A stretch of 64,000 bases of DNA from Ctena decussata (Eukaryota > Mollusca > Bivalvia > Lucinida > Lucinidae), in the NCBI GenBank assembly GCA_963989385.1, contig OZ022515.1, positions 12,246,803 to 12,310,802 on the forward strand. Reading direction: 5' to 3'. The notes under the pieces are model-generated. The model had not been told where the DNA came from. It worked only from the letters and a program-made list of their open reading frames with translations, and made no database searches. Both the position numbers and the translations under genes were made by a program. The first letter of the stretch is position 1; each line of letters begins with the position of its first letter. Positions 1-64,000 of this stretch are shown here, one piece after another.

Positions 1-71
1 GCCTATGAGAACGCAGCTTTTAAACGTGACTAGATTTTCTGCGAACCGTTATTTTTTTTTTATTTCTCCGC

Positions 72-1490
72 GGGAAGGAATAGAAGCCGGGACCCGGGAC
101 CAAAATCCGGGACCAAAATCCGGGACCAATTTTTGTTGGCATTAAAATTGTACTAGACATGCAAATAATGAGCTGAAAATTGGACCATAAGTAGATTATA
201 GTCTCTTCTCAAAAATGCATATAAAGATTTTATAAACCTTTCAATATTTATTGAAATTTTAACAAAAATACAGGACAACGTCTAGCTTTTTCGACCCGGG
301 ACCAGTTTTTTGCGGGATTGCCGATGTCAAGCAAATCTCAATGTTTTCCTATAGAAACATTTTAAACTCCAATTTTTTTACATTTCGTCATCTGCAAACA
401 TACCAAAGAAGATAAAATTTAAAAAAAAATGTGAATTTGTTTCTGTGATTTTCGCTAAAAAGTTCCACCAGGGACCAACCCGGGACCAAAATTGTCATTT
501 ATCTATTGTGCGAAGTTAATGATGTCAATGTATTTTCTATTTTCTTCTATATTATCGTTTAAAATCTCATTGTTTTACTTTGTGTCATATCTAAAGATGC
601 CACAAAAGACGAAAATGCAAAAATTCATAAAATATATTCCTTATTTTAAGAGAAAACCTACCTGGGACCAAATGGTCATTTTCTGCGGTTTAAACATTGT
701 CTTGGTACGTTGCCATAGAATCTGAACATTCCACAAAAGCAGAAATTGATCAGCTTCTAAAATAAATGGGGCCAAATTAAGAAAGAAGAAAGAAAGAATG
801 GCGTATTTTAATTTAAAGCACTTAAAATCATTAACGAGACTGGAAACATGTTTGCACAAGTTTAATATTGGGCTTAACAGGAACTGCACATAATTGAATA
901 TAATTAATTATTAACTAATTAGATTTAAATATGATAGGGACTCACATTAAAATGATTTCTTTTTTTTCATTTCTATTTCTTTGGCATCTTTACATACGAG
1001 TAAAGATAAAAATAATAAGACTTTAAACGTTTATAGAGAGAAAAACTGAAATTTCCTTCACATCATACCGATTTTGGTCCCGGGTTGGTCCCGAGTCGAA
1101 TTTTTCGCAAAATTAATAGATAAATTTCGCATTTTTTTTTTAAAATTTAATCTTCTTTAGTATGTTTACATATGATGAGATGTAAAATAATTTGGGTTTA
1201 AAATGTTTCTGTAAGAAAAAAATGAGATTTGCTTGACATCGTCAATACCGCAAAAACTGGTCCCGGGTCGAAATCGCTTGACCTGGTCCTGTATTTTTGT
1301 TAAACTTTCAACAAATATCGAAAGTTTTATAAAATCTTTATATGAATTTCTCAGAAGAGTCCATAAACTACTTATGTTCCAATTTTCAGCTTGTTATTGG
1401 CATGCTTAGTACAATTTCGAGGCCAACAAAAGTTGGTCCAGGAATTTGGTCCCGGGTCCCGGGCGTTGGTCCCGGCTTCTATTCCTTCCC
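72..1490. mobile_element. Mutator-like foldback element with long TIRs
   Basis: The two ends are long inverted repeats beginning GGGAAGGAATAGAAGCC; the left arm runs to about 640 and the right arm from about 960. Arms carry repeated CCCGGGACCA motifs. A perfect 9-bp direct repeat TTTCTCCGC flanks it (63-71 and 1491-1499). Long TIRs plus a 9-bp TSD are typical of Mutator-like elements. No transposase is seen between the arms, so it is non-autonomous. Confidence 0.8.
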
Positions 1491-1545
1491 TTTCTCCGCT
1501 GAAGGAACCCATCTTTTGTCATGCGTGAGAGAAAAGCAAGACTAG

Positions 1546-1691
1546 GCCCAAAGGTTATAAAACTTGAGTACATTCTCAAACTCAAAATAAAGCACACTGA
1601 TTGGCTGCTTCCGAGCACATGCTCGGAAGCAGCCAGTCAGTGTGCTTTATTTTGAGTTTGAGATTATTCTTAAGTTTTATAACCTCGAACC
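1546..1691. mobile_element. Palindromic MITE, GGTTATAAAACTTGAG family, copy 1
   Basis: Two near-identical arms of about 68 bp meet at GAGCACATGCTCGG and would fold into one long hairpin. Each arm carries CAGCCAATCA or a one-base variant, a CCAAT-box (NF-Y) match. Other copies are at 4043-4227, 27504-27640 and, more diverged, 58098-58339. Confidence 0.75.
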
Positions 1692-1880
1692 TAGGGTATC
1701 AGATCCCGTATGCAGTAAATTGAAATAATCACGTATGGTAAATGCGCTATTCCATTCCCACTTTAAAATTAAAAGTTTCTGCAACCACCGTCCATCGGGG
1801 CCGCAAAATAGATGGGCTGCCTGGTACCTCTGCGGCAGATCTGCTAGTCACGGGGGTGGGGGGTGTGTGTGTGTGTGGGG

Positions 1881-2303
1881 GGGGGGGGTCACTTGGTCTT
1901 TAAAGGGGTACAGATGTGCCGCTGGAACTCTGATAACCTACCCTATTCATGTATAACACAAATGTCAAAATACATACCTATTCATGTATTTTGTATCAAA
2001 GTTGGACCCTATTCATGTATACTGCAGAAAAAGTGCTTAGATTAGCTCATGAATTTGCCGTTAAGCCTTGAAGAAAATTCAAGAAATTAGTATGCTGAGA
2101 ACATTTGTTGTCTTTGTAATTGATATTTGTTTCGTTTTGATGACAAAAATCAGATAAGTTGGCTTTTATGTACAGCGCTTGGAGAAATAAGACCTACTCG
2201 TGTATATTGGCCTGTAAAATCATTATTACCTATTAATGTATCTGGCAGATAAAAAAGTAGGGCTATTCCAGCGGCACATATATACCCAGCTTTATAATGG
2301 AAC
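1881..2303. repeat. Dispersed 430-bp repeat, copy 1
   Basis: Starts after a G-rich run with CACTTGGTCTTTAAAGGGG and contains several CCTATTCATGTAT blocks; ends near GGGCTATTCCAGCGGCACAT. A second copy in the same orientation lies at 10061-10494. No coding potential or clear terminal repeats, type unknown. Confidence 0.6.
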
Positions 2304-2920
2304 CCACACCATGCTGCTAGTAGCTGTGGCAGAACCTGCGTGTCATTTATCTCAGGTCGGGTAAAAGTCCACCAGCTCTTTTACTCCACTGAAAAAATCG
2401 TATACAAGTATGCATTGCATACACGTGAGTCCAGCAGCATTGTTGCATTTGACTATTTGAAGAAACTGAAACTTGAATTTTCAATTTTCCTGTGAGAATG
2501 GAATTGCGCGTGTTTTTTTTTTTTTTTTTTTCTCAAGCTTGGTAACATGGTTGCAGGCTCGGTAACATGGTTGCAGAGCAGCGTATTATACCTGAATCAA
2601 CACTCCATATATTCGGTTTAAAATCCTGTGCACTGGTAGCGAAAATGTTCAAAATTCCAATTACGAAAATCACAAATAAATATCCCATAGTTCATATACT
2701 CATGTATGCCTCTTACTAAATTCTTGTCATTAGCTTGCAAAAGATGATCAATGTTTTTAAATCAAAACGTATTAAAATCTTGAATAAGATGCATGGTCAA
2801 AAATTAGGCATTTTCACATGTTAAACAGAAAATGATTTCAAATCTTCATACACTGTGTTCAACATTATACGGGCGAGCGGTGGAGGAGAGGAACAGTCTG
2901 ATCTAGGTTTGCACTACCGT

Positions 2921-3146
2921 AAAATTCAAAGTATTGGGACAGATAGGTCAGGGTTGTATTTATAAAACCACTTAAGTCGTTGTTATGCTGTTGCTAAGGC
3001 TAAATCTCTACGTTGGAGATTCCCTACAACTGTGATACTTGCTCTGGATGAACCAAGCAAATTTCATAGTTAAGGGAATCTCCTTCATAGAAATTCAGCC
3101 TTAGCAACGGCATAGCAACCACTTAAGTCGATTTATAAATGTGGCC
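2921..3146. mobile_element. Palindromic MITE with AACCACTTAAGTCG arms
   Basis: Inverted arms TATAAA.CCACTTAAGTCG and TTGCTAAGGCT/AGCCTTAGCAA pair across 2955-3146. The left flank CCGTAAAATTCAAAGTATTGGGAC resembles the terminal repeat of the element at 44900-45115. Confidence 0.45.
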
Positions 3147-3679
3147 CCAGAGCAAACAGTAATCATTTAGAGTTTCCCATTTGTTTAGAATGTGCACGAT
3201 TACCATTTTTAGATAAAGGTGAATGAGTACACTCTCGTGGGAGGCAACTCCATCTGTTTTATGCTCCCCAAGGAACAAATTCTTTCCTATAAGAGTAGGG
3301 CCAGTTTTGTCCAGGGAAGCACAAAAGAAATCACAAAACCTTTAAAACCTTTATCCTTTGTAAAATGGCGGATGAGGGGGAGATGTTTTTTTTTTGTATG
3401 AGTTTTCTGTTGTATAGGAGAAGTTATCGTAAACTAGAACGGGTTATTTCAACAACATGAGAAAAACAGTTATGCATTTCATACCTGCGCGTACCCTTTC
3501 TTCCCCACAACATACCCATTTTACTTTTGAGCTGCGTGTACAAGGAGCAAAATAACCGATTAATCGTATTAATCCTATTAAACGCCTCCGGTATAATAAA
3601 CACCCATTGCTTCTTTTCCGAAAATATTACAATATTAACTTGCATAAATTCCTGTTTACTTATCTGGATGTGGTAGCTC

Positions 3680-3860
3680 TTTGAAATGGGGTTTACTCGT
3701 AAAGAAAAGAATTTGCTCCTAGAGGAGCAAATTCTTTCTTTTAAGAGTTGATCCCATCCCTGTTAAATACGGTGGCAAAATTAATAGAGTTTCTTCCTCT
3801 GAAAGTAAACCAATTCACAATAGTACTGTTTATTAGAGGTATTTTGGTAGCGGCTGATTT
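3680..3860. repeat. AGAATTTGCTCC palindrome MITE family, copy 1
   Basis: Core palindrome AGAATTTGCTCC-TAGA-GGAGCAAATTCT within a conserved flank (GTTGATCCCATCCC, GGCAAAATTAATAGAG). A related fragment lies at 3219-3400. Further copies: 20130-20420, 25085-25260, 32745-32960, 33270-33620, 33665-33890, 34345-34500 and 40830-41049. Confidence 0.55.
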
Positions 3861-4042
3861 ACAATTTTGGCTCTAAATAATGCCCCCTTTAATAAAATGC
3901 AACGTCTCAGCGCGTTTAATAGGGTTGATACGGTATGATAGAATGTTCAGACTAGAAAACCAGGAGGTAATATTCGATCATACTGAATGGGTGCACCTTT
4001 GATGAATGCAATTCTGCCATTATGGGCAAATTCTTTTCTTCA

Positions 4043-4227
4043 GGCCCAGAGGTTACAAAACTTGAGTACATTCTCAAACTCAAAATAAAGCACACTGATT
4101 GGCTGCTTCCGAGCACAAAATAAAGCACACTTATTGGCTGCTTCCGAGCACATGCTCGGAAGCAGCCAATCAGTGTGCTTTATTTTGAGTTTTAGATTAT
4201 TCTCAAGTTTTTATAACCTCGAACCCG
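4043..4227. mobile_element. Palindromic MITE, GGTTATAAAACTTGAG family, copy 2
   Basis: Same terminal sequence and palindrome as at 1546-1691. One arm has an internal duplication of the AATAAAGCACACTxATTGGCT segment, probably from slippage in the hairpin. Confidence 0.75.
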
Positions 4228-4529
4228 GAATAGATCCCATCACGGAAAGTCCACACTGTCAAGGGACGCAAACAGAAATTCACAAAGGTTGTTTCCCTTT
4301 GTAAAATGGCGATAAAAAACATGCATCTAGTTTGAAGCTTCAGTGACAATACAAAGCAAAAGCAGGTAGTAGGTGATATCTATGAATTACATGTAGATAG
4401 CAAACATATTTATTTTATTTTTAATTTGATGCGTCGGAAGAAAAGCTTAGGGGCACGCTAAAGCTCGCTTTTGCGACTTTTTTCCAACTCGCCATAGTGC
4501 ACATATAGTTTTCCTACAAATCATATATA

Positions 4530-4650
4530 GAGAATCTTACAAGAGTGGTCATTTCATATGAAATTTATTAAACGGACCCTCTGCGAGTTTCATACATTTC
4601 ATATGAAATGACCACTCGTGTAAGATTCTGTTTATCATATGACCCTTAAA
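4530..4650. mobile_element. Inverted-repeat MITE, TCTTACA-GAGTG family, copy 1
   Basis: Arms GTGGTCATTTCATATGAAAT and its complement flank a short centre; ends ATCTTACA and TAAGATTCTGTTTATCATATGAC. Related copies are at 36848-37020 and 39530-39720, which share the TTATCATATGACACTAAAAT flank. Confidence 0.5.
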
Positions 4651-5343
4651 AATGTGATTTTATCGCTTTCAAAATGAGCATTATGTCAATAAGAAAGTGC
4701 ATTGTTGACACGAACGTTGTCAATGACGTTACGTGTACGCGCCAAAGTGTTATTGCACGTGTGGTCATACGATTTTTATGCCACGACGTTATCCACTGAC
4801 TAACAAGGACGTCATATGATAAATAGCTTTATGTACTCGTAAATATGTATTTGCTGATTAATGCTTCTTACGCCATAAGTTTTAAACCATAGAGGCGGTA
4901 ATGATAACATAAAAAATGAGCCACTAAGGGAACGTCGTTAGGCGAGAACTGAAACAGAACAGAACAGAAAAACTGAAACACGCGTAAATAAACTAATTTT
5001 CAGCCTTGCCTATACTTCCTCTCCCTAATACTTAAAATATTGATCATACTGCCTTGGGGATTCCAATGACAGTTGACGTGAATTTAAAGGTGCCTTTAGT
5101 GCGTAAACGGAAGTTCATTTTGACGTTTATTTTAGTCGTAACGTCTTATTTTCTAGAATAGCTGTGAGAGACCCTTACATGTGTGGGTATTTATAAAAAA
5201 AGTGTATGAGAAAAAGTCGATTTTGGGCTGTTTTGGCTACATCGAATGTTTACTATGTCTTACATTATGTCTTCAAGGGCATACTCTGTATGATATTTGA
5301 AATCTGAATAATGTCATAGCCCTCATGATCTGAAAATTAACTA

Positions 5344-5434
5344 CCCAGCTGGGACATGACGTGGAAATGACGTCGCACTGACGTCGAAGCGACGTCCACA
5401 TGTCACATCGACGTCAGTCATGTGCCTGCTGGGT
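5344..5434. mobile_element. CRE-rich palindromic MITE (CCCAGCAGGCACATGACGTC), copy 1
   Basis: About 90 bp, imperfect palindrome with CCCAGC..CATGACGT ends and repeated TGACGTC/GACGTCA cores. Other copies: 5541-5732 (two fused), 54545-54641, 59850-59958 and 63822-63930, with a decayed one near 8335-8412. Confidence 0.7.
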
Positions 5435-5540
5435 TGGAGGTTCAGACTTACTGTTTTAAGGTCTATGGGTTGTCATTCATGATATACAGTCATTTTAACA
5501 GATGGGAGTGGAGGCGGAGAACGGGTCCGTTGTGTCTGTT

Positions 5541-5732
5541 CCCAGCAGGCATATGACGTCGAAATGACGTCGTACTGAGATCGATGCGACGTGATGACGT
5601 CGCATCGACCTCAACATGACATTATTTCCCAGCAGGCACATGCCGTCAAAATGTCATACTGAGGTCGATGCGACGTGATGACGTCGCATCGACGTCAACA
5701 CGGCTTCATTCCGACGTCATGTGTCTGCTGGG
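5541..5732. mobile_element. CRE-rich palindromic MITE, two fused copies
   Basis: Two units in direct order, each starting CCCAGCAGGCA and containing GATGCGACGTGATGACGTCG; the second ends GTGTCTGCTGGG. At least five TGACGTC cores are visible. Confidence 0.7.
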
Positions 5733-5865
5733 TTGTATTTTCCAGTTTGCATCCCTGGAAGATGAAGCCCTTCGAACATGAAATCCGTTTTTTTTTTTAA
5801 AGAAAGAATCTGCTGCTAGAGCAGCAATAGATTTATGACGCGATTTTACGTCCTTTTCAACTGTA

Positions 5866-6017
5866 TTTCAGTCACATCTGGACGATGAAAGGGCGACAAT
5901 GAAAGCTGTGTGCAATGGAACCACGTTTACGGTTGAAAAGATATCCGCCTCCAGCGGGGTTGGAACCAGGATCGCTAGGCCGGCAGGCACTGAGCTACCG
6001 GGGCTCCGCAAGACCAT
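5866..6017 (-). mobile_element. tRNA-derived SINE (GCTCAGTG family), copy 1
   Basis: On the minus strand GCCCCGGTAGCTCAGTG gives an A-box and GGTTCCAACCCC a B-box-like segment, followed by the SINE body. Same family at 26360-26572 (-), 27279-27482 (+), 37555-37722 (-) and 38560-38764 (-). Not a functional tRNA, because the body is shared by all copies. Confidence 0.6.
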
Positions 6018-6439
6018 CTTTTTTTCCTGTGAGAGCTAACCCCCATTTAGAAAGGAAGCAATAAAGAAAATTGTAGTTACTCAATCAGCTTAACGTTCCC
6101 TAATGGACAATTAACATACACAACACTAACAGGTCAATGATATATCTAATCTCTGTTTATAGTCGACACGTTCAGAGTTGCTCAGGATCACTCGGGTATA
6201 CCCGACCTTGCCTGGCGAACGTGCCCTTGTAAACTTGTATTTTCACAACGTTTTTTCTATCATATCATGTATTGGCATATTGATTGCTGTAATATACATA
6301 AAAGTAACGACAGTTTCTGCAGGTTGTGAAATTGTGGATTTTCAACTTCTTGCGCAATCCTTCTTCCATTACTTCACTGCGCTATATTTAGAAGAGAATA
6401 TCGATATTTAATAGTAATTTCAGCTGAACCAGTCCAGAC

Positions 6440-6508
6440 TTCCGTGTCAATTTGCTTGAGAACCCCACGTGTCTTCCTTTTTCCCAAAGTTCGCTAAATG
6501 TAAACAAG
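6440..6508 (+). promoter_or_regulatory. RPS27: RPS27 core promoter/5'UTR with TOP-like tract
   Basis: The tract CTTCCTTTTTCCC (6473-6485) begins with C followed by pyrimidines, as in 5'TOP mRNAs of ribosomal protein genes, and would give a 5'UTR of about 36 nt. CACGTG, an E-box, lies immediately upstream at 6466-6471. No TATA box is visible. The start site is inferred from the motif only. Confidence 0.6.
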
Positions 6509-25588
<19,080 letters not shown>

Positions 25589-25845
25589 ACAGAACACGGG
25601 GGCAGGGCTGTAGCTATAGAAACAGTCATGTGACCATTTCCATAGCAACAGTGTTAGTGTGTGTGATTGGCCTGTCAGATAGAAAGAGAAAAGACAATAA
25701 GATGTTCTGTCCATACGTTACCATGGTTACCAACACCAAGAGATTTGTTTTCATTTTCATCACATCATGCATCGTTAAGTAATGTGCTACTGTTACAATA
25801 TTTAATTGTAAAAGGACAGTAAATAAAGTTTACAGTGCTCAGTCA
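25589..25845 (+). terminator. RPS27: RPS27 3'UTR and polyadenylation signal
   Basis: AATAAA at 25822-25827 is the first canonical hexamer after the stop codon and lies in an AT-rich stretch. The cleavage site is estimated 15-20 nt further on. The 3'UTR would be about 255 nt, long for a ribosomal protein mRNA. Confidence 0.7.
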
Positions 25846-25911
25846 CATACATTAATGAATATTTTGTTGTTTTTGAATGGGAGTGAGTGAATGAGTGGGC
25901 AAGCAGAGGTG

Positions 25912-26310
25912 CAGTGAAGAAGGGGTAAAGCATAATCCAGGGATAATCTTGGGAAAATCTTTAATATTTCTCCATAAAAGCATTATGTTGTGACCCCTTA
26001 TTAGAACCATCTTGCCTAGATGGTTCTAATAAGGGGTCACAACTTTAGTATTCATTGAGAAATAAGAAAAATTATCTTGGGATAATCCTTAACCCTTTAA
26101 TAATGGGCCAAAAAGCAGATGACAATATTTACGTCTGCAGAATTGCAAAAAATGTTTCGTCCAAGCGATATCATATTGAGAAGTCCAACACTAGAGGGCA
26201 AACATTGTAGATTCAGATGATGAGCCACCTCATCTGGATATACACTGTTTGCCACTGCAAAAATTTCAATTTTTGACACTTTATTATAAAGCGTTAAAAC
26301 ATCTTATCTG
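25912..26310. mobile_element. CAGAGCTC MITE, copy 4, split by a TTAA MITE
   Basis: Left part ends ...GGATAATCCTTAA at 26092; the right end resumes AACATCTTATCTGGAG after 26297. Central palindrome ACCATCTTGCCTAGATGGT. The interruption is the TTAA element 26093-26293. Confidence 0.7.
26093..26293. mobile_element. piggyBac-type MITE inside a CAGAGCTC MITE
   Basis: Begins CCCTTTAATAATGGGCCAAA and ends ATTATAAAGCG; TTAA at 26089-26092 and 26294-26297. Interior shares GATGAG..CCTCATCTGGAT with 29148-29332. Confidence 0.65.
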
Positions 26311-26359
26311 GAGGCTTGCTGTGAGTAGGTGAACAAGATTCAGCATCCCACCAATGGGG

Positions 26360-26572
26360 AAGTCCTATGGCTTGATGGATGGCTTGCAATTTGCGTCCTT
26401 TTAAATGGTTTTTCACTCATATCAGGCAAATTGTGGGGGTGATAATGAAAGGTTGTATGCAAAGAAGCCATATTTAAAGTAAAAAAGATATCTGCCTCCA
26501 GCGACTTGAAGCCAGAACTGCTAGATCAGCAGACAAGCCCTTTTGAGCTGCTTGGCCTCCTGAAAGTCAAAT
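26360..26572 (-). mobile_element. tRNA-derived SINE (GCTCAGTG family), copy 2
   Basis: Minus strand; the A-box is decayed, the body includes GATATCTGCCTCCAGCG and the tail GGATGGATGGCTTGCAATTT complement, as in other copies. Confidence 0.5.
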
Positions 26573-26756
26573 GGAAACCTTGGTTTAAACTTTAAAGTCT
26601 TGTCTGAAAGACAGCGCAGAGGATCAACAGGTGACCCCTCTGATAAAAGAGGCATAAATGAAAACAGCAAAGTCGCTCCTGGAAGTCTGCTAAGTCTTTA
26701 GCCCTTCTACCACTGGAACCCATTTCGGGGACATATGCAAACTGTGCAGAGACAGT

Positions 26757-26994
26757 TGAGCCGCGACACAACACACAACAAATCCAACAAAGTGGTTGTG
26801 CACCCAGCGCAGTCTAACAGCATCCAGGGCATCCACTTTGTCTGATCAGAGTCTTCACTTTGCATTTAAAGGATAGCTAAGGGTCTAAGCTAGCTCCATG
26901 TGGACAGCAAAGACTGATCAGACTGGGTGGATGCTGATCTGAGTGTTGGCTGGGCCCACAAGCCACTTTGTTGGTTTTGTCGTGTTGCTGCTCA
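26757..26994. mobile_element. TGAGCCGC palindromic MITE, copy 2
   Basis: Ends TGAGCCGCGACACAAC and GTCGTGTTGCTGCTCA with the family interior (GCACCCAGCGCAGTCT). The TA target is no longer visible. Confidence 0.7.
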
Positions 26995-27278
26995 GTTCAT
27001 ATGCTGCGGAAAAGGGCATCTGATCAGGGTCAGCACTATTGGCTTAATGGAATTTCTTTGCAAAATACAGTGAAAGTGAAAACGTTCATAAGAGGGCCCT
27101 AAGACCAGAAATGGAGCCCTTCAAAGTCCACTGGTCAATTAAAAGGGTGAAACAACAACCACAGATATACAGTTAATTGTAATTCACATTATGCCAAACT
27201 CAAATCTGCATCAGAAACTTTCAAAGGACACATTGAACAGTGCGGTGGTACATGTGAACAGAGACAACAGATTAGCCA

Positions 27279-27482
27279 GCTTCTTTCGCTCAGTGGATTA
27301 AGCACTGGTCTGCTGATCTAGCATTCCTGGGTTTGAGACCAGGTGGAGGCGGAAATCTTTCTAACTCTAAATGGGGTGTTGTTGTACACAGACTTCCATT
27401 ATCACCCTCCCATCATCTTGATATGACCAAAATACTGTTAAAAAAAGAAGTCAAATATCAGGTCATCCATCTATCCTGTACA
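27279..27482 (+). mobile_element. tRNA-derived SINE (GCTCAGTG family), copy 3
   Basis: CGCTCAGTGGATTAAGCACT (A-box), GCTGATCTAGCATTCCTGGG, TTTGAGACC (B-box), then GGAGGCGGAAATCTTTC and a (CATC)n-like tail. Confidence 0.65.
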
Positions 27483-27503
27483 TTTGGGCAGTCTGATCAG
27501 GCC

Positions 27504-27640
27504 CCATGGTTATAAAACTTGAGAACATTCTCAGACTCAGATTGGCTGCTTCCGAGCAAGTGCTTAGAAGCAGCCAATCAGTGTGCTTTATTTTGAGTTT
27601 GAGAATTTACTCAAGTTTTATAACCTCTGGGCCTGATTAT
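27504..27640. mobile_element. Palindromic MITE, GGTTATAAAACTTGAG family, copy 3
   Basis: Shorter copy; left arm lacks the AATAAAGCACACTG segment, right arm complete. Terminal CAGGCCC...GGGCCTG is visible. Confidence 0.7.
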
Positions 27641-27697
27641 TCCCAGTTTTCATTTATAATTTATTTACTGAAAGCTAGGTTATGTGATAGCCCAAGC

Positions 27698-27797
27698 CAT
27701 TGCCCACCCGTCCATGCTCCACATTAGTAGCCATTCCCCACCCATCCATGCTCCACATTAGTAGCCATTCCCCACCAGACCATGCTCCACATTAGAA
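27698..27797. repeat. Minisatellite, about 36 bp x 3
   Basis: Three consecutive units of GCCATTCCCCACCCATCCAT, GCTCCACATTAGTA with few differences. Confidence 0.8.
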
Positions 27798-27920
27798 GGC
27801 GGTGAAATAGTGGGTTTGCATGGTTACAGAAGACAGTGCTTGCAAATGCAGTTGAACTGTTTCTGACAATAAACAGACAACAGGAAACTACAAATGACCA
27901 CAACACAATAGTGGCATGTG

Positions 27921-28061
27921 CTTCCAGCAAAGACTTTGATCAGCCTGGGCATCTGCCCAGTCTACGCTGTCTGCATGGAGGTAGCTTAGACCCTTAGCTA
28001 CCCTTTGAGTGCACAACAAAGATGGATCAGACTGGGAGGCTGCCCAGGCTGATGTAAGTCA
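27921..28061. repeat. TGAGCCGC MITE, internal fragment
   Basis: Contains GATCAGCCTGGGCATCTGCC, GGAGGTAGCTTAGACCCTTA and GGCTGCCCAGGCTGATGTAA but neither terminus. Confidence 0.55.
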
Positions 28062-28486
28062 TCTTCAATGTATACATAAATCTGTCTTCGGCTCTAGTAG
28101 GTGGTTTGTGCTTTACAAGAAGATGTATAGGTAAATAATGACCCCGATCAAGCCTTCTGGGAGCAGTCGGATATGCATCCACACTGTTATCAAGGGAAAT
28201 TAATCCCTTCACTGTTATTTAGGGAAGTAAATCACCTACCCACACACATTATGTAGCCTCCCACACCAACCCACCACCACCAAGGATGAGGGGAGAACAT
28301 ATTTTTAGGTGCAAAAAGTTTGACTACTACCAAGGGTGAGGGACAACATGAACATGGTTTTAGATGCAGTAGTGTTGGGGTCAGTGTTGGCATGACAGCT
28401 TGGTATCTCATGAACCAACCAGTGGATTTTTACCTGACTTGCATGGACTTGTCATTGACCACAAGTTTGAACTTATGAGTTGTTGT

Positions 28487-28737
28487 TGGTTGATTTGATG
28501 CGTAACGTCCACGGTAAACAACTAAGGTCATGTCGGGACGGTCAGTTAACCTAACCACACTATTCCTGGGCAGGCTTAGACCTAAGCGGTTAACCAGTAC
28601 TAAGTGCACATACTTTCGCCAGTAACTGACAACTGCCCTTCTTGAATCAGCAGAAGGAGAAACGAAAGTATGTGGCCAGACCGGGATTCGAACCCAGGAC
28701 CTCTGACTTACAAGTCAGGTGCGCTACCCTGCCCGGC
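28487..28737 (-). mobile_element. tRNA-derived SINE, 13-bp TSD
   Basis: Same family as 9076-9348, reversed; B-box complement GATTCGAACCC and A-box region GCGCTACCCTGCCCGGC. TSD TATGAGTTGTTGT at 28474-28486 and 28738-28750. Confidence 0.8.
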
Positions 28738-28767
28738 TATGAGTTGTTGTGTTATTGTTTTAAGTCA

Positions 28768-29009
28768 ACAGTAAACATTTATGGGGATGCATGTCAAGAC
28801 GGTCGATTAACCTAACCGCACTATTCCTGGACAGGCTTAGACCTACGCGGCTACCTAGTACCAAGTGCACTTACTTACACCAGTAACCGACAAGTGCCCT
28901 TCTTGAATCAGCGGAAGGGGAAATAAAAGTAAGTAGTCGGACTGGATATCAAACCCAGGACCTCTGGCTTTTAAGTCAGATGCGCTACCAACTGCACTAC
29001 GTGGCCTGG
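28768..29009 (-). mobile_element. tRNA-derived SINE, older copy
   Basis: Same family; B-box mutated to ATATCAAACCC. Head-to-tail with the previous copy. Borders approximate. Confidence 0.65.
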
Positions 29010-29147
29010 CAACTTACGGGCTGATTAGAGTCTGGGACCATGTTTGCATTTCAAAGAGTGGTATCATATGCAGTAAGAAATGTGAAAGACCACTAAAATT
29101 TTAAAATGTTTCTTTTATTACAGCACAGTTAAAAATGAACATCTTAA

Positions 29148-29332
29148 CACTTAAAGAGCCAAAAATAAAACCAGCTCAATTTATAATTATTATAATGAGC
29201 CGCCTCATCTGGATCTACATGTTTTCCCTCTTATCTTCAAATCTTAATATCTTCTCTTACAGCTTTGAAAAAAAATTCTACTGAAATTTTGCCGACATAA
29301 ATTTTGCTGTCGCTTTTTTGGCACTTTAAAGG
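29148..29332. mobile_element. TTAA-flanked MITE
   Basis: TTAA at 29144-29147 and 29333-29336; ends CACTTAAAGAGCCAAAAA and TTTTTTGGCACTTTAAAGG. Interior GAGCCGCCTCATCTGGATCT is shared with 26093-26293. Confidence 0.6.
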
Positions 29333-29339
29333 TTAATAA

Positions 29340-30059
29340 CTAAATAAATAAAAGTCTCCCATACATATGATATCAGAGCACAGGAGATAAGGCTCTTAAA
29401 AATCAGGCACTTACATAAGAAGCTGTCCTCGCACAATAAAGAGATAAAATTTAACAACGATCAAAAATAGAAAATATTTTGCCATGGTTACTCTAAACAC
29501 TGTAACACTAGAAACTATCAGTATCCAGTACAACAGTATCCAGTTATAGACTGGTTTATTTTCACTCCAAAACAGTTCCAAAAAAATCTAGATCCATCTT
29601 TGAGATGGATCTTGAATTTCAGGATCGTTTTGGAAGGGAAAACCCCATTATATACCAGAATTACACACTGCCATTTTATCTGTTTGGGATTAAGGTCCCC
29701 ATCTTTACTGTGTTCCGCAATGTGTCAGAACATGGCAAACACAGCAGACCCTGAACACAGCAGACCCTGATCAGTCGCCTTTGCCATAAAAATGTTAAGT
29801 ATTGTGACAGACAGGTTTGAACAAACAGTACAGAATCCAGATCAGACTCATTTTTGAGCAAGATTTTAAGAGATTTGCTCTATTTTTTGCCCAAAAATCT
29901 CACCCAAATCTGTTAAATTGGAGAAAACATCTCGTGCAAAATGCATTGCTATAATGAATAGTACCAAAATTTTCACTGAGAATGGTTAAAATTCTGAGCC
30001 AGAATAAACCCTGCAGACTGCTCAGAAAGCAGCAATTAGGTATAGGAGCAGACTGGTTT
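29340..30059. other. Intergenic stretch without recognised features
   Basis: AT-rich. A local palindrome CTAGATCCATCTTTGAGATG lies at 29588-29610. No gene recognised between RPS27 and the Rab gene. Confidence 0.5.
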
Positions 30060-32513
30060 CAGAGCTCCACATAAGAAGGAGTAACTTACTGATAATTCAG
30101 AGATAACTTTTCTTATTTCTCAATGAAAGCATATGTTGTGACCCCTCATTAGAACCGTCTCAGCGAGACGGTCCTAATGAGGGGTAACAACATATGTTTC
30201 TATAAAAAAACAAGTAGCCCAAAGGGCAACAATTGCTCACCTGAGAGACATTGTAAACCTATAGGGATATTTAAGATGCTCAAGGGCAGCTAACTCCACA
30301 GTCAGTGGTCCAGTCAGGCTGAAAATTAAACTCATCCAAAACATTATGTATGCCCTCATTTAATATATGCAAGTTTAAAAAGTATCCAATCAAGAGCACA
30401 ATAGACAGAGCTGTCAAGGGCAGCTAACTTCGTAGTGGTTGGCCTGATCTGGCCAAAATTTGAACTTGTTTAAGATATTATGCATTTCGTCGTTACCTGC
30501 AAGTTTGAAAAGGATCGGATCAGTAGAAACCAAGAAAAAAAGGCGACATTGATTTTTTTGGATGCTCAGGGCAGGTACTCCATAGTCAGTGGTGGGATCT
30601 AGACGAAATGCTAACTAATCCAAGCTTTTATGCATATCCTCATTACCTGCAAGTATGAAGAGGATCCGATGAAAAATAAAAATGTGATGACGTTTTCTCC
30701 ATTATAAGACTATGGGATTTTTTTCAAATGCTCAAGGGCAGCTAACTCTGTAGTCTGTGCTCGAATCCGGCCAAATTTCGAACTCGTCCAAGCTCTTATG
30801 TATGTCATCATTACCTGCAAGTATGATAAGGATCTAATCAAAAACCTTGATTGCAGCACCCTGAAAGTCAAACTTGCTCGAGATATTGTCATGCCCTACA
30901 TTTGTGTGAATTTATTTTAAAATCCGTTGAGAAATGTAGGTGCTAGAGTGATGACAAAGTTTTTCTAAAAATAGCCACAGTGACCTTGACCTTGGGCACA
31001 TCATCCTGAAAGTCGAACTTGCTCGAGATATTGTCATATCCTACATTTGTGTCAAGTTATTTCAAAATCCATGGTGAAATGAAGGTGCTAGGGCGATGAC
31101 AAAGTTTTTCTAAATATAGCCACAGTGACCTTGACCTTGGGCACAGCACCCTGAAAGTCGAACTTGCTTGAGATATTGTCATGCCCTACATTTGTGTGAA
31201 TTTATCTTAAAATCCATTGATAAATGTAGGTGCTAGATCCCTGACAAAGTTTTTCTAAAAATAGCCATAGTGACCTTGACCTTGGGCGCAGCACCCTGGA
31301 AGTCAAACTTGTTTGAGATATTGTCATGCCCTACATTTGTGTGAAGTTGATTTAAAATCCCTTGAGAAATGTAGGCGCTAGAGCGATGACCAAGTTTTTC
31401 TAAAAATAGCCACAGTGACCTTGACCTTGGGTGCAGCACCCTGAAAGTCAAACTTGCTCGAGATATTGTCATGACCTACATTTGTGTGAAGTTATTTTAA
31501 AATCTGCTGAGAAAAGTAGGTGCTAGAGCGCTGACAAAGTTTTTCTAAAAATAGCCACAGTGGCCTTGACCTTGAGCGCAGCATCCTGAATGTTGAACTT
31601 GCTCGAGATATTGTCATGCCCTACATTTGTGTGAAGTTATTTTAAAATCTGCTGAGAAATGTAGGTGCTAGAGCTCTGACAAAGTTTTTCTAAAAATAGC
31701 CACAGTGACCTTGACCTTTGGCGCAGCACCCTGAAAGTCGAACTTGCTTGAAATATTGTCATGCCCTTCATTTAAAAGTTATTTTAAAATCCGTTGAGCA
31801 ATGTAGGCAATAGAGCGATGACAAAGTTTTTCTAAAAATATGTGATGACGTTGTTTTCTCCATTATAACACTATGGGATTTTTTTCAAACGCTCATGGTC
31901 AGCTAACTCTGTAGTCTGTGCTCGAATCTGGCCAAATTTCGAACTCATCCAAGCTCTTATGTATGTCATCATTACCTGCAAGTATGATAAGGATCTAAGC
32001 AAAAACAGTTGAGAAAACGTGATGACGCCATTTTCCCCATTATAACCCTATGGGATTTTTTTCAAATGCTCAAGGGCAGCTAACTCCGTAGTCTGTGCTC
32101 GAATCCGGCCAAATTCGAACTCATCCAAGCTCTTGTGTATGTCATCATTATCTGCAAGTATGATAAGGATCTAATCAAAAACAGTTGAGAAAACATGATG
32201 ACGCCATTTTCCCCATTATAACCCTATGGGGGCTATCTGTTGCCATGGAAACCAGAGTTCTGAGCTGATCGGCACCAAAACCTAATGCAGCCTTTCCCCC
32301 ACCCAAATCATGCTTCAAATAAAATTTGATTGCGATCGGCCCACTGGTCTCTGAGATATTTATGTTTGAAAGTGTTGACGCACCCACGGACCCACAGACC
32401 CACGGACGGACGACGGCTCGACTCCCATCCTATAAGCTCACCTCTGAGCCTTCGGCTCAGGTGAGCTAAAAATTAGGAATAATCCCTAGTACCCGTTCTT
32501 ATCTGGAGCACTG
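30060..32513. mobile_element. CAGAGCTC MITE, copy 5, split by a Helentron-like element
   Basis: MITE portions are 30060-30209 and 32468-32513. Left half has CAGAGCTCCACATAAGAAG and the central ACCGTCTCAGCGAGACGG; right half resumes AATTAGGAATAATCCC and ends CTTATCTGGAGCACTG. Confidence 0.75.
30210..32467 (+). mobile_element. Helentron-like (HINE/pearl-type) element with 145-bp array
   Basis: Begins ACAAGTAGCCCAAAGGGC (hairpin GCCC-AAA-GGGC), then TTGCTCACCTGAG; ends CCCACGGACGGACGACGG microsatellite, CCTATAAGCTCACC, hairpin GAGCCTTCGGCTC, AGGTGAGCT plus A-run. The centre (about 30870-31850) is a tandem array: AGTGACCTTGACCTTGGG or its variant recurs at 30979, 31124, 31269, 31414, 31559 and 31704, exactly 145 bp apart. 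Outer units with CCAAGCTCTTATGTATGTCATC form a second repeat. Confidence 0.8.
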
Positions 32514-32744
32514 AATTCATTGGATCTGCACTATTTTTCAATCCTCCTTCATCTTCTTGATGCATTACTGCACTGTTGGACCAAACTATTCCATTTTCAG
32601 ACACAGTTATTTTAGGCGTCCCAGTTTTTAGTATTTTAAGGTATATCTGATCTTGGTCTGCAATAACTGCTAGAGAACTACTTCCCCAGTTTTGAGGTCT
32701 CTCAGTCACTACAGCAGCTCTGCATAGCCTCAGATAAGTTTTAA

Positions 32745-34500
32745 GGCAAATAGGTGCACTTTCAGGGAGAGTAACTCCCATTTTCATTTTTGTCTCCCTT
32801 CTTAGTTTGGATGAAGTCTAAAAGGAAAGAATTTGCTCCTCTTGGAGTAAATTCTTTCATGAGAAGACATCTTTTCTTGAGGGATTTGTCCTTTAGGGAA
32901 GGAAGCAAGAAGTCGCAAAGTTCCTACCCCTCTGTGAAAATGGCTGTGAAGCTTGATATACCCATAGACATCTTACTGATAGACCACAGACATCCTCATG
33001 ATAAAAACTTAAGTTTACGGCACTTTTAATGGAATATATATCTGTAAGGTTGTGATAAGATGCCATGAAATCAACAAATATATGTTGATTTATCTTGTAA
33101 ATCCCTTAATTTAGGCTTATGCTTTAACAATCGTAATGTGCTTAAGTATTGGGATACCTAAAATACTTAATTTTCAATTTGTCCCAAATGAAAAATTAAG
33201 TATTTTTAGGTGTCCCCAAATTTAGGCATATAACGGTACATTCATCAATAAAATAGTATTTGCATGACTTCCTTCAATGGGGCTACTCTTCTAGGAAAGA
33301 AAGTAAATTCTTTAAAGAGTACCATATGAAGAAGGGAGGCAATTCTTGCCATTTTAGAGTGATCTCCCTTGCGGGAGTATCTTTAAGGTGAATGGGTACA
33401 GCTCCAGATTTTTCTGCCAGCTTTTTCAATGGGAGACAACTTTTGTCACTTCCTTTTTGCTTCTGGGTAAAAAAAAACACCCAAAGAGGGGTCATCTCGT
33501 AAAGAAAAAAACACTTCTATAAGAGCCTATTCTTTCTTTAAAGGGTTGATCCCGACTGAGAAGGGAGGCAAAAACAAAATCAGTAGAGTTGCTTTTCCTG
33601 TTAGTGTACCATTCACCTAAATTGGTATTGCAAAGCCATCCAAGCTTCAGATATTACAAAGTTTTAAGGTGCAATGGTACACACCCAAGTTTTTTCTGCC
33701 ATTTTTACAAAGGGAGATAACTTTCATGACTTCCTGTTTACTCCCCTGCACAATACAATACTTCCAAAAAGGGGTTAACCCTTAAAGGAAAGAATTTGCT
33801 CCTAGAGGAGTTAACCCCCATTGAGAAGGGAGGTAAAAATAAAAACTGCAGTTGCATCCCCAGAAAGCCTACCATTCATCATAAGGCTCAGGTATAGCCA
33901 CACAGGTTGATGTAAACTTTTTGTCCTGTTTGTTGTTGGCCAGCTCAAATAACACTAATTCTGGCCCCAAAATATTTGTCTTTCTAGAGGACTTGAGTAT
34001 TTTAACAACTACATCTAGAGTCTGTTTGCTCTGGTGGAGGTTTTGTATGACTTGGAGATGGCCGAGATATTTTAATATCTGTGTCCCCTGTGGAGATTTC
34101 TGATTGGTCGTTGCTATGGAGACCAGATGTTGGCGAAGTTTCATATAATTTTATAAGTTTCTTGGCTACTTGTAGAAAAGCTTCCTCTATTCCTGTATGT
34201 AAAGAAAAGTTGAAATAAGTTACTCTCTTGAAAATACCATATAAATACTCATAAATGCCCCCACTCTAATGAACACCCCTGCCTCTTTACCTGAAATAAT
34301 ACTGACTTTCTAACCTTTGTGTTTGCCATCATTTATACGTTGAGCAACATCATGAATTCCTGTTTGCTTCTCTGGAGGATACAGCTCTTCAAATGGGGTA
34401 CACTTTCAAGGAAAGAATTTGCTCCACAGGAGCAAATTCTTTCCTGAAAGAGCTGACCCCTTTTCAGAAGGGAGACAAAAAGGTAAAATAGTAGAATTTC
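32745..34500. repeat. Cluster of AGAATTTGCTCC family copies
   Basis: At least four copies or fragments (32745-32960, 33270-33620, 33665-33890, 34345-34500), each with AAAGAATTTGCTCC and GGAGxAAATTCTTTC. The Rab last exon (34002-34192) lies between the last two. A separate local palindrome AAAATACTTAATTTTCAATT with its complement is at 33160-33210. Confidence 0.5.
34002..34192 (-). CDS. Rab last coding exon with CSC prenylation tail
   Basis: Acceptor TTTACATACAG. Encodes GIEEAFLQVAKKLIKLYE, then a hypervariable tail and CSC followed by TAA (34004-34002). I see no clear AATAAA downstream on this strand, so the 3'UTR end is not placed; a MITE of the AGAATTTGCTCC family begins about 110 bp past the stop. 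Confidence 0.95.
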
Positions 34501-37500
34501 TTCATCAGAAAGTATATCTAGTCACTATTATACTGTTTATTACAATAATTTAGCAGTGGTTGTTTTACTACTCTTCAGGCTCTAAAAATGCACCCCCCCT
34601 GTAAAATGCAATGCCCTCCAAAGTGTTTACTGGGACCAAAAGGATAAATTGGCCTATTTAAAGGCCTTCTAAAGCTGAACAAAATACAGATGAAAACTAC
34701 ATCTTCTTTGACACCATTACAATGTACATAACTTTCAGAATGGAGGTAATCATTAAATCTTGATGTATTATTTTTGATAATTAAGAAATAAATTTTCCTT
34801 ACCAGTGAATTATCGCAGTTTAACACATGTTGGAGGGCAGATCATAAATATTAATTCACAAGGGCTGCAGGCCGGAGCGAATTAATATTCATATCTGCCA
34901 GACAACACATGTGAATCTGCGATGATTTATTAGTAAGGAAAAATTGTTGGATGCTAACATAATAAACTATCAAATTGCATGGATATTGCGACGTTTTCTA
35001 GTGGACTCTTTTGAGGCAGAGGTCACCAGAAGTTAAATGTTTATGTTTGACATCATCAAGGCGCGAAATGTGCATGCCGAGCGGTAACAACATGATTTAT
35101 CACAAATTTCCACACGGTGCTGCAGCCTATAGGCTCAACAGAAAAAAAGTTAACATCATGTTAGAATAAATAGCAGAGGAATGAGTAATGCCAAATAATC
35201 TGCATTAATTACATGCTTTAAAACGAAAGGTATAAATCAGACTAACTCGTGTACAAATCCCATCCTCTATGAATTGCCCAACCGTCCTAGGACAAGACCA
35301 GCACAGGTGAAACAATCCATTTAGAAGAACTTTTAAGAACTCAGATGACAGAAACTGAAGCACAGCTATTCTAACCTGTATTCTTAAGCGCTGAAGTTTC
35401 AAAGAATAAGGAATCTATAGACTCGGCATAATCTTGAGCAGCAGTTGTCTCCACTTGTCGACCATCAACCAAATCACATTTATTGCCTACTAAACAGGTT
35501 ACTGAAATATAAAGTGATAAACAAAATAGTCATTTTATAAGAGAGCCACAACATGACATAACCAACGAAGTGGCATGTGCACCCAATGGAGACTCAGATC
35601 AGCCTGGGCTTGCACCCAGTCTGAACAGCCTTAGCAGTGTCTTAAAGGGTAGCAAAGGTTTTAAGCTATCTCTATGCCAACAGCAAAGACTGATCAGACT
35701 ATGCAGACACCTGGGATGATCTGAGTCTTTACTGGGTGCACATGCCACTTTGTTGGCTTTGACGTGCTACGGTTTAATTCAATGATGGTCAAAAGAAAAC
35801 ATCAACTAGCTGAAGGATGCTGTATGCATGATGGACATTTACCCTTCAACAATTACCATTAACATTAATGAGCCGCGTCACGACAAAACCAACAATGTCG
35901 TTGTGCGCCCAGCGGAGACTCAGACCAGCCTGGACATCTGACCAGTTTTGTCAGACTGATTGTTAAGTGCTCAAAGGGTAGCTAAGGATCCAAGTTACCT
36001 CCATGCAGACAGCGAAGACTCTGATCAGACTGGGCGGATGCCCAGGCTGATCTGAGTCTGCGCTGGGCGCACAACCCAGGCCTCATACTGACAAAGCTTT
36101 TCCAAGCCTGAAATGCCTATTTTCACAGCCTAAAATAGCCCTTTTTAAGCAGAAAAAACACTGAAAACTTAAAAATCAAAGCCTGAAATCAAGTAAAATT
36201 CAAGAAATGAAAGCCTGAAATCCTGCAGAAGCCTGAAAAGTATGAGGCCTGACAACCTCATTGTTGGTTTTGTCGTGTTGCGGCTCATTTAAATCATTCT
36301 TATGTCGCTTATTTTAGCTATAAGCAAGAGTTTTCTCTTCTGAAACAATCCCAGAATCATGATTTCTCTGATAAGATTTGCATTTTGTTTTAGAAGGGAA
36401 AATTCCCAGATTATAACTGAAGTAATAGGAAATAGGGTAATTTCTACAACACAGAGCTAACAGACAAGGGATCAGGTTTTAACATAGCAAACTCTATGAA
36501 AACTGATGATAATAAAGTAAGTAGGAAAATTAATTCCTATGTCTTGGTTCTACTAGTTGCAGGCATGACAAAAATGGTTTTGAACTGTGTTTTAACTTCA
36601 TAATTTCAAAGCAACAAAAAATTACCAACCCCCACCCCCCCCCTCCAAAAAAAAAAAACTGCAGTTAAAACAGGATGCTGGGAGGCTGATTATGGAAACT
36701 CTGTGCAATCAAGTACACTTTTGAAATCGGAAAGGATTCGAACCCCCAACACCTTGTTCCAAGGTTTGGAATGCTTACCACTCTGCCATGATGCAGAGAC
36801 TTCAAGAGAAAAACTGAACAACAAAGTTTAAATGTATGGAACATATATAGAGGATCTTACATGAGTGCTCATTTATCATTGAATGTATTAAACGAGTTGG
36901 GGAAAAAAGATAAGATGGGAGGCTATGCCGAGCATCTTATCGTTTTCCCCAACGAGTTTAATAAATTCAATAATACATGAGCACAAATGCAAGATTCTAT
37001 TTATCATATGACACTAAAATCGCATTTTATTAACAAATTTTGCACTAAACCGTCACAAACTCGCCATAAGAAATATGACATTTTCTTGGATGTCAACGCA
37101 TAACGTTACGACGTAATTTGCATATTTAATCCACTAGTTGATTATCTTTTTTAATGCATGGCTTTATTACACTCTCAGATGCGATGCCATATGATAAAAG
37201 GAAATCCAACTTCTATGGAAATCCTGAAAATGTTGTGAATCCTCTCCCTGTCTAAGAGTTCTTGGCTGAGCCCAAGGTTATTTGATTACTGGACAAAGAC
37301 AGAGCTTCAGATATGAAAAGATGGATGGATGGGAGACTTGCTTTTTTCAGAGCTCTAGATAAGAGGGAGTATTTGGTGATAATAAGGGATAATTTTTGTT
37401 TATTCTACATAAAAACATATGTTGTAACCCCTCATCTGAACTGTTTCAATGAGATGGTTCAGATGAGGGGTCACAACATATGGTTTCGATGAGGAATAAG

Positions 37501-40500
37501 AAAAATTATCCTTAATTATCATCAAATACTCCCTCTTATCTAGAGCTCTGTATTTTAATAGTATTTCAGTCATATCAGGACATTGGGGGCTGATAATGAA
37601 AGGCTAATTGCAATGACGCCACATTTACGACGATTGAAAAGATTCCCGCCTACAGTGGGGCTGGAACCCAGGACCGCTGGATCAGCAGGCCAGCACTTAT
37701 CCCACTGAGCTACCGGGACTTCGAGATTTCAAAAGGTAATACAAATAATTCAGAGATAGTTTTCTTAGTCCTCTACAAACACATGTTGTGACCCCTCATT
37801 AGAGCTGTCATGGCAAGATGGTTCTAACAAGGGGTCACAACATACAATTTTATGGAAAGTAATAAAAATTATTCCTTAATTATCCCTGTTACCCCTTCTT
37901 ATCTGAAGCTCTGCAAAGAAAATTAAACTCACCTATAGGAGTATCTACATTTCTTTTTAATTCTGGAAAATAGGAAAGATTTTTGGTTGATTGATTTGAT
38001 GCTTAAAGTCCACGGTAAACAACTAAGGTCATGTCGGGACGGTCAGTTAACCTAACCACACTATTCCTGGGCAGGCTTAGACCTCCTAAGCGGTTAACCA
38101 GTACTAAGTGCACATACTTTCGACAGTAACTGACAACTGCCCTTTTTGAATCAGCAGAAGGAGAAACGAAAGTATGTGGCCAGACCGGGATTCGAACCCA
38201 GGACCTCTGACTTACGAGTCAGGTGCCCTACCGATTGCGCTACCCGGCCCGGCCAAATAGGAAAGAACATGTTAGTAAACAAAATAACCTTTTTCAGACA
38301 GAGGGCAGCAGCAGGTAGCATTATCACTTAAGTGAATCCCAGAACACAAAGTTTAATTCACAAACAGCGAAGATCCAGATGAGGCAGCTCATAATGAGCT
38401 GCTTTATCTAGATCTACTCTGATTGCTCTCTACTCCTTGAATTCTCAATATGAAACATTTTTTTTTTAATTTTGCAGATGCAAATTCTGTTGCTTGTGTT
38501 TTGGCACTTTAAGAGTAAACTTAATTCATACAAGCCACATAATGAGAATACCTGTCTTCAGACATGTAGATGGATGGATGACTTGCAATTTTACATCATT
38601 TTCAACAGTATTTCAGTCATATTAGGACAATGGGAGGGTGATAATGGAAGGCTGTGTGTTTTGGAACCCGTTCATGGTTGGAAAGATTTCCGCTGGGGGA
38701 ATCTGACCTGAGATTGTTAGATCAGCAGGCCAGCACTTAACCCAATGAGCTACTGGGGCTCTCTTGAGACATGTAAATCTGTCATTTGAATTACCTTATA
38801 CAGGGGAATTTTTCTGGTCTTCCAATTTTTGCGTTATTTTGCTGTCACCATGAGACTGCGAAAAACTGAAAATTGCCAAATATTTTCCAATTTCTGACAG
38901 AATATCTTTGGTATACATGGCATCAAAATTTGTTTCGTGTCTTTTTGCATGGAAAATTCTATCACTTTTTGTTTGATCTCAACAGGATTTGTCACTGATG
39001 ATGCCAGTTATAACTATGGTAAGAGATGAATTCAATATATAAAATTCAGAGGACGATTATGCGAAACTTTAAAATGCTCATTGCACAACAATATTACGAG
39101 CTTATTGATTGGTATCAATGAAACAGATAATTGCTGGTGACACCTTTATTCAAAGCCACTTTCAAAGCAATGAATACATTTACCGCATATATGTTTTATT
39201 ACAGCATTTTGAAAAAAAAAAGGGCATTAACTATATTGTTTCTCAAAATACTGTCTTGTTAAAGCCATGACAAATTCTGTGTGTAAGGGTTTAATTTTTG
39301 CACATACTGCAGATCCCCAAAAATTTAAAGCTTACATTTCTGACCCCATACCGCAAAAATCTGAACCTGTGAAAATGAAGGTAGATACAGTACTTACCAC
39401 TAACCCAGTCTTTTATGTCATAGAAACTGTCTGAAGATGTGATGTCATAGATTAACATGGCAGCATTGGCTTTTCTATAGTACATCGGTGCCTGAAGGAG
39501 AACTACAGCTTAATTAGTTGAAAAGATATACAGGATCTTACATGATTGAGTGCTTGATCATGTATTACTGAATTTATGAAACAAGTTGGGGAAAAATATA
39601 AGATGCGAGGCTATGCCGAGCATCTTATCTTTTCCCCCAACAAGTTTAATAAATTCAATAATACAGGGGCACGAATGCAAGATTCTGTTTATCATATGAC
39701 ACTAAAATTGCATTTTATTAGCATGGTACTCAGTTTATCAGGCATCATATTAGGTAGCTGATATAGAATTAAACAGGAAAGCAAAAAGGCATATGATATT
39801 GCATTTCTATTATGACATGATTTTATGATTTCATTCAGATGTCATTCAGCCATCAAAATGCTGAGATCATTTATTTTGACATGTCAGCAACTAGCTGATC
39901 AATAGAAATAATGTTACTACTGGCCATGGGTTTCCCTTTATCCGACCAATGAGGGCTCCAACTGATACATGTACTCAAAATGAGCCAATCAGGTGCTTAC
40001 TATGTCACATTAACAGGATCATCCAAGATTATCAGATCTCTGTTATCGATTACATTTTAATGCAGCAGTACATCAGAGCTTCAGATAAGAAGAGGTACTA
40101 TGGATAATTCAAAGATAATTTTTCTTATTTCTCAATGAAAACATACCGGTATATTGTGACCACTCTTTAGAACCGTCTCAATGAGACGGTTCTAATGAGG
40201 GGTCGCAAACTATGTTTTTATGGCAAAATATGGAAAATTTTCCGAAAATATTCCTATTACCCTTCTTATCTGGAGCACTGTGTATATGCTCAAGGCCACT
40301 CCAGCTAGACTGGCAATGAACTTATACCCCAGTCTGAAGAGTAATCATTTATATGAGCCGCAACACGAGAAAACCAACAATGTGTTTGTGTGCCCAGCGC
40401 AGACTCAGATCAGCCTGGGCGTATGCCCAGCCTTATCAGAGTCTTCGCTGTCCGCATGAAGGTAGCTTAGACCCTTAGCTACCTTTTAAGCGCTTAGGGA

Positions 40501-43500
40501 AGACTCTGGTCAGTCTGGGTGAATGCCCAGGCTGATCTGAATCTGCGCTGGGCGCACAAACACATTGTTGGTTTTCTCATGTCGCGGCTCATACGCTCAA
40601 GGCCAGTGCAACCTGACTGGCATTGGGCATATAAAGGATTGCTTTTATAATGGACTGGCATGGATCTTATAATGACATGTGTTGATAGACTGTGTTGACA
40701 GCTTGATGTGTAGAAAGCGACCAGTCATACCATAGATCTAAATCTTTCTTGGCCAGCAGTATCCCATACTTGTAGTTTGACTCGATAATTATCAACATTT
40801 CTAAAATATAAGAGAAAAAATAATCCATAAGGTGAATGAGTACACTTTCAGGGGAAGCAACTCTGTCATTTTCAGTTTTGTTGTCCTTCCGAAATGAAGG
40901 GTCAACTCTTAAGGAAAAGAATTTGCTGCTCTAGGAGCAAATTCTTTCCTCATACAGCAGATCCCATTTTGAAAGAAGTACATTGTCCAGTAAAGTAAAC
41001 AGCGACATAAGGAAATATATTGGTGTGTGCCCATACAGCTTAAAAGTTAACAAGACCTGTCCCCCTACAGGACAGCTCACCTGTAGTGCCTTGCCCATCA
41101 CAAAAAAAAACTTGACGTAAAACTTCAAAGTGTGACGCCAACGCCGATGCCCAAGTAACAACAATAGCCCTCTGTACTTTTGTACAGGCGAGCTAAAAAG
41201 TATTATCCTTCAATTCCTCCTTTAACCCCGAAACCAGCCTTTCAATGGCGGTCCAAATAAAAGTGGAAATCAAGGTGATTCTAAATATTGGGACAGATAG
41301 GTCTGAGCAAAAAGTGCAGACTCAGAACACATTGCTCCTTGAGGAGTAGTCTGCTCAGGACCAACACTGTTTGCCATTCCATATGAGCTTTTGCACACAA
41401 TACTGCATTGTAAAAAAAAACTGTTCCATTTTTAGGGCTACTATGGCAATTATCTTAGGAGTTCTATTTTTAAAAAAAATTATGGTAATCTAAGTACTTA
41501 CAGCTTGTACGTGAAGAATGAAGCTCCAATGGTAGGACTAACAGCTTTGCTGAACATCCCACCCACATATCTTATAACCACACTTGTTTTTCCCACACCT
41601 GAAAATTAAAATTATGTGTACCATTTTCCCCATGATGAGCACACAGTCAACTTAAAATTGTTTTAACTGAAGCTGACACTTAAGAAAATTTTTCGCTAAA
41701 TGTTGGACAGTGTCAGTTATTATATCACATTGGTCAACCTCACTTTTAAGGTAACTAAAGCAGGGGCGTAGCTAGGAGCAATTACACAGTACGCACAATT
41801 TTGTTTTATACTCATTGAGGGCAATAATAGGAGGTATTGAGGGCAATAATAGGGGGTTAAGCCGATAACATATTTCAAATGTTCGTGTCTGTAGGCAGTA
41901 ATATTAATATAATGCCCAATTAACAACATTTCAATATGAAAATGCGCAGGTGTGTGTTGAAATTTGTCAATTTGACAAAATTTCAATACACACCTGCGTA
42001 TTTGCGTATAGGCAGCTACCCCCTTGCAAAGGGGTCCAAGGAAGGTACTAAATCGAAGCTGAGACCTTAAAATAGGTTACCACATAAGCAGGGTTTGTCT
42101 GTAATTATAATGTTAACTGATAAATGGTTCACCAGACATGCAATGAAAACAATAGCTTATCTTATCTGGGTAGGATTTGCACCTGTCATAATAGCTTTTG
42201 TTTTCACTTGAATCCTGATAGCAGAGCTCTAGATAAGAGGGAGTATCTGAGGATAATTAAGGATAATTTTTCTTATTTCTCATTAAAACCATATCTTGTG
42301 ACCCCTCATCTGAACCGTCTCATCGAGACGGTTCAGAAGAGGGGTCACAACATATGTTTGTATGCAGAATTAACAAAAATTATCCCTTATTATCATCAGA
42401 TACTCCCTCTTATCTATAACTCTGCTGATAGGTATGACATTAAATCTTAGTATTATTATATTTTTTTGATATGATAGTTATAATAATAATGTCTATTTAA
42501 AAAGAGCATTTGGTCAAACCATTTCTCACTAAGCCCTCACAGTGCTTCAGATGAAAAGGGATAACAGGGATAACTAAGGGAAAATTTCCATAGTTCTCCT
42601 GAAAAACCTATATGTTGTCACAATGCATTACAACTATTTCATTAAGACAGAAGACTTTCTAATGAGGGGTCACAAAATAGGTTTTCATTGAGAAATAAAA
42701 AAAATAATCCTTAAATTATCTCCGTTAGTCCTTCTTATCTAAAGCACTGCTCTCAGTACCATAATCAACCCTATTAGCACACATGCCCCAATATGCGCAC
42801 ATCATGGGAATTTCTGAGGGAAACGAATATTAGCCCCCTTTTTTTCTGGTTTATCCCCATTGATCCCCGGCCCAAAAGTGCTGAAAACACAATATTATCT
42901 TTCAGTTGTCACTTACAATGCTTCTCCATCCTACATGACTGTAAGCAGCTTTTCTCTGATGCTTTAATCATAAAATCTGGTTTCTTTTCTTTCTGTATAT
43001 AATAGTTTTTTGAAGTGTACACTTATTAGGAAGAAAGTTTACTGCAAGTATTTAATGCCATTTTGAAAATGTTAAGCACACAGTGCGCTAAAAGGGTTGA
43101 ATACGGTATCTACATTACATAGAATACGTTCTATTTATTGTATTCATTATATTAAGTGCACATGTTCTAAGAAGCATACAAAGAATTTGGTTTTAAGGTG
43201 CGTGGCTACACCTCATGATTTTCTGCCATCACCAGAAAGGGAAACAACTTTTGTGACATCCTGTTTGCTTCCTTGGAGGATATAGGTCTTCATAAACGAC
43301 AGTGAATTCTTTTTTTAAGAAAATAGGAGAGAGATGGGTAACTTCGGACAGCAGGTAAATTCGGACCCTGACATTGTTCCCTTTATATGTCAGTTGTTTG
43401 GAACCAAAACAAAAATTAACTGGCCAAACAGAGAAAATCCTAATGAGACAGCTCATTATGAGCCGTCTCATCTGGATTTTCACTGTTTGCAATCGTATGT

Positions 43501-45181
43501 CCGAATTTACCTGCCTGTCCGAAGTTACCCAACTTGACCCTAGCCCAGCTGACAAGAGCAATTTATTGTATGTCCGAATTGACCTGCCTGTCCGAAGTTA
43601 CCCGACTCTCCCCTACCCCAGCTGACAAGAGAGGCAAACATGATTATGACAGATCTACTTCCTCTGAAAGTGTATCCACTCACCTCGAAGGGGTCCCTAT
43701 AAAACTAGAAACGGAACCAAAACGAAACGAAATGCAACAAAACAAAACGAAACAAAACGCAACAGAACGAAACGAAACGCAACGAAACGAAATAGAAATA
43801 AAACGAAATGGAGCAAAATCTGAAAAAAAAATACCATGAAAGTATCACAGTGGAACAGCACCACATATTAATGCAAAAGGAAGACTAAAAAAGCCCCATG
43901 TTAAAGTCTGTTTATCCCTATACATTGCTATATGAAGTTACCAAGTTACTGGGTATTTGTTAGATCAAATACATTAACTTTTAAACAGATACTTGGCTGA
44001 ATTGTTGCGCATAAAAATAATTGTTGGGGACCGAGGCAAGAACATTATTTCAGGAACCTGGGTCATATGTATGGAGCTGGTAGCCCAAGAATTGTCGAAA
44101 ATCTCATACGACGCTTCACAACAAAAAAAAAAAAGTAAAAATAAATAGTAATTATCTTTAAATAACAATCAAAAACTATAAAGATAATAAAGAAAATGCC
44201 CAGACCAAAACACCCTAAGACCAAATGAGGCCCCAAAATCATATGTCCGTTTATCAAATAAAACAATTCAGCCAAGTATCTGTTTAAAAGTTAATGTATT
44301 TGATCTAACAAATACCCAGTAACTTGGTAACTTCATATAGCAATTTATAGGGATAAACATGGGGCTTTTTTTAGTCTTCCTTTTGCATTAATATGTGGTG
44401 CTGTTCTATTGTGATACTTTCGTGGTATTTTTCAGATTTTGCTCCATTTCGTTTTATTTCTATTACGTTTCGTTGCATTTTGTTTCGTTGCGTTTCGTTC
44501 CGTTTCGGTTTCTAGTTTTATAGGGACCCCACCTTGAAGCACTTTACATGACCACCTTGAAGCACTTTACATGACCACAGGGGCTTGTATCACACATTTT
44601 TTCATGCTGCAGTCATAGGTGTATGTATTGTATTGCCAATACAATACATACACCTATGACTGCAGCCTGAAAAAAAGAGTGATACAAGCCCCTGTGACAT
44701 GACCAAAACAAAAACAACAACAACAAAAAGCTGTTTCCACTATTAGGAGGTTCTGATTTGAACTTGGGTTGGATTTGCTTACTTCTTTTATGACAGCTGA
44801 ATTGTTGAGCCAGGCAAGAAAGGTATGGACTGAGGACTTTGGATGGTAACACAAAGGCTTTTTTTTTCTTTACTTTCGTTTTGAATATCAATGAAAATAC
44901 TGTAAAAATTCTAAATATTGAGACACCAAAAATAATTATCATAACTGTCCTAACATTGGAACAGTTTGGTTTTATAGTACATTAATGTGTCAAAAAATGC
45001 AAATGGGATGGCAAATAGTGTAAACCCTGATCAGTCTGCTCCTTGATGAGCAGTCTGATCTGGGTTTGCACTATATGCTCAGATCTAACTGTCCCAATAT
45101 ATAGAGTTTTTACGGGTAGTAATAAAGTGATAAAATACCCTGAGATCCAAGAACAACCACCTTGGCTTCTATGGATTTCAT
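34002..45181 (-). CDS. Rab small GTPase (Rab5/22/31-type), complete seven-exon gene
   Basis: Vesicle-traffic GTPase. CDS = complement(join(34002-34192, 35376-35501, 37933-37962, 39398-39491, 40731-40800, 41502-41598, 45139-45181)): 651 nt, 216 aa plus stop. It starts MKSIEAKVVVLG. Motifs in order: P-loop GSQGVGKT (split by intron 1), switch I PTIGASFF, switch II WDTAGQERFRSMAPMYYR, NKCDL and ETSA. The variable tail is rich in Ser/Pro/Thr and ends CSC, a CxC double-geranylgeranylation motif. IGASF and APMYYR point to the Rab5/22/31 branch of early endosomal Rabs, but the tail and several core residues differ, so the exact subfamily is left open. All splice sites are GT-AG and phases agree at every junction. 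Exon 5 is a 30-nt microexon. Introns hold MITEs and SINEs. Confidence 0.95.
34793..34947. mobile_element. Palindromic MITE in Rab intron 6
   Basis: Arms TTTTCCTTACCAGTGAATTA, TCGCAG..ACACATGTTG and their complements near 34905-34947; centre GCAGGCCGGAGC. No TSD determined. Confidence 0.55.
35376..35501 (-). CDS. Rab coding exon 6 (NKCDL and ETSA)
   Basis: Acceptor TATATTTCAG, donor GTTAGAAT. Encodes VTCLVGNKCDLVDGRQVE to SLFFETSALKNT, carrying the two guanine-base specificity motifs NKCD and ETSA. Confidence 0.96.
35541..35773. mobile_element. TGAGCCGC palindromic MITE, diverged copy
   Basis: GAGCCACAACATGACATAAC and GTGCTACGGTTTAA ends, family interior. Lies in Rab intron 5, 40 bp from exon 6's acceptor side. 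Confidence 0.6.
35869..36287. mobile_element. TGAGCCGC palindromic MITE with an inserted element
   Basis: Ends TGAGCCGCGTCACGACAAAA and its complement near 36268-36287. The right arm is interrupted by 36077-36251 plus a 6-bp duplication. Confidence 0.75.
36077..36251. mobile_element. Small CAGGCC-terminus MITE, 6-bp TSD
   Basis: 175 bp, TIR CAGGCCTCATACT/AGTATGAGGCCTG. TSD ACAACC at 36071-36076 and 36252-36257; removing element plus one TSD restores the MITE arm GCGCACAACC-TCATTGTTGG. Interior repeats AGCCTGAAAT. Confidence 0.85.
36726..36806 (-). mobile_element. tRNA-like SINE head
   Basis: Minus strand: ATGGCAGAGTGGTAAGC (A-box), TTCCAAACCTTGGAA arm, GGGTTCGAATCC (B-box). It could be a decayed tRNA with a longer variable arm, but acceptor-stem pairing is poor. 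Confidence 0.4.
36848..37020. mobile_element. Inverted-repeat MITE, TCTTACA-GAGTG family, copy 2
   Basis: Arms GAGTTGGGGAAAAxGATAAG and complement around GGAGGCTATGCCGAGC; ends GGATCTTACATGAGTG and ACAAATGCAAGATTCT. Confidence 0.65.
37348..37550. mobile_element. CAGAGCTC MITE, copy 6
   Basis: Complete: CAGAGCTCTAGATAAGAG to CTCTTATCTAGAGCTCTG, 203 bp, centre AACTGTTTCAATGAGATGGTT. Confidence 0.85.
37555..37722 (-). mobile_element. tRNA-derived SINE (GCTCAGTG family), copy 4
   Basis: Minus strand CCCGGTAGCTCAGTGGGAT (A-box), GCCTGCTGATCCAGCG arm, GGTTCCAGCCCC, then the body. The best preserved copy of this family here. Confidence 0.7.
37728..37914. mobile_element. CAGAGCTC MITE, copy 7, next to Rab exon 5
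   Basis: Left end decayed, centre GTTGTGACCCCTCATTAGAG and CTAACAAGGGGTCACAACAT, right end CTTATCTGAAGCTCTG. Its edge is 18 nt from the Rab exon 5 donor. Confidence 0.75.
37933..37962 (-). CDS. Rab coding exon 5, 30-nt microexon
   Basis: Acceptor CTATTTTCCAG, donor GTGAGT. Encodes ELKRNVDTPI and joins exons 4 and 6 in frame (phase 1 on both sides); its length is a multiple of three, so skipping would delete ten residues without a frameshift. A SINE lies 17 nt upstream of the exon (beyond its TSD) and a MITE 18 nt downstream; see findings. Confidence 0.9.
37980..38254 (-). mobile_element. tRNA-derived SINE next to the Rab exon 5 acceptor
   Basis: Same family as 9076-9348. TSD AAATAGGAAAGA at 37968-37979 and 38255-38266. 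The inner TSD copy is, on the gene strand, the pyrimidine tract of the exon 5 acceptor. Confidence 0.85.
38560..38764 (-). mobile_element. tRNA-derived SINE (GCTCAGTG family), copy 5
   Basis: Minus strand CCAGTAGCTCATTGGGTT, GCCTGCTGATCTAACA, body, and tail complement GATGGATGGATGACTTGC. Confidence 0.65.
39398..39491 (-). CDS. Rab coding exon 4
   Basis: Acceptor TCTCCTTCAG, donor GTAAGTAC. Encodes APMYYRKANAAMLIYDIT and SSDSFYDIKDWVS, the rest of switch II and the RabF motif with YDIT. Confidence 0.96.
39530..39720. mobile_element. Inverted-repeat MITE, TCTTACA-GAGTG family, copy 3
   Basis: Same structure as 36848-37020, centre GCGAGGCTATGCCGAGCATC. About 40 bp upstream (gene strand) of Rab exon 4's acceptor. 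Confidence 0.65.
40074..40280. mobile_element. CAGAGCTC MITE, copy 8
   Basis: CAGAGCTTCAGATAAGAAG to CTTATCTGGAGCACTG; centre ACCGTCTCAATGAGACGG perfect palindrome. Confidence 0.85.
40354..40591. mobile_element. TGAGCCGC palindromic MITE, TA target
   Basis: Well preserved copy; TA at 40352-40353 and 40592-40593. Confidence 0.8.
40731..40800 (-). CDS. Rab coding exon 3 (switch II start)
   Basis: Acceptor TATATTTTAG, donor GTATGACT. Encodes LNVDNYRVKLQVWDTAGQ and ERFRSM, with the DTAGQ motif that carries the GTP-hydrolysis Gln. Ends in phase 0. Confidence 0.96.
41050..41194 (+). mobile_element. Minimal 145-bp Helentron-like element
   Basis: Begins ACAAGACCTGTCCCCCTACA, GGACAGCTCACC (hairpin CCTGT-CCCCT-ACAGG) and ends hairpin GTAC-TTTT-GTAC, AGGCGAGCT, A-run. 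Same terminal plan as the 2-kb elements but without the tandem array or microsatellite. Inserted in or beside an AGAATTTGCTCC copy (40830-41049). Confidence 0.65.
41502..41598 (-). CDS. Rab coding exon 2 (P-loop and switch I)
   Basis: Acceptor TAATTTTCAG, donor GTAAGTAC. Encodes GVGKTSVVIRYVGGMF and SKAVSPTIGASFFTYK. Contains the phosphate-binding GKT and the switch I Thr of PTIGA. Starts in phase 1 and ends in phase 2. Confidence 0.96.
41935..42008. repeat. Short inverted repeat in Rab intron 1
   Basis: GCGCAGGTGTGTGTTGAAAT and ATTTCAATACACACCTGCG surround TTGTCAATTTGACAAA, a strong hairpin. Confidence 0.6.
42222..42424. mobile_element. CAGAGCTC MITE, copy 9
   Basis: CAGAGCTCTAGATAAGAG to CTTATCTATAACTCTG. 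Flanked by CTGATAG on both sides, a possible 7-bp TSD. Confidence 0.85.
42540..42749. mobile_element. CAGAGCTC MITE, copy 10
   Basis: CAGTGCTTCAGATGAAAAG to CTTATCTAAAGCACTG; centre diverged. Confidence 0.75.
43691..44529. mobile_element. Mutator-like foldback element with pentanucleotide repeat
   Basis: TIRs of about 310 bp starting GGGTCCCTATAAAACTAGAA, with an (AACGA)n-type microsatellite inside each arm. Flanks CACCTCGAAG (43681-43690) and CACCTTGAAG (44530-44539) form a 10-bp TSD with one mismatch (9-10 bp). Arms are highly similar. No transposase. Lies in Rab intron 1. Confidence 0.75.
44576..44696. repeat. Near-perfect 121-bp hairpin
   Basis: Arms of about 57 bp: CACAGGGGCTTGTATCAC at one end, GTGATACAAGCCCCTGTG at the other, meeting at GTATTGCCAATAC. 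Few mismatches. Could be a very young MITE or a small-RNA precursor within Rab intron 1. Confidence 0.8.
44900..45115. mobile_element. Palindromic MITE next to Rab exon 1
   Basis: Ends CTGTAAAAATTCTAAATATT and complement of CCGTAAAAACTCTATATATT; centre GATCAGTCTGCTCCTTGATG. Its edge is 23 nt from the Rab exon 1 donor. Partial relatives at 2921 and 41275. Confidence 0.65.
45139..45181 (-). CDS. Rab coding exon 1
   Basis: ATG at 45181-45179. Encodes MKSIEAKVVVLGSQ plus one base of the P-loop Gly; donor GTATTTT. The strand beta-1 pattern KVVVLG followed by G-x-x-G-x-GKT across the intron fixes the start. The donor is non-optimal and a palindromic MITE begins 23 nt inside the intron. Confidence 0.9.
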
Positions 45182-45330
45182 ATTTGTATAACAAAATGTC
45201 TAGCAACAAGAGGAAAGGCTACCAAAAACAGTTAAATTCAAGACATTTCGTAAAATAAACACGACCCAGTTTCTGAATCAGGAAGTCATTACATCCACCA
45301 TTTTAAGAGTCACGTGATAGATCAAAGTAT
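45182..45330 (-). promoter_or_regulatory. Putative Rab promoter/5'UTR with palindromic E-box
   Basis: The palindrome TCACGTGA at 45310-45317, about 130 bp upstream of the ATG, matches the bHLH-Zip (USF/TFEB-type) core. On the gene strand it is followed by AAAATGGTGGATG, which resembles a YY1 initiator-type site. The start site is not directly visible. Confidence 0.35.
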
Positions 45331-46147
45331 CTGTTGGTCTAGTGGTCGTGTCCGCTTTAAGAAGATCCCGCCAGTAAATTGGCGCCTTAAGGTCTCTGAC
45401 CTCTCTGTATAATTAATGTGAAGTAGGCAGACAATCTCTATTTTATACACCATGTACAGACAGCTTACTTGTGTGGGAATGGGCATATTGAAAACCGAGG
45501 AACTGCTTTCATTGGAAAACTTTTTGTACAGTTGCAATGCTTTGGATTCGTGGACATACTGGAACATACCAGTATTGACCTGATAATACATTTTCTTCTA
45601 GTACAATAGATTACTAGTAGATTAATCTGTGGATATTCCCAAGAATCTGAATTGTTTGCTGGATTGTTTCCCCTTGTTTTCCTCAGGTCAGAATTTTTGT
45701 TGCTTGACCTGAATTTTGTTACTGGTGTGCTTGGTGGCAGCCTTTTGACATTCACTAGCCAACTTGCGCGTTTGGACATAGCTAGATCGCTAACCGGCTG
45801 ATGTGAGGATTTTTGTAGCCGTCTGGACATCTTCATATCTGTGCAGCAGGTAGGGTCACCTCCCCGCCGGGCACAGCATTTGTCTCACTTTTGTGGTATC
45901 TTTGGCGTCTGGACATCTTCGTATCTGTGCAGCAGGTAGGGTCACCTCCCCGCCGGGCACAACATTTGTCTCACTTTTGTGGTATCTTTGGCGTCAAGAA
46001 CAACTTGTCTAACCAATCTGGTCTCTCCGAAAATGGCTCTCGGTCAGGGACATTCAAATGTAGACTCTCGGTCAGGGACATTCAAATGTAGAGTGGTCGG
46101 CTGCTAGGCATGGTCACTCCCAGGCCAGGGCTCGGCTGCTCTACCAC

Positions 46148-47985
46148 TTGGCTTTGGTGTTGGTGCTTGGATTCATTGTATGGAAATGGCTGAACTCGGT
46201 ACATTCCCTGGACTCAAACCAGGAATGTGGTATTGGTTTTGGAAACCCTTCTGGTAGTATATCCCATTTTTTGGAATACTCCAGGAAACTTGGAAACTGC
46301 AGAAATTCGGAAAGTCTACGCAGCTTTAAACCGTCAAGAGGTACAAATCTGCTTGTACTAATCATCCTGGCTGGGGATATTGAAATAAACCCAGGTCCCT
46401 GTGCTGTCAATGCAATAAATATTGTAAGGCGGCAGACAAGGTTGTTAAATGTGAGGAATGCAGAAAATCCTTTCATGTGACATGTGTAAAACTCAGTGAA
46501 AAAGAATTGTTGGAATTAAAATCAGGAAATGGATCTTGGTATTGCACTGGCTGTAAAGCTGACTGTGATATATGCAGCGGTCCTGTTCTATATGGTCACA
46601 AAGCAGTCCAATATGACAAATGTGATATGTGGATTCACAATGAATGCTCTCTCATGACAGAATCTGAATTTGATGCTGTGAAAAACTCAAACTGCTTGTG
46701 GTTTTGTCCAAAATGCCACTTTTCCATTTTTTCGGATTCATTCTTCTCAGAGCAATTAAACTTGGAAAATCAAAATAGGTTTGCTCCATTGGCAAAGGAT
46801 AATGGAACTAAAACTCCCCAAAATGTGACAAATAAAGACAAATTTATTAGCGGATTGAAATTTGCAAGCATAAACATCAATAGTATACGGGGTAAGAAAC
46901 TTGAGTTGTTGGCCTTCCTTGACTTTCATCAACCTCAGATTGTGGCAATTCAAGAGTCAAAAATTGACAGCTCCATATCAACCTCAGAATTGTTTCCAGA
47001 AACTTTTCCATACAGTGTATACAGGAAGGATAGAAATGATTCCGGCAGTGGTGTAATGTTGCTTATCCACAAGGATATCCCGCATATGCCCATCACAGAA
47101 TTGGAAAACGACTCAGAATCAGTATGGGTTAAAGTGTTTGCAAATAAAACTTCTCATTTTGTGGCAAGTTGGTATCGAACACCTGATGAAAAATTGTTAA
47201 AATTGGAAGATTTTGACCGTTTGTTCAGAGAACAGCTTGATAAAATCAGGAATAAACATAAAGGCAACAAACCACCCTCAGTTCATGTACTAGGGGACTT
47301 CAACTTCCGAAATATTGTTTGGCCTGACAGACTCAACAAATCTGGTTCAGCCTTGAGTCAGTCGGAGGGACAAAAGTTGGTAGACATTATGAATGATCAT
47401 GGATTGGAGCAGTTAGTCCACTTCCCTACAAGAGAAAGAAACACATTGGATTTAATAATGACTTCCCTTCCTACTCAATTTGTAGACATCCACTCCCCGG
47501 ACAAACTCAGTGATCATGACATTGTTTCTGGAACTTTGAAAGTAGTTATTCCCCCCATCAAGAAACCTAGGAGGAAGGTTTATCGTTATCAGAAAGGTGA
47601 TTATGAATCTATGAGGGCAGAAACACTTAAATTTGCAAAAGAAAAGTACTTTAATGGTTACTCAGACACTCGCTCGGTTCAAGAAAACTTCAATCTGATT
47701 ACTTCTTTCATTCAGGACTCAGCAGATAAGCATATTCCATCAAAAACTAGCTATATAGTCGCACGGTCTCCTCGGTTCCATGGATAACACCTGAAATAAG
47801 ACGCAAGATTCGCAGAAGAAATGCAACTCACGCAAAAGCTAAGAAGACTGGTAGCGCAAAAATTAGATCTAAATTTGAAACTTTACGGAGAGAAATCAAA
47901 GCTGATATTAGGAAGCAGCATGCACTCTATGTGAATAACTTGGTTGGTGATGTTAAGGCTAATCCCAGGGACTTTTATCAATAGG
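46148..47985 (+). pseudogene. LINE N-terminal part: 2A-like motif, PHD fingers, endonuclease
   Basis: One frame (46148-46480) ends a hydrophobic segment LLVLIILAG in DIEINPGP, matching the 2A consensus D-x-E-x-NPGP. The next frame encodes zinc-finger pairs CCQCNKYC, CEEC...FHVTC, CTGCKADCDIC, CDMWIHNEC and CPKCH (to about 46725). The endonuclease spans about residues 126-370 of the 46477-47787 frame: FASININS, AIQESKID, VLGDFNF and LSDHD. Frameshifts occur just after NPGP (46399-46402), near 47770 (before PWITPEIRR) and near 47975, so this copy is inactive. Confidence 0.85.
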
Positions 47986-48030
47986 TACATCAATAGTCAG
48001 AAAAAAGACACCCAAGGTATCCCCCCTTTA

Positions 48031-50687
48031 AACAAGAGGGCCATGGTGGCCCTGAATCGCTCACCTGAGCATTAATCAGTTCACTGGCTCTGGTGAAGAT
48101 TTATAAGAGTTTTTACCATACTAACATTTGACCTAGTTTTTGACCCGACATAACCCAGTTTCGAACTTGGCCTGGATATTGTAAGAATAAACATTCTGAC
48201 ACAGTTTCATTGGGTTTGGATCAAAACTGTGCCCTCTGGAGCGTATACAAGGTCGTTCTTATATTTGACCTAGTGACCAAGTTTTTGACCCGACACGACC
48301 CAGTTTCAAACTTTACCTAGATTTCATTAAGATAAACATTCTGACAGAGTTTCATGAAGATTGGATCAAAACTGTGCCCTCTAGGGTGTACACAAAGTTT
48401 TTCTAAGATTTGACCTTGAGCCGACGTGACTCAGTTTCATAGGGGTCTTAGATATAAGGACAATAAACATTTTGACATAGTTTCATGAAGATTGGATCAA
48501 AACTATGCCTTCTAGTGCTTACACAACGTTTTTCTAAGATTTAAACTAGTGACCTAGTTTTTTACCCGACATGACCTACTTTCAAACTTGGCCGAGAGTT
48601 TATGAAGATAAACATTCTGACAATGTTTCATAAAGATTAGTTCAAAACTGTGTCCTCTAGAGCGTACACAAGGTTCTTCTATGATTTGACCTAGTGACCT
48701 AGTTTTCGACCCGACATGACCCAGTTTCAAACTTGTCCTACATATTATGAGGATAAACATTCTGACATAGTTTCATGAACTTTGAATCAAAACTGTGCCT
48801 TCTAGAGCGCACACAAGGTTTTTCTAAGATTTGACCTAGTGACCTAGTTTTCAACTCGACATGACCCAGTTTCGAACTTGGCATAGAGTTTATGGAAATA
48901 AACATTCTGACAATGTTTCATAAAGATTGGATCAAAACTGTGTCCTCTAGAGCGTACACAAGGTTTTTCTATGATTTGACCTAGTGACCTAGATTTTGAC
49001 CCGACGTGACGCAGTTTCGAACTTGTCCTAAATATTATTAGGATTAACATTCTGACAAAGTTTCATGAACTTTGGATGAAAACTGTGCCTTCTAGAGTGT
49101 ACACAAGGTTTTTCTAAGATTTGACCTAGTGACCAAGCTTTTGACCCGACATGACCCAGTTTCAAACTCATCCTACATATTATGAGGATAAACATTCTGA
49201 CAAAGATTCATGAACTTTGGACCACAACTGTGCCTTCTAGAGCTTACACAAGGTTTTTATAAGATTTGACCTACTGGCCTAGTTTTTGACCCGACAGGAC
49301 CTACTTTCAAACTTGGCCGAGAGTTTATGGAAGTAAACATTCTGACAAAGATTCATAAAGATTAGATCAAAACTGTGTCCTCTAGAGTGTACACAAGGTT
49401 TTTCTATGACTTGATCTAGTGACCTAGTTTTTGACCCGACATGACCCAGTTTCAAAAGTATCCTACATATTATAAGGATAAACATACTGACAAAGTTTCA
49501 TGAACTTTGGATCAAAACTGTGCTTTCTAGAGCGTACACAAGGTTTTTCTAAGATTTGACCTAGTGACCTAGTTTTTGACCCAACAAGACCCAGTTTCAA
49601 ACTTGGCCTAGAGTTTATAGAGATAAACATTCTGACAATGTTTCATAAAGATTGGATCAAAACTGTGTCTTCTAGAGCATACACAAAGTTTTTTCTATGA
49701 TTTGACCTAGTGACCTAGTTTTTGACCCGACATGACCCAGTTTCAAACTTATCTTACATATTATAAGGATAAACATACCGACAAAGTTTCATGAACTTTG
49801 GATCAAAACTGTGCCTTCTAGAGCGTACACAAGGTTTTTCTAAGATTTGACCTAGTGACCTAGTTTTTGACCCAACAAGACCCAGTTTCTAACTTGGCCT
49901 AGAGTTTACAGAGATAAACATTCTGACAATGTTTCATAAAGATTGGATCAAAACTGTGTCCTCTAGAGCATACACAAGGTTTTTCCTATGATTTGACCTA
50001 GTGACCTAGTTTTTGACCCGACGTGACCCAATTTCAAACTTGTCCTAGATATTATAAGGATAAACTTTCTGATTAAGTTTCATGAACTTTGGATCAAAAC
50101 TGTGCCTTCTAGAGCGTACACAAGGTTTTTCTAAGATTTGACCTAGTGACCTAGTTTTTGACCCGACATAACCCAGTTTCGAATTTGGCCTAGAGTTTAT
50201 GGAGATAAAGATTCTGACAAAGTTTCTTAAAGATTGGATCAAAACTGTGTCCTCTAGAGCATACACAAAGTTTTTTCTATGATTTGACCTAGTGACCTAG
50301 TTTTAGACCCGATGTGACCCAGTTTCGAACTTGTCCTAGATACAATTAGGATAAACATTCTGACAAAGTTTCATGAACTTTGGATGAAAACTGTGCCCTC
50401 TAGAGCGTACACAAGGTTTTTCTAAGATTTGACCTAGTGACCTAGTTTTTGACCCGACATGACCCAGTTTCGAATTTGGCCTAGATTCTATAAAGACTAA
50501 CATTCTGACAAAGATTCATGAAGATTGGGTCGAAACTGCGCCCTCTAGAGTGTACACAAGCAAAAATTGACGGACGTCCGGACGGACCGACGGACGTCCG
50601 GACGGACGTACGACCGACGACGGACATCACGGTATCCTAAAAGCTCACCCTGAGCACGAACTGAGCACTTCGTGCTCAGGCGAGCTA
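48031..50687 (+). mobile_element. Helentron-like element with about seventeen 145-bp units, inside the LINE
   Basis: Begins ACAAGAGGGCCATGGTGGCC (hairpin), TGAATCGCTCACCTGAGC; ends GACGGACGTCCGGACGGAC microsatellite, ATCCTAAAAGCTCACC, hairpin GAGCACTTCGTGCTC, AGGCGAGCT plus A-run. Between lie about 2.4 kb of tandem 145-bp units (TTTTTCTAAGATTTGACCTA, GTGACCTAGTTTTTGACCCG, GATCAAAACTGTG). Two unit types mostly alternate, giving a 290-bp higher order. The 68-73-codon minus frames here are by-products of the array. Boundary uncertainty is 1 nt in an A-run. Confidence 0.85.
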
Positions 50688-52351
50688 AAAAGAGGAACGG
50701 AGATGGGGTCGCCCAATCGGATTCCGAGAAGGCGGATGAATTTAATGGTCAGTTCACGGATGTGTTCACCAAAACAGAACACAACCAGGTCCCTCTTTTG
50801 GATAGATCAGCCCCATTCATGGAAGAAATTGTTGTTACTAAGGAAGGGGTTACAAAACTTCTTAAAGGATTAAACCCATCTAAGGCCTTAGGACCTGATG
50901 AACTTCATCCTAGAGTTCTAAAGGAGTTGGCGACAGAGTTGGGTCCGGTATTTGCCCATCTTTTTCAACAATCGATTGATAGAGGTGAAATCCCTCGTGA
51001 ATGGTCTCTTGCGAACATTTGCCCCCTGTTCAAGAAGGGGGACAGGTCTCTTGCCCGTAATTATCGTCCGGTATCCTTGACCTGCATACCTTGCAAGCTG
51101 CTTGAACATATTGTGTGGTCGAATATAATGGCCCATCTTGATGAACATAAACTTTTGTCAGACAAACAACATGCATTCAGAAAATGGCATAGCTGTGAAA
51201 CTCAGTTGACTACGGTGATAGATGATTGGGCAAAAGTGTTAGACAATAAGGGTCAGGTTGACACTTTTATATTAGATTTTGAAAAGGCTTTTGATACACC
51301 CCCACATGAACTACTTAAAAGCAAACTATTTAGCTACGGTATAGGTGGTTCAACATTGAATTGGATAAACGCTTTCCTATGCTTTAGACAACAAAGGGTA
51401 GTAGTAAACGGTGTTATGTCAGACTGGGCCCCTGTTGTGTCTGGTGTCCCACAGGGCACCGTTCTTGGTCCCTTGTTGTTCTCCTTGTACATAAACGACA
51501 TCTCTGCAGACATTGAGTCTGAAATAAGACTCTTTGCTGACGATTGTGTTTGTTACCGTGAAATAAAAGGAATAGATGAAACATTGAAACTTCAGGAAGA
51601 CATTGATCGTTCAGGATGTTGGGCTAGGAAATGGGGTATGAGATTTCAACCTGTCAAATGCAACATGATGCAGCTGAAAAAAAAGCACAACAAAATCCAG
51701 GCTTCTTACACCCTTGAGGGTACAGTACTGATAAATGTTGAAAGTATCAAATACCTTGGAGTAACAATTACAAGTGATTGGAAATGGAATACCCATATCA
51801 TTAATATTTGCACTAAGGCCAACAGAACCCTAGGATTCTTAAGGAGAAATTTGTTTTCTTGTCCCCAAGAAGTGAAAGAAGTAGGCTATAAGACATTGGT
51901 GCGTCCCATCCTCGAATATGGAAGCTCGGTCTGGGACCCCTATACACAAGGCCTTCAGGAAGAGTTAGGAAAGGTGCAAAACCGTGCAGCTAGGTTTGTA
52001 ACTAGGAATTACACCCGAGAGGCGGGTAGCATGACTTGCATCCTTGAGCAACTTAAGTGGGAAAGCCTCAAAAAGAGGAGGAAGGATAACCGACTCATAT
52101 TGCTATACAAAGGTCTGAAAGGTAAAGCCAGAATACCTACAGGTGACCTTGTCCCCGAAACTAGGCGTTGCAGAAATCAACATTCCATGGCATTTCAGAT
52201 ACCCACTGCTAGTTTAGATGCATATAAATGTAGCTTCTTTCCCCAGACCATCAGGGACTGGAATGACCTCACTGATTCCCTGATTTCCTCTGCTGAAATG
52301 TCAGATGATTGTGTGTCAAAGTTCTCATCTCTCGTGAGAGCTAGGGACTAA
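50687..52351 (+). pseudogene. LINE reverse transcriptase, open frame
   Basis: Long open frame through the whole RT: NPSKALGPDELHPRVLKELA, PLFKKGDRSLARNYRPVSLT, GVPQGTVLGPLLF (about 51440) and the catalytic LFADDC (about 51531), ending RARD-stop. The visible ATG-started frame at 50672 borrows codons from the tail of the inserted Helentron-like element; genuine LINE sequence starts about 50687. RT itself looks intact, but its N-terminal part is separated from it. Confidence 0.9.
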
Positions 52352-52439
52352 TTTTCCTCCAGTCACACCCCCCCCTGGTGAAAGATTGTCAATTTTGGCG
52401 TATCATCAGTAAACAATTCAGATTCAGATTCAGATACCA

Positions 52440-54300
52440 GAACTAACATTAAATTACAGAAAGACACCGGAAATACAGTACATGTTGATCTATTTGGAAG
52501 CTGAAAATATGCTATTATTTATTGTTATTTTTGGATGCTGGTTTGCACTTAAATATTTGCAACATATTTTTTTGTAATTGCGCTTCTTTGGATGTATCCG
52601 ACAACTTGTAGATTTGTAGATATAACTTGTAGAAAGTAGACGCCGTTGTAAGCAAGCTGTTTCATTTTCTTCAGGCACGTTAGTACATCTCTGACTCTTC
52701 TACTATATTTAAGTGGTGCCTATAAAAGGAACCAGTCCCAGTTCAAAATAGTATTTTTCCCCAATGCAAGCTGAAAAATTCCCAATTGCAAGAAGAAATT
52801 TGCTAGGGACCATCTAACATGCATAAATTTACTTGCTTCAGTTGCTTGCTTAGAGCAGTGACTTATATACAGAGGACTGACAGATATATAGCTATAACAG
52901 AATGTAAATATTTAATATTCAGTATAATGTGTCCTGTTCCACCATTTGACACTAAATAAAAGTGTTTCTGAAATTCCAAATTTAAGGATGTAACGACGCA
53001 ATTTCTCCTTATTCCATAGGCACCAGCAACATTCCCGAAATAGTGAAAAAAAATCACTGACTCCATCTCGAATTTTGATCGCAGTGGTACATGTATCTAT
53101 GCCGTCATGTGTACGCAATACATACATAGTGTTATACTGAGCATGAGTAGCAATTGCGTAACTATATAATCATGATGAGGTGTTTTTTAGCAAGCTGATC
53201 TTCATCTTTCTGCCTGGTCCATTGAATTACCCCCTCCCCCCACCGGCCCCGAAAACACCCCAAACCACCGTAACCATATAAAAATCTACCCAAAGCACTT
53301 TTCTTAATTTTTTATCAAGTTAGAATAGCTCGCAAACTTTTGTATATGCTTTTTGATGATTTCAAAAATACCAAAAAAAAGGAAAAAAAGCATATATTAT
53401 TATTATCATTATTATTATTATCATTTTCTTTTCTGCAGACAAGTGATTTACATATGGCAATGGCATCTGCTGATTATATTGTAGTGGTATATGTATGTAT
53501 GTATGCCATCATGTGGACACATATGTAAGCTTGCATGACCGTAAAGTGTGTGTCAGTACATGTATATTCACGTGCACGTGTAAGTGTATGCATAAAAATA
53601 CCATTCAGATTCATGAAAACACAGATATACATGTATACATATTCAAACCAGTTGACGGATTCGGATAGACTTTCTCAAGACCCTATATTATCTAAATTTC
53701 ACTTTCAAACTGGAAAGTCCCTTTAAGTGAAACAATATGTGAATGTCCCTTTAGAAGTTCTCTCTGAATATAGGGAATTTAACACAGTTTTAAACAGGAA
53801 CATTTTCTTTCTTTTCTTTTTTTTCCAAAATGTTGAAAAATGATAAAATGGGATATTAATTTACAGACTTGAGCAAATCTAGGATTCGGATGGTTCGGGA
53901 TGTTTTTGAATGGTTTGGTATGTTTTGTGGGAGTTTGGGTAATTCGATGGACCGTCATTTTGCCAGACTTTTTTTTATTATTCTCCAACAGATAATAATC
54001 AACATCAGCAAAGGTACTGCATGTTTGTTAAGGACTATACATAGATTCAGTATACTCGCAGGCAACGTCTAACAAGCCTGCCGGAAAGACATACCTTGCA
54101 GATCGTGATCTACTGTTTAATTTTGATAAGGGGCTCAGTAAAACAAAGGCGTTTTGAGGGGTAGGGGACGGGGATGGGGATGTGAGATCTAATTGTAACA
54201 GTTCCCGATCATTTCCTATCTTTTATTTTTGCCTTGAACAAAAAGTGAATTATTTAAAGGGTAAATGTGTTCCAGTGCTTTGATATGTTCCAATAGTTTC
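52440..54300. other. Intergenic, simple repeats only
   Basis: AT-rich; (ATT)n-type microsatellite at 53396-53424, several ATGTATGT stretches. No gene or TE termini recognised. Confidence 0.5.
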
Positions 54301-54308
54301 GTGTCACG

Positions 54309-54309
54309 C

Positions 54310-54364
<55 letters not shown>

Positions 54365-54405
54365 CCTACCTACCTACCTACCTACCTACCTATCTATCTA
54401 TCTAT
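54309..54405. repeat. (CTAT)n-(CTAC)n compound microsatellite
   Basis: CTAT repeated about 14 times, then CTAC about 7 times, then CTAT again; followed by degenerate TCCATCC units to 54470. Confidence 0.95.
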
Positions 54406-54544
54406 GGCTGTCCGTCCATTTCTACATCTATCCGTCCATCCACTTACCCATCCATTCATCTATCTACTTATACTACGACAAAAACTACTGAGTAGTAATT
54501 TAAGCGCTGGATAGTAATTGTTAGTAATGTTGGCTAAGTTGTAA

Positions 54545-54641
54545 CCCAGCAGGCACATGACGTTGAACTGACGTCGTACTGACGCCGATGCGACGTAATG
54601 ACGTCGCATCGACGTCAGTTCAACGTCATGTGCCCACTGGG
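54545..54641. mobile_element. CRE-rich palindromic MITE, copy 4
   Basis: 97 bp: CCCAGCAGGCACATGACGTT to CAACGTCATGTGCCCACTGG; symmetric around GACGTAATGACGTC. The cleanest palindrome of the family. Confidence 0.8.
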
Positions 54642-54649
54642 AATGAGAT

Positions 54650-55735
54650 AAAAGCAGTATGAAAAATTAAACAGATCTGATTTTTCGTATGGCCTGCGAA
54701 GATATATCTCGATCATTTCCAATGTTAAGAAGTCAAGATCTCTTGAAATATCAGCACATGTACGAAGCTGGGTTCTACAAAACAATAGGCATTAGAAATA
54801 AACGAATACGAATATCAGTCTGTAGTTACATACGTATGTGCCTGGCGGAAACTATTTGAGTACATAACGCCGGTTTTCAAGGGAGCGCAAACCGAGGTCA
54901 CTCAGCATCATATACCACTCATCTGACAGCCCTTCTTTCAACATTTCAACTTTTTAAACATTCTATTTGGTGAAATGGCTCCAGACAGTGAGGTATACTC
55001 AACCCGGGATCGGACTACAGATTTTAGGACATAAGTTAAAAGCTGCCATAAGCAGCACAACCCAAGCCATATGCAGCTCTTAGTAAATTAGCTTAACTGT
55101 CTGATTTTTATGACAGTTATAAAAGGTAAACCTCTAAAGGTTCACTCTATCTTGGGCACAGCGTGTAAAAAGCACAGCCCATCCCTCGCCTTTCGCTCCG
55201 TTATCATGCCTTAAACGAAGGAGGTAGGCAACTACTTCTGGGTTGACAGAAACAGTTATCCAGTAACCCGGATTCAAACCTCGAGCACTCTGCACCCAAA
55301 CCGGGCGTCTCTAACTACCCGACCACAGAGTCTTTCTATGAGAGCTATGCTGTCAGGTAGAAGCTGTTGTAAGGTGAGCGTTCTTGTTTCCTGAGAGCTT
55401 TTGAAAAGAGATAGCTGCTCGACGAGACAGGATTCAAAAGCTTACCTGAAAGTAAGAACTACCTCTAACTGGAAACATAGTTCATTGAAAATGTTCACCA
55501 GACAGTGTAGCTAACCAAACAAACAAACAAACAAAAATGTCGCAAGACAGTGAAGCTCACTCATCAGAAACTGTCATTAGATACTTTATTCCATTAAATC
55601 AGCTGCCACAGGGTAGCAAACTCGTGCATATGAAACATTTTCTATAGTACCTCACTACAAAAAGACACCATATGGTTTAGTTTACCTATAAAAACTCTAG
55701 CAGAAGCTATCACTTTACAAAATTAAAGACATGAC
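54650..55735. other. Intergenic, one tRNA-like SINE remnant
   Basis: At 55190-55330 (minus) GTCGGGTAGTTAGAG (A-box-like) and GAGGTTTGAATCC (B-box) mark a tRNA-derived SINE head. Nothing else recognised. Confidence 0.4.
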
Positions 55736-55736
55736 T

Positions 55737-57740
55737 TCTCTGCCGGTGGGTCTGGTTCCCAGCATATAGCAATGTTACCTGTACAGGTAAAGGTGTGAAA
55801 ATTTAGTCAACCAATCAGTGGACCAGAATACATAGTTATGATAATTTTATTGGGTGAATGGCAGTGTTGACACTATATGTGATCAAGAGACAGAATGACA
55901 CTCTGTTGATGGACGGACGCTCGGCGCCCCGTTACTGTAGTTGTGCACTGCATAACCTATATCATCATATGAGGTTATGAACCCAGTAAACCGCCATTAC
56001 ATAGAGTAAAGCGATAATAACCGTTTATACCGCATGTCTGTGTATACGTAAGTATGGTATTTTTAGCACAGTTGGTATGTGACTGGAAATATCTGATTCG
56101 CCCTTATCAGATAAACAACAGAATTTTACACTCATTAAGCACCCAATTTCAGAACATAAATTAATCCTTAGCCTGTTTATATAAATTATTTGTTTGGTTT
56201 TGCATGAAAAGAGACTTTACGCCATATGCGTACAGTAGCCTAAGTCAGCCGTGTAGGCTCAGACTGGCTGCCCTCATAGTCACCACGTTGACCACAGATT
56301 GCGCTCGCGAAAAAAATGCCCCAGCTGATCTGACTCTACCTTGTTTTCAAATAGTACAAGATACATTTTCACGTGCCAATACTCATCTCTTTGACTAGAT
56401 TTTAGAAACATGAATTGTGCTAATAAGTGTGTATTAAATGTGATTTGGCGATAAAAGTAAATATTCAGACTCTGTAGCTTTATTATATAAACAAAGGATC
56501 GAGTAGTAGATATTAGCTCTTGTTGATAAACTAATGCAGACGCTTAAATCTCGCTGAGTCTACCTTGGCTATTAATAGCATGCGCTATGCGCCTGCGTTA
56601 CTTTCATCCCACCGTTTTTACTGGGATGAGAATTACTAGGTACCTAACCTCGTACACGCTGGCGTGTGAGGGGAGGTAATCCAAACTACCCGTTACTGCG
56701 GCTATGGATTCGTTCCGCTGAGGTGCGGGGGTAACGTCGATATGAGAATTGAAATATGATGATGATGACACTCTGTTGGCCCCGTTACTGCGGCTATGGA
56801 TTCGTTCCGCTGAGGTGCGGGGGCAACGTCGATCTGAGAATTAAAATACTACTTGACACTCTGTTCAGTTCAGTTCAATTCTCCTAACGACGTTCCCCAA
56901 AGGGCTCATTGGTACGTAACCATAGTTGTACACACTTGGTAACCATAGTTGCACACATCTTTCTCTTATGAGTTGGCCTGCCAGTAACCTCATGTTCCTA
57001 CAGTTTTAGTGTTCTGGTCCTGATGGGATTTGTCAGCTCTTATTAAACTTTTCTTGATTTAACACTTACTATATCATATAATAGCTGTTACTGTTATCTG
57101 GCTGGATGCTGCTTGCTGCATTAGTTGTTGCTTTTTTCACTTTTTTTTTTTACTTCTTTACATTTCATAGCCATCCCATTGTGTGTTTACGTGATAGAAT
57201 TCACACCTTACTTTAATGTGTGTATTAATCTTTATGTCATTGCCTATAACTTTGTATTTTACATATGTACGGGGAGGGCCGTAATTAATGTTGTTAGAAC
57301 TTGTGGCCCAACCCAATTGCTGTACAGATTATTTGGCAATAAAATATGTTTAAACTTGGTGCCGTGTGTCCGATCAAGAATGACACTGTGGAAATTAATC
57401 CTCCTTATATAGTACCATCACTGTCTTTAAAGACGGGATTTCTCTGCCAGCGGTCTGGTTCCCAGCAGTAGCATATTTTACCTCTACAGGTAAAGGTGTG
57501 AAAATTTATTCAACCAATCAGTGGCCCAGACTTACATGTTTTAATAATTTCGTTGGCAGATTGAAGGTGTTGACACTATGTATGAAACTGTTCTGTTCAG
57601 TTTCAATTCTTCTAACGACATTCCTCAAATGGCTCAGCGGTACGTAACCATAGTTGCACACACCTGGCGCCGAGTGTCCATCCAATGACACTGTGGAAGT
57701 TAATGCTCCTTATATAATACCACCATTGTCTTTAACCACG
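55737..57740. repeat. Locally duplicated repeat complex
   Basis: 55737-55893 and 57424-57590 are direct copies (TCTGGTTCCCAGCA, GGTAAAGGTGTGAAAATTTA, ACCAATCAGTGG). GGCTATGGATTCGTTCCGCT units repeat at 56700 and 56791. CACTGTGGAAxTTAATxCTC with CTCCTTATATA repeats at 57385 and 57690. Terminal structure not resolved; a recombined, LTR-like or MITE origin is possible. Confidence 0.5.
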
Positions 57741-58097
57741 GCTTAAGGTGGAATAAAACAAAACCAACATTTTCAGTTTTTATGTAAAAGGAACAATGAC
57801 CAAGAAGTTCAGCATTTTTTTAAATCACGAAATGATTTTATTTTAAGTGTGAAACAAATACCTCTTTTTCTTTGACGTCAAAAAAATGTGAGCAGTGACC
57901 TATATATAGATGTACTTATAGGTCACTGATGTGAGGGATTGACGTTTTTATGCAAAATAAAAAGCTCTCGAGTATATTTAATTTTCGCATTCGTTTTGCT
58001 CTCCGTAAAGATATTGTAATAACTTGCATACCAAAGTGGGAGCCGTCAAGAGGCCTTCTAAGATGTGTAATTACTTCTTCCACACATTTCCACATTT

Positions 58098-58339
58098 GGG
58101 CCCAAGGTTATAAAACTTTTTTTATGCTCAGCTGAGTTGAGCATGAAATTTTACCTGCTAATAAATAGCAAATTACTGATAAGTACGGTTGTTTTCTTGC
58201 TCAGTTTGGCTGAGTATGAAATTTTCTCTGCTTATGAATATGAAAATGCCAACATTAGTTGGCATTTTGATATTTATCAGCAGAGAAAATTTTATGCTCA
58301 GCTGAGCTGAGCACGAAAAAAGTTTTATAACCTCGGGGC
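58098..58339. mobile_element. Palindromic MITE, GGTTATAAAACTT family, long variant
   Basis: Ends GGTTATAAAACTT and complement; arms with TATGCTCAGCTGAGTTGAGC, GAAAATTTxxxCTGCT; centre AAAATGCCAACATTAGTTGG. Confidence 0.7.
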
Positions 58340-58511
58340 TTGGTGTTGATTTATGCGAATATGACCTCTCATTAGCTACTGTATATTACTTCATTTCACA
58401 TAAAAGGTTAGATCGAGAAAATACGTCTCCGAAAAATATATCTGAAATCCCGATGATGTCGTTTCTTTCAACGTCAACTGGAGATTATTCCCAAGAATGT
58501 TTTTTTTTTTT

Positions 58512-58708
58512 TGGTGATACGTCCAAGGACAATCATTCACCAGGTATGTTGCTGGTCACTCTGGTACTCTTCTTCAGCTGTGATACCTCTCAAGTAAATG
58601 TGTGTTAAGCCGGTTTGGTTCTTTTTTATGTTAATTTATTCACAGGTCCTGGTGAATGATTGTCCTTGGACGTATCACCAGTAAACAATTCTGATTCTGA
58701 TTCTGATT
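58512..58708. repeat. Two opposed LINE 3' tails upstream of HINT1
   Basis: Minus tail at 58512-58545 (GGTGATACGTCCAAGGACAA) and plus tail at 58645-58708 (TGTCCTTGGACGTATCACCA, then (GATTCT)n). Both match the 3'UTR of the LINE at 52360-52438. Confidence 0.75.
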
Positions 58709-58812
58709 TATTTTGTAATTTTTAACAAGTTATTTAATTTCCCAATAACTCACTCGACAGGTGTTTAGTATGACCTCCACGACTGTCAAACGACTAGTCG
58801 AGGTTTACCATC

Positions 58813-58923
58813 ATGTCGGACGAAATAGCGAAAGCTAGAGCAGCAAAACCGGGTGGTGATACCATTTTTGGGAAGATTATTCGTGGGGAAATACCTACCT
58901 CATTTCTCCACGAAGATGATCAA
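58813..58923 (+). CDS. HINT1: HINT1 coding exon 1
   Basis: Start context ACCATCATGT is good. 37 codons, donor GTAATTGT after the CAA of EDDQ. The open frame past the donor is intronic. Two LINE 3' tails in opposite orientations lie just upstream (58512-58545 and 58645-58708). Confidence 0.95.
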
Positions 58924-61900
58924 GTAATTGTCATTTTTCTACCCTTGACATCTCATTTTAAGGGAAATAACAGAGTTTTTGTCCGTTCGACCCAGACCAG
59001 TTTCGACCCGTGTTGGTTCGTCCACGATGGAGTAGTCTATTCTTTCTTGCAATATCAATGACACGTGTCAGGTGAAAGGAGACTTAGGTAGTACTTTTCC
59101 TGGAGCTTCATTTGAGCAAAGCATAATAAAATTTAAGCATATATTGAGAAACTGGAAAGAGTTCCAAGGCACCGAACTGGAAGTTTACTTCTCTTATAAG
59201 GGCTAGGGACTAGCTTCCCTGATTCACAAGTCCTGGTGAAATGATTGTCCTTAGACGTATCACCAGTAAACAATTCCGATTCTGAGTCTGAAGCTGCTCG
59301 TGACTATAGGACACGTGAGGAGAGCTCTGCTATGTCACCAGTATGCTTCAATCACTAGAGCTGTCATCATTGGAAAATCATCATTCCTCAAACACTTTAC
59401 AGGCTCATCTTCATGTACAAGGTGGTCAAGGGCTTAGTGTCGGCTTTACCTAAAAATGAGAACTTTTCCAAAACCACCTAATCAAAATCATCAAGTGGAA
59501 GTGAAAAAGTTTGAAAGCTGTGAAACAAAAAAAATTTGGACAGGCACATATTATTACAACAGTAGGGGCTTCATTGTAGAACAGTGCAAAACTGAGCAAT
59601 TAAAATATTCATTCTTCATCAGAGAAACCATCTAGATACAGCAACATTGTGTTCAGAGACAGTTGAAAAAAGGCTCTCCCACATTACTACTAAGTCGCTC
59701 TTCCCCCGATGTGTTATGCTGAGCAGACCCCACACCCTAGCCAAACAGAAACTGAAAAGCAGATGTGAATCCTGCGGAATACATAATTTATTAAAAAGTA
59801 TTTTGAGGGTCATGTGCTTGTAAATAGGATCAGAGATTTCCTACAGATTCCCAGCGGGCACATGACATCAAAATGATGTCGTATTGACGTTGATGCGGCG
59901 TCAGTACGTTGCATGGGTGTCAGTATGACGTCATTTCAATGTCATGTGCGTGCTGGGTTTATGATTGAATTAGCAGACTGGCAAGTAGAAAGCCAGAAAT
60001 TACACTCAAGCCTTGTTAGGACGGTTTGAATGTCCTGTGCTTGCAGACAGTTATCAGACTTGGACCTGACTGATTTCTATTACTACACTAGGTTTCTTTA
60101 TTTATATCTAGATTACATCCTAATCTGCTCTACGCATAGTAGTATCTCTGTTATAATGAGAATGTAAGTTTAGTATTAATCTGTTATAATTCTTGTTATC
60201 ACATCTATATATATGGGTGTCTCTTTACTTCAAGAAAGTGGCTTGAGGGCTACGCTTACCAGGTAGATATGCTGTGTCAACTACAGTAGCAGATCCGGAG
60301 GGTGTTCAAATCCCTGCTGCAGCATAAATTATTTCATTTTCGTCGGGAATATTAGGAAAAGTTGGTCAGACTGCACAAATCGACCCCCCCTCAGCTAATT
60401 TGCACCCCCTATCCAAAATTCCTGGATTCGCCTCTGAGCTAAAATATCAGTCATTATCAAGCTTTCCTTAAGCCCCTATCTCACTGGGATGCGACAGTTT
60501 GCGACTGATTGCGAATTGCATTCGTGGATGAGTCTCAAAACTGTCTTGAAACGTTCGCGGGGATTCGCAATATCCTCGCGTGAGTCGCAAACTGGCGCAA
60601 ACGGTTCGCATTGTCGCACAAAAAAGTTTTACATTTAAAACTTTTTTATGCGACAAAATTTCTCGCAATATAGTCGCAAAGTCATCGCGGGTGTCGCGAA
60701 CACGTCGCGGACCCATCGCAATTTAGTTTCCGGCGAGTCGCAATGACTGTGAACACGAAAAACTTGCGAAATAAATAAGACTATATTGCGAACAAATTGC
60801 GACATAAATAAGACACTTCCGCGACTTAATTGCGAGCAAATAAAACTGAGTAACTTTCGCGCGAACGTCGTGAGACATTCGTACGAATATCTTACGACTA
60901 TCGTGCGAGTGTCTTAAATTACTCGCAATGTCGCAAAAGTGCCGTGAATGGTTCGTATTTTTCGTCCCACGTGACTCGGACAATTATGTTTTTCGCAAAC
61001 AGTTTGCACTCATTCAGTTCCAACATGGGCATCATGCCAGCAAAGGTCAGAAAAGAGCGAGGTAGGGGTAGGGCTGCCACTGCACCCGGCCATCAAACCA
61101 CAACACAGGAAGCCGAAACAGTCCCAGCTCTTGTTCCCTCCGACGACGACAGCTCGGGAGCTCCCACGGTTTCTCTGACGGGTGAAACAAGGAAGAAAAA
61201 GAAACTGGGCATTGAGAGTGAGAAACAGTACCCATTGAAGGATGCCCACCAGAATATACTGGCTGAGTTCTGGCTGAACCACCCCATTTTTAATGATAAA
61301 ACAAAATATCCATCTTTCCGACGTCTGATGATTAAAAAATGCTGGAATGTCAATAGGTGCTCATTTTCTCACAAAATCATCGTACGACTGTTGCACGACC
61401 TTCGCACGACAGTCGTGCGACGTTGGCGAGAGTATCGTGACATAGTCGCACAAGAGAAATAATCTCAATTTTATTGTGCGAACGTCGCACGAGTGTCTCA
61501 CGAACGTCGCCGGACTGTCGCGCGACGTGTGTGCGACCTCCAGGCGAAATTGGGCAAGATTCGTGAGATAATCGTACGACATTCGTGCGACATTCGTGTG
61601 ACACTCGCAAATATGTCGTAATCACCATTTCAGTGAGACCCAAATATGAAAAATGTCGCAAAGTCGCGGATTTTATCGCAAATCTTTGTCTCAAACTAGT
61701 CGCCAGTTGTCGCATCCCAGTGAGATACTAGCTTTAGGATTTTCAAAACCCATTGATCAGTATCTGACTGTTTATGGGTGCTGACTGCTGAGGTACACAT
61801 TCCTGAAAATTGTCAATTTTTGACATAGGTACAAGTTATAATTAGCGAATTGTGATTTATTAGTATGACATTGTTTGTGTTTTTACAGTGTGTTGCCTTC

Positions 61901-61993
61901 AAAGATGTGAGCCCACAAGCCCCAGTTCATTTCCTTGTTGTGCCGAAGAAGTGTATCGAAAGATTGGATACTGCTGAAGAAGGAGATGAGCAA
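58813..61993 (+). CDS. HINT1: Histidine triad nucleotide-binding protein 1, first two coding exons
   Basis: Purine-nucleotide phosphoramidase of the HIT superfamily, hydrolysing AMP-amine conjugates. CDS visible = join(58813-58923, 61889-61993), 72 codons. Exon 1 encodes [22 protein letters not shown] to FLHEDDQ; exon 2 encodes [20 protein letters not shown] to EEGDEQ. These match HINT1 over the N-terminal helix, the GGDTIFGKI strand and the SPQAPxHFLVxPK strand. Exons join in phase 0 with GT-AG sites. The remaining part, including the HxHxH catalytic histidine triad and C-terminal WPPG, is not found up to 64000, so the gene runs off the window. Intron 1 (2,965 bp) contains a LINE tail, a CRE-type MITE and a TIR transposon with its own ORF. 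Confidence 0.95.
59060..59296 (+). mobile_element. 5'-truncated LINE copy
   Basis: Retains the end of the RT frame (TCTCTTATAAGGGCTAGGGA, stop) and the 3'UTR GTCCTTAGACGTATCACCAG with a short (GATTCT)-like tail. In HINT1 intron 1. Confidence 0.7.
59850..59958. mobile_element. CRE-rich palindromic MITE, copy 5
   Basis: CCCAGCGGGCACATGACATC to CAATGTCATGTGCGTGCTGG; diverged copy in HINT1 intron 1. Confidence 0.7.
60477..61727 (+). mobile_element. TIR DNA transposon in HINT1 intron 1
   Basis: A perfect 20-bp TIR TATCTCACTGGGATGCGACA (60477-60496) with its complement at 61708-61727. TA at the very ends may be the TSD. Both sub-terminal arms are full of GTCGC/GCGAC, TCGTACGA and GTCGCACGAC repeats. 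One ORF lies between (60944-61462). No DDE/D transposase recognised. Confidence 0.75.
60944..61462 (+). CDS. Transposon ORF, MADF/SANT-like, unknown
   Basis: 172 codons from the first ATG; a better start may be [10 protein letters not shown] at 61026. The N-terminal part is basic and Gly/Arg-rich (RGRGRAA), followed by an acidic/Ser segment (SDDDSSG), KKKK, and a C-terminal region [18 protein letters not shown]. That segment resembles the first helix of MADF/Myb-SANT domains, which accompany Harbinger-type transposases. The stop is inside the right GCGAC-rich arm. No stop or frameshift in the frame. Function not established; accessory DNA-binding protein is my best guess. Confidence 0.4.
   Translation: MNGSYFSSHVTRTIMFFANSLHSFSSNMGIMPAKVRKERGRGRAATAPGHQTTTQEAETVPALVPSDDDSSGAPTVSLTGETRKKKKLGIESEKQYPLKDAHQNILAEFWLNHPIFNDKTKYPSFRRLMIKKCWNVNRCSFSHKIIVRLLHDLRTTVVRRWREYRDIVAQEK
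61889..61993 (+). CDS. HINT1: HINT1 coding exon 2
   Basis: Acceptor TGTTTTTACAG, donor GTAAGGTC. 35 codons, starting [17 protein letters not shown] of the CAGAGCTC family starts 15 nt after the donor. Confidence 0.95.
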
Positions 61994-62008
61994 GTAAGGT
62001 CAAAGGTC

Positions 62009-62206
62009 ACAGCTCCAGATAAGAAGGGTAGACAGGAAAATTTAGGGATAATTTTCCATATTTTTCAGAAAACCATATATTGCTACCCCACCTTAGAACC
62101 GTCTTGTTGAGACTATTCTTATCAGGGATTACAACATATTTGTTTTCATTAGGAAATAAAAATACCTCAAAATTATCTGCAGAACCCCACCTTATCAGGA
62201 GCTCTG
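62009..62206. mobile_element. CAGAGCTC MITE, copy 11, next to HINT1 exon 2
   Basis: CAGCTCCAGATAAGAAGG to CCTTATCAGGAGCTCTG; starts 15 nt after the HINT1 exon 2 donor. Confidence 0.75.
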
Positions 62207-62221
62207 AAGCAGTGTCAGACT

Positions 62222-62660
62222 GGGCTCCAGATAAGATGAGTAGCAGGGATAATTTAGGGATACTTTTCCGAATTTTCCATAAAACCATATGTAGCTACCC
62301 CACATTAGAACCATCTCATCAAAATGGTTCTAATATGGGGTCACTACATATGAGCCGCGCCATGAGAAAACCAACAAAGCGGTAGTGCGCCCAGCGCAGA
62401 CTCAGATCAGCCTGGGCATCCGCCCAGTCTGATCAGAGTCATCGCTGTCCACATGGAGGTAGCTTAGACCATTAGCTACTCTTTAAGCGCTATGCGAAGA
62501 GTCTGATCAGACTGGGTGGATGAACAGGCTGCTCTGAGTCTGGGTTGGGCGCACTACCACTTTGTCAGTTTTCTCGCGTCGCGGCTCATATGTTTTCATT
62601 GAGAAATAAGAAAGATTTTCTCTGAATTATCTGCAAAATCCCACCTTATCAGGTACTCTG
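62222..62660. mobile_element. CAGAGCTC MITE, copy 12, with nested TGAGCCGC MITE
   Basis: Parts 62222-62350 and 62589-62660 form one element; centre ACCATCTCATCAAAATGGTT. Interrupted by 62351-62588. Confidence 0.8.
62351..62588. mobile_element. TGAGCCGC palindromic MITE nested in a MITE
   Basis: Ends TGAGCCGCGCCATGAGAAAA and TTTTCTCGCGTCGCGGCTCA; TA at 62349-62350 and 62589-62590. The host sequence without insert reads ACATATGTTTTC as in the other family members. Confidence 0.85.
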
Positions 62661-62760
62661 AAGCAGGGTCAGTTAGAAGCTTCGGATAAATAAGGGTTTC
62701 TGTGACAGTTTTGAGATTTTGGACGGACACACAGCGCCAAGTTTGTGCAACTATGGTTAA

Positions 62761-63300
62761 AGGTAGGTTCCTGGACTAGCGATGACAATTATGTTCACAA
62801 AATAATTTCGTCTTTTTCTGAGTAGTATTGAATTCTCTTATTTTTCTGAATTTGTTGCTACTGACAAAATCGTCAGAGGTTGAAGAAAATAGTTGTTTTC
62901 CCTCTTGGTTTATTTTCTTTCGTTGGAATTCCAGTTCTAAAAATAACTATGTTTATTATGTCTTTAAGTGTGAGATTTCTAATGCCATTCTCCAAAGGCC
63001 AATTTTCTCTTGCCGTGAGCTCTCCTAGAGGTCCTGGCATGGCGAATGGGTTAAAACTAACCCAAAATGCAATGCAGCATGACGTCAGCTGTGTTATCTG
63101 TTTTTGGCGCGAACTAAAAATAGTTCTAACTGGTGTGCGAAGCAGAGTTAGGAAATCCCTTTCAAAACAATTTTTCTAAAAAAATTTTGATTTGCACTTT
63201 TTAGTGAAACTTATTCATGCCCTTTTTATAAGTACTTTACAACAACTTGGATGAAAGATCATCAAAAGTATGATGCATTCCAAAGTACAGGAACCTACCT
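62761..63300. mobile_element. TTAA-flanked TIR element (Kolobok/piggyBac-like MITE)
   Basis: TIR AGGTAGGTTCCTG/CAGGAACCTACCT, TTAA at 62757-62760 and 63301-63304. It splits a repeat (GTGCAACTATGGTTA...ACCGTTGAGCCACTT) that occurs uninterrupted, complemented, at 57590-57680. 540 bp, no ORF of note. Confidence 0.75.
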
Positions 63301-63472
63301 TTAAATACCGTTGAGCCACTTGGGTAACGTCGATAGGAGAATTGAACTGAACTGAAGCTTTGAGATTACTGTATTAATTGTTAACAGATAGTTTTTTCTC
63401 TCCAGAACAGATCCAAAAATCAAGATTTTTTATATGAGATCTAAGGGCATTTCTTCTAATGAGGGGTTGCAA

Positions 63473-63676
63473 CAGAGCTCTTGATAAGAGGGAGTATTTG
63501 ACGATAATTGAGGGATAATTTTTCTTATTTCTCATTGAAACCGTATGTTGTGACCCCTCATCTGAACCATCTCGTCGAGACGGTTCAGATGAGGGGTCAC
63601 AACATATGTTTTTATGCAGAATTAACAAAAATTATCCGTAATTATCACCAAATACCCCCTCTTATCTAGAGCTCTG
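63473..63676. mobile_element. CAGAGCTC MITE, copy 13
   Basis: CAGAGCTCTTGATAAGAG to CTCTTATCTAGAGCTCTG. Flanked by TTGCAA on both sides (63467-63472, 63677-63682), a 6-bp TSD. Confidence 0.85.
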
Positions 63677-63821
63677 TTGCAACATGAGTTCTTGTGGTAC
63701 AAGTGTCATTAAATCTCTTTAGAATCATCACAAATGTTCCCTGACTGGGACATGAGAAATATATGGGCAACCTGGTGCGGAGTTCCAGTGACTCTTGGTA
63801 GAACTTAGTTGTCATTTATCT

Positions 63822-63930
63822 CCCCAGCAGGCACATGATGTCGAAATGACGTTGATCTGACGTTGATGCGATGTCATTACGTCGCATTGACGCCAGTACA
63901 ACGTCAATTCAATGTCATGTGCCTGCTGGG
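63822..63930. mobile_element. CRE-rich palindromic MITE, copy 6
   Basis: CCCAGCAGGCACATGATGTC to AATGTCATGTGCCTGCTGGG, in HINT1 intron 2. Confidence 0.75.
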
Positions 63931-64000
63931 TCTGGTTTGGCAGGAGCGCCACAATTTCAGACACGGCAAGAGGCGTGATAGAAATACATGTACTGTTGAC

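Follow-up and report, generated by a model that had tools for sequence, protein, structure and literature searches.

A satellite-carrying element, probably a HINE, inserted in a LINE of a bivalve genome, and composite copies of its family

What is the segment that interrupts the LINE at 46384-52351 of the window, and by what kind of insertion did it arrive? The window, that is the whole stretch of 64,000 nucleotides from Ctena decussata that was analysed, had been described in a first-pass annotation as carrying a LINE split, in a given reading frame, by a Helentron-like element that had entered without target-site duplication. The split itself is borne out by translations in that frame and by Pfam domains on either side (PHD, Exo_endo_phos_2 and Exo_endo_phos on the left, RVT_1 on the right). 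The LINE and the site of insertion comprise the following features.

46384..48029, plus strand: left part of the LINE, with PHD finger and endonuclease domains and two frame breaks before the element (translation, Pfam)
48030..48032, no strand assigned: left A run at the insertion, 3 of 8 A (sequence)
50687..50691, no strand assigned: right A run at the insertion, 5 of 8 A (sequence)
50692..52351, plus strand: right part of the LINE, with reverse transcriptase (ORF, Pfam RVT_1)

At the filled site, TTT is followed by AAA (48030-48032) and the first invariant C at 48033; on the other side, T (50686) is followed by AAAAA (50687-50691) and then GAGG, giving 3 + 5 = 8 A in total. The joined LINE flanks were searched for in the window's own genome (1,657,992,415 bases in 245 contigs). 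When the LINE family was aligned across the junction, as the first-pass annotation had proposed, all 40 scored paralogs (674 first-look candidates) proved to be uninterrupted, with 96-97% identity, 365-366 of the 366 bases of the joined flanks covered and match lengths of 360-362 nt. Relative to these paralogs, the window copy has four extra bases just upstream of the junction. The A run at the empty junction, read in 20 of the 40 scored paralogs, is six bases long in 19 and five in one (L086); 18 of the six-base runs are all A, the other being AAATAA (L084). The net gain at the LINE site is thus 2 nt (8 A filled versus 6 empty), which excludes a target duplication longer than 2 nt. Homologous proteins give the same picture: all 120 listed, of 171 found, cross the junction without an insertion, 117 of them with the length of PPLKKRNG and three one or two residues shorter. 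Both samples are biased towards intact copies, since the protein collection is made up of open frames, while scoring in the genome search went to the best joined-flank matches; they show that empty LINE copies are numerous and do not bear on whether any other LINE copy carries the element.

The empty site put forward in the first-pass annotation is therefore real, as proteins and same-genome paralogs attest, but the junction as literally given there (TTTA + AAAAGAGG) retains 5 A, which puts the LINE out of frame. Its claim of no duplication holds for anything longer than 2 nt, with an ambiguity of 1-2 nt in the homopolymer: at the LINE site alone, a duplication of 1-2 nt is indistinguishable from T's owned by the element. 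It had named a duplicated target and LINE copies all carrying the segment as findings that would speak against it; neither applies, since any duplicated target is at most 2 nt long and there are LINE paralogs that lack the segment.

In the genome contig collection, LINE relatives with 22-29% identity were met at 13 distant loci, seven of which belong to a single Bathymodiolus brooksi symbiont assembly; all 13 were left out of the empty-site set. None was found in the viral contig collection. LINE-like sequences stand in records of bivalve symbionts (Candidatus Thiodiazotropha and the Bathymodiolus brooksi symbiont; P0104, L001, L003, L004, L007, L008, L010 and L011), where they are probably host DNA in those assemblies.

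The inserted segment, hereafter E1, measures 2,656 nt when the 2 extra A/T, which are not placeable within the flanking runs, are counted. Its anatomy is that of a non-autonomous Helentron element (HINE). As the end with the microsatellite is the 5' end in the published HINEs of oyster (Cg_HINEs), the 5' end of E1 lies at about 50686 and the 3' end at about 48033, and the element is on the minus strand, the opposite of the orientation first annotated. It is composed as follows.

48033..50686, minus strand: HINE, invariant core of 2,654 nt (A-run lengths at filled and empty sites; ends alike in 17 measured copies)
50673..50685, minus strand: 5' subterminal inverted repeat (subTIR), GCTCGCCTGAGCA on the minus strand (position; 13-nt inverted match with the other end)
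50643..50685, minus strand: 5' terminal hairpin, formed by the 5' subTIR and a complementary inverted repeat (IR, 50643-50656) (fold z -7.8, position, copy comparison)
50569..50625, minus strand: GTCC-type microsatellite adjoining the 5' end (TRF, position)
48129..50560, minus strand: central satellite-like array, 145-bp period, 16.8 copies (TRF; 145-bp row with n.8 monomers in all 17 measured copies)
48059..48070, minus strand: 3' subTIR, GCTCAGGTGAGC on the minus strand (position)
48037..48053, minus strand: 3' palindrome AGGGCCACCATGGCCCT, then CTTG and T's (fold z -3.1, position)

The terminal hairpins and opposed sub-terminal repeats reported in the first-pass annotation are both upheld. 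In DNA folding, the end at 50640-50692 (z -7.8) was matched in stability by none of 200 shuffles and the end at 48028-48075 (z -3.1) by two of 200. An inverted match of 13 nt with at most one mismatch, within the size of HINE subTIRs (11-15 nt), joins the outer 60 nt of both sides and is reached by none of 300 mononucleotide shuffles. The microsatellite that had been placed near the 3' end is present as well, as a GACG/GTCC-type repeat, but at what is the 5' end in the published HINE orientation. SubTIR and IR are separated by a gap of 16 nt in the window copy, whose 5' hairpin exceeds that of most copies by 11 nt. If TT belongs to the element, about 3 nt separate the 5' subTIR from the 5' end; on the other side, the distance to the 3' end of the core is 26-37 nt for the 3' subTIR and 4 nt for the palindrome. 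No ORF of at least 120 aa (stop to stop) is found inside 48033-50686, the LINE ORF at 50654-52351 overlapping the last bases only.

The 145-bp array is missing from the first-pass annotation. Its unit contains the direct repeat TGACCT-N2-TGACCT, presumably of the nuclear-receptor type. A signalling function for this repeat was weighed and discarded, since 54 of 145 equal-length windows are at least as conserved; a narrow literature search on this signal in the 145-bp unit found no paper.

In the same genome, 39 other copies are 98-99% identical to the 3'-side query, among 40 scored of 3,688 first-look candidates, and identity over the 3'-most 570 nt averages 98.1% (96.5-98.6, n=16). By these identities the family is young. 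Ends and arrays were compared in 17 measured copies, namely 15 of 20 fetched copies that have both ends, the window copy and L030; the other five fetched copies (L062, L063, L064, L067 and L069) gave no complete element in this test, and in L052 and L070 it was the inner of the two 5' ends that was measured. All 17 contain a 145-bp row with n.8 monomers, which in L054 spans part of the array only, and array length ranges from 7.8 to 24.8 units. The constant n.8 indicates that gain and loss in the array involve whole units, the junctions on either side staying fixed. In the 5' hairpin loop of L068, TTC stands where most copies have GAA, as if flipped. Exact HINE-end patterns were also scanned for in the viral and genome contig collections, and none was found.

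Four more elements with the same kind of ends, likewise absent from the first-pass annotation, lie in the window.

21845-23880: E2, same-ended element with units of about 325 bp
about 30209-32470: E3, same-ended element with units of 145 and 176 bp
about 13680-14786: E4, same-ended element nested in E5, with units of about 325 bp
13243-15802: E5, same-ended element whose units resemble those of E4 by eye

An inverted end match of 13 nt occurs in all five window elements and is reached by at most one of 300 shuffles. The 3' palindrome is middling in E2 (z -2.5, 5/200 shuffles) and weak in E3 (z -1.3, 21/200) and E5 (z -1.0, 31/200). The 145-bp units of E1 (48129-50560) and E3 (30853-31840) align with a score of 92, as compared with a maximum of 45 in 200 shuffles, when consensus sequences from rough monomer splits are used, and the two elements so appear to share an old repeat. 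Beside E3, an imperfect long palindrome was seen by eye at 30130-30196, possibly a separate short inverted-repeat element. Elsewhere in the window, a tRNA-like match lies on the minus strand at 38177-38249 (Rfam RF00005; no amino acid assigned by ARAGORN), and two adjacent ORFs at 16224-17648 have by eye the look of a hAT-type or zinc-finger (ZMYM-like) transposase.

Whether the two additional A/T at the LINE site are a duplicated target or belong to the element can be addressed at a second site. An 80-bp satellite, at 1-1440 and about 4655-4892 of L070, is the target of that copy, one of the composites described below. At the insertion place, 12 of the 17 complete left-hand units have six T, three have five T and a G, and two are rearranged; the two complete right-hand units both fall short of six, with four T in the first case and five T plus a G in the second. 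Taking the left-hand majority as the empty site, the filled site (5+3 T) has gained two T. All 17 measured copies have at least four T before AGCTC (TGCTC in L052) and at least one T after CTTG, and the longest shared flank repeat among them is 3 nt. In three of the 17 (L052, L054 and L030) just one T follows the 3' end, and this speaks against duplication of TT, barring a later mutation. For this reason we prefer the reading that the element begins with TT-AGCTC, ends with CTTG and inserts between T's.

Two further cases were less precise. L064 holds another HINE in an E1-type monomer, where a clean insertion fits only to within 1-2 nt; E4 nested in E5 was tried as a further empty site and set aside, being too diverged to be fixed better than to about 4 nt. 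Also inside E5 lies a SINE-like insert (15318-15509), with a tRNA-like start by eye and no call by ARAGORN or Rfam, flanked by a 12-nt target-site duplication, TCCTTGAGTGGT (15318-15329 and 15498-15509). Such a plain duplication in the same window demonstrates that duplications are readable here.

Taken together, same-genome empty sites, a second site with two additional T and the published module order support the HINE-type insertion into an A/T run proposed in the first-pass annotation, without target-site duplication longer than 2 nt. We consider E1 a young HINE on the minus strand, moved by a rolling-circle mechanism with Rep and helicase acting in trans, with a probability of roughly 0.9; for the rolling-circle movement, it is the anatomy from which we infer it. 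A cut-and-paste transposase acting on a MITE or another terminal-inverted-repeat element, with a 2-nt AA/TT target duplication, would explain the inverted repeats near both ends, and duplication of TT could in formal terms account for the 2 nt gained at two sites. Such an origin is nevertheless very unlikely, given that the two ends are asymmetrical (subTIR, IR and microsatellite at one, subTIR and palindrome at the other) and that TT is not duplicated in the three copies with one 3' T, unless later mutated. Cut-and-paste would not be expected to yield composites in which two 5' ends go with one 3' end (one such composite occupies a single target run), and in place of the constant target-site duplication of this class only the net +2 nt is seen, at two sites, in a window where the SINE displays its 12-nt duplication plainly. 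That recombination or repair, and not transposition, brought a free-standing satellite array into the LINE is scarcely credible: the segment does consist mostly of a 145-bp satellite-like array, and many places in the genome have repeats like it, but ends of one kind and a constant array phase recur in 17 of 17 measured copies at different loci, and removal of the segment restores the empty LINE run apart from 2 nt.

For the HINE, the following course of events is envisaged. A Helentron Rep/helicase supplied in trans would nick at the 5' TT-AGCTC end, and one strand would be peeled off in the 5' to 3' direction until the first 3' end with subTIR, palindrome and CTTG is met. The single strand would then be joined between T's of a T-run, so that no longer duplication would arise. 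The array may grow or shrink by recombination or replication slippage between monomers. A stop at the first 3' end implies that an element nested in the array of another could leave together with the outer 5' end.

Composites of this kind exist as a minority, two of the 20 copies fetched by their 3' side having two 5' ends and one 3' end. L070 has the order 5' end, array, 5' end, array, 3' end; L052 and its upstream neighbour L092 together have the same order, with a degenerate inner 5' end. No part of an array was found downstream of the 3' end in any of the 20 copies (370-422 nt) or in any of eight over about 1,500 nt, nor was an array found within 25 nt upstream of any of the 30 5' ends fetched, three of which (L039, L040 and L046) have element parts further upstream. 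The composites fit directional rolling-circle movement, and their simplest reading is a rolling-circle transfer that starts at the outer 5' end and stops at the first 3' end it reaches. Tentatively, and at somewhat less than even odds, we propose that they are transposed units: where an element is nested in the same orientation in the array of another, everything between the outer 5' end and whichever 3' end comes first would be mobilised together, and each round would add 5' ends and lengthen the array. It is doubtful that, instead, a second element merely inserted in the array of the first and the outer 3' part was later deleted. The inner 5' ends do lie in or near T-rich places of the monomer, as nested insertion predicts; in L070, however, the 80-bp satellite continues on both outer sides of one T-run, which shows the usual gain of two T, and a deletion would need to have ended exactly at the inner 3' end with the satellite left in register. 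This flank argument applies to L070. If the composites are transposed units, L070, in one T-run with a readable empty site, would document in nature that Helentrons move with 5'-to-3' polarity, and composite transfer would be a route by which satellite arrays can grow inside mobile elements.

As an element, E1 is of a known kind; its usefulness lies in clean material, that is a recent family, same-genome empty sites and a fixed array phase. The closest description is that of the oyster Cg_HINEs, and the likeness is one of architecture by published description. In the available parts of that account (PMC7492417), Cg_HINEs have a subTIR, a complementary IR and a microsatellite on the 5' side and a subTIR and palindrome on the 3' side, with the satellite-like array between them, the same order of modules as in E1. 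Alike are also the GTCY/GTCC/GTCK microsatellite of several Cg_HINEs, the monomers of predominantly 140-180 bp, the T-rich target without target-site duplication, and the existence of some elements with related flanks and unrelated arrays (PMC7492417). Cg_HINE arrays average 3.62 units, with a longest of 29.3, as against 16.8 in E1 and 7.8-24.8 over 17 copies, and their subTIR-IR gaps measure 1-12 nt, as against 16 nt in the window copy (PMC7492417).

As far as their available descriptions go, HINE/DINE-1 elements of mites, mosquito and Drosophila share with E1 the subTIRs and 3' stem-loop, the partly element-owned T's at the ends, the lack of target-site modification and, if TT is owned, the 5' subTIR 3 nt from the 5' end (PMC4067079). 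In mite HINEs the 3' subTIR lies 38-60 nt and the palindrome 8-35 nt from the end (PMC4067079), whereas both are nearer here (26-37 and 4 nt). The Pearl elements of bivalves (CvA, CvE, CvG, DTC84 and MgE), compared by description, are likewise modular, non-autonomous and provided with tandem repeats, up to six of about 160 bp according to the portions available (PMC7492417, PMC5139131, PMC11136912). An autonomous Helentron partner has been found for the mite, mosquito and Drosophila HINEs (PMC4067079), while the available text on Cg_HINEs gives none related to them and leaves the partner of satellite-carrying HINEs open in oyster (PMC7492417); the present genome, with its young copies, is a place to settle this point.

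The part most worth following is the composites, as they bear on the direction of rolling-circle movement. None with two 5' ends was found described for Cg_HINEs in the available parts of PMC7492417, and a later review, as far as available, mentions that oyster as having element parts that are truncated, tandemized and nested (PMC12628747). More than one 5' end is described, in the portions at hand, for the FoHeli Helitrons of Fusarium (PMC5148889), and multiple 5' ends, many with a single 3' end, for plant Helitron arrays (Xiong et al. 2016, via PMC12628747). In comparison with these multi-5' Helitrons, the family described here has one such unit in a target with a readable empty site.
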